Shown piece by piece: positions 1-64,000 of a DNA stretch of 64,000 bases. Within the stretch, counting starts at the first letter, position 1, and every line of letters starts with the position of its first letter. Location: positions 67,284 to 131,283 of the forward strand of contig JAUVZD010000009.1 in assembly GCA_030602715.1 (NCBI GenBank), read 5' to 3'. The position numbers were made by a program, and so were the translations under genes. The notes beneath the pieces are model-generated. The model was not told where the DNA came from, ran no database searches, and saw nothing but the letters and a program-made list of their open reading frames with translations. The stretch is from Candidatus Coatesiibacteriota bacterium (GTDB taxonomy: Bacteria > RBG-13-66-14 > B26-G2 > JAUVZD01).

Positions 1-53
1 GTATTGTAAGGTATTATAGCGGTTCAGGATTAATCTTTGATTTTTACCGAAAG

Positions 54-91
54 GCTCTTTATGAATCTGCTCATCACCGGCGGAGCCGGCT
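54..91 (+). repeat. Duplicated start of rmlB (copy 1)
   Basis: These 38 bases match 593-630 with a single difference (T at 66, C at 605). The copy carries the leader GCTCTTT and the first ten codons of rmlB (MNLLITGGAG), then hits a stop at 91-93, six bases before the ATG of the DUF4258 gene. It is therefore a broken rmlB start left of an inserted or captured two-gene cassette, or the product of a local duplication. Confidence 0.9.
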
Positions 92-98
92 GAATTAA

Positions 99-356
99 AT
101 GATGAAAACAATTAGATTATCTCAACATGCTTTGGAACAACTTGCATTTAGAGGTATATCTAAGAAGGAAGTTGAGAAAGCTATTACCTCAAGTAGGTGG
201 TCTACAATAAAGGGAAAAAGGTTTGAATGCCGGTTGGATTTTGATTTCAAAGGTGAGTGGCAAGGAAAATACTATAATACTAAACAGGTAAGACCCATTT
301 TCGTTGAAGAAGAAGATGAGATTGTAGTCATCACAGTTTACTCCTACTATTTTTGA
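99..356 (+). CDS. DUF4258 family small protein (toxin-like partner)
   Basis: An 85-residue basic protein that begins with 'RLSQHALEQLAFRGIS', the usual DUF4258 opening (a conserved His followed by an R-G-I-S/T turn), and ends in the beta strands 'VRPIFVEEEDEIVVITVYSYYF'. DUF4258 proteins resemble small RelE/BrnT-like folds and often stand directly upstream of a DUF2283 gene, as here; a toxin-antitoxin or mobile-cassette role is inference. The start is one of two adjacent ATGs (99 or 102). The gene begins six bases after the stop of a duplicated ten-codon rmlB stub, so its translation may be coupled to that stub. Codon use looks more AT-rich than in the rml genes, which fits a foreign origin. 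Confidence 0.8.
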   Translation: MMKTIRLSQHALEQLAFRGISKKEVEKAITSSRWSTIKGKRFECRLDFDFKGEWQGKYYNTKQVRPIFVEEEDEIVVITVYSYYF

Positions 357-368
357 GGTGAATTGAAA

Positions 369-584
369 ATGAAAATCTCCTACGATTCCGAGGTGGATGT
401 TTTATATATTCGCTTTAAGGAGACCGAGGTATCCACAGAACACCTCGCTGAGGGAATATCCGCTGACTACGATAAAGATGGTAATCTGGCGGGGATTGAG
501 ATACTTGATGCCAGCAAAATGCTGGGGGATAGGGATTTCTTCCGTCAGATAATTGTGGATAATCTGGTAGGGTCATCAAAGTAA
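369..584 (+). CDS. DUF2283 family protein
   Basis: A 71-residue acidic protein starting 'MKISYDSEVDVLYIRF', the family signature of DUF2283 (Y-D-x-E-x-D-x-L-Y-I), with the usual 'GISADYDKDGNLAGIEILDAS' middle. The ATG at 369 is preferred over the in-frame TTG at 363 because it gives the family N-terminus and lies eight bases after a GAGGTG ribosome site. It follows the DUF4258 gene by 12 bases and is clearly co-transcribed. The pair is widespread in bacterial and archaeal genomes with no settled function; an antitoxin-like partner role is a guess from its size, charge and linkage. rmlB starts 15 bases downstream. Confidence 0.85.
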   Translation: MKISYDSEVDVLYIRFKETEVSTEHLAEGISADYDKDGNLAGIEILDASKMLGDRDFFRQIIVDNLVGSSK

Positions 585-592
585 AGGAAAAA

Positions 593-630
593 GCTCTTTA
601 TGAACCTGCTCATCACCGGCGGAGCCGGCT
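593..630 (+). repeat. Start of rmlB (copy 2, intact)
   Basis: The intact partner of the 38-base repeat at 54-91. It spans the last bases of the rmlB leader and its first ten codons. Together the two copies bracket the DUF4258/DUF2283 pair. Confidence 0.9.
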
Positions 631-1604
631 TCATCGGTTCAAACTTCACCCGCTACATCGCCCGAAAACACCCCGACTGGAAGATAATCGTCCTGGATAA
701 GCTCAACTATCGTGGCAGACGGGAAAACCTGCTGGAGGTGGAGGGGAGACTAAAATTCCACTTCATCCACGGGGACATCTGCATAGAAGGGGATGTAGCT
801 CCCCTGCTTCCGGGCATTGATTGGGTGATAAACTTCGCTGCCGAGACCTTCGTTGACCGCTCCATCATGAGCGCCAACGACTTCGTGCGCACCGATGTGC
901 TGGGTGTCTTCACCATAATGGAGGCGATGCGGGAACATTCCCCCGAGGGGCGTTTACTGCACCTCTCCACAGACGAGGTCTATGGGGAGATACTGAAGGG
1001 CAAAGCCGGCGAGGATTGGCCCCTTGCCCCCCGCAATCCCTACTCCGCCTCCAAAGCCGGTGGAGAGATGTTGGTCAGTTCATATATCAACACCCACAAC
1101 TTTGCGGCGATAATCGCCCGCCCCTCCAACAACTTCGGTCCTCATCAGTTCCCGGAGAATTTTATCCCCCTGTTTATTACCAACGCCTTGGAGAAAAAGC
1201 CCCTACCCCTCTATGGAGACGGACGGCAGGTGCGGGACTGGCTATTTGTGGAGGACTGCTGTGTGGCTTTGGAGATGCTTATGGAGAAGGGCGAGCTTGG
1301 GGAGGTTTATAACATCGGCGGGGGGGAGGAGCGAGAGAACATCCTGGTGGCGGAGCTTATCTGTCAGGAGTTGGGGGTGGACAAGAAAGCCATCAAGCTG
1401 GTCAAGGACCGTCCGGGTCACGACCGTAGATACGCTCTGGACAGCGGTAGGCTCGCCTCTCTTGGGTGGGCTCCCAGCAAGCCCTTTGAGGAGCGACTGA
1501 CGGAGACGGTGCGCTGGTATGTGGAAAATGTTGACTGGTGGAAGCCGCTCAAGAGTGGGGAGTATAAGGAGTTTTATCGCCAATGGTATGGGGAGAGGCT
1601 GTAG
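600..1604 (+). CDS. rmlB: dTDP-glucose 4,6-dehydratase
   Basis: A 334-residue extended short-chain dehydrogenase that converts dTDP-glucose to dTDP-4-keto-6-deoxyglucose, the second step of dTDP-L-rhamnose synthesis for surface polysaccharide. The NAD site 'TGGAGFIGSN' is at the N-terminus (residues 6-15), 'LSTDEVYGE' carries the catalytic Thr/Asp/Glu set, and 'YSASKAGGE' gives the Tyr-x-x-x-Lys pair. Length is normal for RmlB (about 330-360). A GGAAAAA tract lies upstream of the ATG. rmlD follows after 23 bases; rmlA and rmlC are not in the window and may lie to the left. The N-terminal codons are duplicated 539 bases upstream around a small gene cassette. Confidence 0.93.
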   Translation: MNLLITGGAGFIGSNFTRYIARKHPDWKIIVLDKLNYRGRRENLLEVEGRLKFHFIHGDICIEGDVAPLLPGIDWVINFAAETFVDRSIMSANDFVRTDVLGVFTIMEAMREHSPEGRLLHLSTDEVYGEILKGKAGEDWPLAPRNPYSASKAGGEMLVSSYINTHNFAAIIARPSNNFGPHQFPENFIPLFITNALEKKPLPLYGDGRQVRDWLFVEDCCVALEMLMEKGELGEVYNIGGGEERENILVAELICQELGVDKKAIKLVKDRPGHDRRYALDSGRLASLGWAPSKPFEERLTETVRWYVENVDWWKPLKSGEYKEFYRQWYGERL

Positions 1605-1627
1605 GGAGTGAGGAGCAGGTATAGGAC

Positions 1628-2479
1628 TTGGTTGATTACGGGAAAATTATGGTGACCGGCGCACTTGGGCAGTTGGGCAAGGAGCTGGTCGCTTTGTTGA
1701 TGGAGGCAGGCTATCAGGTATCAGCCGTTGACCTGCCGGAGTTTGACCTCACCGATTCCTCTGTGGTGGAGGCTCATCTTTCCAGCGAACGACCGCAGTT
1801 CATCTTCCACTGCGCCGCCTACACCGATGTGGAGCGGGCTGAGGAGGAGCCGGAGCTGGCACGGCAGATAAACGCCCTCGCCACCGCCGACCTTTCCGTT
1901 TCTGCCGACGGGCTCGGGGCACCCCTGGTCTATATCTCCACCGATTTCGTCTTTGACGGAGAACAAAGAAAACCTTACACAGAGGATATCTACCCCAATC
2001 CGCTCTCAGCATATGGTCGTTCAAAACGGGATGGTGAGCTGGCGGTTATGCAATCCTGCCGAAAGTATTTCATCGTCCGCACCTCATGGCTCTTCGGTCG
2101 CTCGCCTGCCGCCTTCCCGCAAAAGATACTGGCAAAGGCTTCCGAAAATGCCCCGCTCAAGGTGGTGGATGACCAGCGGGGCTCGCCGACCTATGCCAGG
2201 GATCTGGCGGGCGGTCTTCTGCCCCTGCTGGGAAGCGACGCCTACGGCGTCTATCATCTGGCAAACGGGGGGACGGCGAGCTGGTATGAGCTTGCCTGCG
2301 AGACCCTCAAACTTGCTGATATGGGGGACTATCCAATAGAGCGAGTCTCGGCGGGTGAGTTTACCACAAAAGCGAAGCGTCCGGCATATTCCGTACTGGA
2401 TTGTAGTAAATATAAGGAAACCTTTGGGGTTGAGTTGCGCCACTGGCGGGAGGCGCTGGCGGAGTATGTGCAAAGTTAA
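1628..2479 (+). CDS. rmlD: dTDP-4-dehydrorhamnose reductase
   Basis: A 283-residue RmlD/SDR family protein that reduces dTDP-4-keto-L-rhamnose to dTDP-L-rhamnose with NAD(P)H. Visible are the dinucleotide site 'VTGALGQLGKEL', 'AAYTDVERAEEE', the catalytic 'STDFVFDGEQRKPYTE' Thr region and 'YGRSKRDGE' (Y-x-x-x-K). The TTG start at 1628 follows a GGAGCAGG stretch; the internal ATG at 1649 would remove the residues before the Rossmann strand, so the TTG is preferred. It lies 23 bases after rmlB and is presumably co-transcribed with it. Confidence 0.9.
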   Translation: MVDYGKIMVTGALGQLGKELVALLMEAGYQVSAVDLPEFDLTDSSVVEAHLSSERPQFIFHCAAYTDVERAEEEPELARQINALATADLSVSADGLGAPLVYISTDFVFDGEQRKPYTEDIYPNPLSAYGRSKRDGELAVMQSCRKYFIVRTSWLFGRSPAAFPQKILAKASENAPLKVVDDQRGSPTYARDLAGGLLPLLGSDAYGVYHLANGGTASWYELACETLKLADMGDYPIERVSAGEFTTKAKRPAYSVLDCSKYKETFGVELRHWREALAEYVQS

Positions 2480-2578
2480 CTGGTTTGAGTGTAGTGCGAT
2501 TAATTTAAAAAGGAAGCCGTTAACCTTCCTGTATATGTTATCTCATAGATTGTGAGATCTCTTTAGCTCATGTAGACT

Positions 2579-3865
2579 ATGTCTCAACTGATAACCACCA
2601 CCAAGCCGGTCGCCGAGAAATCCCTGCTCATCGGCATAGATTCTCCTTATGAGCGTTCCCATCTGGATGTGGAGGAGAGCCTGGAGGAGCTGGGGGCCCT
2701 TCTCCGTGCCAGCGGAGCCGAGGTGCTGGGCAGTGTAATCGTAAAACAGCGAAAGCCCACTCCAGCCGCCTATATCACCGAGAGTAAGCTGGAGGAGGTG
2801 GCGGTGTTGGTGGCGGAGATGGATGCCAACCTGGTGGTCTTTGATGTGGAGTTGAACCAGCGGCAGGTGGGAAACTGCGAGCGCATTCTGGACTGTGGGG
2901 TTATAGACCGCACCTGGGCTATACTGGATATCTTCGCCCTCCACGCCTCCAGCGCCGAAGGCAAGATTGCTGTGGAGCTGGCAATGCTTTCGTATCTCCT
3001 ACCTCACCTGACCGGAAAGGGGCGGGACCTCTCCCGTCTGGGCGGGGGGATCGGCACGCGTGGTCCCGGTGAGACCAAGCTGGAGACCGACCGTCGTCGG
3101 GTGCGCCAGCGCATCGCCAAGCTGAAGAAAGACCTGGCTCAGATAGAGAGGAGGCGGCGAGTGGGGAGTAGAATACGGCGCGCTCCCGGGGGACCGTTTA
3201 AGGTGGCTCTGGTGGGTTACACCAACTCCGGCAAGACCACCCTGTTGAACACCCTGACCTCCTCCGACGCCTTCACCGAGGACGGCTTCTTCTCCACTCT
3301 GGATCCCACCACCCGTAGATTGACTTTTGAAGGCGGTCGGGAGGTGGTCTTTTCCGACACCGTGGGCTTTATCTGCAAGCTTCCCCACCAGTTGGTGGAG
3401 GGTTTCCGTGCCACGCTGGAGGAGGTGGTGGTGGCTGACCTCATAATGTTGGTCGCCGATGCGGAAGACCAACGCCTGCCGGCACAACTGGAGGTGGTGG
3501 AGGAGGTGCTGGAGAGTTTGAGTGCCTCACAGATTCCCCGCTTACTGGTGCTTAACAAGCGAGATAAACTGGGGATTCAGGAGCTTTCCGCCCGCATGCA
3601 GATGCGGTCGGAGGCGGTAGCCATATCGGCGCTCACCGGGGAAAATCTGGATGGATTGATGGCTATGGTTGAGGAGCAGGCGATGCGGAATATGGTCTGT
3701 GTGCGAGCCAGGTTCAGTGGCGGGGATAAGGCAATAATCAAACGTTTTCGGCGGTTGGCTCAGGTGATAGGCGAGACCACCTCGCCGACAAACGAGGTGG
3801 TCATTGAAGCCTGGGTTCATCGGGAATTGGCGGAACGATTCAAGGGATTGGAATATATTGGATAG
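2579..3865 (+). CDS. hflX: Ribosome-associated GTPase HflX
   Basis: A 428-residue GTPase of the HflX family, which binds the large ribosomal subunit and can split stalled 70S ribosomes. The N-terminal HflX domain is followed by the family signature 'GGGIGTRGPGETKLETDRR' and a basic helix. The G domain has 'GYTNSGKTTLLN' (P-loop, about residue 213), 'DTVGFICKLPHQLVEGFRATLEE' (G3 and the HflX-specific stretch) and 'NKRDK' (G4, about residue 325). Length is typical. No strong ribosome site precedes the ATG. It is separated from rmlD by 99 bases and ends ten bases from the convergent thioesterase gene. Confidence 0.93.
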   Translation: MSQLITTTKPVAEKSLLIGIDSPYERSHLDVEESLEELGALLRASGAEVLGSVIVKQRKPTPAAYITESKLEEVAVLVAEMDANLVVFDVELNQRQVGNCERILDCGVIDRTWAILDIFALHASSAEGKIAVELAMLSYLLPHLTGKGRDLSRLGGGIGTRGPGETKLETDRRRVRQRIAKLKKDLAQIERRRRVGSRIRRAPGGPFKVALVGYTNSGKTTLLNTLTSSDAFTEDGFFSTLDPTTRRLTFEGGREVVFSDTVGFICKLPHQLVEGFRATLEEVVVADLIMLVADAEDQRLPAQLEVVEEVLESLSASQIPRLLVLNKRDKLGIQELSARMQMRSEAVAISALTGENLDGLMAMVEEQAMRNMVCVRARFSGGDKAIIKRFRRLAQVIGETTSPTNEVVIEAWVHRELAERFKGLEYIG

Positions 3866-3875
3866 ATTGAGTGGT

Positions 3876-4355
3876 TCATCCTGCCCGCAGGTCTTCCACA
3901 CACGGCTGACTGCTGTCCTCATTCTCCAGGTAGCTTAGAATCTCATCAGTTGCCTCATCCTTCAGGGGAAAGTATTTCCCCCACCCTTTGGCATAGATAT
4001 TCCCCTCGCTGTCCTCAATATAGCCCTCAGCGGTCAGGTAGCGGTGTTTATCATTCACCATCTCCGCCACCGCGCGCACCTCCATCCCCGGTTGAAGCGG
4101 CAAGAGATAGCGGACGGATAGCTCCCAGGTGTTAAACAGTAACCCGGTCTTCACGCAGATCGCCCAACCCATAATCTCGTCCAGGACGGCGGACAGGATT
4201 CCGCCGTGGATGTGGTCTTTGTAGCCCACATGATGTTCGGCGGGCTTGAACTCGGCGAAGACCCTTTCGCCGTCGGTTTGGAAGGTTATGGATAAGCCAC
4301 AGTGGTTTTCCCGACCGCAGATGAAACATTTCGGGTAGCGGGGAAGGGGTTTCAT
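3876..4355 (-). CDS. Hotdog-fold (PaaI-like) thioesterase
   Basis: A 159-residue single hotdog-domain protein. The core 'HGGILSAVLDEIMGWA' is the 4HBT/PaaI motif, with the Asp and the 'HGG' turn that bind and hydrolyse acyl-CoA. A short N-terminal 'CFICGRENHCGLS' is common in this subfamily and may bind metal or be structural. The natural substrate cannot be read from sequence. The gene is convergent with hflX. A GGAGG ribosome site sits just upstream of the ATG, and a 15-base palindrome overlaps the likely -10 element. Confidence 0.85.
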   Translation of the reverse strand: MKPLPRYPKCFICGRENHCGLSITFQTDGERVFAEFKPAEHHVGYKDHIHGGILSAVLDEIMGWAICVKTGLLFNTWELSVRYLLPLQPGMEVRAVAEMVNDKHRYLTAEGYIEDSEGNIYAKGWGKYFPLKDEATDEILSYLENEDSSQPCVEDLRAG

Positions 4356-4375
4356 AAGATACCTCCGGTGGATTT

Positions 4376-4390
4376 AATGTATTATACATT
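4376..4390. promoter_or_regulatory. Perfect 15-base palindrome at the thioesterase promoter
   Basis: AATGTATTATACATT reads as 7+1+7 perfect dyad symmetry. On the minus strand it contains TATAAT, with TTTATT 17 bases upstream, so a protein bound here would cover the -10 box of the thioesterase gene. It looks like an operator; the regulator is unknown. Confidence 0.45.
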
Positions 4391-4545
4391 ATGCGAAGGA
4401 TATAATAAACCCATATCCTGATGGGGGGATAGAGATACATGCTTAAGACATTATACTGTTGAAAGGATATTGCGCCGTTTTCATAACTATGATATAGTGA
4501 TATTCTGGTTTTCACTGTGGAATCAACCGGAAGAGAAGGAAGCTG

Positions 4546-5310
4546 ATGTTTTTTAGAGGGACAGTGCTGTTTTTTTTGCTCAGCGCAATGCTGTTTTCCC
4601 CTGGTTTTGCCCAGACAAGATACGGCGACCTGAGCGATGAGGAGCTGAAGGTGATTCCTCCGCCGGACTGGTATCTTATTTTTGCTGTGGGGACCAGCGG
4701 GGGACAGAGTGGATGGGACTTCAACTCCCCTTATATTGCCTTTCAGGGGAGCTTCCACCGCTACTTTGGAGATTCCGGCTCAAACAGACTGGGAGTATAC
4801 TTTACCTATATGCAGAGTAGGCGGATAAACGAGTTTTTCCCCAACCGAGGTCCCATCTACAATAACTGTAAAAAGCATATAATAATTGGGCTTTGCCATC
4901 ATTTTCTGTTGGTTCCCAAACAGAGAATATGTCCCGCTCTGGGGTATGGCTTTGCGGTGATGAATATCCGGGCAAAGGGCAGTTATGAATATGTTTTCTA
5001 TGAACAATCTGAAGGTGATGGGGCATGTTCTCCAAGCGAGAATGATTACCAGCCCTATGTTGAGGAGCGGGAGGTGAGGATAAATGCCTGGCGCACGGGG
5101 GTGTTGTTGTCTGTGGCTTTGCGAGTCAACCTTACCTCCAAGTTTGACTTGGAGTTTGGGTTGTTCCAGACCCTGGGTATAAAGGGAATTAACAAAGATG
5201 TGGTTGTCAAGCAGGAGATGAGTGGGGGAAAGATTAGGACGCAGATTATAGAATATAAAGTGCCACTAAACGAGACCATCTTGACCGCCGGGCTGGCTTT
5301 TCGCCTTTAA
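4546..5310 (+). CDS. Secreted outer-membrane-like hypothetical protein
   Basis: A 254-residue protein of unknown function. The N-terminus 'MFFRGTVLFFLLSAMLFSPGFAQ' is a clear signal peptide with cleavage after AQ. The rest is rich in aromatic and alternating polar/hydrophobic strands ('LGVYFTYMQSRRINEFF', 'DLEFGLFQTLGIKG') and ends in the strand 'ETILTAGLAFRL', like an outer-membrane beta barrel of eight to ten strands. It starts at an ATG after a GAAGAGAAGGAAG stretch. It is divergent from the thioesterase gene and separated from the next gene by 230 bases. No close family was recognised. Confidence 0.7.
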   Translation: MFFRGTVLFFLLSAMLFSPGFAQTRYGDLSDEELKVIPPPDWYLIFAVGTSGGQSGWDFNSPYIAFQGSFHRYFGDSGSNRLGVYFTYMQSRRINEFFPNRGPIYNNCKKHIIIGLCHHFLLVPKQRICPALGYGFAVMNIRAKGSYEYVFYEQSEGDGACSPSENDYQPYVEEREVRINAWRTGVLLSVALRVNLTSKFDLEFGLFQTLGIKGINKDVVVKQEMSGGKIRTQIIEYKVPLNETILTAGLAFRL

Positions 5311-5351
5311 CCGCAATTTCCTGCGACCATAACTGTGCATCGGGGAGATGG

Positions 5352-5459
5352 ATGATGGAGGAGATCCTGGATGAGAGGTCGCTTCTGGCTTGCGATACCA
5401 TCCTTGACGAATGTATGGAACATGAGAGCGGGAGTGGCATATTTGAAGATAGGGCATAA
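5352..5459 (+). CDS. Possible 35-residue small ORF
   Basis: Two adjacent ATGs open a short acidic frame, 'MMEEILDERSLLACDTILDE...', that ends at 5457-5459. A GGGGAG lies a few bases upstream. Nothing similar is recognised. It may be a real small protein or a piece of a decayed gene; the second reading frame of this gap is described in the next entry. Confidence 0.2.
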   Translation: MMEEILDERSLLACDTILDECMEHESGSGIFEDRA

Positions 5460-5541
5460 AGGGGCTCCTCCCGGTAAAGATTTTTACCCGCTGGAGCATC
5501 TTTATCCGATTGAGATAGGAAAATTAGAGGAGTGAGATAGA
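5422..5541 (+). pseudogene. Possible remnant of a glycerophosphodiesterase-like gene
   Basis: A 39-codon open frame reads 'MRAGVAYLKIGHKGAPPGK...' and ends at the bases where the next gene starts. 'IGHKGAP' resembles the opening 'IGHRGAP' of GDPD-family phosphodiesterases, but the following P-E-N-T motif is missing, and nothing more of the domain is present. Inside it is a hairpin (GGTAAA 5473-5478 with TTTACC 5483-5488, flanked by GCTCC/GGAGC). This is a weak call based on one short motif. Confidence 0.2.
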
Positions 5542-6557
5542 TGAGGAATATTGTGCTGTTTACAGTAATGGTTCTTATGATTCCTTGCTTGGCTAACAGT
5601 TTGTATGAGACTTGGGATTTGGGTGGGAGTGGTTATGGCCATGAAGTGATGGGGATAGCGATGGTATCTGAGGAGGATGGATGGGCAGTTAAGCGATATG
5701 GAAATCTATATCATTGGGATGGTGAAAATTGGGAATTTGTGATGGACTTTCCAGGTGGAGGACAGTTTTATGGGATGGAGTACTATGACTCCACCCACAT
5801 TTATGCGTATCCTGGTGCTGTTCTATGGATGTATAACGGGATTGAATGGGAGGTATTTGAATCTCAACCGCCATCTGGGGCAGCGGATATGGAGGTGATA
5901 GCACCAGATAGTATATGGGTGAAAGGGTCAGATGTGAAGGGAGGAAAGGAGAATCAATCTGCTTGTTATTGGGACGGTGTTGATTGGACTGTTTATAATA
6001 ATCCAGAGGGGTTTGATAATGATTATTTGGCTTGTCTCGGCTTCGGCTCGTTTGATGAGGGTTGGGCTGGTGGCGATAATGGAGCCATGAGCCATTTTTA
6101 TGATGGTGAGTGGCATGCGGTGGAGCCACCATTGACTGGCGAGTGGTTGACCTGTTCTGATTTCGCCAACCCAGATTATGGAATGATGGCTGGAGAGGGT
6201 GTTTATATGATTTATTATGGTGGTAGTTGGGATGTTCACGATGCGGTGCCAAATATCTTTACCGACTGTTTTGTAATAAACAATGAGTATCTTGTGATGG
6301 TAAGCGATAATCATAAGACTATATATATAATGCATTACGATTATTATGAGATTGGAAAGTACACAGGTGTGGAAATGTATTCCGTCTTTGCTACGGCGCC
6401 TAATGACATATGGGCTGGGGGTGAGGACGGCTTCGTCTGCCACTGGAACTTCAACATTGATGTCCAGCCCACATCGGTGGGGCAGATAAAGGCGATGTTC
6501 GGCGGGGAGGGGGTGTCTTCTGCCGAGCCCTCAGGGCACAGCGAGCCAATAAGATGA
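5541..6557 (+). CDS. Secreted beta-propeller-like protein with PTSxGxIKAxF tail
   Basis: A 338-residue protein of unknown function with a signal peptide ('MRNIVLFTVMVLMIPCLANS'). The body has about six related units around 'GWA..' and 'HW/Y-D-G-x-W' ('LYHWDGENWEFV', 'ACYWDGVDWTVY', 'SHFYDGEWHAV', 'IWAGGEDGFVCHWN'), typical of BNR/YCF48-like propellers that sit outside the cell or in the periplasm. The C-terminus contains 'VQPTSVGQIKAMFGG', nearly the same as the last residues of the protein encoded at 37575-38303, suggesting a shared C-terminal tag. A GAGGAG ribosome site precedes the ATG. A clear hairpin terminator follows. Base composition is somewhat AT-rich. Confidence 0.75.
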   Translation: MRNIVLFTVMVLMIPCLANSLYETWDLGGSGYGHEVMGIAMVSEEDGWAVKRYGNLYHWDGENWEFVMDFPGGGQFYGMEYYDSTHIYAYPGAVLWMYNGIEWEVFESQPPSGAADMEVIAPDSIWVKGSDVKGGKENQSACYWDGVDWTVYNNPEGFDNDYLACLGFGSFDEGWAGGDNGAMSHFYDGEWHAVEPPLTGEWLTCSDFANPDYGMMAGEGVYMIYYGGSWDVHDAVPNIFTDCFVINNEYLVMVSDNHKTIYIMHYDYYEIGKYTGVEMYSVFATAPNDIWAGGEDGFVCHWNFNIDVQPTSVGQIKAMFGGEGVSSAEPSGHSEPIR

Positions 6558-6595
6558 TAAAGGAAAAGTTGTATATGTATAATGGGAAAAGCACA

Positions 6596-6630
6596 CTCCC
6601 CGTCCGGGGAGGTTTTCTTTATCTTTTTTT
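6596..6630 (+). terminator. Intrinsic terminator
   Basis: Stem CTCCCC (6596-6601) and GGGGAG (6606-6611) around a GTCC loop, followed by GTTTTCTTTATCTTTTTTT. It ends the transcript of the propeller-like gene. Confidence 0.8.
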
Positions 6631-6692
6631 GCGGGATATGTTATACTCCCTGAATTCCCGACGACTGACCGCATCCAGATAGGAGGGCTGCG

Positions 6693-7892
6693 TTGCGCCT
6701 TTATGAACATGAGGCAAAGGAGCTGTTCGCCGAGGCGGGCATCCCCATCCCCGGATCCGCTCTCATAACAGGACCGGGGGAAGCCGAGCGTGCCGGCGAT
6801 GAGGTGGGCTATCCTTTGGTGGCTAAGGCGCAGGTGTTGATCGGCGGAAGGGGGAAGGCGGGGGGAATCCTCAAGATTGAAAGTAAGGAGCAACTGAAGG
6901 AGCGGTTAGCCGAGCTCTGGGATAAGAAGATTCGTGGCTATGCGGTGGAGAGGATTCTTCTGGAGGAGATGGTGCCCTATCAAAAGGAGTTCTATTTGGG
7001 CATCACCATAGACCGGGTCAACTATCGCCTGGCTCTCATCGCCTCAACCGAGGGGGGCGTGGAGATAGAGCGGGTGGCAAAGGATAAGCCGGAAGCCCTT
7101 GCCCGGCTATTTCTGGATATTGACCGTCGGTTCTATCCCCATATGGGGGTAGCCCTCCTGAAGAAGCTGGGTATAGGGGGGCGGGTGCTCAACAGTTTGA
7201 CCTCTATTCTCTCCAGAATGCACCGATTGTTCATTGAGCACGAAGCCAAGATGGTGGAGATAAACCCCCTGGGCTCACTTGAGGACGGGAAGGTCATAGC
7301 CCTTGATGCCCGCATGAACCTGGATGACGACGCCCTATTTCGCCATCCGGAGCTGGCGCGGTTCAATCTGACCGACCGCCATGAGGAGGGGGAGCGCACC
7401 CCACGGGAGATGGAGGCGCTTTCGGCGGGGATTCCCTATCTGGATCTGGACGGCGACATCGGCATGTTCCCCGGCGGCGCAGGCTTCGGGATTATGGGCA
7501 ACGACTTCATCACCTACTACGGCGGAAAGCCGGCAAATTTCATGGACTCCGGTGGCGGTCCCACCCCTGAACGGATAGCCAGGATGCTTATGCTGTTGAA
7601 CGAAAACCCCAAGGTTAAGGCTATCTTCGGAGCCCGATTCGGAGGGGTGAGCAGGTGCGACGATTTCGCCAAGGGGCTTATCATCTTCCTCTCCGAACAT
7701 GAGCTAACCAAGCCGATGGCTCTGCGTATGACCGGCAATATGTGGGAGGAGGGACTGCGCCTGCTGACCGAAGCCAGGGAGAAAAACCCGCAGTTTTTCG
7801 CCAATATAGAGCTTTACGGCATTGAAACCCCCATTGAGGAGGTCTGCAAGCGGGCGGTGGCTCTGGCTGGGGGGGATAATGTGCGGAGCTGA
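6693..7892 (+). CDS. sucC: Succinyl-CoA ligase beta subunit-like protein
   Basis: A 399-residue ATP-grasp protein that matches the beta subunit of ADP/GDP-forming succinyl-CoA synthetase. It opens 'MRLYEHEAKELFAEAGIPIP' (family: L-x-E-x-x-A-K-x-L-x-x-x-G-I-P), carries 'AKAQVLIGGRGKAGG' for nucleotide binding, 'VEINPLG' and the C-terminal 'GGKPANFMDSGGGPTPERI' (family: GG-x-PANF-x-D-x-GG). The TTG start at 6693 lies seven bases after a perfect AGGAGG. The alpha subunit (sucD) is not next to it, which is unusual because sucCD are normally paired; it may be elsewhere, or this may be a related acyl-CoA ligase subunit. It stands alone between a terminator and a secreted-protein gene. Confidence 0.85.
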   Translation: MRLYEHEAKELFAEAGIPIPGSALITGPGEAERAGDEVGYPLVAKAQVLIGGRGKAGGILKIESKEQLKERLAELWDKKIRGYAVERILLEEMVPYQKEFYLGITIDRVNYRLALIASTEGGVEIERVAKDKPEALARLFLDIDRRFYPHMGVALLKKLGIGGRVLNSLTSILSRMHRLFIEHEAKMVEINPLGSLEDGKVIALDARMNLDDDALFRHPELARFNLTDRHEEGERTPREMEALSAGIPYLDLDGDIGMFPGGAGFGIMGNDFITYYGGKPANFMDSGGGPTPERIARMLMLLNENPKVKAIFGARFGGVSRCDDFAKGLIIFLSEHELTKPMALRMTGNMWEEGLRLLTEAREKNPQFFANIELYGIETPIEEVCKRAVALAGGDNVRS

Positions 7893-7960
7893 GCGGATGG
7901 ACCGAAAAATCCTCTCTTCTTACCAACCAATGATTCATCAATAGATAGGAGATAGCGACG

Positions 7961-8491
7961 ATGAGGGCTTATCTATCAATAATCGTTCTGGTCTGCGTCG
8001 TTTTCGCCTCCTGTGCCTGGGCGGAGACGCCGACAACCCCCAAAGAGACGGTGCAAGCCTTTCTGGACTTGCTCTCCGCCGGGGATATGTCCGCTTATGA
8101 ATACTGGGATGTGGATATGGAGTGCGATTTCATCTTCGGGGATTTTTATCGTTCCCTATCCCTTGATGAGCAGAAGCGATTGCAAGACGGGCTAATCGGA
8201 GCCAACCAACCCTTCATCAGTATGTTCTCTGAGATTCTGGCTGAGAGTGAGATTGTCTTTCTCGGTGAGCGAGCCCTGGGGGCGGATATATGCGAGGTGG
8301 AGTTCTGGTTGACTTCTGGGGACGATAAAACCCACTACCTCTATTTCATGCGTCGGGATGGGGAGGGCTGGAAGATTATCCGGGGGATAATTGATGGAAT
8401 GGACCTGGATGTGGTGCTGCGGGTAACCTTTCTCACCGAGTGGCAGGGCTTGACCGTGGATGAGATTCTGGAGAATTTCCAACTGTTCTGA
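7961..8491 (+). CDS. Secreted NTF2/DUF4878-like protein
   Basis: A 176-residue protein with a signal peptide ('MRAYLSIIVLVCVVFASCAWAE'; cleavage after WAE-type site, and the Cys is not placed in a good lipobox). The mature part starts 'TPKETVQAFLDLLSAGDMSAYEYW', the standard opening of small cone-shaped NTF2-like or DUF4878 domains, and later has 'THYLYFMRRDGEGWKII', the typical last strand. No enzymatic role can be read. It overlaps the next gene by one base (TGATG), so the two are one operon and probably act in the same envelope process. Confidence 0.6.
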   Translation: MRAYLSIIVLVCVVFASCAWAETPTTPKETVQAFLDLLSAGDMSAYEYWDVDMECDFIFGDFYRSLSLDEQKRLQDGLIGANQPFISMFSEILAESEIVFLGERALGADICEVEFWLTSGDDKTHYLYFMRRDGEGWKIIRGIIDGMDLDVVLRVTFLTEWQGLTVDEILENFQLF

Positions 8492-9507
8492 TGCGCTCTT
8501 CATACAAGGTTATACATCTTCTGGCAGTGTTTGGGGGGGTGCTTATCCTCTCTTGTACCAGCGGGGGGCGCAGTGTTTACGAGGAGGCGCTGAGCCAGCA
8601 GGAAGAAGCCGACTACGCCCAAGCCATAGAGCTATATGAGCAGGTGATCGCCGAGAATCCCGGCGGTATCTGGGTGGAGCAGGCTAAGGAGCGCATAAAA
8701 GAGTGTAAGGCGATGCTCATCTACTTTGACGCCCACACCGCCCTTGGAGAGGGCGATATTGCCAAGTCCAAAGAGCTTCGCCGGGAAGCCGAGGGACTCT
8801 ATCTCTACGAGCCGGATTCCCTCTACCTGCAGGGAATGTATGACCTATTTGAGGGGGAATTTGAGAGGGCGGAGCTCTCCTTCCTAAAACTTCTTCACGA
8901 CTATCCGGCGGTCCATCTCGGTTACCTGGGCATGGCACATCTGGATTATTCCTTGGGACGCTTGGGAAACGCCATCAAGAATGTGGATAAAGCCATCCGT
9001 TATACCAACCTCCTGCCGGAGAAGGAGGAGGGTGAGGAGTTGCTCATCACCCTGTGCGAGGGACTGGTGGTGGAGGCGGATTATATGGACCGCATCGCCG
9101 ACCTGCTTCCCGCAACTACCCAGAATCCCTGGGTTTACTATTATGTCGGTTACTCCTTAAACCACCGTCCTGAGCCCCAAAACGAGCAGGCGGTATCCAT
9201 CCTGGCCCGGGGTCTCTCCAACAAGGACCTTCCAGAGAGGCTTCAGGCTGACCTGAGTGCGGAGCTGGCTTTAGCATATCTAGTGGAGGGTTACGGCGAC
9301 AAGGCGCTCAGGTATATTGATAAGGCGCTGGGGCTTTATCCGGACGATAAAGAGTATAAGAGTCTAAAGCGCAGGATAGAGAGTGCGGTGGCGGAGGGTC
9401 TTTCGCCCAAGAAGAAGAAGCCCGAAAAGCCCGAGGATAAGATATCGCCTTTAAAACTCTATCCGCCGTTCAAAAAGCAGGAGTTGATTGAGGAGCCGGG
9501 CAAATAG
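8491..9507 (+). CDS. TPR-repeat lipoprotein
   Basis: A 338-residue lipoprotein: lipobox 'LILSC' gives the acylated Cys near residue 22. The remainder is alpha-helical tetratricopeptide units ('YEEALSQQEEADYAQAIELYEQVIAENP', 'AYLVEGYGDKALRYIDKALGLYPDDKEY') that usually form protein-binding scaffolds on the periplasmic face of a membrane. The C-terminal 45 residues are Lys/Pro-rich ('SPKKKKPEKPEDK'), probably flexible. It overlaps the preceding secreted-protein gene by one base and is followed at once by a terminator whose stem begins inside its last codons. Confidence 0.8.
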   Translation: MRSSYKVIHLLAVFGGVLILSCTSGGRSVYEEALSQQEEADYAQAIELYEQVIAENPGGIWVEQAKERIKECKAMLIYFDAHTALGEGDIAKSKELRREAEGLYLYEPDSLYLQGMYDLFEGEFERAELSFLKLLHDYPAVHLGYLGMAHLDYSLGRLGNAIKNVDKAIRYTNLLPEKEEGEELLITLCEGLVVEADYMDRIADLLPATTQNPWVYYYVGYSLNHRPEPQNEQAVSILARGLSNKDLPERLQADLSAELALAYLVEGYGDKALRYIDKALGLYPDDKEYKSLKRRIESAVAEGLSPKKKKPEKPEDKISPLKLYPPFKKQELIEEPGK

Positions 9508-9517
9508 CCCGGCTTTT
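9495..9517 (+). terminator. Intrinsic terminator
   Basis: GCCGGGC (9495-9501) pairs with GCCCGGC (9507-9513) around AAATA, followed by TTTT. The left arm lies in the last codons of the TPR lipoprotein gene. Confidence 0.85.
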
Positions 9518-9553
9518 CGTATATTGCAATTATTACGACAAGGGGAGCCTCTT

Positions 9554-10225
9554 TCAGGGGAATTTTTTGGGCATCTTCTCCCTCTGGCTTTGAATATGCT
9601 TTGCCAGCTCGGAGATGCCCTCCCCTTTCATAGCCGATACCTGAAAGATGGAGATATCCTGGCGCACCTTGCGGGCGTCGTCTTCCGCCCGATGGATGTT
9701 GAACTCCACCGCACCGAGGAGGTCTGCCTTGGTCACCACCAGCAGGTCTGCGGTGCGGAAGAGCACCGGATACTTGTAGGGCTTGTCGTCTCCTTCAGGG
9801 GTGGAGACCAGCGCCATACGCAACTCCTCGCCCAGATCGTAAGCCGCCGGGCAGACCAGATTGCCGATGTTCTCTATGAAGAGGAAAGCGGTATCGGTCA
9901 AATCCATCTGGGAGAGCGAGCGGTGGATCATCTCAGCATTGAGGTGGCAGGCGCCGACTGTGTTTATCTGAAAGACCTCCACGCCGAGTTTGGAGATGCG
10001 TTCTCCGTCCAAGGATGTTGCTAAATCACCCTCAATTACCGCGCTCTTCCCGCTTGAGCCTAACTCCTTTATCAAAGCCTCAATGAGGGTGGTCTTTCCC
10101 GAGCCCGGCGAACCCATCACATTTAAGGTGTAAATTTTGCGTTTTCGCAGAAAATCCCGGTTGTGTGCCGCCTGCAGTCTATTGGTAGCCAGGACGTTCT
10201 TCATTACCTCATACTTGATACTCAC
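9554..10225 (-). CDS. hypB: Nickel-insertion GTPase HypB
   Basis: A 223-residue SIMIBI-class GTPase that delivers Ni to hydrogenase (or urease) apoenzymes. Motifs: 'GSPGSGKTTLIE' (P-loop), 'EGDLATSLDGERI', 'INTVGACHLNAEMI' (metal-binding Cys-His region), 'FIENIGNLVCPAAYDLGEE' and 'VTKADL' (G4). The His-rich N-terminal tail of some HypB proteins is absent. The GTG at 10225 is chosen because it overlaps the stop of hypA by four bases (GTGA) and gives the family-length N-terminus; a longer frame to 10294 would run through hypA. No hydrogenase genes are in the window, so the client enzyme must be encoded elsewhere. Confidence 0.92.
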   Translation of the reverse strand: MSIKYEVMKNVLATNRLQAAHNRDFLRKRKIYTLNVMGSPGSGKTTLIEALIKELGSSGKSAVIEGDLATSLDGERISKLGVEVFQINTVGACHLNAEMIHRSLSQMDLTDTAFLFIENIGNLVCPAAYDLGEELRMALVSTPEGDDKPYKYPVLFRTADLLVVTKADLLGAVEFNIHRAEDDARKVRQDISIFQVSAMKGEGISELAKHIQSQREKMPKKFP

Positions 10226-10563
10226 TCCTCCACCTCCAGACTCTCTATGTAGAACTCTGTTCCTCCAGTAAGTTCCCCTTTTACCGAACCACACTTCATA
10301 CAGCAGAATATGGGTGGTTGCGGGTTGGTCACCGCAGAACAGGCGGAGCAGGTGAAGACAGCCGGTTCCTCCCGAATGACGAATTTGGCTCCTTTGAGCG
10401 GTCCCTCGGAAGAGATGAACTCCAGTGCGGAAAGCAGGGCGTCGGGAAGCACCCCGGACAGCCCGCCCACCACCAGATTCACCTGGCTCAGTTTGCTGTC
10501 CCTTTCCGCCAGGGTCTCAGCGACTATTCGCTCTATCTCCTTTGCCAGGGAAAACTCGTGCAT
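10222..10563 (-). CDS. hypA: Hydrogenase nickel chaperone HypA
   Basis: A 113-residue protein with the diagnostic 'MHE' N-terminus that binds Ni, and a zinc site formed by C72-x-x-C75 and C88-x-x-C91. HypA works with HypB to load Ni into [NiFe]-hydrogenase. Length matches the family (about 113-118). It overlaps hypB by four bases. The gene lies 80 bases downstream of tatA on the same strand; Tat export is used by many [NiFe]-hydrogenase small subunits, so the neighbourhood is suggestive, although no hydrogenase gene is visible. Confidence 0.93.
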   Translation of the reverse strand: MHEFSLAKEIERIVAETLAERDSKLSQVNLVVGGLSGVLPDALLSALEFISSEGPLKGAKFVIREEPAVFTCSACSAVTNPQPPIFCCMKCGSVKGELTGGTEFYIESLEVEE

Positions 10564-10572
10564 AGAGAATTA

Positions 10573-10613
10573 ACCTCCCACGAGGGAGGTTTAATCTCCC
10601 CACCGGGAGGTTT
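10573..10613. repeat. Two adjacent small hairpins between tatA and hypA
   Basis: The + strand reads AACCTCCC-ACGA-GGGAGGTT and then CTCCCCACCGGGAG followed by GTTTTAAAT. Both share the CCTCCC/GGGAGG arms. They may attenuate or process the leftward tatA-hypA transcript, or be two copies of a small repeat. The arms also resemble ribosome-site sequence, so folding could affect hypA translation. Confidence 0.4.
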
Positions 10614-10643
10614 TAAATAGACTGCAGGGATGGTTTGTCCCCT

Positions 10644-10808
10644 TTATTCTTTTTCATCCTTATCCGCGTCCTCGCCGGCGACTCCCTTCTTGAACTCCCT
10701 TACCCCCTTACCCAGGGCACCGAAGAGATTGGTAAGGCGGGAGGCTCCAAAGAGCAGGACCAGGATGAGAAAGATGATGATTAACTCCCCAATTCCTATA
10801 TTACCCAT
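10644..10808 (-). CDS. tatA: Twin-arginine translocase subunit TatA
   Basis: A 54-residue protein 'MGNIGIGELIIIFLILVLLF...' with the canonical TatA layout: a short periplasmic start, one transmembrane helix, the 'FG' hinge, an amphipathic helix 'LTNLFGALGKGVREFKKGV' and an acidic Lys/Asp tail. The ATG follows AAGGGG and lies three bases after the stop of the binding-protein gene. TatA oligomers form the export pore for folded proteins with twin-arginine signals. tatC is not in the window. A TatA/B ambiguity exists, but the FG hinge and short tail favour TatA. Confidence 0.9.
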   Translation of the reverse strand: MGNIGIGELIIIFLILVLLFGASRLTNLFGALGKGVREFKKGVAGEDADKDEKE

Positions 10809-10811
10809 AGG

Positions 10812-11975
10812 TTACCCCTTGACGGTGTCATAGATGATGAACTTTGGAACATTGTTAATAGTATCCATCTCCACACCCTCAATATATATCGTCTGCTCCA
10901 GCAGTAGTCCTTTTGGCGGCGTTTCGTGGAATATGCCGGGTTTGCTTTCAAGGTTTTCCAGAGTGTGAGCCACTGTTTTATACTCGTCGGTGGAGGCAAG
11001 GCGGAGCGCTCTGCTAAGAATATTCACCACTTCGTAGGACAGTGCTGATCGGTATGAGGGATACCTTCCGTAAGCACGGTAATAGGTATCTATAAAAGTG
11101 CTCATCATCGGTTCAGTAGAGGCGGCGGATAGATAGCTGAACATAGTGGTGTTAAACAACAAAGGTGCATCCTCTTTGGAGATGTTGGATTCATCGTAGG
11201 GGGCAAGATAATAGACTGGAATGGAGATACCTTTAGCCAACATCCGATCACATAGTTTCAAGAGGAATTCAACGGGTCCGAAATAGAGCACCGCATCGGC
11301 TTCCGGAGTATGGGAGATATCATATACAACATCCAGAAGATCTACTTCGCCGTAGGATAAGGTGTCAAGTACAGTTCCGCCCCTGCTTTCTATGTAGCTT
11401 GTGGTGTGCTCGTGATTGTAGGCGAACCCAACTCCCAACTCATCAACAGCGGTCTCCACCAGCAAGAAATTACTTGTCGGTCGGTTTACCATAATCCAGT
11501 CAAGAAACATCTCCCGACTGCGCTCGCTGTCATCAAGCATCTCATAGACATATGGGGCACTCTTTCCCTTAGGCAAGGCGCCGGATAGGGAGAAGAAGGG
11601 CACCTCATGTTGGCTACATAGTTCCGCTGCTTGCTTTACCACACTTGCATCTGTGGAAGTCATTACAATGCAGGCGGCGTGGTCTTTGGTAAGAAGCGTC
11701 TTTATGTGTTTTAATGCCAGCTCGGGGTCATTATCATCGTCGTAGTGAACCAGGTTAATGGCGTACCCTTTAGTATATTTCAGCTTACCTTCAATTAACT
11801 TGTTTAGGTGTAGTGTTATGCCGTCGTAAACCCCCATACTTAAATAAGCATATTTTCCTGTCTCCGGTCCCACCATGCCGATAATGACTCTGCCTTTTGG
11901 ACCGCATGAGACCATGATTGTGAGGGTTAACAGCAGGAAGGTTACTATTATCGCTTTTACACTTTTCCCTAGCAT
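10812..11975 (-). CDS. Branched-chain amino acid-type periplasmic binding lipoprotein
   Basis: A 387-residue class I periplasmic-binding protein (Peripla_BP_6 / LivJ-like) with a lipoprotein signal ('MLGKSVKAIIVTFLLLTLTIMVSC'). The mature protein starts 'VIIGMVGPETGKYAYLSMGVYDGI', the usual first strand and ligand loop, followed by 'LVHYDDDNDPELALKHIKTLLTKDHAACIVMTSTDAS', also typical. The ligand is unknown and no permease genes are adjacent, so it may be a sensor or an orphan. The ATG at 11975 follows GGAGAG; the open frame extends upstream through the tRNA gene, which is not coding. It is 38 bases downstream of tRNA-Ala and three bases from tatA, so tRNA, binding protein, tatA and hypAB may share a transcript. 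Confidence 0.82.
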   Translation of the reverse strand: MLGKSVKAIIVTFLLLTLTIMVSCGPKGRVIIGMVGPETGKYAYLSMGVYDGITLHLNKLIEGKLKYTKGYAINLVHYDDDNDPELALKHIKTLLTKDHAACIVMTSTDASVVKQAAELCSQHEVPFFSLSGALPKGKSAPYVYEMLDDSERSREMFLDWIMVNRPTSNFLLVETAVDELGVGFAYNHEHTTSYIESRGGTVLDTLSYGEVDLLDVVYDISHTPEADAVLYFGPVEFLLKLCDRMLAKGISIPVYYLAPYDESNISKEDAPLLFNTTMFSYLSAASTEPMMSTFIDTYYRAYGRYPSYRSALSYEVVNILSRALRLASTDEYKTVAHTLENLESKPGIFHETPPKGLLLEQTIYIEGVEMDTINNVPKFIIYDTVKG

Positions 11976-12013
11976 TATCTCTCCGTTTATCTTTGGGGAG
12001 GGATAAGAATAAA

Positions 12014-12086
12014 TGGAGCTGAGGGGAATCGAACCCCTGACCTCCTCCACGCCAAGGAGGCGCTCTCCCATCTGAGCTACAGCCCC
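12014..12086 (-). tRNA. tRNA-Ala (anticodon GGC)
   Basis: The minus strand folds into a full cloverleaf: acceptor GGGGCTG/CAGCTCC with the G3:U70 wobble that identifies alanine tRNAs, D arm GCTC-AGATGGGA-GAGC, anticodon arm CCTCC-TTGGCGT-GGAGG with GGC, and T arm AGGGG-TTCGATT-CCCCT. The discriminator is A and no CCA is encoded. Confidence 0.97.
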
Positions 12087-12109
12087 AAAGTTATGAGCAT
12101 TGAACCTAG

Positions 12110-12138
12110 ATTATACTCAACCGTTCCCGTTATGTCAA
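12110..12138 (-). promoter_or_regulatory. Consensus promoter of tRNA-Ala
   Basis: On the minus strand TTGACA (12133-12138) and TATAAT (12110-12115) are separated by exactly 17 bases, a perfect sigma70-type promoter about 24 bases before the tRNA. It may also serve the downstream binding-protein gene. Confidence 0.85.
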
Positions 12139-12243
12139 GATGTTTTTGGGCTTAGTGTATTATAAAACTTAGATATAGAATTTTCAGGATGAATGGGGTC
12201 GGCAAGAATGGGCACAAACCAGTCACCGACCCACCTCCACACT

Positions 12244-13236
12244 CTACTCGTTCTCCAGACTTTTATAGGGTATATAATGAATGTTAAGGGTGGTATCCTC
12301 CCCGAATTTGGAAGCCAGCTCGTCTCGGATAAAATCCAGCCGATCCGGGACGGGCTCCTTTTCACCATGGAGCAATATGATAACTTTGTATTGGTCCCCG
12401 GTATAGAACCAATCTACGGAACCTATGTGGTAACCTTCCCGGGCGGGTAAGTGTTCCTCAACTATACGCTGGACGTCCATCTCCCGGTTGGTTGTGGATA
12501 TATTGGTTACTGTAAAATAAGCCATGGGGACGATGACCATAGCGAGCAAGATGCTTGATACAATCAAGGCGTGGGAACGGCGTTCCCCCTTCTCGCCTTT
12601 CAGTTTGGGGAAGAATCCCTGGGATATGAATGTTAGCGCTCCGCCGAGGGCGATGGCTATCAGGTTTGCGACGAAGAGCAGTAGTGCACCTAGAAATATG
12701 TCCGGGCGAGCGTAGCCTATACCGATACCCATTACTGATAGCGGGGGGATCAGAGCGGCGGCTATAGCTACCCCTGGTAGGGCGGCGGAGAGATCTCTGG
12801 AGGAGAAGGTGTAGGCACCGGCGACGCCGGAAGCGAAAGCCACCGCTAGATCGAAGAGATTGGGCTTGGTGCGGGACAGTATCTCACCTCCCAGGGCCAT
12901 CTGCGGAGCGATAATAGCCACCACGATGGCAAAAAGGATCGCTATCAACGAGCCCTTAGCCACCGCTATGGCTGATTCCTTCAGAAAGCGGATATCGCCC
13001 CTGGCTATCGCCAGCCCGATCGCCAGGACCGGCGACATCAAGGGCGCTATCAACATTGCCCCGATGATGACCGCTACGCTGTCCAGAAAGAGTCCGAAAG
13101 CGGCAATGAGCGCCGATACCGCCATCATAACAAAGTAACTAAAGTCCGGTATTGAGCTCTCACGCAGTTCTTGGAATGCCAGCTTTCTGTCAGCCCGGTA
13201 TTTTAACTTTTCCCGTAATGCACTGAATATGCCCAT
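12244..13236 (-). CDS. DUF389 (TIGR00341-type) membrane protein
   Basis: A 330-residue integral membrane protein with about seven hydrophobic segments. The family signature is visible: 'SYFVMMAVSALIAAFGLFLDSVAVIIGAMLIAPLMSPVLAIGLA' followed by 'GDIRFLKESA' and 'ALPGVAIAAALIPPLSVMGIG'. The C-terminal 100 residues form a soluble domain. The function of DUF389 proteins is unknown. A conserved polar set (D, G, P in the first helices) suggests transport. It stands alone, with the tRNA unit downstream on the same strand. Confidence 0.85.
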   Translation of the reverse strand: MGIFSALREKLKYRADRKLAFQELRESSIPDFSYFVMMAVSALIAAFGLFLDSVAVIIGAMLIAPLMSPVLAIGLAIARGDIRFLKESAIAVAKGSLIAILFAIVVAIIAPQMALGGEILSRTKPNLFDLAVAFASGVAGAYTFSSRDLSAALPGVAIAAALIPPLSVMGIGIGYARPDIFLGALLLFVANLIAIALGGALTFISQGFFPKLKGEKGERRSHALIVSSILLAMVIVPMAYFTVTNISTTNREMDVQRIVEEHLPAREGYHIGSVDWFYTGDQYKVIILLHGEKEPVPDRLDFIRDELASKFGEDTTLNIHYIPYKSLENE

Positions 13237-13533
13237 ATCCTTATCCTGACGGTTCTGCTTTATGGTCTATGTTTGCCTCCCGCAACCCCATCCCTCCCTT
13301 TCCACCAATGGTTTGCCAGGTCTTCTTGATACTAAACCGGTTCCCCCCCACGATGCCGAGGGTTGATGGGTGGCGTTCACAGATGACTACGGAAATTTAT
13401 AGCATAAATAGAACCCTTATTAAAGGGTAAATGGTGTCTATTATGGCTTTTGGTGTATTGCAGAGGGCTTGGGCTGGGAGTAGTTGAGGAGTGCGTTAGG
13501 AGTCAGCTTTTAATGTGAACTGACGATAAAGAA
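13237..13533. other. Intergenic, no feature recognised
   Basis: About 300 bases without a supported gene. Several stops occur in every frame. I see no hairpin or promoter of note apart from short palindromic AAGGGT/ACCCTT sequences near 13412-13428 (ACCCTTATTAAAGGGT). Confidence 0.4.
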
Positions 13534-13556
13534 GCGGCGGATGGATAATCCGCCGC
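13534..13556 (-). terminator. Likely terminator of the 13.6 kb gene
   Basis: GCGGCGGAT (13534-13542) pairs with ATCCGCCGC (13548-13556) around GGATA. On the minus strand it is followed by TTCTTTATC, so it could end the leftward secreted-protein gene whose stop is at 13600. Confidence 0.6.
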
Positions 13557-13599
13557 AAGAGACGATTTTTTCTGTAAAATGCAATTAGACTATTCCCCG

Positions 13600-14088
13600 T
13601 TAGGGTGCTTTCTTTGTGTCAAACCAAACCAGGTAATTAGCCCACGCCGCATCAGGGATCAAGTCGTGGGTTTCATAGACATCCTCTACCCAGCGATAGT
13701 CTATTGCCTTTAGAACAATGTACATACTGTCTATGATTCTCAAAGTTTCAAATTCGGATAGCTCTTCGTCGCCAAGCAGTTCATGTAATACATCAACTTC
13801 GTTGATTTTTTCTTTGTAGTAGTCCTCGTAATCATCGATGATTGCCACCATTAAAGACCAAGCGTTACTGTTGGTGTCCATCCCGAACTCGTCGGCGTGT
13901 GCCCTAAAATCTAATAGAAATGTCCATCCTGCAGTTGTGGGAAAAACCTCTATGTGTGGAAAGAACACTTTGGGAATTGGGGTGTGGTCTTTACAGCACG
14001 GACAGAGGTTATCTGCACTTGCAATTGATGGAACTAATGGGGCACAGAGCAGGGAAACGATGGTCAGGATTTTGATTATGGAATTCAT
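13600..14088 (-). CDS. Secreted hypothetical protein with N-terminal CPCC
   Basis: A 162-residue protein with a signal peptide ('MNSIIKILTIVSLLCAPLVPSIASA'). The mature N-terminus carries 'DNLCPCCKDH', a paired Cys motif that could bind metal or be redox active; the rest is mainly acidic helices ('DDYEDYYKEKINEVDVLHELL'). No family was recognised. It has its own promoter and terminator and lower GC than the flanking housekeeping genes, suggesting an accessory gene. Confidence 0.65.
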   Translation of the reverse strand: MNSIIKILTIVSLLCAPLVPSIASADNLCPCCKDHTPIPKVFFPHIEVFPTTAGWTFLLDFRAHADEFGMDTNSNAWSLMVAIIDDYEDYYKEKINEVDVLHELLGDEELSEFETLRIIDSMYIVLKAIDYRWVEDVYETHDLIPDAAWANYLVWFDTKKAP

Positions 14089-14153
14089 TTAAACACCTCC
14101 AAATTTGTGTTAGTTTACTGCAACAGATAGAATTATGTTACTAAATGTGGCAA

Positions 14154-14182
14154 ATTATAACATATGGCTCTCTTAAAATCAA
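14154..14182 (-). promoter_or_regulatory. Promoter of the 13.6 kb secreted protein
   Basis: Minus strand TTGATT (14177-14182), 17 bases, TATAAT (14154-14159). The upstream flank (AAAATCAAGTAAAAT on the + strand) recurs at the promoter of the 17.5 kb gene, giving two near-identical promoters. Confidence 0.7.
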
Positions 14183-14409
14183 GTAAAATTTTAGAATCTG
14201 GATATTTCCCATCATGTAGTTGTTTAAGGCTGTAGTGGGCTTTTTCTATGTATTAAGTCCTTTACAATAATCATATGATTATGTTTGCATACTTACCTGT
14301 GTTCAAAACTTCAACATAAATATATCAAAAAACCTCAAGTCTGTCTATCCAGCCCTAACAAACATGGGACCTTGCGGTAGATTTTTTCCCATAATCATCC
14401 TATATCATC
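14183..14409. other. AT-rich intergenic, no feature recognised
   Basis: An AT-rich spacer between two divergent promoters. No reading frame of useful length and no convincing hairpin was found. Confidence 0.4.
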
Positions 14410-14438
14410 TTGTCAGATGCACCGCCCTTTGCTACAAT
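14410..14438 (+). promoter_or_regulatory. Promoter for the DnaC-like pair
   Basis: TTGTCA (14410-14415), 17 bases, TACAAT (14433-14438). Transcription would start near 14445, six bases before the chosen ATG at 14451, so the leader would be almost absent. It also argues against the longer frame that opens at 14364. Confidence 0.65.
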
Positions 14439-14450
14439 GGCGGAGTGGCT

Positions 14451-15155
14451 ATGCACGCCCCTTTGGAGGTTCCCTTTGAGGACCCGGAGACCGAGTTCAT
14501 CTCCCAGGTGGTGGAGAAGTATCTCCATCTGCGACAGCGGGGGCTCTTCCTCTCCCCCAAGGACTGGGTGGTGCTCTCTTGCTGGCTTCTGTGGGGATAC
14601 GACATAGACCTGGTGCTGAAGGGACTGGATATAGCCTTCGCCGATGTGGAAGAGGACTCCGCCCGCATCCGGGACCTTTCCTACACCTCAAGAGTGGTGG
14701 AAAGGCTCGTGCGAGAGCGGAGGATAATGCAGGTGGGAATGAGCGAGGACATCCTCCAGAAACCCCAATCGGCACAGGGACAGGCGGACTTGAGCAAAGC
14801 TTTTGAGCGGATTCGGAGGAAACTTTCAACATTTGGGCGGAAGAATCCCTGGGCGGAGGGGCTGACCGAAAAGGCGCAGGAATATGTGAGCCGAATGGAG
14901 CTAAAACTCTTCAGTGGTGAATTGGATATGGAGACGGTGCTCACCCGCCTGGCACGCCGGGAGGACCGCTTCTTCTCCGACATCTTCAAAAAATTCCCCC
15001 AGGATGAACGGGAGAAGCTGGATGGGCGGGCGTTGAAGTCCATTGAGCCCCATCGGGGGAGGATGAGCGAGGATGCTATAAAGCGCACCCACCGTGCAGT
15101 GCTCCGCTCCCTGCTCATCCGGGAGAAGGGGCTGCCCCGGATAAGCCTATTCTGA
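14451..15155 (+). CDS. Conserved hypothetical partner of a DnaC-like ATPase
   Basis: A 234-residue soluble, helical protein of unknown function. Residues 1-60 contain 'DPETEFISQVVEKYLHLRQRGLFLSPKDWVVLSCWLLWGYDIDLVLKGLDIAF', a helix-rich segment; the middle is charged and the C-terminus basic ('EDAIKRTHRAVLRSLLIREKGLP'). The ATG at 14451 is chosen because it follows a GGCGGAG ribosome-like site and lies just after a promoter; the frame is open back to 14364. It precedes the AAA+ helicase-loader-like gene by 13 bases, so it may be a replication or DnaD-like accessory factor. That role is inferred only from linkage. Confidence 0.65.
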   Translation: MHAPLEVPFEDPETEFISQVVEKYLHLRQRGLFLSPKDWVVLSCWLLWGYDIDLVLKGLDIAFADVEEDSARIRDLSYTSRVVERLVRERRIMQVGMSEDILQKPQSAQGQADLSKAFERIRRKLSTFGRKNPWAEGLTEKAQEYVSRMELKLFSGELDMETVLTRLARREDRFFSDIFKKFPQDEREKLDGRALKSIEPHRGRMSEDAIKRTHRAVLRSLLIREKGLPRISLF

Positions 15156-15168
15156 GGAAAGAAGAGCT

Positions 15169-15999
15169 ATGGCAACCAAAAAGGGAAAGGGCAAGAAGAA
15201 GACAGGTGATAAGAAAAAAGAGGGCGGTGCCGGTTCCACACCTGCCGAATATGGGGGTTTATTGAAGGACATCAGCGTGGTTCCGGCGGGGGATATATCC
15301 GTCTGCTCCGACTGCGGCGGTAGCGGCTGGGTGGTGGAGGTGAAGGACGGGACTCGCTACGCCGAGCGTTGTAAGTGCTTTAAGCAGAACCTGAACTCAC
15401 TGCTTCTGGCTTGTGCCGGGATTCCCAAGCAGTATGAGGGATGCACTCTGGAGAGTTTTGAGCCGGATATCGATCCCACCGGCGTACTTTATAAAGCAAA
15501 AATGGCGGCTCGTGAGTTCTGCGACCAGTATCCGGTAACCGACGGTGGTCTGCTCTTCATCGGACCCTGCGGGGTGGGCAAGACCCATCTGGCGGTGGGC
15601 ATCATCCGCTATCTGACTATGGAGAAGGGGGTGCCCTGCAGATTTTACGACTTCAGGGACCTGTTGCGCACCATCCGGCGCACCTATTCGTCGGGGGGCG
15701 GACCCACGGAGTTTGACATCACCGACCCGGTGTTGACCACCGAGGTGGTGTTGCTGGACGAACTGGGGGCGATAAAGACCACCGACTGGGCACTGGACAT
15801 GCTCACCCACATAATCATCCGCCGATACAACGAACGGAGACCGCTGATAATCACCTCCAACTTCCCCGACGAGAAGGGCAAGCAGGGCGAGGAGACCCTG
15901 ACCGAGCGCATCAGCTACCGCCTCCGCTCCCGGCTGTATGAGATGTGCAAGACGGTGCAGATGGAGGGGCAGGACTACCGGCGGGGAAAGGAGTGGTAG
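15169..15999 (+). CDS. DnaC/IstB-like AAA+ ATPase (helicase-loader type)
   Basis: A 276-residue protein. A Lys-rich head (residues 1-20) is followed by a four-Cys zinc module ('CSDCGGSGWV' and 'RCKC'), then an AAA+ core with Walker A 'GPCGVGKTHLAVG' (about residues 131-143), Walker B 'VVLLDELGA' and the sensor region 'LIITSNFP', ending in an Arg-rich 'RISYRLRSRLYEMC' arginine-finger helix. This is the DnaC/DnaI/IstB architecture, which loads the replicative helicase or assists transposition. No transposase gene is adjacent, so a helicase-loader role with the upstream gene is more likely. The ATG follows GAAAGAAGAGCT. Confidence 0.85.
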   Translation: MATKKGKGKKKTGDKKKEGGAGSTPAEYGGLLKDISVVPAGDISVCSDCGGSGWVVEVKDGTRYAERCKCFKQNLNSLLLACAGIPKQYEGCTLESFEPDIDPTGVLYKAKMAAREFCDQYPVTDGGLLFIGPCGVGKTHLAVGIIRYLTMEKGVPCRFYDFRDLLRTIRRTYSSGGGPTEFDITDPVLTTEVVLLDELGAIKTTDWALDMLTHIIIRRYNERRPLIITSNFPDEKGKQGEETLTERISYRLRSRLYEMCKTVQMEGQDYRRGKEW

Positions 16000-16038
16000 G
16001 TGGGGGGGGTTATTTTATAAATTGAAGGAGGAGCGATA

Positions 16039-17280
16039 TTGATGGATAAAACTGAAATTCCCAAATTTGCCAAAGACTGGGATGATGCTGAAACCAATAA
16101 ACAATATTGGTGGAATCGCCCTTTTTGTGCAAATGTTGGTTGTGAAAATAAGGCTTTAAGTTATCATGATAGATGCTGGGGTCATCTGAGAGGGGAAGAG
16201 AAAGATAATTGGCGAGTGGAATTATTAAAAAAGGTTGACCTAAAGGGGTTAAACCTTGTTCAGACGAACCTAGAGGGAGCGTATTTGTATAATGCTAGAC
16301 TTGAGCGAGCGAATTTATATGGGGCGAACCTTGAGGGGGCGGTTTTAAGGGAGGCGACTCTTGAGGGAGCGGATTTAGGGGAGGCGAAACTTGGGGGAGC
16401 TGATTTATGGGGGGCGAAACTTGAGGGAGCGGATTTATGGCAGGCGAACCTTGAGGGAGCGAATTTAAAATGGGCTAAACTTAATGTCGCGGATTTAATT
16501 GAGGCGAACCTAGAGGGAGCGGATTTTAGGTGGGTAAAACTTGAGGGAGCTGATTTAAGTGAGGCGAAGCTTGAGGGAGCGTTTTTGGATGATGCGAACC
16601 TTGAGGGAGCGGATCTTTCATTCGCCAGATTTGGAAGAACCGGACTTATCCAGAAAGATGCCAAGATTGAGTATGAAGATGTAACTAATATCTCAGGTAT
16701 TACCTATAATCCTCACACGAGATTCTACTTCTATCCTTTCGGACTTATTAAATGGGGATTGAAATGTGCTTGGAATAGATTGAGGGGAAAAGAAATTACA
16801 AAAACCCCCATATTCGCACGATATAAGAAGACCAAATTTATCGGCGTAGATACTACCGACCTTGATTGGTCTCAACACCCCCAGTTAATCAGAGACATTC
16901 ACTATCAGCAGTTTTTATATGCATTCAAAAATAGAAAACCCAAGTGGTTCTATCGCATTGCCTACTGGCTGTGGGGAATAACATCTTACTTCGGAGAGAG
17001 TTTCTTATTATGGTTCTTCTGGATGAGCCTTATAGTATTTGGATTTGGAATTGTATTCACTTTTTACCCACATTTTATACTTCCTCAAGTTGAAGTTTTC
17101 AATAATCCATTTGAACCATTCTATTATTCAGGACTAGTCTTTACATCATTAGGGTTGGGTGGACTTAAACTGAATTCTTTGTGGGGGCAGGTATTAGTAT
17201 TGGCGGAGGTAATGCTGGGCTTCATCATGCTCGGCTCTCTGGTCTCCTTCTTCGCCAACAAGTTTGTGAGGAGGGATTAG
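16039..17280 (+). CDS. Pentapeptide-repeat protein fused to a two-helix ion-channel domain
   Basis: A 413-residue protein with three parts. Residues 1-65 are a small domain with Cys/His residues ('FCANVGCENKALSYHDRCWGHL'). Residues about 70-200 are tandem pentapeptide repeats (A-[D/N]-L-x-x; 'GADLWGAKLEGADLWQANL'), a right-handed quadrilateral beta helix. The C-terminal part has two transmembrane helices ('FLLWFFWMSLIVFGFGIVFTFY' and 'VLVLAEVMLGFIMLGSLVSFFA') flanking 'YSGLVFTSLGLGG', a pore loop like the Ion_trans_2 'TSLGLGD' filter. So it is probably a cation channel with a beta-helical cytoplasmic domain. It stands alone with AT-rich codon use. The start MM at 16039 follows AAGGAGG. Confidence 0.8.
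   Translation: MMDKTEIPKFAKDWDDAETNKQYWWNRPFCANVGCENKALSYHDRCWGHLRGEEKDNWRVELLKKVDLKGLNLVQTNLEGAYLYNARLERANLYGANLEGAVLREATLEGADLGEAKLGGADLWGAKLEGADLWQANLEGANLKWAKLNVADLIEANLEGADFRWVKLEGADLSEAKLEGAFLDDANLEGADLSFARFGRTGLIQKDAKIEYEDVTNISGITYNPHTRFYFYPFGLIKWGLKCAWNRLRGKEITKTPIFARYKKTKFIGVDTTDLDWSQHPQLIRDIHYQQFLYAFKNRKPKWFYRIAYWLWGITSYFGESFLLWFFWMSLIVFGFGIVFTFYPHFILPQVEVFNNPFEPFYYSGLVFTSLGLGGLKLNSLWGQVLVLAEVMLGFIMLGSLVSFFANKFVRRD
16245..16635 (+). repeat. In-frame 15-base tandem repeats encoding pentapeptides
   Basis: More than twenty imperfect units of the type CTTGAGGGAGCGGAT plus variable codons, in register with the A-D/N-L-x-x pentapeptide repeats of the channel-fusion gene. It is a coding repeat and not CRISPR. 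Confidence 0.9.
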
Positions 17281-17309
17281 GTTAATATTGTCATAAAAAT
17301 AATTCATAA

Positions 17310-17346
17310 ATAAAAAACCCCCCGGGCATTGCCGGGGGTTTTCTTT
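17310..17346. terminator. Bidirectional intrinsic terminator
   Basis: AAAAACCCCCCGGGC-ATT-GCCGGGGGTTTTC forms a strong stem with A-tract and T-tract on either side. It can end the rightward channel gene (stop at 17280) and leftward transcripts from the 17.5 kb gene. Confidence 0.85.
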
Positions 17347-17457
17347 GTTGTTGTCCCAGAGCACATCCACAGTGTCGCCGTCAACGATGCGGATGACAAA
17401 GGCGATAGCGAGGAAGAAAAAAGGGGTAAGTAAGCTCTTTAATCTATTTGATCCCAA
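17335..17457 (-). pseudogene. N-terminal fragment of a thermonuclease (SNase)-like gene
   Basis: Right after the stop of the 17.5 kb gene, the minus strand opens (TTG at 17457) into 'LLTPFFFLAIAFVIRIVDGDTVDVLWDNNKE'. A hydrophobic leader followed by 'VIRIVDGDTVDVL' is the standard first strand of staphylococcal-nuclease domains (x-V-x-D-G-D-T). The frame then runs into the terminator hairpin and antisense to the channel gene, so only about 40 codons of the domain remain. It is probably a truncated remnant, cut at the hairpin. Confidence 0.5.
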
Positions 17458-17463
17458 AACCTA

Positions 17464-17790
17464 TTACGAATCTATGTCTTCTGCCTCATCAATTTCCAAT
17501 GCAAACCTTACTTTATCAATTAATTCTCTTGGGTATGAAGTTTCAGAGAAAAACTTTTCTTTAGTCTTATATTCTTCCAACTCGTAAATAAGACCCGGAC
17601 GTGGCCTTGCGGTGCGTATAACGTGAACAAAAATTTGTCCTTTTTCTTCCTCGTAAACATCAGACTGCTTTTCCTCTGGAGCTATAGGATCAGGGTATTT
17701 TATTATAAGTTGTCCTATAAACTCTTTGTGCGTGATTTTTCCACCACCCATTTTATCTTCATATCCAATTTTCAATCTGATTTTTTGCAT
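17464..17790 (-). CDS. Hypothetical protein
   Basis: A 108-residue soluble protein with no recognised family. It opens with a basic strand 'MQKIRLKIGYEDKMGGGK' and ends very acidic ('EIDEAEDIDS'); a central 'GQIFVHVIRTARPRPGLIYELEEYK' looks like beta strands. An AAAGGGGGAAAATTA ribosome region precedes the ATG. It has its own promoter about 70 bases upstream, similar in sequence to that of the 13.6 kb secreted protein, and is followed by the nuclease fragment. It is AT-rich and likely accessory. Confidence 0.6.
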   Translation of the reverse strand: MQKIRLKIGYEDKMGGGKITHKEFIGQLIIKYPDPIAPEEKQSDVYEEEKGQIFVHVIRTARPRPGLIYELEEYKTKEKFFSETSYPRELIDKVRFALEIDEAEDIDS

Positions 17791-17850
17791 TAATTTTCCC
17801 CCTTTATTTTTCGTATTTAGGATTTTTGTGCTTTAAGGTGTAGAAATTCA

Positions 17851-17879
17851 CTTATAACATAAACTTGTTGAAAAATCAA
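17851..17879 (-). promoter_or_regulatory. Promoter of the 17.5 kb hypothetical gene
   Basis: Minus strand TTGATT (17874-17879), 17 bases, TATAAG (17851-17856). The flank AAAATCAAGTAAAAT on the + strand matches the promoter at 14154-14182. Confidence 0.65.
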
Positions 17880-18021
17880 GTAAAATCTATTTTTTTCTTT
17901 CCTTAAAGTGCCGACAAATATTCAACCAAAAGTATAACTATTTGTAGCAAAACTTTTTTTAACCAAATTGCCGATTTCGTAACATCTGTAACAACAGGAA
18001 AGTTCCATCTATTCTAAGTTT

Positions 18022-18054
18022 GCCCCGGAATCCGAAAGGACTCCGGGGCTTTTT
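18022..18054 (+). terminator. Orphan intrinsic terminator with GAAA tetraloop
   Basis: GCCCCGGA-A-TCC-GAAA-GGA-C-TCCGGGGC followed by TTTTTG: eleven base pairs, one A-C mismatch, a GNRA loop and a T-tract. It points rightward, yet no rightward gene is seen between 17280 and here. It could end an unannotated small RNA or act as a barrier to antisense transcription. Confidence 0.75.
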
Positions 18055-18081
18055 GTATACCCGTTAGCCAATTTCCATAAC

Positions 18082-18840
18082 CTAGTCTTTAGTCCTCACC
18101 CTCCCCTTCTCCCTATCCAACCGCTTGGGCTTAGCTCCGGGGATGAAGAAGCGCTCCTCGGGGATGGACAGCTTCTTCGCCACCCGGATGGGATAGTCCA
18201 GGCGGGCGACATACTCCGGGCGGTGTCCGTCGGAAGCCATGGAGAAAGTGCAGCCGGCGGAAAGCGCCTCCACCAAAAACTGAGGCTGGGGGTCCTTCCA
18301 GCGGTTGGTTATCTCTATGGCTATGTCGTGCTTGATGGCCGTCTTTATCAGCTTTCTGCGCCTGCCCGGGGTCCACACCTCATCGTATCTCAAACCCAGA
18401 AACGGTGGTATAAAAGTGGGGTGGGCGATTATGTCCAGGGGTAGCTCCTCCATCTGCTGCACCAGGGTCTTGACCATGGCCCGGACAAACTCCCGCTTAT
18501 GGGGGATGGACTTCAACTCATCCCAGAAGAAGATGTTTTGGCCATAAAAGTCGTTTATGGAGTGCAATCCGCCGATTATGTAGTCCAGTTGTTTGAGGAC
18601 CGCAACCGAGCAGGGCACCTCCTCCCCCAAATCCAGCTCACAGCCCACATAGGCACCGCACTCCCGCACCGCGTCTATGTAGGTGAGCACCGCAGTATCG
18701 CCCCGCAGACTATGGTAAGGCGAGAGATGGTCGGCGATACCCACACGGTAGCCCTTTTTTTTGGATTTCTTGACTATCTCCCGAACGGTCAGGTCCCCGT
18801 CGGAGAAGGTGGAGTGCACATGGAGGTCGTAGTAGTCCAT
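18082..18840 (-). CDS. PHP-domain metal-dependent phosphoesterase
   Basis: A 252-residue single PHP domain. Metal-binding motifs: 'DLHVHSTFSDGDLT' (motif 1, H-x-H), 'GIADHL' (D-H), 'GCELDL' (E), 'IIGGLHSIN' (H), 'IIAHPT' (H) and the last 'MASDGHRPE' (D-x-H). These fit trinuclear-metal phosphoesterases such as histidinol-phosphatase-like or YcdX-like enzymes; the substrate is not evident. It starts with 'MDYYDLHVHST', the standard N-terminus. The C-terminal 20 residues are basic. The pfkB gene is upstream on the same strand, separated by 84 bases. Confidence 0.85.
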   Translation of the reverse strand: MDYYDLHVHSTFSDGDLTVREIVKKSKKKGYRVGIADHLSPYHSLRGDTAVLTYIDAVRECGAYVGCELDLGEEVPCSVAVLKQLDYIIGGLHSINDFYGQNIFFWDELKSIPHKREFVRAMVKTLVQQMEELPLDIIAHPTFIPPFLGLRYDEVWTPGRRRKLIKTAIKHDIAIEITNRWKDPQPQFLVEALSAGCTFSMASDGHRPEYVARLDYPIRVAKKLSIPEERFFIPGAKPKRLDREKGRVRTKD

Positions 18841-18924
18841 CAGATATCACAACCGTCTATGGGGTGGGGGGAATAAGAGGAGATTATAACTCAATGTCCG
18901 GGATTTGGGAAGCCTTTTCGTTTG

Positions 18925-19878
18925 CTAGAGCCTCTTTATCGGAAGGTCTTCCTTTTCGGCGATGAACCCTTCCGCCTCTTCCAGAGTGGGAAGACCGGCT
19001 CGCCCTCCCAGCTCTCTCGTTGACAGAGCGGCTACCGCCGAAGCCAGGCGGGCGGATGTGGGGATGTCGTCGCCCTTTATGAGGGCGTAGAGGAAAGCCC
19101 CGTGGAAGGCGTCCCCGGCGCCGGTGGAGTCCATCACCTTTGCGGGGTAGGCGGGGAGCTGAAAGAGCCCCTCCTCGCTTCCCACAATACAGCCGGCGTC
19201 GCCCAGGGTTACCCCGGCGACGGTAGGACCCATGCTAAGAAGTTCCTTTACCGCACGGGCGTCGGCTCCTGCGAGAAGCTCCCGGCAGAAGCGGGCGGAA
19301 GCCACCACCACATGACATCTGCGCAGTAGCTCCTCCATCCCCGGACGCAGGCTGCCGGCGTCCAGAGAGAGCGCAAGCCCCAATTCTCTGGCCTGCTCGG
19401 CTGTCCCCAGGGAGGCTTCCATCTGGTGACCGTCAAGGTGGAGGGCGCGGGCGTCGGCAAGCATTTTATGGGGAATGTCCTTCGCGGAGAGGCTACCCAG
19501 GGTGGATTTGGAGGAGATGATGGTTCGGCGACCGGTGCCGTCCACCCAGACCATGGAAATTAGGGAGCTACCCTGTGGGATTTCTTTTAAGTGGGGCTCA
19601 ACGCCGTCCCTGGCAAAAGCCTCCTGGATGTATTCTCCAAAGATGTCCTCGCCGACGGCGCCGAAGAAGGCGCACCGCCCGCCCAGTCTGGCGATGGCGG
19701 TGGATGCAGTCGCCGCCGGACCGCCGGCGTCACAAGCCAGCGTGTCTGTGAATTCCTTGCGGTCGTGGTGGGGGAACTCCTCCACCCTGGCGATTACATC
19801 AAAGGCGCAACATCCCAAGCAGAGGCAGTCCCACCTGCGGTTCCCTTGATTGGCGATTATGGGGGAGAGTGGGTTCAT
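18925..19878 (-). CDS. PfkB-family carbohydrate kinase
   Basis: A 317-residue ribokinase-fold sugar or nucleoside kinase. Signature 1 is in 'ACDAGGPAATASTAIARLGGRCAFFGAVGEDIFG' and signature 2 is 'DSTGAGDAFHGAFLYAL' near the C-terminus, with the catalytic Asp of GAGD. The substrate cannot be assigned; 'HHDRKEFTD' and 'GGPAATAS' place it in the general sugar-kinase group near ribokinase. ATG at 19878 is chosen over a TTG 18 bases upstream; neither has a strong ribosome site. It is probably co-transcribed with the PHP gene. Confidence 0.85.
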   Translation of the reverse strand: MNPLSPIIANQGNRRWDCLCLGCCAFDVIARVEEFPHHDRKEFTDTLACDAGGPAATASTAIARLGGRCAFFGAVGEDIFGEYIQEAFARDGVEPHLKEIPQGSSLISMVWVDGTGRRTIISSKSTLGSLSAKDIPHKMLADARALHLDGHQMEASLGTAEQARELGLALSLDAGSLRPGMEELLRRCHVVVASARFCRELLAGADARAVKELLSMGPTVAGVTLGDAGCIVGSEEGLFQLPAYPAKVMDSTGAGDAFHGAFLYALIKGDDIPTSARLASAVAALSTRELGGRAGLPTLEEAEGFIAEKEDLPIKRL

Positions 19879-19996
19879 CGGTGAATGATAGCACAAATAT
19901 GTGGGAAGGGAAATCGCTACATAAGATGGAAATCAACCGGTGATGTATGCGGTAAGTTTGGATGGAGTGGCATTTGGTTTGTGTATCCAAAAAAAG

Positions 19997-20025
19997 TTGA
20001 CAAGCCAGTTTGATCGTATTATAGT
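19997..20025 (+). promoter_or_regulatory. Promoter of the 20.1 kb secreted protein
   Basis: TTGACA (19997-20002), 17 bases, TATAGT (20020-20025). It lies about 50 bases upstream of the coding start. Confidence 0.75.
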
Positions 20026-20073
20026 ATGCAACGCTATTGGTAATAGAAGGAGTAAACAAAAGGCGGATGGGCG

Positions 20074-21153
20074 GTGTCTATTCTTATGGCGATGAGATTT
20101 TTACCCACATTTCTGGCAATTTTGACTCTGGCAGTCCTTCCGGTGCTGACCGTTTACGGTCAGGAGGAGACCGGGGAGGCGACCGTAGAAGAAGCGCCCC
20201 AGCTGACCCCCATAACCGATGTTAAAACCTACAGGAGCTGGGAGTTCGGCTGTTCCTTGACCGCCCCTGTGGGATGGGAGCTTAAGACCGGCGTTCCCGG
20301 CGCACTGGCAAAAATAATAGACCCCACAAAAGAGGCATATCTTTCTCTTTCGGCAAACTTGCTGGCGGAGATAATCCCTCTAACTGATTATCGGGTGCGT
20401 ATGGAGCGGTCCAAGGAGCTTTATGACCTTGGTGGGCGGAGCCTGAAGCAGCTTGTGGAAGCGGACCGCAACCTGGCGGAAGATGTTGAGCCCTTCTTCT
20501 CCCCCGAAACGCTTTCCCTCTACGAATCCGTGCTCCACGACGACAGCCTTTCTGCGGAAGAACTTGCCCTGATACGGGCTGAGCAGTTGGGCGACGAAGG
20601 GGAATCTTACGACATAGGACCTTTGCAGACCATGGGCACCTATCTCTATGGTGAGGTTGATGAAAATACAGGTAAATCACAGCGGACTATCGGTATCTAC
20701 TGCGTGCGGGGGAATGTGGGCTATACTATAATCGCCACGGCGCCCGGGGAGAAGTTTGATAGCTTCCTGCCGGCCTTTAAAGAGGTGATAGAGGAGATAG
20801 ACCTGCGTAATCTTACCGGCGGACGCTACACCGTTCCTGAGCCAATAAAGATTGAGACGGAGAAAGTGGGTTTGATTATGGGAAAGGTGTTGAAGAACGG
20901 ATTGGGAGTGGCGGGGGTAGATGTCAAGCTCTACCGCTCTGTTGCCGATTTCAAGAACGATTCTCCTATGGTGGTGGTCACCTCCAACTCTTACGGGGAG
21001 TTTCTGTTCATGAACCTTCCGCCGGGCAGTGGTTTTCTCTTAGATGCCGAGGGGGATATGGGGGGAGCCTATGTGCGTGCCTGGCAGCCCATCTCTAAGC
21101 TGGAGGTAACCGAGGGGCGAGCTACTATGGTCAATATTGAGGTGGTGGAATAG
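20074..21153 (+). CDS. Secreted protein with carboxypeptidase-regulatory-like domain
   Basis: A 359-residue exported protein with a signal peptide ('MRFLPTFLAILTLAVLPVLTVYGQ'). Residues about 50-260 form a domain opening 'YRSWEFGCSLTAPVGWELKT', seen in periplasmic PsbP/DUF1795-like proteins. The C-terminal 90 residues ('GLIMGKVLKNGLGVAGVDVKLYR...SYGEFLFMNLPPGSGFLLDAEG') are a CarboxypepD_reg or transthyretin-like beta sandwich, common in outer-membrane or surface proteins. The start is uncertain: GTG at 20074, ATG at 20086 or ATG at 20092. It precedes the TonB-like gene, which has its own promoter. Confidence 0.7.
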   Translation: MSILMAMRFLPTFLAILTLAVLPVLTVYGQEETGEATVEEAPQLTPITDVKTYRSWEFGCSLTAPVGWELKTGVPGALAKIIDPTKEAYLSLSANLLAEIIPLTDYRVRMERSKELYDLGGRSLKQLVEADRNLAEDVEPFFSPETLSLYESVLHDDSLSAEELALIRAEQLGDEGESYDIGPLQTMGTYLYGEVDENTGKSQRTIGIYCVRGNVGYTIIATAPGEKFDSFLPAFKEVIEEIDLRNLTGGRYTVPEPIKIETEKVGLIMGKVLKNGLGVAGVDVKLYRSVADFKNDSPMVVVTSNSYGEFLFMNLPPGSGFLLDAEGDMGGAYVRAWQPISKLEVTEGRATMVNIEVVE

Positions 21154-21174
21154 AAGATTTCAGCGGTAATTTTC

Positions 21175-21203
21175 TTGAAAAGTTCTTGTTTTGGGTATAT
21201 AAT
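21175..21203 (+). promoter_or_regulatory. Promoter of the TonB-like gene
   Basis: TTGAAA (21175-21180), 17 bases, TATAAT (21198-21203). Transcription from about 21210 gives a leader of nearly 80 bases that contains the hairpin at 21249-21267. Confidence 0.8.
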
Positions 21204-21248
21204 AAATATGGACTCGTGTGAAGTTAATCATTAAACGACATAGATTTT

Positions 21249-21267
21249 CCGAATGCCCAGCATTCGG
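21249..21267 (+). promoter_or_regulatory. Leader hairpin before the TonB-like gene
   Basis: CCGAATGC-CCA-GCATTCGG is a perfect eight-base stem with a three-base loop, ending six bases before AAGGAGG. It could adjust ribosome access or mRNA stability. Confidence 0.5.
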
Positions 21268-21287
21268 CTAAATAAGGAGGTTGAGCT

Positions 21288-22010
21288 ATGGCTGAAAAGG
21301 AAATCAAGATGGTAGCGCCGAAGAAAGCACGCATGCAAATCTTCTATCGCGGCTTCTGGGCATATGCTTACATATTCTCCCTCTTACTGCAGGCGGGAGT
21401 AGCCGCCAGTCTCATCTGGCCCAAACATCCCCTGGATGCAACCATCTTTGAGGAGGAGGAGGCTTCCAAACCCAAGGTCAAGATAGTCAAGATCAGTTAT
21501 GACGAGCTCCCCCCGCCCCCTTCTCTGATGGATTCCACAGAGGCGCCACCGAAGGGGTTGGCTGAGGGGGATATCGGTGACGCCCCTATGCCGGTTCCGG
21601 ACGAGTTGGCTGAGCGGGACACCATGACGGATACTGAAGGGGTGGAGGGCGGTGACCCTCTAGGCGAAGGGGTGGTGATAGAGGATAACATTGAGGTAGG
21701 TGATGATGCCTCTATAGATTATATTGAGTTTGTGCCTTTTGACAAAGCACCGCAGTTTATCAACAAGGAGGAGCCGATATATCCTGCCATCGGTCGTGAA
21801 GGTGGGGTTGAAGGCGTGGTGAATCTGATGGTCTATGTCGGAGGCGACGGTAAGGTGAAAAATGTCATCGTTACCGGACCGATGCAAATTGCCGCCTTCA
21901 ACGAAGCTGCGGTGGAAGCGGCTTACAAGTGCACTTTCACCCCAGCCACCAGCGGAGGAAGGGCTATCGGTGTCTGGTTGGCTATGCCGGTGGATTTCCA
22001 CCTGAAGTAG
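21288..22010 (+). CDS. TonB-family energy-transducing protein
   Basis: A 240-residue inner-membrane-anchored periplasmic protein. One N-terminal transmembrane segment ('FWAYAYIFSLLLQAGVAASLIW', residues about 24-45) follows a basic cytoplasmic tail, then a linker with 'ELPPPPSLMDSTEAPPKG', and a C-terminal TonB domain ('EPIYPAIGREGGVEGVVNLMVYVGGDGKVKNVIVTG...FNEAAVEAAYKCTFTPA..GRAIGVWLAMPVDFHLK'). It should couple the proton gradient (via ExbB/ExbD, not seen here) to outer-membrane transporters. The ATG lies seven bases after AAGGAGG. A strong terminator follows. Confidence 0.88.
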   Translation: MAEKEIKMVAPKKARMQIFYRGFWAYAYIFSLLLQAGVAASLIWPKHPLDATIFEEEEASKPKVKIVKISYDELPPPPSLMDSTEAPPKGLAEGDIGDAPMPVPDELAERDTMTDTEGVEGGDPLGEGVVIEDNIEVGDDASIDYIEFVPFDKAPQFINKEEPIYPAIGREGGVEGVVNLMVYVGGDGKVKNVIVTGPMQIAAFNEAAVEAAYKCTFTPATSGGRAIGVWLAMPVDFHLK

Positions 22011-22033
22011 CTGATTGCTTGGATGACTTATTT

Positions 22034-22065
22034 GACCGCCCTTATTTTTGGGGCGGTCTTTTTTT
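22034..22065 (+). terminator. Intrinsic terminator
   Basis: GACCGCCC (22034-22041) and GGGCGGTC (22051-22058) followed by seven Ts, ending the TonB-like transcript. Confidence 0.9.
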
Positions 22066-22127
22066 ACTTTTCTATAACGTTCAAGTTATGCTATTATTGT
22101 AAATAACTTTCCTTTGGAAATTTCCCT

Positions 22128-24437
22128 ATGGCTGAATCTGAGAAAGATACCGGAAAAGACCCCAGGACTCTCCTTCCTAAAAACGAGTTTGAGCGCCTCA
22201 CTGACCTGCTCGGCAGGGAGCCCAACTATGTGGAAGCCACCATCTTCTCCATTATGTGGAGCGAGCATTGCTCCTACAAGTCCAGCCGAGAGGTTTTGAA
22301 ACTCCTGCCCACCGAAGCACCCAATGTGGTTTTGGGACCCGGCGAGGACGCCGGGGCGGTGCACTTCACCACCCATGAGGGTAAGGAGTGGTGCCTGGTC
22401 GTCGCCCACGAGAGCCACAACCACCCCTCGCAGATTCTTCCCGTTGAGGGAGCGGCAACCGGCATCGGGGGCATCGTCCGTGATGTATATTGCATGGGCG
22501 CCCGGGTGATAGCGGTTATGGACCCACTCCGCTTCGGTGACCCCCGGGGAGAGTATGCCGAGCGCAGTAAGTTCATCATCGGCGGGGTGGTGGACGGTAT
22601 CTGGGGCTATGGCAACCCCATCGGTGTGCCCAACATGGGGGGGAGCTGTTATTTGCACAAGGGCTACGACGACAACTGCCTGGTCAATGTGGTCGCTGTG
22701 GGCATATGTCCCTCCGATGAACTGATCCATTCTCGGGTGCCGGCGGTGGCTTACCAGGTGCCATATGTCTTTGTGCTGGTGGGCAAGGCTACCGATGATA
22801 CCGGCTTCGGCGGAGCGAGCTTTGCCAGCGAGATTCTTGACGAGGAGGAGGAGTTCGGAGCCGTCCAACTGCATGACCCATTCTTGAAACGGGTATTGAC
22901 CGTGGCAACTTACGAGGTGCTCAAGGAAGCCCGCCAGCGGGGGATAGAGGTGGGCTTTAAGGATTTAGGTGCCGGGGGAATCGTCTGTGCAACCTCCGAA
23001 CTGGGTGCGAAAGGGGGTTTCGGAGCGACGATTGAGCTGGACAGAGTGGTCTGTTCAATGTCGGATTTGCCCGAGGAGGTGATCGCCTGCTCGGAGACGC
23101 AGGAGCGCTACTGTTGGGTGGTGCCACAGGATTTCGCCCCCCGGGTGCTGGAAATTTATAATGAGGAGTTTCAACTGGATAGCGTCTATCCCGGTGCCGG
23201 GGCGGTGGTCATCGGTCGGGTGAGTAGCGAGCCGGTCTATGAAGTGACAACCAGAGAGGGGACCGTCTGCTCCGTGCCCATAAAAGCCATCACCGAGGGT
23301 ATCTCCTACACTCGTGAGAGGAAGGGGAGGGCGGGTCAATATCCTCGCCCGGATATCAATTTCAACAGAATTACCATTGAGGAGATAAAGGCGGTCCTGG
23401 CCCATCCCGATGTCTGCTCACGCCATAAGGTTTTTTCTCATTACGATTCCACCGTTCAGGGGTGCACAATTCTTGGTGCCGGGCAGGCTGATGCCGGGGT
23501 GATGGCTCCTCTGCCCGGCTCGCCTACAGCGGTGGCTATGGCTAGTGGAGGGATTCCCCGTTACGGGTTGATGGACTCCTGGTTGGCTGGAGCCTGGGCT
23601 GTCTGGGAAGCGGCTGCCAATGTGGCTGCGGTTGGGGCCCGTCCGCAGGCGGTTACCGACTGTCTCAATTACGGCAATCCGGAGGATGCCGAGGTATTTG
23701 ACAGCTTCGTCTCCGGGGTGGAGGGGATAGCCTGGGCTTGCCGGGAGGTCGGTTTGATTGAGCATGAGGGAGCGCCCCTTCCGATTATAAGCGGAAATGT
23801 CAGCTTCTACAATGAGAGCGCAGGCGGGGAGGCGGTGCCCGCATCTCCCATCGTGGCTTGCTTGGGGACTATGGAGGCAAGGCGGGTGCTTACCCCCCAA
23901 CTGAAACAGAGCGGTTCCCGACTAATCCTCATAGGAGCTAGAGAGGGAAAGCTCGGTGGCTCGGTCATATATCAGCTTTTAGCCGATACTCTGGGTGATG
24001 CTCCGCCCGACCTTAAGAAACATAATCTAGGCGGCTTAATTGGTGCTATAGTGTCGGCGGCAGAGGAGGGCTTGCTCCTCTCAGCCCACGATATAAGCGA
24101 GGGGGGTGCATTGGCGTGTGCACTGGAGATGGCTATGGGTTACGATGGAAGCGGTCGCTTGGGTGTGAAGCTGAAGCTCCCCTCGCAGGTGGACCTTACT
24201 CCCAAAGCCTTCTTCTTCAGCGAGGAGCCGGGGTTCGTGGTGGAGGTGGAGGAGAGGAACCTCTCCAAACTTTCCAAGAAAGCTCAGGAGTTTCAGGTGG
24301 AGATGGTGGAGATAGGCGAGGTGGTATCCAAGCCTCAGTTCTCCCTTTCACTAAGAGATGGGGAGAGTCCACTTACCATAGAGCTTGATGAGCTGGCAGA
24401 GTCCTGGCTTTCCGGGCTTGAGGGAGTGTTGTTGTGA
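22128..24437 (+). CDS. purL: Phosphoribosylformylglycinamidine synthase, PurL subunit
   Basis: A 769-residue small-type PurL, which makes FGAM from FGAR with ATP and ammonia in purine synthesis. Motifs: 'FSIMWSEHCSYKSSR', 'GPGEDAGAVHF', 'VAHESHNHPSQILPVEGAATGIGGIVRDV' (nucleotide and Mg site), 'GKATDDTGFGGASFASE', 'KDLGAGGI', and the second half-domain 'DSWLAGAWAVWEAAANVAAVG' and 'DISEGGALACALEMAMG'. Length is close to the 740 of Bacillus-type PurL. It ends with a GTGA overlap with purQ. purS is not beside it and must lie elsewhere if present. The gene begins after the TonB terminator. Confidence 0.95.
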   Translation: MAESEKDTGKDPRTLLPKNEFERLTDLLGREPNYVEATIFSIMWSEHCSYKSSREVLKLLPTEAPNVVLGPGEDAGAVHFTTHEGKEWCLVVAHESHNHPSQILPVEGAATGIGGIVRDVYCMGARVIAVMDPLRFGDPRGEYAERSKFIIGGVVDGIWGYGNPIGVPNMGGSCYLHKGYDDNCLVNVVAVGICPSDELIHSRVPAVAYQVPYVFVLVGKATDDTGFGGASFASEILDEEEEFGAVQLHDPFLKRVLTVATYEVLKEARQRGIEVGFKDLGAGGIVCATSELGAKGGFGATIELDRVVCSMSDLPEEVIACSETQERYCWVVPQDFAPRVLEIYNEEFQLDSVYPGAGAVVIGRVSSEPVYEVTTREGTVCSVPIKAITEGISYTRERKGRAGQYPRPDINFNRITIEEIKAVLAHPDVCSRHKVFSHYDSTVQGCTILGAGQADAGVMAPLPGSPTAVAMASGGIPRYGLMDSWLAGAWAVWEAAANVAAVGARPQAVTDCLNYGNPEDAEVFDSFVSGVEGIAWACREVGLIEHEGAPLPIISGNVSFYNESAGGEAVPASPIVACLGTMEARRVLTPQLKQSGSRLILIGAREGKLGGSVIYQLLADTLGDAPPDLKKHNLGGLIGAIVSAAEEGLLLSAHDISEGGALACALEMAMGYDGSGRLGVKLKLPSQVDLTPKAFFFSEEPGFVVEVEERNLSKLSKKAQEFQVEMVEIGEVVSKPQFSLSLRDGESPLTIELDELAESWLSGLEGVLL

Positions 24438-25252
24438 AGCCCAAGGTGGCGGTGATACAGTTTCCGGGTAGTAACTGCGAGGAGGAGACCCTGCGGGCGG
24501 CAATAGCTGGGGGAATGGAGGGGGAAATATTCCGCTTTAGCCGTCCCGCCGAGGAATTGGCTACATTTGACGGATACATCCTCCCCGGTGGATTCGCCCA
24601 TCAGGACCGAGTTCGGGCTGGGGCGGTGGCAGCCAAGGAGCCGATAATGGATGCGGTGGTGGCAGGTGCTGAGAAGGGGAAGCCGGTGTTGGGCATCTGT
24701 AACGGTGCTCAGGTGTTGATTGAATCAGGATTGGTGCCGGGGTTGGAGGAGGGAGACGTGCAGATGTCCTTGGCTACCAATCTAATGGGTGACCGGTTGG
24801 GCTTCTACCACATTTTTGTACATATCGCACAGTCCTCCTCTCAGGGAAGCAACATCACCAATCGCCTAACCCCGGAGGGGGTGGTCCTTCCCATCCCTAT
24901 TGCTCATGCCGAGGGTCGCTTTGTGACCGCAAACCAAAAAGTAACCACAAGTATAGAGTCGGGAAAGCTCTCTTGCTGGCGGTATGCCGACCGGGGCGGA
25001 ACTTTGGAGGAAGAGTATCCGAGGAACCCGAACGGTTCCTTCATGGCTTTGGCTGGGCTTTCCAACCCCAAGGGAAATGTGGTGGCTATGATGCCCCATC
25101 CGGAGCGGGTTTGTTGGTTGTGGCAGGTGCCTTTGGATTTGCCTGGAGAATGGGGTGAGAGGAGGCGCAAAGCGACCGGGGATGCAGAAGCACTTGACAG
25201 CGAGGGTCCGGGGATGGTGATTTTCCGCTCGTTCACTGAATATCTGAAATGA
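24434..25252 (+). CDS. purQ: Phosphoribosylformylglycinamidine synthase, PurQ glutaminase
   Basis: A 272-residue class I glutamine amidotransferase that supplies ammonia to PurL. The catalytic Cys is C89 in 'GICNGAQ', with the His-Glu pair in 'MMPHPERVCW'. The oxyanion region is 'ILPGGFAHQDRVRAGAVAAKEPI'. It is longer than the usual 225-230 residues of the Bacillus-type protein, mainly in the second half. The GTG start overlaps the purL stop (GTGA), consistent with equal subunit synthesis. A lipoprotein gene follows by 19 bases. Confidence 0.94.
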   Translation: MKPKVAVIQFPGSNCEEETLRAAIAGGMEGEIFRFSRPAEELATFDGYILPGGFAHQDRVRAGAVAAKEPIMDAVVAGAEKGKPVLGICNGAQVLIESGLVPGLEEGDVQMSLATNLMGDRLGFYHIFVHIAQSSSQGSNITNRLTPEGVVLPIPIAHAEGRFVTANQKVTTSIESGKLSCWRYADRGGTLEEEYPRNPNGSFMALAGLSNPKGNVVAMMPHPERVCWLWQVPLDLPGEWGERRRKATGDAEALDSEGPGMVIFRSFTEYLK

Positions 25253-25271
25253 TGAACCTGGGAGGATAAAG

Positions 25272-25859
25272 ATGAGAAGATGGATGATACTGCTGATAGC
25301 GTTTCTACTTACTACTCTCATTGCCTGTGAGGAGGAGGTGCATATAGTCACTGGCAATCTCTTTCCTGCTGAGGTAGGTAATAAGTGGGAATACACAGCC
25401 ATGGTGGATGGTGAGGGGGGTTGGACGGCGACCATGGAGATTGTGGGGACCAAGATCCACCAGGAGGGATTTAGCACCAAGGAGGTGGAGTTGACCTACA
25501 CCGACGGCGTCACTAGCTACGACTTTACCTGGTATTCATATGAGACCTTTGATGGTCTCTACTGGTATAAAGACCTGGCATCGGATGATTGTCTGGTCCT
25601 GGCGGTATATCCTTTTACTGTGGGGGATTCCTGGAGCTTTTCTTTCTACGGCGGGGATTACACCGCTTATGTGGATTCAATGGTTACCGTCGGCGCCCCG
25701 GATGAAACCAGGTATGAAAATTGTTACAAGATTTTGTATAACTCCACCGAGGTCAACTTCAAAATTGACTGGAAGGAAGGTATCGGGCAGATTCTTGAAG
25801 ATTATTTCGATGATGAGGATGATTATTTTCGCGTATTGGATGAGTATGATATTCAGTAG
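25272..25859 (+). CDS. Lipoprotein of unknown function
   Basis: A 195-residue lipoprotein (lipobox 'TTLIAC', Cys at residue 19). The mature protein starts with the 'NLFPAEVGNKWEYTAM' sequence, an 'LF/P-L/A-x-V-G-N-x-W-x-Y' pattern common in secreted proteins of FCB and related phyla, and continues as beta strands with 'YPFTVGDSWSFSFYGGDYTAYVD', a second copy of the same G-(D/N)-x-W pattern. It is probably a small beta-sandwich anchored to the outer membrane. Ribosome site GGGAGGATAAAG precedes the ATG; a strong terminator follows. Confidence 0.75.
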   Translation: MRRWMILLIAFLLTTLIACEEEVHIVTGNLFPAEVGNKWEYTAMVDGEGGWTATMEIVGTKIHQEGFSTKEVELTYTDGVTSYDFTWYSYETFDGLYWYKDLASDDCLVLAVYPFTVGDSWSFSFYGGDYTAYVDSMVTVGAPDETRYENCYKILYNSTEVNFKIDWKEGIGQILEDYFDDEDDYFRVLDEYDIQ

Positions 25860-25884
25860 TTGCGTAGACAAAGATAATCATTAA

Positions 25885-25922
25885 AAAAGGGACTGCTTGG
25901 CTTACCAGCAGTCCCTTTTGAA
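25885..25922. terminator. Bidirectional intrinsic terminator
   Basis: AAAAGGGACTGCT pairs with AGCAGTCCCTTTT (to 25919) around TGGCTTACC. It separates the rightward lipoprotein gene from the leftward regulator gene. Confidence 0.9.
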
Positions 25923-25953
25923 TTTTTTCAATCTCAAATCGGTTTTTGGGACT

Positions 25954-26934
25954 TTATTCCTGCGCCGTTCCCAGACTGGGCGTCTCTCGCCTTTCTTTGA
26001 CGAAACGATTTCCTCCTTTGGATTTCGCATAGGCTTTCAACTCAGCCGCCGCATTTGCCAACTGACCATAGCGGGTGAACTGTTGGTTGTAATTCTGGAT
26101 AATGGCGATGCTTAAGGTTAAATTGCAGGGGAAGTTTTTCGTTTCGCCGGAGCGTGTGGTAGAAGTGAAGAAGCCCCGAGCCCTATCCTCCTGGCTAAAG
26201 TATTCCCTGGAGCGCTGGCAGAACTCCAAAAGCAGAAGGTGGGCGGCTTCGTCTATTTTCTTACTGCGGGTGATCAGCGCAAAATCATCACCCCCGATAT
26301 GACCGATGAGGTCATCGGGGGCACAGTATTCCTCGGCTATAACCAACATCACCTCAGCCATCATCTTGATAATCTGGTCGCCTTTGGAATAGCCGTAGCG
26401 GTCGTTGTAGGGCTTGAAGTTGTCAATATCTATATATAATATGGAAAAGTCGCTTTTCTCCTCCAATCGGCGCAATATCTCCGTCTCAATGGAGACATTA
26501 CCGGGGAGGTTGGATAGGGGATTGCGGTCGCGCATCTCCAAGGTGCGACGAAGGACCATCTTGACCCGAGCCAGTAGGTCTTCACGACTGAAGGGCTTGG
26601 TGATGTAGTCATCAGCGCCGACCTTCATCCCCGCTACCTTATCGTGTATATCCCGTTTTGCAGTTACCAGGATGATGGGGATGGCGCTGGTGCGGAAGTT
26701 GGAACGGAGAGCCTTGACCACCTCCATACCGTCCATGTCGGGTAACATCACATCCAGCAAAATCAGGTCCGGGTAACACTCCTTCGCCTTTTGGATAGCC
26801 TCCTCGCCGTCCTCTGCCGCCTCCACGATGTAGCCCCCGACCTCCAGGTTGAAGGTGATAATCTCCCGAATGGATGGCTCATCATCTACCACCAGTATCT
26901 TCCACTCCCGGTCTGCCATCTCGTCTTTTTGCAT
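25954..26934 (-). CDS. Response regulator with GGDEF-like output domain
   Basis: A 326-residue two-domain regulator. Residues 11-130 form a receiver domain with the acidic pair 'VVDDEP', the phospho-acceptor D61 in 'LILLDVMLPDMDG' and the Lys in 'YITKPF'. A linker 'MRDRNPLSNLPGN' leads to a diguanylate-cyclase-like domain with 'LYIDIDNFKPYNDRYGYSKGDQIIKMMAEV' and 'HIGGDDFALI', where the signature is GGDDF instead of GGDEF. The change and the absence of a clear I-site leave catalysis uncertain. No histidine kinase is adjacent. It is 24 bases downstream of the UbiA gene on the same strand. Confidence 0.85.
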   Translation of the reverse strand: MQKDEMADREWKILVVDDEPSIREIITFNLEVGGYIVEAAEDGEEAIQKAKECYPDLILLDVMLPDMDGMEVVKALRSNFRTSAIPIILVTAKRDIHDKVAGMKVGADDYITKPFSREDLLARVKMVLRRTLEMRDRNPLSNLPGNVSIETEILRRLEEKSDFSILYIDIDNFKPYNDRYGYSKGDQIIKMMAEVMLVIAEEYCAPDDLIGHIGGDDFALITRSKKIDEAAHLLLLEFCQRSREYFSQEDRARGFFTSTTRSGETKNFPCNLTLSIAIIQNYNQQFTRYGQLANAAAELKAYAKSKGGNRFVKERRETPSLGTAQE

Positions 26935-26958
26935 TACATTTGCTCCACGGTTGCGGAA

Positions 26959-27807
26959 TTAGCGCAGATTGAACCCAATAATAATAGCAATTAAAGTGAC
27001 CAACATCAATATTTTTATTCCCCGTTGGATTAACCCGCTGTTCACTTTCTTAGGTCTAAAGAACGAGAAGGCGGACATCACTGTAGCCGGGATTGCGCCC
27101 AGGGGGATGATGGTCGCCAAATATCCCCAGCCCCAGCCTCCCTGAAAATAGAGTAGAACCGCAAAGACGGCGTAAGCCAGGAGGACAACTCCTCCCACCT
27201 TGACCGCCGGTTCGGGTCCCAGAATTATGGGCAGGGTGCGTGCTTTCATCTCCATATCGCCTGAAGTGTCCTCCACATCTTTATATATCTCCCTTGCCAA
27301 GTTTAGCAGGAAGGCAAGCGCTGTGGGTAATATCAACCGTTGGTCCAATCCCCCGGCGGAAAGTGCGCCGAAGGGGAGACTGGAGGCGGTCAGGGCTCCT
27401 ACGGCCAGATTGCCCCATGGGGCTTGTGGTTTGAGCCACAGGCTGTATGTTAAGCAGGTGACGATGAGGACGGCGGTGAATATCAACATCTGCCAACCCA
27501 ACCAGAACCCCATAGCCAGAGCGGTTAAGCCTATTACAACAGCCATAGCCATGGCGGCGGGGATGGATACTCGCCCTGAGGGGAGGGGTCGCTGGGGACG
27601 ATTGAGGCGGTCTGTGGGTAGATCCACCAGGTCGTTGGTGATGTAGCCGGCGCCGGAGACCAGGGCGATGGCTAATGCGGTGAGCCAACAGCGAGGTGAG
27701 AGCCAGTCGCCGTAGGCAAGATGGTAGCCGAGGAGGGAGGTGGCTCCTATCATGAGCATGTTGATGGGTCGCAGGATGCGAATATGGGCGAGTAAGCGAG
27801 AGAACAA
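26959..27807 (-). CDS. UbiA-family prenyltransferase (GGGP/digeranylgeranyl type)
   Basis: A 282-residue membrane enzyme with eight or nine hydrophobic helices. The first Asp-rich motif is 'NDLVDLPTDRLNRPQRPLPSG' (N58-D59-x-x-D62-x-x-x-D66) and the second is 'LAREIYKDVEDTSGDMEMKARTLP'. This combination, with 'NRPQRPLPSGRVS', is most like archaeal-type (geranylgeranyl)glycerol-phosphate prenyltransferases and related bacterial quinone/lipid enzymes; the acceptor is not certain. It is followed by the REC-GGDEF gene and preceded by the Memo-like gene by 16 bases on the same strand. Confidence 0.85.
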   Translation of the reverse strand: MFSRLLAHIRILRPINMLMIGATSLLGYHLAYGDWLSPRCWLTALAIALVSGAGYITNDLVDLPTDRLNRPQRPLPSGRVSIPAAMAMAVVIGLTALAMGFWLGWQMLIFTAVLIVTCLTYSLWLKPQAPWGNLAVGALTASSLPFGALSAGGLDQRLILPTALAFLLNLAREIYKDVEDTSGDMEMKARTLPIILGPEPAVKVGGVVLLAYAVFAVLLYFQGGWGWGYLATIIPLGAIPATVMSAFSFFRPKKVNSGLIQRGIKILMLVTLIAIIIGFNLR

Positions 27808-27823
27808 AGAATCAACCTCAATA

Positions 27824-28630
27824 TCAGGGAATTACTATACCGGCGTAACCCACCACCTGGCTGGTGTTACCGCTTGCCTCCGCAGAGGTGGTATAATGTA
27901 TCAGCTCGGCTTCAGTGCTTTCTAAAAGCTTTGCCGTCTCCAGGAGGAGCGCGGTGGGGAAAACCCCGCACATAGTGATGTTATTTTCTTGCACCGTCTT
28001 TATCAACCCGGGACCGTCAAGGGACAATATGTGATTGATAGCCATTCGGTCCAAACTCTGAGCAACTTCTTCGGGAACATAATGGCTCATGTCCGTTGAG
28101 GCGACGATGAGCACACGGTCATTCTTCCCTTCCACCTGCTGGATGGCGGAAGCCAACTCCTTGGCTGACCGGGTAAGTTCATCTGGCGAAATGCGGGCGA
28201 CCACCACCGGCAGAAGGGAGAAAACATCGCGGCGTCCCTGTAGGAAGGGCAAAACCACCTCCAGGGAATGTTCGTTGCGGTGGGCTGAGTAATCGGCTTT
28301 GAATACCCCCCCTTTAAGGATAGTATCGGCGAGGGTTTCCGCCAGGGGAAGCTCGCCCAGGGGGGTGGCGTAGTTTTCCTCGGTCAGCACGGAGAGGTCT
28401 TTCCCCATTCCGCTATGATTTGTAGCCAGCACCACCACTGTTTCCGGCACCTGCAGGCGTGCGGCGACCAGACCAGCGGTCTTGCCGGAGTAGACATAGC
28501 CGGCATGGGGCATTATCGCTCCCCGATAGAAAGAAGCCTTCTCGCCTTCGGGGATGAGGCTTTCCACCTCAGCTTGGAGTCTCTCCCTGGAGCCGGGATA
28601 AAACTGCTCGGCGACGACCATCGGACGCAT
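27824..28630 (-). CDS. Memo-like protein (AmmeMemoRadiSam system protein B)
   Basis: A 268-residue Memo/DUF52-family protein, related to class III extradiol dioxygenases. Markers: 'VAEQFYPGSRERLQ' N-terminus, 'AIMPHAGYVYSGKTAG' (metal/active-site His), 'LATNHSGMG', 'EHSLEVVLPFLQ' (His) and 'IVASTDMSHYVP' (His). In many bacteria this protein occurs with an AMMECR1 domain protein and a radical-SAM protein; neither is visible here. The biochemical role is unknown. It shares a leftward operon with ubiA-like and the regulator, and is divergent from the 28.7 kb gene. Confidence 0.85.
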   Translation of the reverse strand: MRPMVVAEQFYPGSRERLQAEVESLIPEGEKASFYRGAIMPHAGYVYSGKTAGLVAARLQVPETVVVLATNHSGMGKDLSVLTEENYATPLGELPLAETLADTILKGGVFKADYSAHRNEHSLEVVLPFLQGRRDVFSLLPVVVARISPDELTRSAKELASAIQQVEGKNDRVLIVASTDMSHYVPEEVAQSLDRMAINHILSLDGPGLIKTVQENNITMCGVFPTALLLETAKLLESTEAELIHYTTSAEASGNTSQVVGYAGIVIP

Positions 28631-28695
28631 CTAAATCACCCATTCTTTTATGGTTTGTGAAGGGATGGTCACGATTATGAAGATCTTTGCAGTAC

Positions 28696-28724
28696 TTGAC
28701 ATCGCTGACTCTTTTTGAGATTAT
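28696..28724 (+). promoter_or_regulatory. Promoter immediately before the 28.7 kb gene
   Basis: TTGACA (28696-28701), 17 bases, GATTAT (28719-28724). The expected transcription start (about 28731) coincides with the A of the chosen ATG at 28732, suggesting a leaderless mRNA. Confidence 0.65.
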
Positions 28725-28731
28725 AAGACAG

Positions 28732-30012
28732 ATGAGAAAAAATTGCAAATTGATTATTATCTCGCTGGTAATGACCTCAGCTGTTTTCTCCCTCCTGGCG
28801 GGTTACGCAATGGGGGAGAAGGTGCTCATCCCCATGGACTACACCCAGAGCAACCATCTGAAAGCTTACGGACTGGTCTATAATATTCTCTCCCAGGGGT
28901 TCAATGTGGAGTGGCTTCTGAACTATCGGGGGGGCTCCTTTATGCTTGACAGCCCAGCGGGCTTCGCCGAACTTGCCGACCATTTCCAGGTCAGTTGGGA
29001 GAATGTCAGCGACCCCAGGGCGATATATCAGATCATAGAGGAGAGCAACATGGAGGTCATCCTGCTGGAGAAGGCGCCCAAGATTGCCTTCTACTCCCCG
29101 CCCAACGCCAACCCCTGGGACGATGCGGTGCATATGGCACTGGACTATGCCGAGATTCCCTACACCATCGTCTGGGACCCGGACATTCTGGGGGGCGCTC
29201 TTGCGGAATTTGATTGGCTTCACCTCCACCACGAGGATTTCACCGGTCAGTTCGGTCGCTTCTACTCCGCCTTTCACGACCAGCTCTGGTATATGGAGGA
29301 GGTCGCCACCGAGGAGATGACCGCCCGTGCCCTTGGCTTTGAGAAGGTCAGCCAGATGAAGGGCGCTGTAACCCGACAGATAAAGGAGTATGTACTTTCC
29401 GGCGGTTTCCTCTTCGCTATGTGCTCGGCGACGGATACGCTGGATATCGCCCTGTCAGCAGAGGGGCTGGACATATGCGATGTCTATTACGACTACGACG
29501 GGATGAGCGCAGACTACAACGACAAGCTGGACTATTCCAAGTGTCTTGCTTTCACCGATTTTCGCTGCCACGAGAACACCCTGCAGTATGAGCACTCGGA
29601 TATAGACACCCCTCGCAGTCTAGCCCCCACCGTCTATGGGCAGTCGCCGACCCACTATACCCTCTTTGAGTTCTCCGCCAAACAGGACCCCATCCCCACC
29701 CTGCTCACCCAATGCCATGTGGATAGCCTACCGGAGTTTATGGGACAGTGCACCGCCTTCCAGATGGATAAGATTAAGAAGGATGTCATCATCATGGCCC
29801 GGGTGGACGGGGTGCCGGAGGCGAAATACATCTACGGCGCCCGGGGAGAGGGCTGTTTTACCTTTTTTGCCGGGCACGACCCGGAGGATTTTCAACATCT
29901 GATAGGCGAGGAGCCCACCGACCTGGTCGACCACCCCCATTCGCCGGGCTATCGGCTGATATTGAACAATATTTTATTTCCGGCGGCAAAGCAGGAGGAG
30001 ATGCGGACTTAG
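28732..30012 (+). CDS. FCB-conserved secreted protein (often labelled asparagine synthetase B)
   Basis: A 426-residue exported protein. The N-terminus 'MRKNCKLIIISLVMTSAVFSLLAGYAMG' is a signal peptide. The mature part opens 'KVLIPMDYTQSNHLKAYGLVYNILSQGFNVEWLLNYRGGSFML', a stretch I recognise from Bacteroidetes/FCB proteins that databases call asparagine synthetase B, although it has none of the glutaminase or PP-loop motifs of AsnB. It later has 'FLFAMCSATDTLDIAL' and 'CFTFFAGHDPEDFQH', like glutamine-amidotransferase-fold or ThuA-like domains. The ATG at 28732 is preferred over an open frame from 28687, because the latter would overlap the promoter. Function unknown. Confidence 0.7.
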   Translation: MRKNCKLIIISLVMTSAVFSLLAGYAMGEKVLIPMDYTQSNHLKAYGLVYNILSQGFNVEWLLNYRGGSFMLDSPAGFAELADHFQVSWENVSDPRAIYQIIEESNMEVILLEKAPKIAFYSPPNANPWDDAVHMALDYAEIPYTIVWDPDILGGALAEFDWLHLHHEDFTGQFGRFYSAFHDQLWYMEEVATEEMTARALGFEKVSQMKGAVTRQIKEYVLSGGFLFAMCSATDTLDIALSAEGLDICDVYYDYDGMSADYNDKLDYSKCLAFTDFRCHENTLQYEHSDIDTPRSLAPTVYGQSPTHYTLFEFSAKQDPIPTLLTQCHVDSLPEFMGQCTAFQMDKIKKDVIIMARVDGVPEAKYIYGARGEGCFTFFAGHDPEDFQHLIGEEPTDLVDHPHSPGYRLILNNILFPAAKQEEMRT

Positions 30013-30033
30013 AGTAATGGTGTTTTGAACTAA

Positions 30034-30063
30034 AAGCTCCCTATTTTTATAAGGGAGCTTTTT
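30034..30063 (+). terminator. Intrinsic terminator
   Basis: AAGCTCCC (30034-30041) and GGGAGCTT (30053-30060) followed by TTT, after the 28.7 kb gene. Confidence 0.85.
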
Positions 30064-30102
30064 AAAAAGGTTGAAAAAAGATTTTTCTTTTTTTTTCAGG
30101 CA

Positions 30103-30765
30103 TTAATCTACGTGTATAGTTAATTCACCTTGGAATGATGGTTCTGGGGTGTTTGGGTTGTTAGCATCTGCTGTTACTTTAATTTGAAAATCACCTTTTT
30201 TGTAAGGAGTAACATTAACCCTAAAAACAAAATTTGTATCTGGGTGTAAAGCGTAGTCCTCACCATAGTCGATTCCTACTAAATATCCACCACCATACTG
30301 GTAAACTCTTTGTGGATATACACCACTATAGATTGTGTAGGGTAAACTTACATTAAAACAAGAAGGGAACTCAATAATACATGATACATCATCTGCTCGT
30401 CTTGTTGCCTCTCCGGATTTTGGTTTTTCTTCAGGCATAACAGGAATAGTAATGTTCCATATTCTAATGTCTAGTTGTTCGGTTTTTCCTAGTGTTAGGC
30501 TGATTTCATCTTTTATTTGTTGGTTACTTTTTGCATCTGGATCAAAAAAACCTACAACAAGGTTGTAGTGCGGACGAGCAATTTCTAACTCCTCCTGTGT
30601 GCTGGAGAGAGTTTCGTGTATAATTTCCTGTATCTCATTCAAAGATTCTTCAGTAACATTTACTTGTGTGTAGATTAATAAACCGAATATTGAAACAGAA
30701 ATTACAAAAAAAGTATTAAAAATTGTGAAAATCTCGGCTGTTGTTGTTAATTTGCTTTTTCCCAT
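30103..30765 (-). CDS. Single-pass membrane protein of unknown function (island gene 3)
   Basis: A 220-residue protein. A short basic head is followed by one transmembrane helix ('IFTIFNTFFVISVSIFGLLIYTQV', residues about 12-35), a coiled-coil-like acidic stretch ('EESLNEIQEIIHETLSSTQEELEIA') and a C-terminal beta-rich domain ending 'FRVNVTPYKKGDFQIKVTADANNPNTPEPSFQGELTIHVD', resembling an immunoglobulin-like sandwich. No family recognised. It is the last gene of an AT-rich three-gene leftward group, 72 bases after its neighbour. Strong composition difference from flanking genes suggests horizontal transfer. Confidence 0.6.
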   Translation of the reverse strand: MGKSKLTTTAEIFTIFNTFFVISVSIFGLLIYTQVNVTEESLNEIQEIIHETLSSTQEELEIARPHYNLVVGFFDPDAKSNQQIKDEISLTLGKTEQLDIRIWNITIPVMPEEKPKSGEATRRADDVSCIIEFPSCFNVSLPYTIYSGVYPQRVYQYGGGYLVGIDYGEDYALHPDTNFVFRVNVTPYKKGDFQIKVTADANNPNTPEPSFQGELTIHVD

Positions 30766-30837
30766 TTTTTCTCCTTTCTTATTTTAACTATGTTTATTGA
30801 TAATCTTCTTTTAAATTTATTGCGTAAACCACCTCCT

Positions 30838-31428
30838 TTACTTAAACAGAGGTTCTGGTCTTTCTGGGTCTAGTTCAAGATAATTTCCCATTAGGTTATC
30901 CCAGAATATATAACAATACTTACGAGCTTGAATATAGACTGGTTCATTATATCCTATAATTGAATCTTCAATTTTGTTAGTAATGGGTCTTTCTAAGAAA
31001 ATTAACCGATTGTCTTGTAATATTATTATTGATTTATACATTTCTTCTTTGCTTATATATTGGCTTATTCTTAATCTATCAGAGTGATGAAATATGTCTT
31101 TAATACTTATTGGCCTATATTTAAACAATAATGCGAATACAACTTTAACTATATTTGGCATAAAATAGATTATTTTATCGAAAACGCTCATATATGTACC
31201 TTTACGAGGAGGTCCGGTTGTCGCATCTTCTATTCCACATGGTTCGCATAATATTGTTTGTGCTTCAGAGAAGTACCTCCATTCACTTGATTCTCCAATT
31301 TTTTTTGCTAAAAAGGTCCATCGTTTTTTAATGACTTCCGGTTTTTTCTTATGTGCTTTTATTAATTCTTCAGCAAAATCATTAATAATTTCTAATACAT
31401 ATTCAGCATCTTTATTATCAACGTTCAA
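30838..31428 (-). CDS. Hypothetical protein (island gene 2)
   Basis: A 196-residue soluble protein with no recognised domain. It contains 'LCEPCGIEDATTGPPRKGTY' (two Cys, possibly metal-binding) and a hydrophobic central part 'FDKIIYFMPNIVKVVFALLFKYRPISIKDIFHHSDRLRISQYISKEEMYKSIIILQDNRLIFL', whose C-terminal half looks like a winged-helix or MarR-like fold (helices then a beta hairpin). It overlaps the upstream gene by 11 bases, so the two are translationally linked. AT-rich codons. Confidence 0.55.
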   Translation of the reverse strand: MNVDNKDAEYVLEIINDFAEELIKAHKKKPEVIKKRWTFLAKKIGESSEWRYFSEAQTILCEPCGIEDATTGPPRKGTYMSVFDKIIYFMPNIVKVVFALLFKYRPISIKDIFHHSDRLRISQYISKEEMYKSIIILQDNRLIFLERPITNKIEDSIIGYNEPVYIQARKYCYIFWDNLMGNYLELDPERPEPLFK

Positions 31429-31729
31429 TGAAGAATAATGAGCCTAGGTAGCGAAGTCCAAGAAACTTCTTACATAATTCATTCAATTCTGTAGTCAGTA
31501 GCTTTTTTGTTTCATTATAATAAAGGATTTGTCCAAGAGTTGGAGGTCTTCCTTTTTCCTTCTCAAACTTATCAATAATATCGGAATTATTATCTTGGTG
31601 AATTTCAATTATTATTGTTTCAAGTAAAATTGCGCAAGTGATAATAAACTGCCGAAAAAGGCTATAGCCGTGGCATTTGTGCATCTCAGTAATCCTATTT
31701 ATTACATTAGAAGTTAAGCCATTACTCAT
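31418..31729 (-). CDS. Hypothetical protein (island gene 1)
   Basis: A 103-residue helical protein of unknown function with a hydrophobic segment ('LFRQFIITCAILLETIIIEIH', residues about 24-44) and a polar C-terminal half ('KFEKEKGRPPTLGQILYYNETKKLLTTELNELCKKFLG'). It is the first gene of the AT-rich island and overlaps the next gene by 11 bases. A TTGACA-17-TATAAT promoter lies about 100 bases upstream. Nothing around it suggests a function; the islet inserted between housekeeping genes could be a defence or toxin module, but this is speculative. Confidence 0.5.
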   Translation of the reverse strand: MSNGLTSNVINRITEMHKCHGYSLFRQFIITCAILLETIIIEIHQDNNSDIIDKFEKEKGRPPTLGQILYYNETKKLLTTELNELCKKFLGLRYLGSLFFIER

Positions 31730-31831
31730 TTAGATTGCCCCCAAATTAAGATTCAAGAGAAATACACTAGCCACAATAAGATTCATAAGAAAGTTTTTGC
31801 GGTAATCTTTGCATTCTAATTTAGTGTGGTT

Positions 31832-31860
31832 ATTATAATATATCAAGAATAATGTGTCAA
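31832..31860 (-). promoter_or_regulatory. Consensus promoter of the AT-rich island
   Basis: Minus strand TTGACA (31855-31860), 17 bases, TATAAT (31832-31837): a perfect sigma70-type promoter that would give a leader of about 95 bases to island gene 1. No other feature is seen in the 220-base gap 31730-31948. Confidence 0.8.
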
Positions 31861-31948
31861 GTCATATTAAATAACAATAGCATTAAAAAAATTGAAATTG
31901 GTAGCTAATAAATACCGAATTTTTATCCTTATCTGTACGTTCACATCA

Positions 31949-34971
<3,023 letters not shown>

Positions 34972-35018
34972 TTATTCTAACTTAAGAGGGGCGATTGGGG
35001 AAGAGGAATATAAAATAG

Positions 35019-35038
35019 GGGGAGCCGGAAAGCTCCCC
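35019..35038. terminator. Hairpin between the 35.2 kb lipoprotein and ligA
   Basis: GGGGAGC (35019-35025) and GCTCCCC (35032-35038), extended by AATA/TATT flanks; on the minus strand it is followed by CTATTTTAT. It probably ends the leftward lipoprotein transcript before ligA. Two TATAAT-like boxes nearby (35055-35095) may serve ligA, but their -35 partners are weak. Confidence 0.55.
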
Positions 35039-35195
35039 TTATTTGCGGTCAATGTCCACTATTATACTAGTCTTGTTTGTATTATAACATATTGCTGAAA
35101 AAATACTAACTTACCATGCAAGAAAAGAATTCCAGAAGGAACGGTTGGCGGAACCAACAGTCCCTTCATCAGCCTTCCTGTAGCTTTTTTTCGTT

Positions 35196-35768
35196 CTACT
35201 TGCCCTCTTCCTCGCTCGTCTCCTCGGTGCCCTCGGCTATGTTATCAATCGTAGTGCACATCTCACGATAGACATCCCCTAATTCGGGTAGCTTTTTGCT
35301 CTTCTCGGTCTCAATCACATCGCCGATTGCGGAGAGTTTCTTGGCGATGTCTTCTATCTGGGACTTCTCAACCTCTGAGGTTCCTGGAAGGCCTGCCGCT
35401 GACTGCAAGTTAGAGACCGCCTTCCCCAGATAATCCCGAGTATCGGAGTAACGTTTGACCTCGGCATACAGCATTGCGTGGAAGGTGTAGGAACGAGCGT
35501 TCATCAACTGCAGGTAACAGTTGTTGATGTGGTAGATGTAGTTATAAGCATCTGCCAGGGCTTTTAGCCCCTCATCAATCTTCTTTTCACGAATGAGCCG
35601 GTCTACATCCTCCAGCATCTTAGTGGCACTAATTAAAGATACGCCTAATGATTCCACCGTAGCCGGCTTTATGTCTTCGGAGATAGTGACCCGGTCTTTG
35701 GTTCCATCGCCACATCCGAACGATAAAACCAGGAAGACAAGTGATAGTAGAAGGGATAGATAGCGCAT
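35196..35768 (-). CDS. Helical lipoprotein of unknown function
   Basis: A 190-residue lipoprotein (lipobox 'LSFGC', Cys at residue 19). The mature protein is all-helical with TPR-like spacing ('LISATKMLEDVDRLIREKKIDEGLKALADAYNYIYHINNCYLQLMNARSYTFHAMLYAEVKRY') and ends in a Glu-rich tail. Probably a small periplasmic scaffold protein. It lies downstream of the UspA-like gene by 38 bases on the same strand and may share its promoter. Confidence 0.7.
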   Translation of the reverse strand: MRYLSLLLSLVFLVLSFGCGDGTKDRVTISEDIKPATVESLGVSLISATKMLEDVDRLIREKKIDEGLKALADAYNYIYHINNCYLQLMNARSYTFHAMLYAEVKRYSDTRDYLGKAVSNLQSAAGLPGTSEVEKSQIEDIAKKLSAIGDVIETEKSKKLPELGDVYREMCTTIDNIAEGTEETSEEEGK

Positions 35769-35806
35769 CTCTTCCCCCTTTGTTTATGATTTGCACTAGG
35801 TTTCAA

Positions 35807-36166
35807 CTAAAGGTCCGGCACAAGGAGTATGGATATATCGGTCTCCTTAGCCACATCCCGACAGATATTGTTCAGGGAGTCTATACCCCCTTCAATGCCC
35901 AAAATAATCAAATCGGCTTCCTCCACATTAGCGGTCCTGGCGATAGTAGGAGCTAACTCGCCGATGCGCAGGATGGATTTGAGGGGCTTAGAGCGCCTTT
36001 TCCACTTGAAGATGTCCAGAGCCTTCTCTCCATCGGCGTAATCCTTTTGACCGGCGACCACATGGAGGACAATCAACTCAGCGTCCAACTTCTCAGCAAG
36101 CTCTACAATGTAATCCGCACGTTTCCTCGCCGGCAAGCTACCGGCTGTTGCAGCCAATATTTTCAA
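35807..36166 (-). CDS. UspA-like universal stress protein
   Basis: A 119-residue single Usp domain, shorter than the usual 140. It starts 'MKILAATAGSLPARKRADYIVELAEKLDAELIVLHVVAG' (first strand and helix) and ends 'ADLIILGIEGGIDSLNNICRDVAKETDISILLVPDL', where the usual G-x-x-G-(9)-G-S/T nucleotide loop is degenerate, so ATP binding is doubtful. It is divergent from the PGI/PMI gene. Confidence 0.8.
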   Translation of the reverse strand: MKILAATAGSLPARKRADYIVELAEKLDAELIVLHVVAGQKDYADGEKALDIFKWKRRSKPLKSILRIGELAPTIARTANVEEADLIILGIEGGIDSLNNICRDVAKETDISILLVPDL

Positions 36167-36208
36167 TCAACCTTCTCCCTTTTGGTTACCAGCTCTTGTG
36201 CCTGTATA

Positions 36209-36237
36209 ATACTATTATTGGTTTGATACTAAGTCAA
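36209..36237 (-). promoter_or_regulatory. Promoter of the UspA-like gene
   Basis: Minus strand TTGACT (36232-36237), 17 bases, TAGTAT (36209-36214). A second -10-like TATTAT overlaps it at 36206-36211. Confidence 0.6.
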
Positions 36238-36320
36238 GGCAAATCTGCAACTTTATCCTTTACTTCCCCCGGGGGATAATATATCCTTTTTGGCGGTATG
36301 AACGGTAGATCATTTGTGGA

Positions 36321-37409
36321 GTGCTTATGAGTGAGTTGGACAGCGGAGCGCTTTACGAGGAGCTGGATAAGAGCGATATGGCTGGCCTGGTTGAGAGCTT
36401 CAGCGACCAGGTGAGTAGGGCTTGGCAGATCGCCTCCCAAGCGGACCTTTCGCATTTGTATAGGAAATCCAAGCGGGTCCTTTTCCTGGGGATGGGGGGC
36501 TCCGCCATCGGCTCCAGTTTAGCCTGTGCCCTTGCCGAGGGGGAGAGTTCCGTCCCCCTCGCGGTGCACCGTGGCTATGAGCTTCCCGCTTGGGTTGATA
36601 AAAATACGCTGGTGGTGGCGGTGAGCTATTCCGGCAATACCCTGGAGACCCTTAGTGCCTACCAATCCGCCCTGGAGAGAAAGGCGCCGACTGTCGTGCT
36701 AACCAGCGGTGGGAAGTTATCCCAACTGGCAAAGGAGAAAAAGCAATCGGTTGTTATCATTCCCAAAGGAATGCCCCCTCGGGCTTCTCTGGGATACCTG
36801 TTTATCCCCCTACTCAAGATATTGGACAGTCTGGGTATCTATTCCATCGGGGATGAAGAAGTGGAGTCGTTGGTTAAAGCGTTGCAGGGTGTGGCGGAGG
36901 AGGTGGGGAGGAAGCGAGCGGAGAGGGATAATTCCGCCAAGAGCCTAGCCCGCCAGCTTCATGGTAACATTCCTTTAGTTTACGGGGGTGTTGGGGTGAT
37001 GGGGGTGGCTGCAGAGCGCTGGTGCGGACAATTGCAAGAGAACAGCAAGGTGCTCGCCTTCTACAATGTCTTTCCCGAGCTTTGCCACAATCAGGTGATA
37101 GGTTGGGTGGATAGAGCCTGTGTCGGCGAGAGAGTGGTGCTGGTTTCTTTGACCGACGGTGAGGAGAACCCCTGGTTGGCAAAACAGATAGAGGTTACCC
37201 TGGCGATGGCTGAGGAGAGGAAGGCAACGGTGGTGGAGATTACCGTGAGCGGAGAGAATAGATTGGAAAAGGCACTGAAGGCGATATACATGGGGGACTT
37301 TGTGAGTCTGTATCTGGCTATGCTCAACCGGGCGGACCCCACGGAGACGGATAACATAAGCAGGTTGAAGGATGCGGTGGCTGAGGTGGATGAGAAGCGA
37401 GGGGATTGA
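36321..37409 (+). CDS. Bifunctional phosphoglucose/phosphomannose isomerase
   Basis: A 362-residue SIS-domain protein of the archaeal/bacterial PGI-PMI family, which interconverts glucose-6-P, mannose-6-P and fructose-6-P. Motifs: 'VLFLGMGGSAIGSSLA', 'VVAVSYSGNTLETLSAY' (SIS Ser/Thr phosphate binding), 'PPRASLGYLFIPLL', 'AERWCGQLQENSKVLAFYNVFPELCHNQVIGW' (catalytic Glu and His) and the terminal 'NRADPTETDNISRLK'. Length fits (about 320-350). The start could be either of two ATGs (36321, 36327) after GGAGTGCTT. It may feed sugar nucleotides for the rml pathway. Confidence 0.92.
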   Translation: MLMSELDSGALYEELDKSDMAGLVESFSDQVSRAWQIASQADLSHLYRKSKRVLFLGMGGSAIGSSLACALAEGESSVPLAVHRGYELPAWVDKNTLVVAVSYSGNTLETLSAYQSALERKAPTVVLTSGGKLSQLAKEKKQSVVIIPKGMPPRASLGYLFIPLLKILDSLGIYSIGDEEVESLVKALQGVAEEVGRKRAERDNSAKSLARQLHGNIPLVYGGVGVMGVAAERWCGQLQENSKVLAFYNVFPELCHNQVIGWVDRACVGERVVLVSLTDGEENPWLAKQIEVTLAMAEERKATVVEITVSGENRLEKALKAIYMGDFVSLYLAMLNRADPTETDNISRLKDAVAEVDEKRGD

Positions 37410-37514
37410 AACCGGGGTAGTGTGAGCGAGCTTGGAGATTGCATTATGTAAATTATGAATCTATGGTAGGCATTACTCAATTGGCAAAAAAATTACCGAA
37501 TGACCAATCTGTGG

Positions 37515-37543
37515 TTGTATTTTCTTAAGAGCTGTGTTATATT
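37515..37543 (+). promoter_or_regulatory. Promoter of the 37.6 kb secreted protein
   Basis: TTGTAT (37515-37520), 17 bases, TATATT (37538-37543). It lies inside the open frame upstream of ATG 37575, supporting that later start. Confidence 0.6.
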
Positions 37544-37574
37544 TTTGAAAAGGAGACTTGGGACCGATTTTGAG

Positions 37575-38303
37575 ATGAAGGAAAAATTCCTCAGATACTT
37601 TTTTATCGTCCTTTTTGTGGTTGTCTTTCCCACCTTCTCGGCAGGTGATTTGCCGTATTCCATCGTTCCTTTACAGCCGGGCGGTGGCAATAGCCCCCAG
37701 GATTCTTACGAATTGCGCTTTGACGACGGAAGCTACGAGAACGGCATAAACTGGTACTCCGAATGGGTTGGGGGCTGGGTGGGATTTGCCAAGAAGCTTT
37801 CTGACGAATTTCCAGAGGACCAATTTCTGCGGATAGAGAACATAATTCTGGCATTTTCCCGCAAAGAGGGGCAGTTGAGCTCCGCATGCAATTACGAGCT
37901 GGCAATTTGTCCAGAGGTTGACGGTCTTCCGGATGTATTTAATATCATCTGGCAGGAGACCTATACCCACTCCGAGGATATTCCCTTCGCTCCAAATTGG
38001 ACCAATGTGGACCACATCCCCGAGGAAGAGGTGCTGATATCCTGGGAGGATAATGTCTTCTTTCTCTGTTATTTCCCTCGCTGGAGCGCCGGCGTTACCC
38101 CTGATCCACCCTTCTACTTCTGTGTGGACATGGACAGTTGGTATGTCCGTTCCTATGGGAATTTTGAGCAGACCGACCCGGACTGGAAGACATTTCCCGA
38201 GCTTTACATCGTTGAATCGGAGTTGGGGGTAGGTGTGGTGGTCAGTCTGACAACTTCCGTTCAACCGACCAGTTTGGGTGAAATCAAGGCTCTCTTCAGA
38301 TGA
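37575..38303 (+). CDS. Secreted protein with PTSxGxIKAxF tail
   Basis: A 242-residue exported protein of unknown function. The signal peptide is 'MKEKFLRYFFIVLFVVVFPTFSAGD'. The mature part has '[31 protein letters not shown]', a beta-sandwich-like start common in FCB surface proteins ('DDG..' motif), with scattered Cys. It ends 'SVQPTSLGEIKALFR', almost identical to the tail of the propeller-like protein at 5541-6557. The frame is open upstream to 37500, but a promoter there favours the ATG at 37575. Confidence 0.7.
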   Translation: MKEKFLRYFFIVLFVVVFPTFSAGDLPYSIVPLQPGGGNSPQDSYELRFDDGSYENGINWYSEWVGGWVGFAKKLSDEFPEDQFLRIENIILAFSRKEGQLSSACNYELAICPEVDGLPDVFNIIWQETYTHSEDIPFAPNWTNVDHIPEEEVLISWEDNVFFLCYFPRWSAGVTPDPPFYFCVDMDSWYVRSYGNFEQTDPDWKTFPELYIVESELGVGVVVSLTTSVQPTSLGEIKALFR

Positions 38304-38367
38304 GGGACTGACTGTAATAGGGCGTGCCGGTTTGTATGAGTCGTCTCTTTTGCAGTGAATTATTCTG

Positions 38368-38396
38368 TTGACAATTACCAAATGGAAAGATAGAAT
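38368..38396 (+). promoter_or_regulatory. Promoter of the Kelch-like gene
   Basis: TTGACA (38368-38373), 17 bases, TAGAAT (38391-38396), about 45 bases upstream of the AAAGGAG ribosome site. Confidence 0.8.
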
Positions 38397-38446
38397 ATGT
38401 ATAAATTCTTCCTCTTAACTTTATCTTAAGGTGAAAGGAGAGAGCG

Positions 38447-40120
38447 ATGAAAAGGACGACATTCTTGGTATGTGCATCAATTTTCTTGCTCGCCGGTCTT
38501 GCCGGGGAGGCTTTAACTCTGGATTGGATATATGATGGGTCTTTTCCCACCAGCCCACAGGGTATCGCTCGCTTTGACGGTTGTTACTATTCGGGAACTG
38601 GATTGATCTATTTCTTGGGAGGGCGAAACGAGGATAACACCACTAACGGCACAGTGTGGAGTTTTGACCCCCAGAGTTTGACCTTCACTGACACCGGCGC
38701 AGTAATGGAGACTCCCATCTCCAATTATCAGTGTGCCTTACTAGACGACGGGAGTCAGTGGGGCATCTATGTCTTTGGAGGGCGTATGGAGGGCGACATT
38801 TTAACTCCAATCGTTCAGGTCTATTACCCGGATACCAACACCACTGCTACACTGCCTCTTGCTGACAGTATGCCCTTTGCGGAGATTTATCTCGGTGCCG
38901 CTGTGGGGGTATATGACAATAAGGCTTTCGTTTTCGGTGGTTTCAACCCCAATGTCACTCCGTGTTTTACCGATGAGTGCTGGATCTTTGACCCCACGCA
39001 GTCTTCGGGCAATAGGTGGACCGACACCGGTTCCCAACTGACCGTAGCTCGGGGCTACATAGTCTCCGCCGTCGTAGATGATTATCTATACTGCTTCGGG
39101 GGAACCGAACTCTGGGAAGAAGACTATCTTTATCCCACTAATCTCTGTGAACGGTTGGACCTCACCGACCCCGGTTCGGGTTGGGACGATGCGTCTGTCG
39201 CCGACTGCCCGGATTTCTTAGACGAGAGCTTCGGTGTGGGCTTTGATTCCGATGCCGACTATCTTCCCGGGATTATTGTAGTCCCCGGCTACGGCTACTG
39301 GCCTGAACAAAGTAGCAATTGTTACTTATACGACACTATAGCCAACACCTGGACCTTGGACGATGACCTCAACCAGGAGAGACGCAACCATGCGGTTGAG
39401 TTCTATCCCGAATCGGTTAAGGATGATGGTTGTCCCGGTATCTGGGTCTTCGGCGGTTATGATGGCGAGGATATCGACACCATGACCGATAGCATTGAGT
39501 ATACCGATATGCCTGAAGTCGCGGTCATCATCAGCGAGTTTTCCGCAGTTCCCCTGGATACCAGCGTTGAGCTCTACTGGCGAACTGTGGAGACCGATTG
39601 TGAGTATGGATACAACATCTATCGCCGGGAAGTGAATGAAGCTTCGTATAGTCCTCTATCCGCTAGGTCTGTAAAGATTGAATTTGTGAAAGTCAACGAC
39701 GAACTGATCATCGGCTCCAACCCCTACTACTTCAACGACTCGCAGGTGGAGGTGGGAAGAACCTATATCTATCGCCTGGAGGCGGTGGAGATAGGCGCGG
39801 GTCATGTAGCTGCCGCTGCTGAGGATACCTGCGTCGTATCCGGATACACCTTCGCTTTAGCCTGCAGTTTCCCCAACCCGGCCGACACCTATGCCAAACT
39901 GACCTTTACCATTCCGGAGTATATGTCACCCGCCCATATCAGCCTATCGGTCTACGATCTCTCCGGTCGTCTGGTTACCAGATTGGAGAGTCTGGAAGGA
40001 TATTCCAGCGGTATCCATTACCTGGAGCTGAACACCAGCGAATGGGCGAGTGGAGTTTATTCCCTCCACCTTGACGCCAATTCGGAGACCGCCAGCGGTA
40101 GTATGGTGGTGGTGCATTAG
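38447..40120 (+). CDS. Secreted Kelch-propeller protein with T9SS-type C-terminal domain
   Basis: A 557-residue exported protein. Signal peptide 'MKRTTFLVCASIFLLAGLAGEA'. Residues about 25-360 are Kelch-like blades ('LIYFLGGRNEDNTTNGTVWSFDP', 'GIYVFGGRMEGD', 'KAFVFGGFNPN', 'DYLYCFGGTELW', 'GIWVFGGYDG'), followed by a fibronectin-type region ('SVELYWRTVETDCEYGYNIYRREV') and a C-terminal Por_Secre_tail-like domain ('ACSFPNPADTYAKLTFTIPEYM...LSVYDLSGRLVTRL...GVYSLHLDANSETASGSMVVVH'). The last domain directs type IX secretion or surface attachment in FCB bacteria. Single gene with its own promoter and double terminator. Confidence 0.88.
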   Translation: MKRTTFLVCASIFLLAGLAGEALTLDWIYDGSFPTSPQGIARFDGCYYSGTGLIYFLGGRNEDNTTNGTVWSFDPQSLTFTDTGAVMETPISNYQCALLDDGSQWGIYVFGGRMEGDILTPIVQVYYPDTNTTATLPLADSMPFAEIYLGAAVGVYDNKAFVFGGFNPNVTPCFTDECWIFDPTQSSGNRWTDTGSQLTVARGYIVSAVVDDYLYCFGGTELWEEDYLYPTNLCERLDLTDPGSGWDDASVADCPDFLDESFGVGFDSDADYLPGIIVVPGYGYWPEQSSNCYLYDTIANTWTLDDDLNQERRNHAVEFYPESVKDDGCPGIWVFGGYDGEDIDTMTDSIEYTDMPEVAVIISEFSAVPLDTSVELYWRTVETDCEYGYNIYRREVNEASYSPLSARSVKIEFVKVNDELIIGSNPYYFNDSQVEVGRTYIYRLEAVEIGAGHVAAAAEDTCVVSGYTFALACSFPNPADTYAKLTFTIPEYMSPAHISLSVYDLSGRLVTRLESLEGYSSGIHYLELNTSEWASGVYSLHLDANSETASGSMVVVH

Positions 40121-40143
40121 GGACTTTGCCCTAGAAATGACAC

Positions 40144-40173
40144 AATTCGGCAGGGTGCAAGCCCTGCCGAATT
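40144..40173. terminator. Strong hairpin terminator (first of two)
   Basis: AATTCGGCAGGG (40144-40155) pairs perfectly with CCCTGCCGAATT (40162-40173), twelve base pairs around TGCAAG. It ends the Kelch-like gene and can also stop leftward transcription. Confidence 0.85.
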
Positions 40174-40199
40174 TATAATCTCATCAACGGAAGATAAAT

Positions 40200-40226
40200 G
40201 GCGGGGAATTTCGCCCCGCCTTTTAT
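40200..40226. terminator. Second hairpin terminator
   Basis: GGCGGGG (40200-40206) pairs with CCCCGCC (40214-40220), followed by TTTTAT. Together with the previous hairpin it separates two convergent surface-protein genes. Confidence 0.75.
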
Positions 40227-40247
40227 CATTTGCACATTAGCTTTCCT

Positions 40248-41957
40248 CTATCGCACCACTACTAATTGCGCAGATGACCGTTCAGCTCCGCTTTTTGCCA
40301 CTATGGTGTAGGTTCCCTCGGAAAGTTCAACGGTCTCAAATTTTACTGTGTGAACGCCTTCTCCCATCTCCCTGAGATTGTGGCGCAGGACCGTCCGTCC
40401 GGAGAGGTCGTAGAGGGTTATCTGCACCGTTGAGCTTAGGGGAAGGAAGATGGCCATGGTTACATAATCGCAAGCCGGGTTGGGATAGACCGAGGTGATG
40501 GTAAAAGCCGCTGGCATGGTATCTATGGTTACCTCGGTGTTGCCGAGAATTGAGAGGGAGCTGGAAAGGAGCGCTTCCAGTTTGAATTCGTAGGTGGTAT
40601 CTTTATCAACCTCCCGGTCGGTGAAGCTGTAGGGGTTCAGACCGGTGATGGGGGCGGTGTTTATCTTTCTCCAGCTATCGCCGTTCAGTTTGGACTTGAG
40701 ACTTGCGGGGGTAGGTCCACTTGATGGAGAATCCAACTCTCGACGATAGAGATTGAAGCCCATGATGGGCTCATCAGCGATTATCTCCCATTGCAGGAGT
40801 GCACCTTCCGCAATCGGTTTCGCCTCAAAGAAGATTAGCTCTACATCAATATCGCCCTGGAAGTGGCCGTCGTAGCCCATAAAGGTGAGGTAGTTGGAGA
40901 CCCAGCTCTGGTCCATATCGTCGGGGTCCACCTCCGCCGCCGGAATTCCCCCATCGTCGTCTCCGTCCTCCTCCATCAGATGGTTGAGTAGCCAATCGTA
41001 GTTGTCCTGATAGGTGGTGTCGTCGGTCTCTTTCCAGGTGGCATAATGACCCAGCATATACCAGGCGTTCCAGGCGTTTTGCCAGGAACCGGCGGATACA
41101 TAGGTCTCCATCTCCGGCGCATAGGTAGTGAGCCACTCCACGGTTTCGTCGGGATTTTCACGGAAATAGGAATTGACCAGACCCCAGACTATCGCGCCTC
41201 CGCTCATTGCCCAAGTTTCATAACTTAGAAAGATGGTGATAGTTTCTACATGAGTCTTTATGTCCTCCGCCCGGTCAACTGCCGATTGCTTATAGGTGTC
41301 GTTTCCCACATAGTCTCCATAGATGTATAGACAGCCGGCGGACCATATGTCTACCAATAAGTTTAGCGGTGATGATTCATAGTCCAGCACCCAGTCGCAG
41401 AGATACTGGGCACAGCTCTCTCCGTAACTGTCGTAAGTGTCGTCGCCGGTTGCCTGTTTGTATTTCATGGCGCACAGAAGCCCCCAGGCGGATACATAAT
41501 TGCGGTAGTAACCGCCGGCGCCACCCTCCTCCTCCCAGCCGGGGTTTGCCAGGCAATATTGCCAGGCGGCGGAGGTATTGTCGGCGAAGGGATTGCTGCC
41601 GAACAGTTCGTGGTATCGGCACCATACCCAGATGGATTCCTCGGTGTTATCCGTCTGGATGATATCCCATAGATGACCGTCTCCGCCGTCTTCCCCTTCC
41701 CTCATTCCGCCGTAGTTGGGGTCATCGGGGTCCAGCACCTGTAAGGTGGTTATGAATTCAGCCTCGGCATAGAACTCATCCATCCAGGTCTTGTAACCTA
41801 AAGTCTGCTGGATGGGAGGGGGCGTAAAAGCGAGACCGGGTTGGTCGCCCAGCATGGGGTTTATGGAAAGCTCCTCTTCGGGGATGTAGATTGTTGCCAG
41901 GAGGGGGCTTGCGGTGAGGGTGAGAGCCAGGAGGAAGAGAATGATATTTTTATACAT
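40248..41957 (-). CDS. Secreted alpha/alpha-toroid-like protein with T9SS-type C-terminal domain
   Basis: A 569-residue exported protein. Signal peptide 'MYKNIILFLLALTLTASPLLA'. The main domain (residues about 40-390) is rich in Trp/Tyr helices ('SIWVWCRYHELFG', 'GYYRNYVSAWGLLCAMKYKQATGDDTYDSYGESCAQYLCDWVLDY', 'YVSAGSWQNAWNAWYMLGHYATWKETDD'), like glycan-acting alpha/alpha toroids, although no catalytic motif is certain. A fibronectin-like segment ('GALLQWEIIADEPIMGFNLYRREL') and a Por_Secre_tail domain ('SVYPNPACDYVTMAIFLPL...LYDLSGRTVLR...GTYTIVAKSG') follow. ATG at 41957 lies five bases after AAAGGAG; a GTG is two codons upstream. Confidence 0.82.
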   Translation of the reverse strand: MYKNIILFLLALTLTASPLLATIYIPEEELSINPMLGDQPGLAFTPPPIQQTLGYKTWMDEFYAEAEFITTLQVLDPDDPNYGGMREGEDGGDGHLWDIIQTDNTEESIWVWCRYHELFGSNPFADNTSAAWQYCLANPGWEEEGGAGGYYRNYVSAWGLLCAMKYKQATGDDTYDSYGESCAQYLCDWVLDYESSPLNLLVDIWSAGCLYIYGDYVGNDTYKQSAVDRAEDIKTHVETITIFLSYETWAMSGGAIVWGLVNSYFRENPDETVEWLTTYAPEMETYVSAGSWQNAWNAWYMLGHYATWKETDDTTYQDNYDWLLNHLMEEDGDDDGGIPAAEVDPDDMDQSWVSNYLTFMGYDGHFQGDIDVELIFFEAKPIAEGALLQWEIIADEPIMGFNLYRRELDSPSSGPTPASLKSKLNGDSWRKINTAPITGLNPYSFTDREVDKDTTYEFKLEALLSSSLSILGNTEVTIDTMPAAFTITSVYPNPACDYVTMAIFLPLSSTVQITLYDLSGRTVLRHNLREMGEGVHTVKFETVELSEGTYTIVAKSGAERSSAQLVVVR

Positions 41958-42016
41958 TGCCACTCCTTTCTACATTTGGGTGAAAGGATGAGGTATCAAC
42001 TGCGGTTGGTAAATAT

Positions 42017-42045
42017 ATTTTATTCTTAAAAGATGGAGAAGTCAA
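42017..42045 (-). promoter_or_regulatory. Promoter of the toroid-like secreted protein
   Basis: Minus strand TTGACT (42040-42045), 17 bases, TAAAAT (42017-42022). Confidence 0.75.
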
Positions 42046-42111
42046 GGAATTATGGGATAAGATGAAGGCGCCCTGTGACGCCTTGTTTGATCGTGGGATT
42101 ATTGAATTTCC

Positions 42112-43044
42112 CTACATTACCGACAGGAGCACCGCCTTCGCTGTGTGCAATCTGTTCTCCGCCTGCGAGAATATGGCGCTTCTGGGGTGGCGACTGACAT
42201 CGTAGGTCAGCTCCTCGCCGTAGTGTGCCGGCAGGCAGTGTAGAAGTATAGCCTGCGGGGCGGCTTTGGCGAATAATTCCTCGGTTACTTGTAGTGCGGA
42301 GAGGGCTTTTACCCTCTCTTTCGCTTCCTTCTCCTGCCCCATTGAAGCCCACACATCGGTATAGACAACATCGGCGTCGGCTACCGCCCTCTCCGGCTCG
42401 TAAATAACCTCCATCCTGGCGCCGCTCTCTTTAGCCAGTTCATCCGCTTTCTTTACTATCTCCTTGGCGGGTTCGTAGCCCTGGGCACAGCAGACGGTTA
42501 CAGAACAGCCCAGTATCGCTCCCCCCAGCATCAGTGAATGGGCTATATTGTTGCCGTCGCCGAGGAAGCACAAGCGCTTTCCAGCGATTGTCCTCAGTTT
42601 CTCCTTTATGGTCATGAAGTCCGCCAGCCCCTGCATGGGGTGTAGCAGGTCGGAGAGACCGTTTATCACCGGCACGGCGGAGTGTTCGCAGAGTTCCTCT
42701 ATCTTGGAGTGTTCAAAGACCCGAGCCATGATGATGTGGCACATAGAGGAGAGGACGATGGCTGTGTCCTCAATGGTCTCTCGTTCCCCCAGGGCGATAT
42801 CGGTCGGCGCCAGGTAGATTGCCCTGCCCCCCAGGTCGTTCATGGCTACTTCAAAGGAGACCCGGGTGCGCAGGCTGGGTTTTTCAAAGATCATAGCCAT
42901 GGTCAGGTTCTCCAGGGCGTCATCAATGTTGCCGATGTAGCGTTCCTGTTTCAGGCGCAGGGAGAGGTCAATGAGCTGTTCCAGCTCCTCGCGGGTGAAG
43001 TCGGCAAGGCTGGCAAAATGTTCACCTCGCAAATCAACGGACAT
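42112..43044 (-). CDS. argF: Ornithine carbamoyltransferase
   Basis: A 310-residue transferase that makes citrulline from ornithine and carbamoyl phosphate. Carbamoyl-phosphate site 'FEKPSLRTRVSFE' (here S-L-R-T-R where S-T-R-T-R is most common), 'HPMQGLADF' (H-P-x-Q), 'GDGNNIAHSL' and the catalytic 'LHCLPAHYGEE' (H-C-L-P) are all present; 'DVWASMGQEKEAKER' is the ornithine-binding SMG loop. The ATG at 43044 lies seven bases after AAAGGAG and gives the family N-terminus; an open frame continues 25 codons upstream. No other arg genes are adjacent. Confidence 0.93.
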   Translation of the reverse strand: MSVDLRGEHFASLADFTREELEQLIDLSLRLKQERYIGNIDDALENLTMAMIFEKPSLRTRVSFEVAMNDLGGRAIYLAPTDIALGERETIEDTAIVLSSMCHIIMARVFEHSKIEELCEHSAVPVINGLSDLLHPMQGLADFMTIKEKLRTIAGKRLCFLGDGNNIAHSLMLGGAILGCSVTVCCAQGYEPAKEIVKKADELAKESGARMEVIYEPERAVADADVVYTDVWASMGQEKEAKERVKALSALQVTEELFAKAAPQAILLHCLPAHYGEELTYDVSRHPRSAIFSQAENRLHTAKAVLLSVM

Positions 43045-43115
43045 CCTTGGGCTCCTTTCAGGCTTATCTTTTGACACGACAAATTGACCAAATTTAGCAC
43101 GGAGGGAGGTGTCGG

Positions 43116-44813
43116 TCAAGGGGAATCTATAGAAGAAAGTGAAAGCTTCTCCTCGCTCATTGCCAGGAGCGGGGTATTTGCGCCGATACGCCAGATGATG
43201 ACTGCTCCCTCGCTCCCGGCGCCGGCGTGAAAGGTCCAGGAGCGATAGAGTTCGGCGCTGGAGCTGAAGAGGATGACACCGGCAACAGTCCTGTGGAGAC
43301 GACTTACAATTATATATTCGTGATGGTGATAATAAGAGCCGTCTGCGGGGAGTTTCTGGTTGAAGAGAGCTACATCGGCGATGTGGGTTATGCCTTGCTC
43401 TTTCAGATATTCACCGAGCTCACCCAGCCTCAGCCTCTCCTGATATTGGTAGTTGTTGACCAGACCATCCAGATTGACCACCCGCCGGGCGCAGAAGTAG
43501 GAGAAGATGCCGGCATCGTTTGCGCCAATTACCGCATCCGACGGTAGATGGAGTTCTGCCCACTTTGCTGTCTGGTATGCCTGACCATACCAGCGATATT
43601 GGGCGGTGTGGTATTTCTGCCAGCATCCGTTGACGGCGCTTCCCATGATGACTATCAGCATCAACCATGGCGCGGTCGCTCCCCGCACCGCCATTCCACT
43701 GCGCAAGCCCCAACGGCGCATGCCCTCTGCGACTGCGGCGATTACCAGTGCGCAGGGGAGAAGCAGTAGGGCGTAGCCCATATTGTTGAACTGCAGGTCG
43801 GTGTAGATCAGACCGTCCAGGTAGCGCAGAACGCCGACAGCGGAGAAGACAGCCAGGAGACGGCGGGAGCCTTTGGTTTTCCGGATGCCAATTCCGAGGG
43901 GGATTTGCCGGCGAGCGTTACTAATGAGAAAGATGACGAGCCAGATGGTGAGTATTATCGCCCCCACAAAGTATAGAGGTAGAGCGGTGATGAGGGTGCC
44001 CTTCTCCGCCCAGGGGAGTATGTTCTGATGTTTGATGGCGGCACTTATGGTCAGTATATGTCCGAAGGTTATACAACTATATGTAAGATAAGGCACAGAG
44101 AGGATGATGAGGGGGGAGGCGATGAGCGACGCTTTTTTAAGGAAGCGAAGAGGATGGGGGAAGCGTGCGCCGAGCCAGCGGATGAGCAACAAGCCGAACC
44201 AGCATATTCCTAAGAGAGCCGCCTCCAGACGGGCTAAAAAGATTAATCCCAGGAATAATCCGCAAACGAAGTCGTCCCGGTGATATTCACTGGGGTTAAG
44301 GAGCTTCTCGGCACGCCTTTGCGCCCAGAGGAGGAAGGCGGAGGAGAGCGCCAGAAGCAGCCCCGCCTCCATTCCGGAGAGGAAGAATGCCAGGGAGGCT
44401 GGTAGGGCGAAGACCGAGGCGGTTATGGGACCAGCTAATCCGCCGAAAGCCCGCTGGGAGAAGAGGGCGGTGAAGACTATGGTCAGCGCCAGAAGCATAA
44501 GCTCCAGCGCTAGAACCACTCGCACCGTCAACTCGGGATTTCCCTGGGTGAGCCGGGCTACCGGCACCAGTGCTATCTGCCACAGGGGGTGGAAGCCGTT
44601 GGTGGGGTTGATGCCATCAAAGGTGGCGCCCCTCCCTTGGGCGATATTTTCGGCAATCTTGAGGTAATAGAAACCGTCGTCCTCCATAAAGCCCAGCAGG
44701 TGTTCTGTGGGTAAGGTGAGGAGGAAGACGCCGTAAATAATCACAGCACATAAAATGATGGCGGTAATTATTGTCCGCGTTGTGGGATGGGGTTTCTTTT
44801 GCTTATCGGTCAT
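43116..44813 (-). CDS. GT-C type membrane glycosyltransferase-like protein
   Basis: A 565-residue polytopic protein with about eleven transmembrane helices. After the first helix comes 'GFMEDDGFYYLKIAENIAQGRGATFDGINPTNGFHPLW', with an E-D-D acidic pair in the first periplasmic loop, the hallmark of GT-C enzymes that use polyprenyl-phosphate sugars. The C-terminal about 150 residues are periplasmic ('IGANDAGIFSYFCARRVVNLDGLVNN'), also typical. The sugar and acceptor are unknown. It is upstream of argF (71 bases) on the same strand and after the SDH operon terminator. Confidence 0.8.
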   Translation of the reverse strand: MTDKQKKPHPTTRTIITAIILCAVIIYGVFLLTLPTEHLLGFMEDDGFYYLKIAENIAQGRGATFDGINPTNGFHPLWQIALVPVARLTQGNPELTVRVVLALELMLLALTIVFTALFSQRAFGGLAGPITASVFALPASLAFFLSGMEAGLLLALSSAFLLWAQRRAEKLLNPSEYHRDDFVCGLFLGLIFLARLEAALLGICWFGLLLIRWLGARFPHPLRFLKKASLIASPLIILSVPYLTYSCITFGHILTISAAIKHQNILPWAEKGTLITALPLYFVGAIILTIWLVIFLISNARRQIPLGIGIRKTKGSRRLLAVFSAVGVLRYLDGLIYTDLQFNNMGYALLLLPCALVIAAVAEGMRRWGLRSGMAVRGATAPWLMLIVIMGSAVNGCWQKYHTAQYRWYGQAYQTAKWAELHLPSDAVIGANDAGIFSYFCARRVVNLDGLVNNYQYQERLRLGELGEYLKEQGITHIADVALFNQKLPADGSYYHHHEYIIVSRLHRTVAGVILFSSSAELYRSWTFHAGAGSEGAVIIWRIGANTPLLAMSEEKLSLSSIDSP

Positions 44814-44856
44814 TTTTGCAAGTATAACACTTGAGGGTGGAAAAGATGATATAAAA

Positions 44857-44886
44857 AAACCGGCGGAGATTATCCGCCGGCTTTTT
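44857..44886. terminator. Bidirectional intrinsic terminator
   Basis: CCGGCGGA (44860-44867) and TCCGCCGG (44873-44880) around GATTA, with Ts on the minus side (seven) and CTTTTTG on the plus side. It ends the leftward succinate dehydrogenase operon. Confidence 0.9.
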
Positions 44887-44900
44887 GCTTTAGTTTAGGC

Positions 44901-45638
44901 TTAATCCCGTCCGCTGGGCTCGTTGTAAGCCAGGTAGCGGTGCACCATGCGCCGTTGTAGAGACTTTATTGACCCGGTGGGATTGATCTTTTTGGGGCAG
45001 AGCAGTTGGCAGTTGTAGATGGTGTGGCACTTCCACAAGCCGTGTTCTGTGTCTATCAGGTCCAGCCGCTCAAAGTCAGCGGAATCCCGGGAGTCGGCGA
45101 TGAAGCGCTCAGCCTTTAGCAGGGCGGCAGGTCCCAGGTATTCCTCATCGGTGGCGGTAACTGTGCAGGATTGGGTGCATATTCCACACAGGGTGCAATC
45201 AATTATCAGGTCCAGGTTGGCTCGCTCATCGGGAGACTGTGTGTATTCAGCATTCTCCTGTGCCGGTTTTCCGGCGATAAGCCAGGGTTGGATGTAGCGA
45301 TATTTATCCCAGAATTTGGTCATGTCGGTTATCAGGTCCTTGGCGATGGGCAAGTTCGCCATAGGTCGTAATACAACCGACCCCCTGGAGACATGGGAGA
45401 CCTGGGTCTCGCAAGCCAGGCGGTAGCGACCGTTTATGTGCATGGAGCAGGAGCCACAGACCCCAGCCCGACAGGCATTGCGGAAGGCTAGAGTGCCGTC
45501 CAAGTTATACTGGATGTAGAACAGCCCGTCCAGGATGGTCATCCCCTCTTGATAGGGAACCCGGAAGGATTGGTAGTGGGGTTTGCGGTCCTTTTCGGGG
45601 TCGTAGCGGAGTATTTTGAAGGTGTATTCTTTTCTCAT
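44901..45638 (-). CDS. sdhB: Succinate dehydrogenase / fumarate reductase iron-sulfur subunit
   Basis: A 245-residue electron-transfer subunit of complex II. The [2Fe-2S] site is C56-x4-C61-x2-C64 with C76 ('CRAGVCGSC...LACE'), the [4Fe-4S] site is 'CTLCGICTQSC', and the [3Fe-4S] site is 'CHTIYNCQLLCPKKINP'. The ATG at 45638 lies nine bases after AAAGGA; the ATG at 45647 would abut the ribosome site. It is the last gene of an operon with SdhA, SdhC and SdhD. Whether the enzyme oxidises succinate or reduces fumarate cannot be told from sequence. Confidence 0.95.
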   Translation of the reverse strand: MRKEYTFKILRYDPEKDRKPHYQSFRVPYQEGMTILDGLFYIQYNLDGTLAFRNACRAGVCGSCSMHINGRYRLACETQVSHVSRGSVVLRPMANLPIAKDLITDMTKFWDKYRYIQPWLIAGKPAQENAEYTQSPDERANLDLIIDCTLCGICTQSCTVTATDEEYLGPAALLKAERFIADSRDSADFERLDLIDTEHGLWKCHTIYNCQLLCPKKINPTGSIKSLQRRMVHRYLAYNEPSGRD

Positions 45639-45658
45639 TTTTCTCATTCCTTTCCGGG

Positions 45659-47392
45659 TTAGTATTTTCGTTCCTTGGGCTCCCACAAGCCCATGGTGAC
45701 CTCGCCGTATTCAATGCGGGGATGCTCGTCCTCCAGGTAGCAGAGGGTGTGTTTCAGCCAGTTGGCGTCGTCGCGCTTGGGATAGTCGTTTCTGAAATGG
45801 GAGCCCCGGCTCTCCGTGCGGTTGAGGGCTCCGGCAACCGTGCATTCGGCGGCATCCAGGTTTCCGCCCAAATCCATGATGTTATACAACCCGAAGTTGA
45901 AGATTCTGCTTCCACCGGAGCCGGGGAATGCCACCTGCTTGAAGCGTTCTTTGAGTTTCTGTATGGTGGAGAGTGCCTCGCTTAACTGCTCTTCATCGCG
46001 GAAGATAAACACCTTCTCCGTCATAGTGTTCTCCATTGTCTCCTTTATCTCCGCAAAGGATTCTCCCTCTGTGCGCCCCTCCATTTCGGAGAGTTCCTTC
46101 TCCACCCTGGCTTCAGCCTCCTCAAAGGCTTTGCTCTTTTTGGCGGCACCGGCGGTGGTGATATATTCAGCCATTGCCCTTCCGCCGATGGCTCCGAAGA
46201 CGATGGTCTCCAGCAGGCTGTTTCCTCCCAGGCGGTTGGCACCGTGAACGGAGATGCAAGTGCACTCGCCGGCGGCATAGAAGCCGGGGAGAACGGTGGC
46301 GCAGTTCTCATCGGTGGAGATTCCGCCCATTGTATAATGTTGACCGGGCTGAACCGGCAGGGGTTCTGTTATGGGGTCCACGCCGGCAAAGTTCATGGCG
46401 ATATCTCTGATGCCGGGCAGGCGGGCCATAATCTTCTTCTCCCCCAGGTGGGTCAGGTCAAGATGGAGGTAGTTCTTTCCGCCGATTCCCCTTCCAGCCA
46501 GCATCTCTTTAGCCATGTTGCGGGAGGTTATGTCCCTGGGTGATACCTCCATAGCCACCGCTGAATCCGGATAGTTTGCCAGGAAGCGCTCTCCCTGGTC
46601 GTTGGTCAGGAAGCCTCCCTCGCCACGACAGCCCTCGGTCATCAGTATGTTGGAGCCGTATAGGGTTGTGGGGTGGAATTGGACGAACTCCATATCTTTA
46701 AGCGGGACGCCATTTCGGTAAGGAATAGCCATACCCAAGCCGGTGGAGATGAGGGCGTTGGTGGTGTTGGCATACATCTTACCTGCACCCCCGGTGGCGA
46801 ACATAACCGCATCGGCACGGAAGACCTCCAGCTTTCCGCTGGCCATCTCCGTAGCCACAACGCCCACACATCGTCCCTCGTCAATGACCAGGTCAATTAC
46901 GAAATATTCATCGTAGAAGACGAAGTTTTCCCGCTCGCTCGCTTGCTCCAGTTGCACCGCCTTTTCGTAAAGGGTGTGCAGGAGGACATGCCCGGTCTTG
47001 TCGGTAGCGTAGGCGGTGCGAGGATAGCCCGCCCCGCCGAAGGGACGCTGGGCGATGAGGCCCTCGTGGGTGCGGCTGAAGGGACAACCCCAGTTCTCCA
47101 TCTCCCGGATACGTAGGGGAGCCTCCTGGGTCATCTTCAGTGCCGCCGGTTGGTCGGCAAGGTAGTCGGAGCCTTTAACCGTGTCAAAGGCGTGCTTTTC
47201 CGGGCTGTCCGCCTTGCCCCGGGGATGATTCCCTAAGGCGGCGTTTATCCCTCCCTGAGCGGCAAGCGAGTGGGAACGAACGGGATGAACCCGGGATAGG
47301 ACGGCGACCTTTATGTTGTTCTGGTTTAGCTCCACCGCAGCCCTGAGCCCGGCCAGTCCAGCTCCGATGATTATTGCTTGATGGTATTTCAT
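45659..47392 (-). CDS. sdhA: Succinate dehydrogenase / fumarate reductase flavoprotein subunit
   Basis: A 577-residue flavoprotein. The FAD site 'IIIGAGLAGLRAAVEL' opens the protein; the covalent FAD histidine is H41 in 'RSHSLAAQGGINAA'. Active-site motifs include 'ENWGCPFSRTHEGLIAQRPFGGAGYPRTAYATDKTGHVLLHTLYE', 'FVQFHPTTLYGSNILMTEGCRGEGGFL' and 'HGANRLGGNSLLETIVFG'; the C-terminus has 'SRGSHFRNDYPKRDD'. The ATG at 47392 lies seven bases after AAAGGAGG. It works with SdhB and the two membrane anchors upstream. Confidence 0.97.
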   Translation of the reverse strand: MKYHQAIIIGAGLAGLRAAVELNQNNIKVAVLSRVHPVRSHSLAAQGGINAALGNHPRGKADSPEKHAFDTVKGSDYLADQPAALKMTQEAPLRIREMENWGCPFSRTHEGLIAQRPFGGAGYPRTAYATDKTGHVLLHTLYEKAVQLEQASERENFVFYDEYFVIDLVIDEGRCVGVVATEMASGKLEVFRADAVMFATGGAGKMYANTTNALISTGLGMAIPYRNGVPLKDMEFVQFHPTTLYGSNILMTEGCRGEGGFLTNDQGERFLANYPDSAVAMEVSPRDITSRNMAKEMLAGRGIGGKNYLHLDLTHLGEKKIMARLPGIRDIAMNFAGVDPITEPLPVQPGQHYTMGGISTDENCATVLPGFYAAGECTCISVHGANRLGGNSLLETIVFGAIGGRAMAEYITTAGAAKKSKAFEEAEARVEKELSEMEGRTEGESFAEIKETMENTMTEKVFIFRDEEQLSEALSTIQKLKERFKQVAFPGSGGSRIFNFGLYNIMDLGGNLDAAECTVAGALNRTESRGSHFRNDYPKRDDANWLKHTLCYLEDEHPRIEYGEVTMGLWEPKERKY

Positions 47393-47406
47393 TTGGCGAA
47401 CCTCCT

Positions 47407-47808
47407 TTAGCGGGCTTGGATGAAGCTGTAGGGTAGCTCGGGCAGGAACCAGAAGAGGCTGGCTACAGCGATGATTAGGAAGATGATGAAGAAGAACCAC
47501 CAAAGGGCTCTCTGCTTGCTGGTGATGGGCAGGAAGTCAGTTAAGAGAAGGCGCAGACCGTTCAATCCGTGGATTAAGATGCAGAGCAGAAGCAGATATT
47601 CGCCGATGTGGAAGAGAGTTGTGTTGTAGAGCTCAAAGGCGTTTTTTAAGGCTTCAGCACCCTCAAAGGCATGGGAGAGAGACCACAGGTGAATGAACAG
47701 ATATATCACCAGGATTATGCCGGTTACTCGGTGGAGGATGAAGGTGAACATCCCTTGATTGGGGTTCAGCTTCATCTCCCTAAAGTAGCGGAAGTATCTC
47801 TGTATCAT
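47407..47808 (-). CDS. sdhC: Succinate dehydrogenase membrane anchor (SdhC-like)
   Basis: A 133-residue protein with three transmembrane helices. 'FTFILHRVTGIILVIYLFIHLWSLSH' carries the H-R-x-T-G motif of SdhC and 'LLCILIHGLNGLRLLLTD' contains the likely haem-ligating His and the H-x-x-N-G-L-R quinone-site pattern. It lies between the SdhD-like gene and sdhA. With its partner it anchors complex II and passes electrons to quinone. Confidence 0.85.
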   Translation of the reverse strand: MIQRYFRYFREMKLNPNQGMFTFILHRVTGIILVIYLFIHLWSLSHAFEGAEALKNAFELYNTTLFHIGEYLLLLCILIHGLNGLRLLLTDFLPITSKQRALWWFFFIIFLIIAVASLFWFLPELPYSFIQAR

Positions 47809-47820
47809 CGCACGCCTCCT

Positions 47821-48207
47821 TTACGGTGAGGGAACGGGGTTGATGGAGACGGGGGATGATACAGCCACCAGACGGGTGAGGATGAGGAAGCCTAATACGG
47901 TGATGGCAATGCCCAGAATCCAGAAGATGAAGGTCCACCCTCTGCGAGCTTTGCGGGAGATGCCCAGATCGCAGATGACCGTATAGATACCGTTCAGGGC
48001 GTGGTAGGTTACCGCGGCTAGCAAGGTGAAGTCAAATATCTGCCAGCCGATACTGGTGATGCGGGTGACCATGGTGTCTATCAGCTCGGTTTTGACCGAG
48101 ATGTAATAGTGCACTACCATAAAGTGAACCACTACCCCGATGAAGATGTAGACCGCGGTGATTCTCTGCATAAGCCAGGACCACACGCCGGTCTTGGTGA
48201 TGTCCAC
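47821..48207 (-). CDS. sdhD: Succinate dehydrogenase membrane anchor (SdhD-like)
   Basis: A 128-residue protein with three transmembrane helices. 'WSWLMQRITAVYIFIGVVVHFMVVHYY' matches the SdhD 'R-x-T-A' helix, and 'VTYHALNGIYTVICDLGIS' gives the second haem-ligand His and D-L/Y motif. The GTG start lies seven bases after AAAGGGGG. It is the first gene of the operon, so the order here is D-C-A-B if the C/D assignment is right; the two anchors are similar in size and could be swapped. Confidence 0.8.
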   Translation of the reverse strand: MDITKTGVWSWLMQRITAVYIFIGVVVHFMVVHYYISVKTELIDTMVTRITSIGWQIFDFTLLAAVTYHALNGIYTVICDLGISRKARRGWTFIFWILGIAITVLGFLILTRLVAVSSPVSINPVPSP

Positions 48208-48310
48208 TTGGATGCCCCCTTTGAAAGAATTGATGAAATTTCTGGATGGAAAGATTGCCCCAGCACCTGGAGAGTCCAGAGCGCTGAGATTGTGAAATTT
48301 TTAATAGGTT

Positions 48311-48339
48311 AAATTAACATAGAAGGGGGGCTGTGTCAA
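48311..48339 (-). promoter_or_regulatory. Promoter of the succinate dehydrogenase operon
   Basis: Minus strand TTGACA (48334-48339), 17 bases, TAATTT (48311-48316), giving a leader of about 100 bases before the GTG of sdhD. Confidence 0.75.
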
Positions 48340-48367
48340 GGGGGGAAAGGGGGAGTTTATATATTGA

Positions 48368-48394
48368 AAGAAACCGCCCCCGAGATGGGGGCGG
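48368..48394 (-). terminator. Intrinsic terminator of the secreted-protein operon
   Basis: CCGCCCCC (48374-48381) and GGGGGCGG (48387-48394) around GAGAT; on the minus strand followed by TTTCTTTC. Confidence 0.85.
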
Positions 48395-48420
48395 GGTGGT
48401 TATTTCTGCTGGTGGCTTGC

Positions 48421-49353
48421 TTAGAACTTGGAGATGGTCAACAGTCCGTCTTCATTGGCGTAGGCGATGTAGGTCTTTCCGCCGGTGATGCAGACATCTA
48501 CGCCTTTGCAACCGTCAACGGTGATGGTCTCCTTGCGCACCGAACTGGCGTCGGCTGTGGAGGAGACATTAAAGGTATTCATGAAGATGTAATTGGTATC
48601 CTCGGAAGCCCACACCACACAAAGCTCTCCATTGGCGGAATAAGTGCATGCGGGAGACAGCTTGGTTTTCTCCTCCAGCTCGGTGTCGTGGTAGCCGATG
48701 ACATTTATCTCCCCGCCGGTATACTGCAGGGCGAAACAGGTGATGTGGACCTTGTCCTTGTCACCCCTCCAGACTACCGTGGCTAAATCACCGAAGATGT
48801 CAAGTGATGCCTCTGATTTTGCCTCCAGCTCGTTGTAGCGTATATCGCACAGGTTGTTGTAGGCGCCGATTTGGTCTATGTTGGAGCCTATAAGTGTAAC
48901 CCCGGGTTTTTTACTGGATATCCAGGTGTTTACCACATAATCATCCCAGCCGGCTACCGAGGGACCGTATTCGGCTGAAGGACTATACTCGGTCGTTCCG
49001 ACAAGATTGAAGTCGGTGTTAAAGAGGACGATCTTGACGTCGTCATCTTCGGTGGTAAAGGCGAGGATCAGCTTATCCCACAGGAATCCACAGTCGGGCT
49101 TGTCATTGGTGGTATACATTATGTCGGCGGAGGTTTGCCAGACTATTACCTGTCCCCCGGCGGTTACCAGTTTAACCTTGCCGAAGAGGATGTCCTTATC
49201 CTTGTCGGCGTAGGCGACATAGAAGTTGCCGTCCGTGGTGGTGATGCTCGGTCCCTTTACCACCTCAATGTCCGAGGTGTATTTGATGTCGGCAAGAGCC
49301 GGACCGGCCAGGATAAGTCCACCAATTAATACTGCTGATAGAATCATTCTCAT
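48421..49353 (-). CDS. Secreted propeller-like protein
   Basis: A 310-residue exported protein (signal peptide 'MRMILSAVLIGGLILAGPALA'). About six beta units of the form 'x-x-Y-V-A-Y-A-D-x-D-x-D-I-x-F' ('NFYVAYADKDKDILFGK', 'DKLILAFTTEDDDVKIV', 'GELCVVWASEDTNYIFM', 'KTYIAYANEDGLLTISKF') suggest a sialidase-like beta-propeller. It resembles the 49,989-50,978 gene product in blade sequence ('LYLAYADNDGAVHIIPF'), so the two are probably distant paralogues. Third gene of a leftward operon; function unknown. Confidence 0.7.
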   Translation of the reverse strand: MRMILSAVLIGGLILAGPALADIKYTSDIEVVKGPSITTTDGNFYVAYADKDKDILFGKVKLVTAGGQVIVWQTSADIMYTTNDKPDCGFLWDKLILAFTTEDDDVKIVLFNTDFNLVGTTEYSPSAEYGPSVAGWDDYVVNTWISSKKPGVTLIGSNIDQIGAYNNLCDIRYNELEAKSEASLDIFGDLATVVWRGDKDKVHITCFALQYTGGEINVIGYHDTELEEKTKLSPACTYSANGELCVVWASEDTNYIFMNTFNVSSTADASSVRKETITVDGCKGVDVCITGGKTYIAYANEDGLLTISKF

Positions 49354-49392
49354 AACCTTTCCCCTTTCTCTACTCTATTTGAAAGATGGATG

Positions 49393-49953
49393 CTACTCAA
49401 CTTTGAATTCGCCTTCCGTGAAATCATGTAGTTCAACATCGCCGAAATCCGGTTCACTGGATAGGAGCTCAACCCGCTTTATATACTTTAACCCCTTGGG
49501 GTGATTGTATTTGCGGTCCAGATTTACCACATACATCTCCAGCCCCACCTGCTTCAAACCTTTGTCCAGGTCCCTTTCTTCGGGGATGCCATAGACAAAG
49601 AGCGAATGACCGCTTTTCCAGGAGGAGGTGGATTCGGCTTCTATAATTTCTCCCTGGGAGGTGGCTATGGTCATCCCCCGGCGTCCGTGGCGCTCAAACC
49701 AGGATATATCCCCAAGATTCAATTGATAAGCTACTCCCACCTCCTCGTCAAGCACCCACAGGAAGCTGGAATCAAAGATGAAGGTCCCCTCTATCACCGC
49801 GCCGTCCTCCAAGTATATTCGAGCCTCCGCCCAGAATCCATAGTCGTTGTAATCATAGGAGAAGTAGTCCCAATAGTATGCTCCCCAACTCAAAGCGGTC
49901 AGGGACAGGAGAAGTGGAAGGAGGACGAAAGATATTTTTTTCACTTTTTTCAT
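49393..49953 (-). CDS. Secreted hypothetical protein
   Basis: A 186-residue exported protein (signal 'MKKVKKISFVLLPLLLSLTALSWGA'). The mature part has an aromatic start ('YYWDYFSYDYNDYGFWAEARIYLEDGAVIEGTF') and beta strands where 'ARIYLEDGAVIEGTFIFDSSFLWVLDEE' looks like an SH3/Sm-like barrel. No family recognised. The ATG at 49953 follows AAAGGAAACT; an open frame extends 14 codons upstream. It is the middle gene between two propeller-like paralogues and probably acts with them. Confidence 0.6.
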   Translation of the reverse strand: MKKVKKISFVLLPLLLSLTALSWGAYYWDYFSYDYNDYGFWAEARIYLEDGAVIEGTFIFDSSFLWVLDEEVGVAYQLNLGDISWFERHGRRGMTIATSQGEIIEAESTSSWKSGHSLFVYGIPEERDLDKGLKQVGLEMYVVNLDRKYNHPKGLKYIKRVELLSSEPDFGDVELHDFTEGEFKVE

Positions 49954-49988
49954 AGTTTCCTTTTGAAGTTTCCAGCCTGAAAATCCGC

Positions 49989-50978
49989 TCACCATACCTT
50001 CTGCGTGTAGGTGGTGAAGGTGGTGCGGCTGCCGGGGTTGTAGTCATCTATCCAGGAGACCCAGATGTTCCCCTTGTGTTCGTAGATATTAAAATGAGTG
50101 ACTTTCTCTCTGAATATCTTCTCCTCAGTATGGATGGTTAGAATGCCGTCGGTGGGTTCATAGGAGCGGATGTGAATCATCTCATCGGAATAGTCCACCC
50201 ATCCCAGATAGAGGACGCCCTCGTGTGTCTCCACTGCCGGTGGGCAGGAAGGAAGACCGCCATTTGCTGTGTAGGCTTTGATGTTCAAAGGGCGTTCCTC
50301 TGCCTGGATGAGGTCTATTTTGGTGCCCTTCTCCTCAATCTCAAAGGGGATTATGTGCACAGCTCCATCGTTGTCCGCATATGCAAGGTAGAGATAACCG
50401 TCAAGCACGGTGATGGAAGGGGGTAGGGAGGTGGTGAAGTCGTAGAGGGTGCGCTGAATCTTGATTTTTGCTTTACCTTTTTTGCTGACCGAGAGACAGC
50501 ATAGCCCGATATTCCCCTCACCTCCGCTGACCACCCAGGCGACAAAGACTTTCTTGCCGTAGGCGGCGACAGTTGGAGCGCTGGCGCTCTTTTCGGTAAG
50601 CACCTTATTGAAGATATAATCCAGCTCACCACTGCGAGTTAACTCAATGAAGCTTAAGCGGATATAACTGTCAGCGTCAATGAAGGCTAAGGAGAGGATA
50701 TCGCCCAAACATACAGCGGTGTTTTTCCGGGTGGTGTCGGTTAGAACCACTGAGTCTACAACCTCGGCACTACCCCCTGATTTCAGTTCCAGCAACACCA
50801 CTTTGAGGCTGAAGTCCTCTCGGGCGTATGTTGCTAAGAGCTCGCTTCCCGAGGAGATGACCGCTGGATTCTCTCCCGATTTTATCTTCAGATTGTATTC
50901 GGTAGCGGAAAGTGCCGGGGAGACCAGGAGTATAAAAAATAGGAAGACTATCACAAATGCCCTGAACTCTTTACTCAC
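49989..50978 (-). CDS. Secreted propeller-like protein (paralogue)
   Basis: A 329-residue exported protein with a signal anchor ('EFRAFVIVFLFFILLVSPALSA'). Repeated blades such as 'GDILSLAFIDADSYIRLSFIEL', 'GKKVFVAWVVSGGEGNIGLC', 'GYLYLAYADNDGAVHIIPF', 'GVLYLGWVDYSDEMIHIRSY' and 'GNIWVSWIDDYNPGSRTTF' indicate a beta-propeller. The GTG at 50978 is chosen because it lies six bases after AAGGGG and leaves a short leader from the promoter; the ATG at 51002 has no ribosome site and would lie at the transcription start. First gene of the three-gene operon. Confidence 0.7.
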   Translation of the reverse strand: MSKEFRAFVIVFLFFILLVSPALSATEYNLKIKSGENPAVISSGSELLATYAREDFSLKVVLLELKSGGSAEVVDSVVLTDTTRKNTAVCLGDILSLAFIDADSYIRLSFIELTRSGELDYIFNKVLTEKSASAPTVAAYGKKVFVAWVVSGGEGNIGLCCLSVSKKGKAKIKIQRTLYDFTTSLPPSITVLDGYLYLAYADNDGAVHIIPFEIEEKGTKIDLIQAEERPLNIKAYTANGGLPSCPPAVETHEGVLYLGWVDYSDEMIHIRSYEPTDGILTIHTEEKIFREKVTHFNIYEHKGNIWVSWIDDYNPGSRTTFTTYTQKVW

Positions 50979-51006
50979 ACCAGCCCCCTTAAAAAAATTC
51001 ATGTAA

Positions 51007-51035
51007 ATGCTATCATTTTAACACGCCCCTGTCAA
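51007..51035 (-). promoter_or_regulatory. Promoter of the propeller operon
   Basis: Minus strand TTGACA (51030-51035), 17 bases, TAGCAT (51007-51012). The start of transcription near 51000 supports the GTG start at 50978. Confidence 0.65.
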
Positions 51036-51131
51036 GACCTCTTAATTTGGAAGTTTTTCGGTCTATGTTAAACTTCGGGGGTCAATTCTTAGAAATTTGG
51101 GCGGTGTAAAATCCTCGTTTCCAATCGCCAT

Positions 51132-51611
51132 TTAATCCTCCATAGGTCTGGCGTTCTCAATGGTGAACCAATCCATTCCCAGAACTAAATTATCCAGTTC
51201 CCGCTGGAGGATCGTCCTGTGTTCCAGCTCCATCTCCCTCAAGCCCTGGAACATCCTCTGTGCATCCTCTTCTGTTGCCTCTTCGGAGTAACGACAGTAG
51301 AGTTCCGCCGCTTCTATCTCCTCATTTATGGCGAACTCTAGGACTTGACGGGTGGTTGCCGGGTCGGGGGAGACCTCAGGTAATTTAGGCTCTTCCATAT
51401 CTTTCAAGTCCGGCTCTTTACCGAAACACGTCTTATAATGATTGCGCAGTTCAGCTTCGTGCCCTTTCTCGTCCTCCAATATGGCTAGAATCCGTTCCTT
51501 GGGCGTTTCCTTGAAGCATACTTCTGCCAGACTGCTGTAAAGCTTCTGAGCGGTTATCTCATTAATTATCGCCAGCTTCAATTCCTCTTGCAGTCTAATC
51601 CTCTCGCTCAT
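51132..51611 (-). CDS. Ferritin-like / rubrerythrin-type diiron protein
   Basis: A 159-residue four-helix protein with two E-x(n)-E-x-x-H half-sites: 'IINEITAQKLYSSLAEVCF...AILEDEKGHEAEL' and 'AINEEIEAAELYCRYSEEA...GLREMELEHRTIL'. This is the erythrin core without a rubredoxin domain. Such proteins reduce peroxide or handle iron in anaerobes. The ATG at 51611 follows GGAAAGGTG and overlaps the PAP2 gene stop by four bases (ATGA). The operon TlpA-PAP2-ferritin-like could serve redox or envelope protection. Confidence 0.85.
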   Translation of the reverse strand: MSERIRLQEELKLAIINEITAQKLYSSLAEVCFKETPKERILAILEDEKGHEAELRNHYKTCFGKEPDLKDMEEPKLPEVSPDPATTRQVLEFAINEEIEAAELYCRYSEEATEEDAQRMFQGLREMELEHRTILQRELDNLVLGMDWFTIENARPMED

Positions 51612-52234
51612 AAGAACACCTTTCCATAAAGTGCATTGATTGAAGGAAAAAGACCGCACCGTTGGTTGCGCAGACCCCAGCCTAGTTTTCTCCTCCATAG
51701 CTCTTTAACCGCCAGATAGAGAGCCCAGACGCTTATCCCCACCACTGTACCCACTACCGCCCCGCCGAGAATATCCGAAGGATAGTGCACACCTACATAG
51801 ACCCGGGAGTAGGAGACCAGGATGGCTGTGGGGAACATCACCCAGCCCAGCCCCCGGTGGCGGAGTTGGAGCATCGTCGCTGCGGCGAAGTGCACGCTGG
51901 CATGGGAGGAGGGGAAGGAGCCGGAGGTGGTGGTGGAGACAATCAAGCGAACCCCTTCAAGGGTATACGGTGGGCGCGGGCGACCGAAGAGGGGCTTCAG
52001 CAGGGAGCAGGTGAGCTGGTCGGCGCAGGCGATGACCACAACCACCAGAAGGAGGCTGACCAACCCCTCCCCTCGCCTTTCCACTATCAAAACCCCCAAA
52101 ACTACAGCGAAGAAAATCCACCCAAAGCGCTTGTCGGTCACGGTTATCATCAGGTAGTCAAGTGGGGGTAGAGTTAGAGTTTGATTGATGAGGGTAAAAA
52201 GCCAGTAATCCACCTGTTGCAGAAAGCCCCACAT
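51608..52234 (-). CDS. PAP2-family phosphatase
   Basis: A 208-residue membrane protein with five or six helices and the three PAP2 motifs: K-x6-RP ('LKPLFGRPRPP'), PSSH ('GSFPSSHASVHFA') and S-R-x5-H-x3-D ('SYSRVYVGVHYPSDILGG'). It could dephosphorylate undecaprenyl diphosphate or lipid phosphates at the periplasmic face. It overlaps the ferritin-like gene and is three bases after the tlpA-like gene. Confidence 0.9.
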   Translation of the reverse strand: MWGFLQQVDYWLFTLINQTLTLPPLDYLMITVTDKRFGWIFFAVVLGVLIVERRGEGLVSLLLVVVVIACADQLTCSLLKPLFGRPRPPYTLEGVRLIVSTTTSGSFPSSHASVHFAAATMLQLRHRGLGWVMFPTAILVSYSRVYVGVHYPSDILGGAVVGTVVGISVWALYLAVKELWRRKLGWGLRNQRCGLFPSINALYGKVFL

Positions 52235-52237
52235 CTA

Positions 52238-52801
52238 TTACTCCGCCAGGAGTTTCTCCACCTCTGTATCCATCATATTCCCGGTGTCGGGGGAGTATCC
52301 TATTCGGCTCTTTACGATTTTTCCCTCTTTATCTATTATGAAGAAAGTGGGGATGCCGGTGATTCCACCGTAGGCGTCGGCGACATCGTCGTTACCTATG
52401 ACCATGGGGTAATTGACGCCCATCTCCTCGGCAAAGGTTTTCACCAGCATCTCGGCATCAGAGCCAGTATCCAGGGATACGCCGATCACCTCAAAGCCCT
52501 GAGGTCCATATTTATCCTTCATGGATATGAGATGAGGAACCGCCTTTACGCATGGGGGACACCAGGTAGCCCAGAAGTCAATGATGAGCACCTTCCCCCG
52601 GAAGCTGGCAGGACCGATAATGTTACCCTCCAGATCGGGAAGGCTGAAGTCCGGGGCAAGAGAGGTGTCCTGTGATGAGTCTATCTCAGAGTGATTCCCG
52701 GTGTCCTCCGTCGTATCTGCCGACTTCTCATCGTTCTTTTGGCAGGCGACAGCCCCGGTCATCAAAACCAAACAGATGAGGATGTATAATGGTTTCCTCA
52801 T
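52238..52801 (-). CDS. TlpA-like thioredoxin-fold lipoprotein
   Basis: A 187-residue lipoprotein (lipobox 'TGAVAC', Cys20) with an acidic linker and a thioredoxin/AhpC-TSA-type domain. The active site is 'DFWATWCPPCVKAVPHL' (C81-P-P-C84), the cis-Pro is in 'GITGIPTFFIID', and 'LPDLEGN...FRGKVLIIDF' is the TlpA/ResA start. It probably reduces disulfides of periplasmic proteins, for example in cytochrome maturation. First gene of the operon with PAP2 and the ferritin-like protein. Confidence 0.9.
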   Translation of the reverse strand: MRKPLYILICLVLMTGAVACQKNDEKSADTTEDTGNHSEIDSSQDTSLAPDFSLPDLEGNIIGPASFRGKVLIIDFWATWCPPCVKAVPHLISMKDKYGPQGFEVIGVSLDTGSDAEMLVKTFAEEMGVNYPMVIGNDDVADAYGGITGIPTFFIIDKEGKIVKSRIGYSPDTGNMMDTEVEKLLAE

Positions 52802-52848
52802 GGTCGCTCCTTTTAAGCCGATGGACTCTTGGATAGTTTATTTCTGCA

Positions 52849-52878
52849 AGTATAACAAATCTTGGGGTATGTCGGCAA
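52849..52878 (-). promoter_or_regulatory. Promoter of the tlpA-like operon
   Basis: Minus strand TTGCCG (52873-52878), 18 bases, TATACT (52849-52854). Confidence 0.5.
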
Positions 52879-52944
52879 GGTTTTTGTTGGAGATAGGGGA
52901 GCGTGTGGAGGAACATAAAATAGATAAAAAAGTTAAAAAAAGAC

Positions 52945-52973
52945 TGGAAATTTTTGAAAAAATTCAATATAAT
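52945..52973 (+). promoter_or_regulatory. Promoter of the mglBA pair
   Basis: TGGAAA (52945-52950), 17 bases, TATAAT (52968-52973), in a very AT-rich tract about 80 bases upstream of the first gene. Confidence 0.55.
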
Positions 52974-53055
52974 CATAATGTAGTTACACGATTTGCCCCA
53001 TAAATATTGGGGAAGTTGGTCCGCCAGGAGTGATTCAAGGAGGGATTGACCTATT

Positions 53056-53556
53056 ATGCCTGAAGCCGACCTTGTAGTTTATGAGGAGGATTATGAGAAG
53101 GTCAACGCGATCCTTAATCAGCTCCTCAGTGAGTCCCAATCCAATTTCGTCCTCCTAGTTGACCGTTCTGGTCAGCTTATATCCATTCAGGGAGAGACGA
53201 AATCTATGGATTCCATAGCTTTCGCCTCCCTGTCGGCAGGTAATTATGCTGCCACCAGCGAGCTGGCTAAAATCATAGGGGAGAGGGAGTTCTCCGTCCT
53301 CTTCCACCAGGGAGATAGGGAGTCCATCCACATCTCCATGGTCGCAGAAAGGGTAATACTGGTGGTGGTCTTTGATGATAAGACCACCTTGGGTTTGGTC
53401 CGGCTGAGGGTGAATAAGGCTTGTGAGGAGTTGGCGAGTGTCTTCACCGCCATATTTGATAAGGTCTCTGCTGAGGAGCGCAGGGCTGATGCAGTTCTGG
53501 ACAGCTCCTTCCAGGGTGGGGCTGAAGAAGAGATAGACAAATTGTTCAGGGAATAG
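53056..53556 (+). CDS. Roadblock/LC7-domain protein (MglB-like)
   Basis: A 166-residue roadblock/LC7 protein. The fold is visible as 'YEKVNAILNQLLSESQSNFVLLVDRSGQLISIQGETKSMDSIAFASLSAGNYAATSELAKIIGEREFSVLFHQGDRESIHISMVAERVILVVVFDDKTTLGLVRLRV'. In bacteria such proteins (MglB) act as GTPase-activating partners of the MglA GTPase, which is encoded 20 bases downstream. The C-terminal 30 residues are an acidic tail. The ATG follows AAGGAGG. Confidence 0.9.
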   Translation: MPEADLVVYEEDYEKVNAILNQLLSESQSNFVLLVDRSGQLISIQGETKSMDSIAFASLSAGNYAATSELAKIIGEREFSVLFHQGDRESIHISMVAERVILVVVFDDKTTLGLVRLRVNKACEELASVFTAIFDKVSAEERRADAVLDSSFQGGAEEEIDKLFRE

Positions 53557-53576
53557 TTGGTTAAGGATTGTAGTAA

Positions 53577-54161
53577 ATGGCTCTCATAAATTATTCCTCC
53601 CGAGAGATTAACTGTAAAATAGTGTATTATGGTTGTGGTCTTTGCGGAAAGACCACCAATCTTCTGTATATCCACGAAAAAATCCCCGACAATATAAAGG
53701 GTGAGATGGTCAGTCTGGCAACCGAGACCGACCGCACCCTCTTCTTTGACTTCCTGCCCCTGGAGCTGGGCGCGGTGCGCGGCTTCAAAACCCGGTTCCA
53801 TCTCTACACCGTCCCCGGTCAGGTGCACTACGACGCCTCAAGAAAACTTATCCTCAAGGGCGTGGACGGCATCGTCTTTGTGGTAGATTCCCAGCGGGAG
53901 AGGCTGGAGGATAATATAGAATCCTTTGAGAATTTGAAAATAAACCTGAACAAGCAGGGGTATTCCCTGGAGGATATCCCCTACATCATCCAATACAACA
54001 AGTTGGACCTACCCAATGTGATGACCTATGAGCAGATGGAGAGACACATAAACCCCGACGGGGTCCCCGCCTTTGAGTCCATCGCCATCTCCGGCGTCGG
54101 CGTCTTCGATACCCTCAAGGCAATCTCCAAACTGGTCATCGCCAAGCTCTCCCGTAGATAG
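53577..54161 (+). CDS. MglA-like Ras-superfamily GTPase
   Basis: A 194-residue small GTPase of the bacterial MglA group, which controls cell polarity and motility in myxobacteria and is widespread in other phyla. P-loop 'YYGCGLCGKTTNLLYIHEK' (G19-x4-GKT), switch region 'TETDRTLFFDFLPLELGAVRGFKTRFHLYTVPGQVHYDASRKLILKGVDGIVFVVDSQ', G4 'QYNKLDLPN'. 'TVPGQ' in place of D-x-x-G is normal for this family. Pairs with the roadblock protein upstream; a terminator follows. Confidence 0.93.
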   Translation: MALINYSSREINCKIVYYGCGLCGKTTNLLYIHEKIPDNIKGEMVSLATETDRTLFFDFLPLELGAVRGFKTRFHLYTVPGQVHYDASRKLILKGVDGIVFVVDSQRERLEDNIESFENLKINLNKQGYSLEDIPYIIQYNKLDLPNVMTYEQMERHINPDGVPAFESIAISGVGVFDTLKAISKLVIAKLSRR

Positions 54162-54189
54162 TCTGTTAGGATAGCCCAATCAAAACAAG

Positions 54190-54213
54190 CCCCCCGTTTT
54201 GTGGGGGGTTTTT
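54190..54213 (+). terminator. Intrinsic terminator of mglBA
   Basis: CCCCCC (54190-54195) and GGGGGG (54203-54208) around GTTTTGT, followed by TTTTT. Confidence 0.9.
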
Positions 54214-54269
54214 AATGTGTAGGATCTTCGCAGAGGAGGTTCAGAACTTCCTATGCAAAAAACCCCCTA

Positions 54270-54307
54270 AGAAAAAACCCAGGGAATTCCCAAAGGCTCC
54301 CTGGGTT
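54270..54307 (-). terminator. Intrinsic terminator of the fumarase gene
   Basis: AACCCAGGGA (54276-54285) pairs with TCCCTGGGTT (54298-54307); on the minus strand it is followed by TTTTTTC. Confidence 0.85.
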
Positions 54308-54339
54308 TAATCACCATAAACAAGGTTAAAGAGCGAAAT

Positions 54340-54900
54340 TTACTTAATCTCGTACTCCTTGCGTCCCTCTTCGTAGAGGTCTCCGCCATAAGCGTCGTTT
54401 ACCACCACCACCGGCATATCCTTTATCTCCAGCTTGCGGATTGCCTCCGGACCCAGCTCCTCGTAGGCAACCACCTCCGCCTTCTTGATGGTGTCGGCGG
54501 TGAGGGCGGCGGCTCCGCCTATTGAGGCGAAATATACCGCACCGTATTTCTTCATCGCATCCCGCACTTCCTTACCGCGGTTTCCCTTGCCTATCATCCC
54601 GCCCATACCCAGTTCTATCAACTTGGGGGCGTAGGGGTCCATGCGGTAGGAGGTGGTCGGTCCCGCAGAACCTATCACCTTTCCCGGCTTGGCAGGTGCT
54701 GGTCCGACATAGAAGATGACTTGCCCTTCCAGGGGGATGGGTAACTCCTCGCCCTTCTCCAGGGTTTCTATCAAGCGCTTGTGGGCTGCATCCCGACCGG
54801 TGTAGATAGTGCCGCTGAGCAGGACGCGGTCACCGATCTTCAAGTCCTTGATGGTGGCGTCATCCAATGGGGCTGTTACTTTCTTTGCCTCTTCAGCCAA
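54340..54900 (-). CDS. Class I fumarate hydratase, beta subunit / C-terminal domain
   Basis: A 186-residue protein matching the C-terminal (beta) part of Fe-S class I fumarases and L-tartrate dehydratases: 'DLKIGDRVLLSGTIYTGRDAAHKRL', 'VIFYVGPAPAKPGKVIGSAGPTTSYRMDPY', 'MIGKGNRG' and 'YFASIGGAAALTADTIK'. The Fe-S-binding alpha subunit is not in the window. The TTG start at 54900 lies eight bases after GGGAGG; the family N-terminus and length fit. It should hydrate fumarate to malate with its partner, completing the C4 branch with SdhAB. Confidence 0.9.
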   Translation of the reverse strand: MAEEAKKVTAPLDDATIKDLKIGDRVLLSGTIYTGRDAAHKRLIETLEKGEELPIPLEGQVIFYVGPAPAKPGKVIGSAGPTTSYRMDPYAPKLIELGMGGMIGKGNRGKEVRDAMKKYGAVYFASIGGAAALTADTIKKAEVVAYEELGPEAIRKLEIKDMPVVVVNDAYGGDLYEEGRKEYEIK

Positions 54901-55009
54901 GGTTATATCCTCCCGTTTATATTTGGAACTTTCACTTAAAGGCGATTATAAAGAAAATCCTGCCGATTGGCAAGGGAAAAAGAGCTGTCTTGGGGGGATT
55001 TTTCTCCAC

Positions 55010-56908
55010 TCAGTGGACCACCACCAGGGTGCGGGAGGAGACATCTATGCCGTTGGAGAGGCGCAGGAAATAGACCCCGCTTGCTACAGGATTGCCCTCG
55101 TCGGTTAAACCGTCCCAATCTATGCTGTAACTTCCCGGCTGAAGGTAGTCATCTATCAGTGTTGCCAGTTTCTTGCCGGTGATATCAAAGACTGCTAACT
55201 CCAGCTTCTGCTCCGCTTGGGCTTCCCCCATGATGTAATCTATGGTGGTGCTGGTGGAGAAGGGGTTGGGGTAGTTGGAGGTGATCTGAGAGTGAGAGGT
55301 TTGCGTCAGGCTCTGGCTGATGTCTATGGAGCAGAGGTTGGAATAAAGCAGTTCGGAATCGTCCCGGTAAGCTGAGACCTTGTAGAAGTAGCGACCACTC
55401 TTGGTAAGTTCGGTGTCCCGGAAGATGAGGGGATCCTCCCTCAAGGTGGCTATCTTAGAGAAGTCCTGGGGGTGGTCCTGGAAGGAGCGCTGAATGCGAT
55501 ATTCGTCGGCATCAATTATGCTGTTCCACGATAGGACAGAAGCTTCGCCGTCAAAATCAATGTTCAGGGTGAGATATTCCTGTGGGGATGATATATACAA
55601 GGTTACCCCGTCATGGTCGCTTGAACCGTGAAAGGTATTCCAGGCGCTGAACTGGTGGGGGGCGTCCAGGTCGTAGAGCATCAGCAAGCCGGCGTCGCTT
55701 GCCACCAGCAGTTCCTGGTAGCCGTCGCCGTCCAGGTCGTTTACCGTAGGTGTGGCGGTTATTGGACCGGGGGAAATTTTGCCGGGATAGCCCTCAGTGT
55801 TGCTGCCGTCAGCTTCAATACCCAGAACCTCACCATCGTATGAGATTGCCAGAATCTCCAGATGGATGTCGTCGTCCAGGTTGACAAGCAGAGGGGAGGA
55901 GATGATTCCGCAGTCGGTTTCCTTCTGGGTGAGGATATTCCCCATGCGATCAATGACCAGAAGTCTGCCGTAGGTAGAGGAGAATATCCCGGTGCCGACT
56001 ATAATTTCTAAGAATCCGTCTCTGTTGATGTCGCCTAGTGCCGGTGAGGAGATGATTCCCTCGTCGGCGTAACCCCCTCCCAGGTTAAGCGGCCAGCCGG
56101 GAAGTGGCTTTCCCCAACAGTCAAAGCCGTAGATGTTTCCGTCCAGGGAGCCGACGAAACCCTCCAGATATTGGTCGCCGTCTATGTCGCCTAGGGCGAC
56201 GGATGATTGGACTGGACCGTTGGTTGTCAACTCCCAGAGGGGAAAGCCGGGTTCGGCGATGCTATAGGCAAGTATCCCGCCGTCATTTGTGCCGAAGACC
56301 ACATCCAGCTCCCCATCTCGGTTGATGTCGGCAAGAGCCGGGGTGGAGGTAACCTCCTTGGTCGGTGCTATAGTGAGTGTCCTTCCGCTTTTCGGCCAGA
56401 TGAGGACTACGCCGGCTCCGTATGTACCGCAGGCGATGACCCACTGACCGTCGCTGTCCAGCCCCAGAGCCGGCGTGGAGCGGAGGATGGTTGCGCCCAG
56501 GTCAAACTGCTGTAATTGGTGGGCATTATCGGTGAGACTTAGAATGTAGAGTTTCCCCTCATCTGCGGCAAAGACCAGCTCCTGGTAGCCGTCGCCATTG
56601 AAATCGCCTGCGGAGGGGGAGGAGGTCTCCCCAGAGTTATCCACCGGGTCTGTGTAGATAATGCCGTTGGGGAGATAGTTTCCGTCAAACGAAAGGAGAT
56701 GGAGTCGGTCGTCCCATGAGAAGGCGGCTATCTCCAAAGTTCCATCCAGGTCCAGATCCTCGGCAAGGGGTGATGAGAAATGGATCGCTCCTATAGTCAC
56801 CGGCCAGTTGGGTGCCTGCGAGAAAGGGTGAGCGGGCGGGGAGTTGAGAATGAGTACGATTAGCGCCTGTGCGAGGACGATGGGGGTTATTTTTTTTAGC
56901 CAGGACAT
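55010..56908 (-). CDS. Secreted FG-GAP propeller protein with T9SS/FlgD-type C-terminus
   Basis: A 632-residue exported protein (signal 'MSWLKKITPIVLAQALIVLILNSPPAHPF'). Residues about 30-410 hold seven or so FG-GAP/VCBS units with calcium-binding 'D-x-D-x-D-G-x-x-E' loops ('DLDLDGTLEIAAF', 'DFNGDGYQELVFA', 'DINRDGELDVVFG', 'DIDGDQYLEGFVG', 'DINRDGFLEIIVG', 'DLDGDGYQELLVA'). A fibronectin-like part ('ASVLSWNSIIDADEYRIQRSF') and a C-terminal 'SNYPNPFSTSTTIDYIM...AVFDITGKKLATL...ASGVYFLRLSNG' sorting domain follow. ATG at 56908 is the start of the signal peptide; an open frame extends 15 codons further. Confidence 0.88.
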   Translation of the reverse strand: MSWLKKITPIVLAQALIVLILNSPPAHPFSQAPNWPVTIGAIHFSSPLAEDLDLDGTLEIAAFSWDDRLHLLSFDGNYLPNGIIYTDPVDNSGETSSPSAGDFNGDGYQELVFAADEGKLYILSLTDNAHQLQQFDLGATILRSTPALGLDSDGQWVIACGTYGAGVVLIWPKSGRTLTIAPTKEVTSTPALADINRDGELDVVFGTNDGGILAYSIAEPGFPLWELTTNGPVQSSVALGDIDGDQYLEGFVGSLDGNIYGFDCWGKPLPGWPLNLGGGYADEGIISSPALGDINRDGFLEIIVGTGIFSSTYGRLLVIDRMGNILTQKETDCGIISSPLLVNLDDDIHLEILAISYDGEVLGIEADGSNTEGYPGKISPGPITATPTVNDLDGDGYQELLVASDAGLLMLYDLDAPHQFSAWNTFHGSSDHDGVTLYISSPQEYLTLNIDFDGEASVLSWNSIIDADEYRIQRSFQDHPQDFSKIATLREDPLIFRDTELTKSGRYFYKVSAYRDDSELLYSNLCSIDISQSLTQTSHSQITSNYPNPFSTSTTIDYIMGEAQAEQKLELAVFDITGKKLATLIDDYLQPGSYSIDWDGLTDEGNPVASGVYFLRLSNGIDVSSRTLVVVH

Positions 56909-56973
56909 TGTAATGGAAAACGACAGGTTGAAACAGAAAAGGTCTGTTTTCAATACTTAGTTGTTTAATGCTA

Positions 56974-57002
56974 ATTTTAATAGATTGGGTAAAAAAAGTC
57001 AA
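56974..57002 (-). promoter_or_regulatory. Promoter of the FG-GAP protein
   Basis: Minus strand TTGACT (56997-57002), 17 bases, TAAAAT (56974-56979). Its -35 box directly follows the terminator hairpin at 57003-57023. Confidence 0.7.
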
Positions 57003-57023
57003 GGCGCATCCTTGCGGTGCGCC
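57003..57023 (-). terminator. Terminator of the porin gene, abutting the next promoter
   Basis: GGCGCA (57003-57008) and TGCGCC (57018-57023), with extra TCC/GG pairs; on the minus strand it is followed by TTGACTTTTTTT, so the T-tract and the -35 box of the FG-GAP gene share bases. Confidence 0.6.
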
Positions 57024-57085
57024 CAAAAGAGTTGATTTTGAGATGTTTTAATCTCTGTGTTTAGTTTGGATTCCAGGGGGGGAGT

Positions 57086-58411
57086 TTAAAACTCCGTGCG
57101 AAGTTTGAAACCCATTAAACGCTCCCTTCGCTCGTCGTAGACGGTTTCAGCGATATCCCAAGCGGGATCCCAAAGAGAGTAGGTGAAGTAGGCCTCCAGG
57201 TGGACATCGGATACCGGATGGATGATCAGTCGTGGGGTAAGGGAGTAGTGAAAATCGGTCTCCTCCGGTTCTGCAGTGTGGGATATCGCTGTGGTTTTGG
57301 TGTCCGGATCTACGAATTCAAACATAAAGCCGAAGAAACCGAACTCCCCAAATTCTAAGCGAGCTTCGCTGAACAGTGTGTAGGCGAGGGTGTTCTCATT
57401 CACGAAGGGATGTTTAGTGGGGTCGTTGAAGGTATATCTTTCCACAAATGCCCCCGCAAACATCTTGAGTGGATGCCGCAAGGGAATGGAGAGCTCTGGA
57501 TAGAACTGAATTATGCTTCCCCCGGTGTAGTCGTTGCTCTCCGGGTCGCAGTCCTTGAACTTATGATAGGTGAATAGGGTAAACAGGTCCAGTCCAAAGC
57601 CGAATTGACGTCTGAATTCCACCCCCATATGGATGGTACTCCCGAAGCTGGTATCGTTGAAGGGACCTCTTGAGGAGAATCGGGCGCGATTGATATAAGT
57701 GTATTCCCACCAAGGAGGCATCTTCTCCATGAAGATGTCGCCGAATATGTGGCCTACATCGTAGGAGGCACTTTCCACGCAAAAACTGACCGCGAAGGAA
57801 CCGTAGGTGGCGTGCAGACCCACTACTGCGTTGTCAGAACCTTCTATTCCTGCGAAGATGGTGGTATTTGCATCCGTCCACAGCTCCCTTTCCAACATTA
57901 TTCCCGTGGGCATGAACCAGCCTATATAGGATGTAGGATAGAATCCTGATTTGAAGAGATTGTACTCCCCCGCATCTCCCAGGCGGACCTCATACTTACC
58001 GATAAAAACATTGCTGAAGCCCAAAAATCCCGGCCAGTTGAAATAGACCTGGCTCAATTCCACATTGACCTTCTTCTCCGCACTCTTCCCGATGAGATAA
58101 TACTGCCCCTGTGGGTTTCTATATAGTGAGTAATGAAAGAGGGATTCTTGGTCAAGATTATCGGCACGGACTATTATTGTAGCGCTTGCTCCTTGATCAA
58201 AGATGGCTGAGAAAGCAAGATCGGCTGCTAAACCATAGTGGTATGGCGGGTCGCCGTCGGCGACGACGGTTTTAGCGGGATCGGTGCCGATCCATCCCCT
58301 GGAAAAGTCGTAGGCGACACCGGTGAAAAATTTTCCATTCATTCCAACATCAATAGCCCAGGCGGGGAGAGCGAGCAGCGCAAGTATCAGAATGGTGGAG
58401 AGATAACGCAT
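57086..58411 (-). CDS. Outer-membrane porin-like protein
   Basis: A 441-residue exported beta-barrel (signal 'MRYLSTILILALLALPAWA'). Alternating strands with aromatic girdles ('ADLAFSAIFDQGASATIIVRADNL', 'STIHMGVEFRRQFGFGLDLFTLFTYHKF', 'DVHLEAYFTYSLWDPAWD') and a terminal 'ERLMGFKLRTEF' ending in Phe are typical of 14-18-strand porins assembled by BamA. The transported solute is unknown. ATG at 58411 lies six bases after AAGGAG. Confidence 0.8.
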   Translation of the reverse strand: MRYLSTILILALLALPAWAIDVGMNGKFFTGVAYDFSRGWIGTDPAKTVVADGDPPYHYGLAADLAFSAIFDQGASATIIVRADNLDQESLFHYSLYRNPQGQYYLIGKSAEKKVNVELSQVYFNWPGFLGFSNVFIGKYEVRLGDAGEYNLFKSGFYPTSYIGWFMPTGIMLERELWTDANTTIFAGIEGSDNAVVGLHATYGSFAVSFCVESASYDVGHIFGDIFMEKMPPWWEYTYINRARFSSRGPFNDTSFGSTIHMGVEFRRQFGFGLDLFTLFTYHKFKDCDPESNDYTGGSIIQFYPELSIPLRHPLKMFAGAFVERYTFNDPTKHPFVNENTLAYTLFSEARLEFGEFGFFGFMFEFVDPDTKTTAISHTAEPEETDFHYSLTPRLIIHPVSDVHLEAYFTYSLWDPAWDIAETVYDERRERLMGFKLRTEF

Positions 58412-58587
58412 CAGTAACTCCTTATGGGAAAAAAGTTTGTGTGGAGCAATCCTATTGTCTTCTCTTTTGACGATGAAATCCATTTGTAAATTATTTTCAA
58501 TTATTGTAGAATTTCGTCATAAATAATGCAAGTATAATCTGGATAAATTTGAAGGATTTTTTCTTACCTGACTCCTGGGGAGTGGAT

Positions 58588-58938
58588 ATGAAAACGATTA
58601 TGTTATGTGCAATTTTGCTGTTTGTGTTTTCCTGGTCGGCTTTCGGGGAGCAGTATTTTCCTGGTGTTGAAGGGGGGGTGGCAACTTCCGATAGTGCAAC
58701 TTCACTGCTGGTAAATCCTGCAGGGCTGGGGATTCGTGGCGGAGTTAACCTGTCCTTTTCCCAATCGGTAGAGGATTCACTTATATGTAACTCCCGCTTT
58801 TATTTAAAAGTTCCGATTTTTGCCTTCCACTATCAGCGCTATAAACTTACCGACAACCTAAAACAATCCCGCTTCTTGTGGGTGTTACGAGAGTTCTGGA
58901 AAAGTGGTTTCCAATTGGAAAAAGCCAGAAGTGATTGA
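58588..58938 (+). pseudogene. Truncated outer-membrane protein gene (PorV/UPF0164-like start)
   Basis: A 116-residue frame with signal peptide ('MKTIMLCAILLFVFSWSAFG') and the motif 'GGVATSDSATSLLVNPAGLGIRGGVNLSFSQS', the usual start of long (300-450 residue) outer-membrane barrels of the PorV/OmpP1/UPF0164 group. The reading frame then leaves recognisable barrel sequence near 'NLKQSRFLWVLREF' and stops at 58936-58938, within a cluster of repeats. It seems cut by the insertion of the Mu-like element to its right. The ATG at 58588 lies five bases after GGGGAG. Confidence 0.65.
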
Positions 58939-59062
58939 GAAGACAGGAGTTAGAAGGAATTGGGCCATGGAAACCGATTTCTGGAAAAACGCCCAAAAAC
59001 AAGGATTTATGGAAACTTCATTCCAGAACTCGGTTTCCATTAAAAAACTCGTAAGTGATTGA
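58891..59062. repeat. Cluster of direct and inverted repeats (possible transposable-phage end)
   Basis: GAGTTCTGGA (58891-58900) is inverted as TCCAGAACTC (59022-59031). GGTTTCCA (58906-58913) recurs directly at 59032-59039, each followed 13-15 bases later by AAGTGATTGA (58929-58938 and 59053-59062). GGAAACC (58969-58975) is the inverse of GGTTTCC, and TTCTGGAAAA occurs at 58894-58903 and 58979-58988. A set of mixed-orientation, about 20-base sites next to a cut gene and a GemA gene is what the end of a Mu-like element, with several transposase-binding sites, would look like. Confidence 0.55.
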
Positions 59063-59202
59063 AAACAAAGGGTTTGTGGGATTCTGATGCGACAGGAGGA
59101 TACATTTGGATGCGGAATAACCCAAAAAGAATTGATTGATATAAAAACCCCCAAAAGTATAGCAAAATGCTAACTTTAGGGGAACGATTTTCACGGGCTT
59201 CA

Positions 59203-59673
59203 TCAAGACGCTTCGCTCTCCGGAAATGCGTCGGATATCCTCTGCCGCTTGAGCGATTTCAGAGCTTCCGCGCACTTGTGAGCATCGCTGGCGGTGAGCC
59301 AGGCAAGGTCCTCTTTCCCGTATTCCCGCAGAATAAACCTCCGCAGATCTATTAACATGCGCTCTTCCCGGCCGTTGTAGATGTCCACCCACATAGCCTC
59401 CAACATGCGCAGTATCTCCGCCGATGCCATCCCCTTCCGCTCCCCGAGCTCGTCATATTTTTTCTGCCCGGATTTGGGCTGATAGACGAACCCCATCCCC
59501 TTCAGCTTCCCCAGGATAACATCAAACGCTTCCCAGGTCAAGTCCTTGGTTGACTCCACGCCACCGATAGAGTGAAGCATAGCCCCGAACTCCTCGTCCG
59601 AGAGCCCTACCTGCCGTTGAGCGACCCGGAGCAGCCTTATCTGCGATTCACTTATCTTTGCCCGTGGTGGCAC
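59203..59673 (-). CDS. Mu GemA (gp16)-like protein, DUF1018
   Basis: A 156-residue protein matching the GemA/gp16 family of Mu-like phages: 'ISESQIRLLRVAQRQVGLSDEEFGAMLHSIGGVESTKDLTWEAFDVILGKLKGMGF' (N-terminal half) and 'GMASAEILRMLEAMWVDIY...DLAWLTASDAHKCAEALKSLK' (C-terminal half). In Mu it lies in the early-to-middle region and affects host gene expression and DNA supercoiling. The GTG at 59673 lies six bases after GGGAGG. It is the last gene before the repeat cluster, so the element lacks the morphogenesis genes that follow gemA in Mu, at least on this side. Confidence 0.85.
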   Translation of the reverse strand: MPPRAKISESQIRLLRVAQRQVGLSDEEFGAMLHSIGGVESTKDLTWEAFDVILGKLKGMGFVYQPKSGQKKYDELGERKGMASAEILRMLEAMWVDIYNGREERMLIDLRRFILREYGKEDLAWLTASDAHKCAEALKSLKRQRISDAFPESEAS

Positions 59674-59685
59674 CTAAAACCTCCC

Positions 59686-60360
59686 TCAATCCTTCAACAC
59701 CGCCGGTTCCAAATAGATTACGCCGATGACATCAAAGCCGTCAAAAAACCACCGCTCATCATCTTCCCATGCGACAATGCCGATTTCTCCTCGCCCTACA
59801 ACTCCCCTAGTATCCGGTTGGGCGACGAAAGAAGTATCCGGGAACGGAGGAAAACATATCACCGAGCTACCCAGGCGCTCAAAATCCCATAGATTGAGAA
59901 AGCAGACCTCGGTAGTGCCGATACCCTCCACTTTGTCCTGCACATCGGCATTGACCATTTTCAGGGAGGGCTGAGGCTCCAGGATATGGACGACGAACTG
60001 CTCCTGGGTCATCTCCGTGTTGCCCTGAATTCCCACTAAATCCTCCAGAAAGATGGTGCGAGCGACATTCTTGGGGACGGCGGATAGCCAGACTTCGTAG
60101 ACCGAGTTTTGCCTTTTTAACTTGGCTATGGTTCTAAGGTCGTTCCCCTGCATGAGTATGGCGTCCATCAGCGCTAGCTCTAGGCGGTTTTCCACATCGG
60201 CGAGTCGCTCCTCCGCCTCGCTGGCCCGCCTCTGGGCCTCAAGAGCTCCATCAATCGCCGGACCGTAGCAGACCATGCCCCCGATGAACAGCCCCGCGCA
60301 GACTGAAAACCAGACCAGATGGATGAGCCAGAACTTGCGTCTCTCCGCTTTTTTTCGCAT
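59686..60360 (-). CDS. Single-pass membrane protein with coiled coil
   Basis: A 224-residue protein of unknown function. A basic head and one transmembrane helix ('FWLIHLVWFSVCAGLFIGGMVCYG', residues about 9-32) are followed by a coiled coil ('LEAQRRASEAEERLADVENRLELAL') and a beta-rich C-terminal domain. The ATG follows GGAGGTGCT. It is 12 bases upstream of gemA and belongs to the same leftward phage-like operon. It may be an inner-membrane spanin or an exclusion-type protein, but no motif decides this. Confidence 0.6.
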   Translation of the reverse strand: MRKKAERRKFWLIHLVWFSVCAGLFIGGMVCYGPAIDGALEAQRRASEAEERLADVENRLELALMDAILMQGNDLRTIAKLKRQNSVYEVWLSAVPKNVARTIFLEDLVGIQGNTEMTQEQFVVHILEPQPSLKMVNADVQDKVEGIGTTEVCFLNLWDFERLGSSVICFPPFPDTSFVAQPDTRGVVGRGEIGIVAWEDDERWFFDGFDVIGVIYLEPAVLKD

Positions 60361-60372
60361 AGCACCTCCGGG

Positions 60373-60867
60373 TTACTTTTCCTTGAAGGATATCGTCGGC
60401 TTGCCGGGTTTGATAAACATGTAGTCGCGCAAGCCCAGATATTTCTGGGGCTCGGAGATGGCGATCTTCACCAATTTTTTTGTGGGCTCGTGGGTGGTTT
60501 TGGCATCTATCAGGAGCCCAAAATCATCGCCCAGGATTTTGCATATCTCCTTGATGTCGCCGAGGGTCACTTTATCGGTGACCACATGTTTGCAGACGGT
60601 GTCTGGCGTCTCCATGGTGACCGTTGCTACCGGAAGTTTTAGCGACTTCACATACTGGGCGATAAGTTCCTTCTTCTGCTTCAGTTTCTCCTTGAGGCGT
60701 TTCATCTCGGTGTCTATCAGCCCGGCGGAATCTATGGCCTCAGCCAGGTCGGGTTCGGTAACCTCGTCTTTCTGGCGTCCCATGTGGGTATAGCTGATTT
60801 TCAATTTGGGACAGACCTTATCCCTCTTCTGGTCGCCGAGCCCGAACTCCACTACTTTGCTGGTCAT
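60373..60867 (-). CDS. Phage-like hypothetical protein with coiled coil
   Basis: A 164-residue soluble protein. The first 60 residues lead into a long charged helix ('EAIDSAGLIDTEMKRLKEKLKQKKELIAQYVKSL'), followed by an alpha/beta part ('VTLGDIKEICKILGDDFGLLID') and 'SEPQKYLGLRDYMFIKPGKPTISF' at the end. Its position before gemA and its helical start recall the host-nuclease inhibitor Gam, but I see no convincing sequence match. Ribosome site AGGTAGTGAG. A 13-base perfect palindrome lies in the upstream gap. Confidence 0.6.
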   Translation of the reverse strand: MTSKVVEFGLGDQKRDKVCPKLKISYTHMGRQKDEVTEPDLAEAIDSAGLIDTEMKRLKEKLKQKKELIAQYVKSLKLPVATVTMETPDTVCKHVVTDKVTLGDIKEICKILGDDFGLLIDAKTTHEPTKKLVKIAISEPQKYLGLRDYMFIKPGKPTISFKEK

Positions 60868-60890
60868 CTCACTACCTCCTTGGGTTTGCC

Positions 60891-60919
60891 CCCCCGTCCC
60901 GCCGATGGCGGGACGGGGG
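60891..60919. repeat. GC-rich mini-palindrome 1 (intergenic)
   Basis: CCCCCGTCCCGCC-GAT-GGCGGGACGGGGG, 13 perfect base pairs with a three-base loop, between two phage-like genes. Confidence 0.9.
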
Positions 60920-60940
60920 AAGTTGTCTTTATTGCCGTCA

Positions 60941-61378
60941 TTATTTTTGGGGAATCAATCCCTCCACACCCTGTTCTCGGTATTTTTTGCGCCAACGGAA
61001 CCAGGTTGACTCCGCTATATGATTTTCCTTCAGCCATTCCACCAGAGCGGGATATCCGCCCTGGGCATGGATGCGCCCTCCTTCAACCACCAATTGGATT
61101 TTCTCCCCCGCCAACGGCGGGGCTCTCTCCCCACTCCCTCGTGGATGGGTCTGCACCAGGTCCCTCAGCAGGGGTAGGCGCCCCGCCACCCCGCCCCCGC
61201 CATAGGCGGGGGGGCACACCGCTCGGATGAAGGGGCAGGCGCCGCAGGCATCAATCACCTGATGAACGATGCGCTCCCGACCGGTATGTAGCCGATGCAA
61301 CTGGTCATGCCGTCGGCTGAGCCCGCGCTTCAGCTTCCCTCCGCAGATGGGGCAGATGTGGGTGGTGATGGTCATCAA
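60941..61378 (-). CDS. Zinc-finger / HTH protein of the phage-like operon
   Basis: A 145-residue protein. The N-terminus has 'HICPICGGKLKRG' and 'DACGACPFIRAVCPP', two Cys pairs likely to bind zinc. The C-terminus 'YPALVEWLKENHIAESTWFRWRKKYREQGVEGLIPQ' is a helix-turn-helix of the transposase/MerR-like type ('W-x-R-K-x-Y-x-x-x-G-x-x-G-L'). It could be a regulator. The middle contains two short Pro/Gly-rich stretches ('PPAYGGGG', 'APPLAGE') encoded by mini-palindromes. The ATG overlaps the methyltransferase stop by four bases. Confidence 0.65.
   Translation of the reverse strand: MMTITTHICPICGGKLKRGLSRRHDQLHRLHTGRERIVHQVIDACGACPFIRAVCPPAYGGGGVAGRLPLLRDLVQTHPRGSGERAPPLAGEKIQLVVEGGRIHAQGGYPALVEWLKENHIAESTWFRWRKKYREQGVEGLIPQK
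61106..61122. repeat. GC-rich mini-palindrome 2 (inside the HTH gene)
   Basis: CCCCGCC-AAC-GGCGGGG, encodes 'PPLAGE' in the zinc/HTH protein. Confidence 0.85.
61194..61212. repeat. GC-rich mini-palindrome 3 (inside the HTH gene)
   Basis: CCCCCGCC-ATA-GGCGGGGG, encodes 'PPAYGGG' in the zinc/HTH protein. Confidence 0.85.
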
Positions 61379-62982
61379 AACATCGCCTCCTGCATGACCG
61401 AATGTTCCAATCGCTTGACCGCCAGCTCACAGTATTTCTCGCTGACATCCAAAACCACTGCATCACATCCCAATTTATAAGCCACTTCCGCCACCGTCCC
61501 GCTACCGCCAAAGGGGTCAAAAACTATTGCCTTTTTGGTCTCTCCCCCGCCCCCGCCTGTGGCGGGGGGGCATTCGCAGGTGGGCTGGAAGCCGAGAGTT
61601 TTAATTTGCTTATCCTTACGGATCATCCCCGCCATTGGAGAGATTTTTTCAATCATTTCCCGTTCAATTTTTTTACCAATATGTCCCCGTGAACTTGGAG
61701 TATATTCTATCTCCGTTACCCGCTCCCACGGTGCACCGCACTTGGAGCATATCTTTATAGGCGCTCCGGCCTTGATGCAGGGGATCACCAGGTCCGGGGG
61801 GAAAGTGGCGAAGTGCGCATCTTTGTAACTTTTTGTAGGGATTGTCCAGACTGACCTGCGGTTGCGACCTAGAGACGGATTACCGCAAATTCTAGCTTCT
61901 GGTAATCGTCCACCAATTCTTTCATCCCATTTCCCTCCATATTTTTTATGTCCATATAGGGCTCGGTAAATATCATGTTTATTATTATCCGTCCATTTTT
62001 CCCTCACTGCATCCGCATCGTAGAAATAGTCGTGTCCCCTCCATAAGTTAATCCGCTTCCACTTCCACACTTCCCCCTTACGGGGCTCCCGTCCCTCATG
62101 CCCACCGGTGTCCTCCTCATCAGGCTCCGGGTTATTACACGCATCGCAAGGGGCTTTCATGGTCTGCTCCCCAAAGAGGTCTCCCACCAGTATTGACCTC
62201 TTGCCCGTCCCTTCACAAAAAGGACAGGTGATAATGGACTGCTTCCAGTTGGGGGGTTCCTCAGCGACTTCGTAACCGGTGATGTGCTTGTAGCGATAAT
62301 CGGGTTTGGGCCGGCTTTGTGTCCCCCTGCCTTCCCGGTGCGTCCAGTAAAGTGAATTTCCGCTCTGGGAGAGAATGAACAGATATTCATGAGAGCGGGT
62401 CGGTCTGTCGGTGCAGGATTCGGGCATGGGATTGGGCTTATTCCAGATGCCATCCATCCTCAGCCACCCCCCATCGGCACGGAGGGCAAAGGCGACCATC
62501 CAGGGAACGCCGACCAGGTCTTTGGGCTTGAGTCCTTTAGGTGCCAAATATCTTTCAGGCATTTCTAAATCGCCATAATGAGGAATCCCTTGGCGATTAA
62601 ACGAGTTTGATAACCCTGGATTGGCATGGTATTCTTTGTGTGCTCCACCGCTTCCAGCATAACTATCTCCCATATTCAGCCACACCGTCCCCCAGGGGGC
62701 CAGCACCCGCTTGATTTTGCGGAAGACCTCCACTAAGTGCTGGACATATAGCTCCGGCGTGGGTTCAAGACCCAGACATCCCCGCCACCCCGACCCGCCA
62801 AAGGCGGGTGCGGGGCCGCCCCATATCTCCGGCTCAAGTCCGTAATCCCGAAGCCCCCAGTATGGCGGCGAGGTCACCACACAAGCGAAATGGTCGTCGG
62901 GCCAAGGGAACTCCTCCTGCACGCTCCCGTGCCAGACCTCAATGCCCCCGCCAGAGGCGGGGTCTGGCCAGAATTTTCTCAA
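61375..62982 (-). CDS. DNA methyltransferase (N6-adenine/N4-cytosine, TSPPY type)
   Basis: A 535-residue beta-class-order methyltransferase. Catalytic motif IV is 'VVTSPPYWGLRDYG' near residue 37 and the S-adenosylmethionine motif I is 'VFDPFGGSGTVAEVAYKLGCDAVVLDVSEKY' near the C-terminus. Between them is 'GTVWLNMGDSYAGSG' and an insertion with two zinc modules: 'CPFCEGTGKR...CDACNN' (DnaJ-like) and 'CSKCGAPW'. It would protect phage DNA or alter host marks; no restriction enzyme is adjacent, so it is an orphan. It overlaps its neighbours at both ends by ATGA. Three GC-rich palindromes sit in frame, adding 'PPATGGGGG', 'PAPAFGGSG' and 'PASGGG'. Confidence 0.92.
   Translation of the reverse strand: MRKFWPDPASGGGIEVWHGSVQEEFPWPDDHFACVVTSPPYWGLRDYGLEPEIWGGPAPAFGGSGWRGCLGLEPTPELYVQHLVEVFRKIKRVLAPWGTVWLNMGDSYAGSGGAHKEYHANPGLSNSFNRQGIPHYGDLEMPERYLAPKGLKPKDLVGVPWMVAFALRADGGWLRMDGIWNKPNPMPESCTDRPTRSHEYLFILSQSGNSLYWTHREGRGTQSRPKPDYRYKHITGYEVAEEPPNWKQSIITCPFCEGTGKRSILVGDLFGEQTMKAPCDACNNPEPDEEDTGGHEGREPRKGEVWKWKRINLWRGHDYFYDADAVREKWTDNNKHDIYRALYGHKKYGGKWDERIGGRLPEARICGNPSLGRNRRSVWTIPTKSYKDAHFATFPPDLVIPCIKAGAPIKICSKCGAPWERVTEIEYTPSSRGHIGKKIEREMIEKISPMAGMIRKDKQIKTLGFQPTCECPPATGGGGGETKKAIVFDPFGGSGTVAEVAYKLGCDAVVLDVSEKYCELAVKRLEHSVMQEAMF
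61550..61568. repeat. GC-rich mini-palindrome 4 (inside the methyltransferase)
   Basis: CCCCCGCC-TGT-GGCGGGGG, encodes 'PPATGGGG' just upstream of SAM motif I. Confidence 0.85.
62793..62809. repeat. GC-rich mini-palindrome 5 (inside the methyltransferase)
   Basis: ACCCGCC-AAA-GGCGGGT, encodes 'PAFGGS' shortly after the TSPPY motif. Confidence 0.85.
62946..62962. repeat. GC-rich mini-palindrome 6 (methyltransferase N-terminus)
   Basis: CCCCGCC-AGA-GGCGGGG, encodes 'PASGGG' within the first 13 residues of the methyltransferase. Confidence 0.85.
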
Positions 62983-63215
62983 CTCATCCTCTCATTCAAT
63001 CTCCTCAACGCCCGCACCAAATCCCGCCTGTCTGCGGGGGAGACGCCGGCTTGGAGTATGCCCGGAAACCACTTGCGGGGCAGGTCATAGTGGGGATGGC
63101 CCTTCTTTGCCCCGTGAAATTTATGTCTGGGCAACCCAACCCTTTGGGCGAAGTTATGGAGCTCTGCTTCTGACCTATCTGATATAAGATGAACTCCATC
63201 GGTGAAAATAGCCAT
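62979..63215 (-). CDS. DUF4031 family protein
   Basis: A 78-residue protein that reads 'MAIFTDGVHLISDRSEAELHNFAQRVGLPRHKFHGAKKGHPHYDLP', matching DUF4031, small proteins of phages and actinobacteria with a conserved 'H-x-F-A-x-x-x-G-L-x-x-x-x-F' and 'H-Y-D-L'. Function unknown. The ATG at 63215 follows GAGGGGAATTTA; an in-frame start at 63263 lies in the neighbouring gene. It overlaps the methyltransferase start by four bases. A degenerate palindrome (CCCGC 63023-63027, GCGGG 63034-63038) is inside it. Confidence 0.8.
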   Translation of the reverse strand: MAIFTDGVHLISDRSEAELHNFAQRVGLPRHKFHGAKKGHPHYDLPRKWFPGILQAGVSPADRRDLVRALRRLNERMS

Positions 63216-63237
63216 TAAATTCCCCTCTCCACTTCGC

Positions 63238-63399
63238 TCAGTTACGGCGCTGATAAGCGTCAAAGAACAAAGATGTCTTCATATATAACCTATTGGCTAG
63301 GCGGCGGATAGCTTCTGGATTTATCTCTGCACGCAGTTGAATGTGAAGAATAGAAGATTTAAACTTTTCAAAATCGCCCAGTTTTATGTTTATTGCCAT
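63238..63399 (-). CDS. Small 53-residue phage-like protein
   Basis: A short basic frame beginning 'MAINIKLGDFEKFKSSILHI' and ending 'FFDAYQRRN'. Upstream is GGTGAGTTGAG; it lies 22 bases before the DUF4031 gene on the same strand in an otherwise tightly packed operon. No family recognised; called from its context and coding look. Confidence 0.5.
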   Translation of the reverse strand: MAINIKLGDFEKFKSSILHIQLRAEINPEAIRRLANRLYMKTSLFFDAYQRRN

Positions 63400-63417
63400 C
63401 TCAACTCACCCTCGTTC

Positions 63418-63434
63418 CCCCGCCAGAGGCGGGG
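63418..63434. repeat. GC-rich mini-palindrome 7 (intergenic)
   Basis: CCCCGCC-AGA-GGCGGGG, identical to palindrome 6, in the gap between two small phage-like genes. Confidence 0.9.
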
Positions 63435-63449
63435 CAGATGATGCCATGA

Positions 63450-63794
63450 TCAAAGGGTAGCGATTGGCGCGGCATATAAAATTAGCACCTCTTTTTCGGT
63501 GATTTTATGCTTCCCCAAAGACCTATTGAATTTTCTGGCGTTGTTGACTTGAAATATCTTCATCCCGAATAGACAGCCGACGAACTCCGCCCCGGGGTGT
63601 GGGCTTGGGATTTCATCATCGCTGCGGATGATAGAAAAAAGTTCATCCAATATCTCAATGACCAATGGGTAGCAGACCATGCTACTAGGGATTCCATAAG
63701 CACCCCGCATCCAAATCCTTTCCCATTCGGAGAAAATATTTTTTAATTCCTCCCGGTCCAATTCCATCTCCTCCTCGTATGATGGCTTGCTCAT
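63450..63794 (-). CDS. Phage-like hypothetical protein
   Basis: A 114-residue mostly helical protein ('MSKPSYEEEMELDREELKNIFSEWERIWMRG', acidic N-terminal half; 'KFNRSLGKHKITEKEVLILYAA' basic C-terminal half). No family recognised. The ATG at 63794 overlaps the stop of the small membrane protein upstream (ATGA) and follows GGGAG; a TTG at 63821 in the same frame is less likely. Member of the leftward operon. Confidence 0.6.
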   Translation of the reverse strand: MSKPSYEEEMELDREELKNIFSEWERIWMRGAYGIPSSMVCYPLVIEILDELFSIIRSDDEIPSPHPGAEFVGCLFGMKIFQVNNARKFNRSLGKHKITEKEVLILYAAPIATL

Positions 63795-63928
63795 ATCTCC
63801 CAACTCCCGGTCCTTAGCCAATCAATAGTAGCGATGACCGCGATCAGCCCCAGCCAGGGCAGGGCGAGGTAGAACAGAAACCATCCCTCTGCCCGCTCGC
63901 AGATTCTATCCCACCGCGGTTTGCTCAT
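63791..63928 (-). CDS. Small membrane protein (45 residues)
   Basis: A 45-residue protein with one transmembrane helix ('GWFLFYLALPWLGLIAVIATI') and a basic start ('MSKPRWDRICERAE'). It overlaps both neighbours: the stop shares ATGA with the gene at 63450-63794, and the start lies inside the end of the partial upstream gene. Such tight overlaps are typical of phage early operons. Function unknown; too short to place. Confidence 0.55.
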   Translation of the reverse strand: MSKPRWDRICERAEGWFLFYLALPWLGLIAVIATIDWLRTGSWEI

Positions 63929-64000
63929 AATTTATCGCCTCATTTAGGTCTCTAAGGCAGTTCTCACAGATAGTTTTATCTTTGAACTGCACAAATCGCA
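63906..64000 (-). CDS. C-terminal end of a gene cut by the window edge
   Basis: The last 30 codons of a leftward frame, 'RFVQFKDKTICENCLRDLNE...', ending at a TAG (63906-63908). 'C-E-N-C' may be half of a zinc site. It overlaps the next gene start by 23 bases. Only the tail is visible, so the product is unknown. Confidence 0.4.
   Translation of the reverse strand, partial: RFVQFKDKTICENCLRDLNEAINYEQTAVG

Follow-up and report, generated by a model that had tools for sequence, protein, structure and literature searches.

Ends and three insertion sites of a probable Mu/B3-type transposable prophage in a bacterial genome

Introduction

The repeat cluster at 58870-59080 is very probably (at a probability of about 0.88) the left terminus of a transposable prophage of the Mu/B3 type, three copies of which are present in the genome. 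The stretch of DNA analyzed here, referred to as the window, has a length of 64,000 nt and corresponds to bases 67284-131283 of contig C12, the end of which coincides with the right edge of the window. The genome consists of 18 contigs (2.31 Mb). A sequence-only reading had proposed that the cluster was a candidate left or right end of a Mu-like element; this is supported by the matching ends, target duplications and restored reading frame described below, and the end in question is the left one. The word phage is inferred from GemA, from the relatives of a methyltransferase and a DUF4031 protein, from the gene layout and from the ends, and not from virion genes. The hallmarks of Mu/B3-type phages also include TnpA/TnpB, Gam, Mor/C, head, tail and lysis genes and a total length of ∼36-40 kb.

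The result would add a transposable prophage of the Mu/B3 class to a bacterial phylum from which few genomes have been sampled. In addition, the ends of this element are defined exactly, together with three target sites and a putative consensus for the transposase sites.

Results

The features at the junction between the host and the element are as follows.

58588-58876, plus strand: 5' part of the host gene that is cut (barrel-like N-terminal domain of an SppA-like/S49 protease), continued by the 3' part on C13
58872-58876, no strand: target-site duplication CTTCT; the second copy adjoins R on C13
58877-59031, plus strand: left end L, beginning TGTGGGTGTTACG; 58877-59015 are identical at the contig ends of C10 and C14
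58891-58913, plus strand: putative transposase-binding site L1, GAGTTCTGGAAAAGTGGTTTCCA, at bases 15-37 of L, a position shared with R1
58976-58998, plus strand: putative transposase-binding site L2, GATTTCTGGAAAAACGCCCAAAA
59009-59031, minus strand: putative transposase-binding site L3, inverted, GAGTTCTGGAATGAAGTTTCCAT

Element termini

The genome was searched for further copies of the element using window positions 58600-64000 as the query. Exact 140-bp copies of 58876-59015 were found at the extreme end of C10 and the extreme start of C14. The first base of the element is 58877 (TGTGGG...), exactly where the repeats begin, and the first 139 bases of L on C12, C10 and C14 are bordered by host DNA that differs each time. 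A second shared terminus, R, which starts with TGTAGTTTTATCGCGAGTTCTGG (TGTAGT...), is found where C8 and C13 begin, and a third copy lies within the initial 370 bases of C9; the three copies of R agree at 140/140 bases and each adjoins host DNA. The matching ends for which a search had been recommended are thus L on C12, C10 and C14 and R on C13, C8 and C9. Both have the form 5'-TG...CA-3' at three loci each (L, TGTGGG; R, TGTAGT), and apart from shared TTCTGGAAAA-type sites their sequences are different.

Each end contains three copies of a ∼23-bp site with the consensus GANTTCTGGAAAAAAGTTTCCAT, as judged from the sequence repeats. The first of these occupies bases 15-37 at L and R alike. 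The remaining sites of L are direct at bases 100-122 and inverted at bases 133-155, and those of R, all of which are direct, are at bases 36-58 and 104-126. These six end repeats are most likely to be the sites at which a phage DDE transposase pairs and cuts the ends. When the site patterns were searched in GTDB genomes and in the phylum, they matched this genome only.

Every repeat that had been named in the cluster is present. The GGTTTCCA...AAGTGATTGA block occurs twice (at about 58906-58938 and 59032-59062), GAGTTCTGGAA at 58891-58901 has an inverted copy, TTCCAGAACTC, at 59021-59031, and a further inverted pair (58967-58986 and 59021-59040) is 95% complementary over 20 nt. The cluster contains six exact 10-mer pairs, a density that only six of 1172 equally long host windows reach. 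The repeat density is therefore high, yet not unique taken alone, and the meaning of the cluster comes instead from the independent R end that shares its site: the R-end 20-mer TTCTGGAAAAAAGTTTCCAT has a single match in the 64-kb window, at 59009-59028 on the minus strand with two mismatches, where none is expected.

Target duplications and insertion sites

The five host bases preceding L are CTTCT on C12, CCAGT on C10 and GTGGT on C14, and the five bases outside R are CTTCT on C13, CCAGT on C8 and GTGGT on C9 (matching strand). The 5-base duplication that had been suggested as a check was thus found at three sites, where it pairs the flanks of L and R perfectly and one-to-one (C12 with C13, C10 with C8 and C14 with C9). 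This pairing shows that the element has inserted three separate times in the genome, each time with a 5-bp duplication. The three target sites are unrelated and have no common attachment sequence.

The second copy (C10/C8) sits between two genes. The third (C14/C9) lies between recA (L008:192-1286), after which C14 ends, and recX (L142:408-1106), with which C9 begins. The two genes are adjacent in a relative of the same class (G004); in the other relatives from the phylum recX was not detected beside recA. A search with RecA gave 70% identity for the best match and thus no near relative. A copy that separates recA from recX could uncouple the expression of recX from that of recA.

Interrupted protease gene

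When C12 and C13 were joined with one CTTCT removed, a single frame ran from the ATG at 58588 into the open reading frame (ORF) on C13, the C-terminal part of which belongs to Peptidase family S49 (PF01343). The match spans both sides of the join in one open frame of 790-927 residues in 11 of 13 relatives from the phylum, and the remaining two gave a short protease match or none. An alignment of nine relatives passes through the join in all except L234, for which the wrong reading frame had been taken. The gene that is cut encodes an SppA-like (S49) protease with an N-terminal barrel-like domain. It had been described as an outer-membrane protein gene cut after about 116 residues, which is right in kind; native codons continue to about residue 96 from the ATG at 58588, beyond which the frame of the host gene reads into the element. 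The missing 3' part, which was to be sought on the far side, is on C13 and in frame.

Assembly around the element

C12 stops 5.1 kb inside the element, and the assembly lacks the interior from window position 64000 to the last 370 bases at R. Comparison of all contig ends revealed recurrent 141-base overlaps, the pattern that a k=141 assembly would leave. At L, and likewise at R, one of the three contigs continues through the end, and its last flank base is different from that of the other two. This looks like an effect of the assembler, and the element interior on C12 may therefore be a composite of the three copies. C5 was considered as a source of the interior and rejected, since its first 20 kb appears to be devoted to host metabolism. 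A three-copy element explains why the genome assembly breaks at these contig ends; furthermore, contig ends can suffice to resolve a multicopy prophage in an assembly from a metagenome.

Genes inside the left arm

All of the genes taken as real inside L are on the minus strand, i.e. they point to L, with gemA the last of them.

59143-59190, minus strand: terminator-like hairpin followed by GTTTTT, just after gemA (fold z -3.0; 0/200 shuffles as stable)
59203-59673, minus strand: homologue of GemA, the last of the left-arm genes (PF06252, E 3e-20; PHROG 286, 7.6e-24)
59686-60360, minus strand: 224-aa ORF with a hydrophobic N-terminal stretch, no family
60373-60867, minus strand: 164-aa ORF, phage family of unknown function (PHROG 27552, E 1e-6)
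60941-61378, minus strand: 145-aa ORF with a zinc-ribbon-like N-terminus and an HTH-like C-terminus (PF13518, E 0.002, below cut-off)
61375-62982, minus strand: phage-type N6/N4 DNA methyltransferase, 535 aa (PF01555; PHROG 67, 4.5e-47)
62979-63263, minus strand: DUF4031 protein, 94 aa (PF13223; PHROG 4887)
63450-63821, minus strand: 123-aa ORF, no family
63791-63928, minus strand: 45-aa ORF for a small membrane protein, from its translation; only 72 bases of contig remain upstream of the start

The GemA-encoding region recognized in the sequence-only reading is confirmed by Pfam, with a PF06252 score of 73.8 bits against a cut-off of 27. The hairpin that follows gemA was not listed by a simple consensus terminator scan. 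Between GemA and L there is no Mor gene. The 164-aa ORF is near the position at which other transposable phages have gam; it gave no match to Gam and has no PDB relative.

The transposase models PF09299 and PF02914 had no match in the contigs searched, from which the element interior is absent, nor in any control genome; as they are silent in the control genomes too, their silence here does not indicate absence. The phylum (14 genomes) yielded no other GemA. In tblastn searches against known phages, GemA gave matches at 28-36% identity only and the 164-aa ORF gave none. Searches of IMG/VR with the exact site, GemA, the 164-aa ORF and the two inner contig ends returned nothing useful, and a search with the DUF4031 protein returned one weak match in a short contig. 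The methyltransferase has 332 generic viral relatives; in 80 of their loci, none of these relatives adjoins the other genes of the element.

Gene at the R end

C9 runs about 230 bases beyond the common 140, into the start of an inward-running gene for a secreted protein (L142:2-142, minus strand), which is the first gene inside R. Four tandem relatives are located on host contig C4 (138220-141462; L135-L138) and share 44-57% identity with it over the first 50 residues. It is most likely to be an accessory gene of host origin, possibly taken by the prophage from the host lineage.

GC-rich palindromes

The genome has 63 occurrences of the palindrome CCCGCC-NNN-GGCGGG, compared with 0-6 in each of 13 relatives from the phylum. 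The window contains seven (60898-60912, 61107-61121, 61196-61210, 61552-61566, 62794-62808, 62947-62961 and 63419-63433), all within 2.5 kb of prophage, against none expected in the window. Several fall in frame within genes; others, located between genes, resemble terminators. Two in the methyltransferase gene, at 61552 (PPATGGGG) and 62794 (PAPAFGGS), coincide with stretches of ∼8 residues that are missing from the closest-aligning homologues, and from this alignment they look like insertions of about eight residues. In-frame palindromic elements exist in Rickettsia, which those found here resemble on a smaller scale. Further clusters at 125-168 kb on C4 and 134-168 kb on C10 (L262, L263 and L271-L273) are possibly further horizontally acquired islands; the palindrome at 136.9 kb on C10 (L271) is in frame beside the NPPY motif of another DNA methyltransferase.

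Discussion

In a transposable prophage of the Mu/B3 type, a phage DDE transposase would pair and cut the ends at the ∼23-bp sites. The cut ends would then be joined to target strands staggered by five bases, and gap repair would give rise to the duplications. The genes next to L, the order of which is read directly from the contig, form the distal part of the early arm, with gemA last. In the left arm of B3, the genes closest to the left end are those for Mor and GemA, with TnpB at 4.4-5.6 kb and TnpA at 5.6-7.3 kb; as the window stops at 5.1 kb, the transposase pair would by analogy be expected just beyond it, past the contig end. A regulatory switch would follow, and then virion genes running to R. 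Four observations count against this reading: the R-end gene encodes a host-like secreted protein and not a tail protein; genes for a transposase, an ATPase, a terminase, a portal and a tail are all missing from the assembled part; Mor, present in B3, is absent between GemA and L, although the transposable prophages of Leptospira lack it as well; and the duplication has 5 bp instead of the 6 bp reported for B3. The lack of virion and transposase genes is explained by the absence of the interior from the assembly.

The alternative that survives best, although it is unlikely, is a non-phage transposon with a DDE transposase of the Mu/Tn7/Tn552 class that has acquired gemA and other genes, or else a decayed or satellite remnant of an early arm. 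The TGTGGG ends with 5-bp duplications are like those of the Tn7 class, and the host-like gene at R and the lack of visible virion genes in the assembled part would also suit such a transposon. However, GemA agrees with B3, as does the orientation of the left arm over at least 5 kb, L mixes inverted and direct sites, and the three unrelated targets have no common attachment sequence. Less to be expected again is a Mu-class transposon, or a phage becoming one, that carries a gene of a host secreted-protein family at one end and spreads as a multicopy element. It is highly improbable that an insertion sequence (IS) or MITE-like repeat lies by chance beside a separate prophage: IS copies are a frequent cause of assembly breaks and inverted repeats are abundant in the region, but L and R differ outside their sites and are paired with each other, and L is followed directly by an array of genes more than 5 kb long without an IS transposase. 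A chimeric contig join of a host gene to phage DNA has a near-negligible probability, for although C12 crosses a three-way repeat junction and its interior is possibly composite, the junction sequence recurs with other flanks, CTTCT matches C13 exactly and the gene frame is restored.

Comparison with known elements

The layout of the probable prophage is of the B3 type rather than the Mu type, whereas its 5-bp duplication length is that of Mu. Among the element genes seen, GemA is the sole tie to known transposable phages.

Tn7-class transposons have 5-bp duplications, a TGTGGG terminus and multiple sites per end; TnsABC and a targeting protein are further hallmarks of the class. Unlike them, the element described here carries genes for GemA and a phage methyltransferase and occupies three unrelated target sites.

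Escherichia phage Mu (AF083977) likewise has TG ends, GemA and several transposase sites in mixed orientation at each end, which a consensus scan placed at 6-27, 82-103 and 151-172 in L and at 6-27, 28-49 and 56-77 in R. The Mu sites differ in sequence, orientations and offset from the end (6 in Mu versus 15 here), and gemA of Mu, at 8.2 kb from the left end, is directed away from that end, whereas here it is near L and points to L. Mu makes a 5-bp duplication, as does this element (PMC8705779).

Phage B3 of Pseudomonas (Beetrevirus; AF232233) resembles the element in that gemA is second from the left end and the early genes point there, and it also has TG...CA ends (PMC8705779). It differs in having Mor between GemA and the end, where the element has none, and its duplications are of 6 bp versus 5 bp (PMC8705779), so the element departs from B3 (Beetrevirus) proper in this respect.

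The transposable prophages of Leptospira, a host from another phylum, make 6-bp duplications and some have TA-TA ends, unlike the element described here (PMC8705779). They lack Mor/C (PMC8705779), and the upsetting of assemblies by several identical prophage copies per genome has already been described for them (PMC8705779). As here, they have a B3-like two-arm layout with gemA near one end (PMC8705779), a position that is stated for the Leptospira and B3 prophages alike (PMC8705779).
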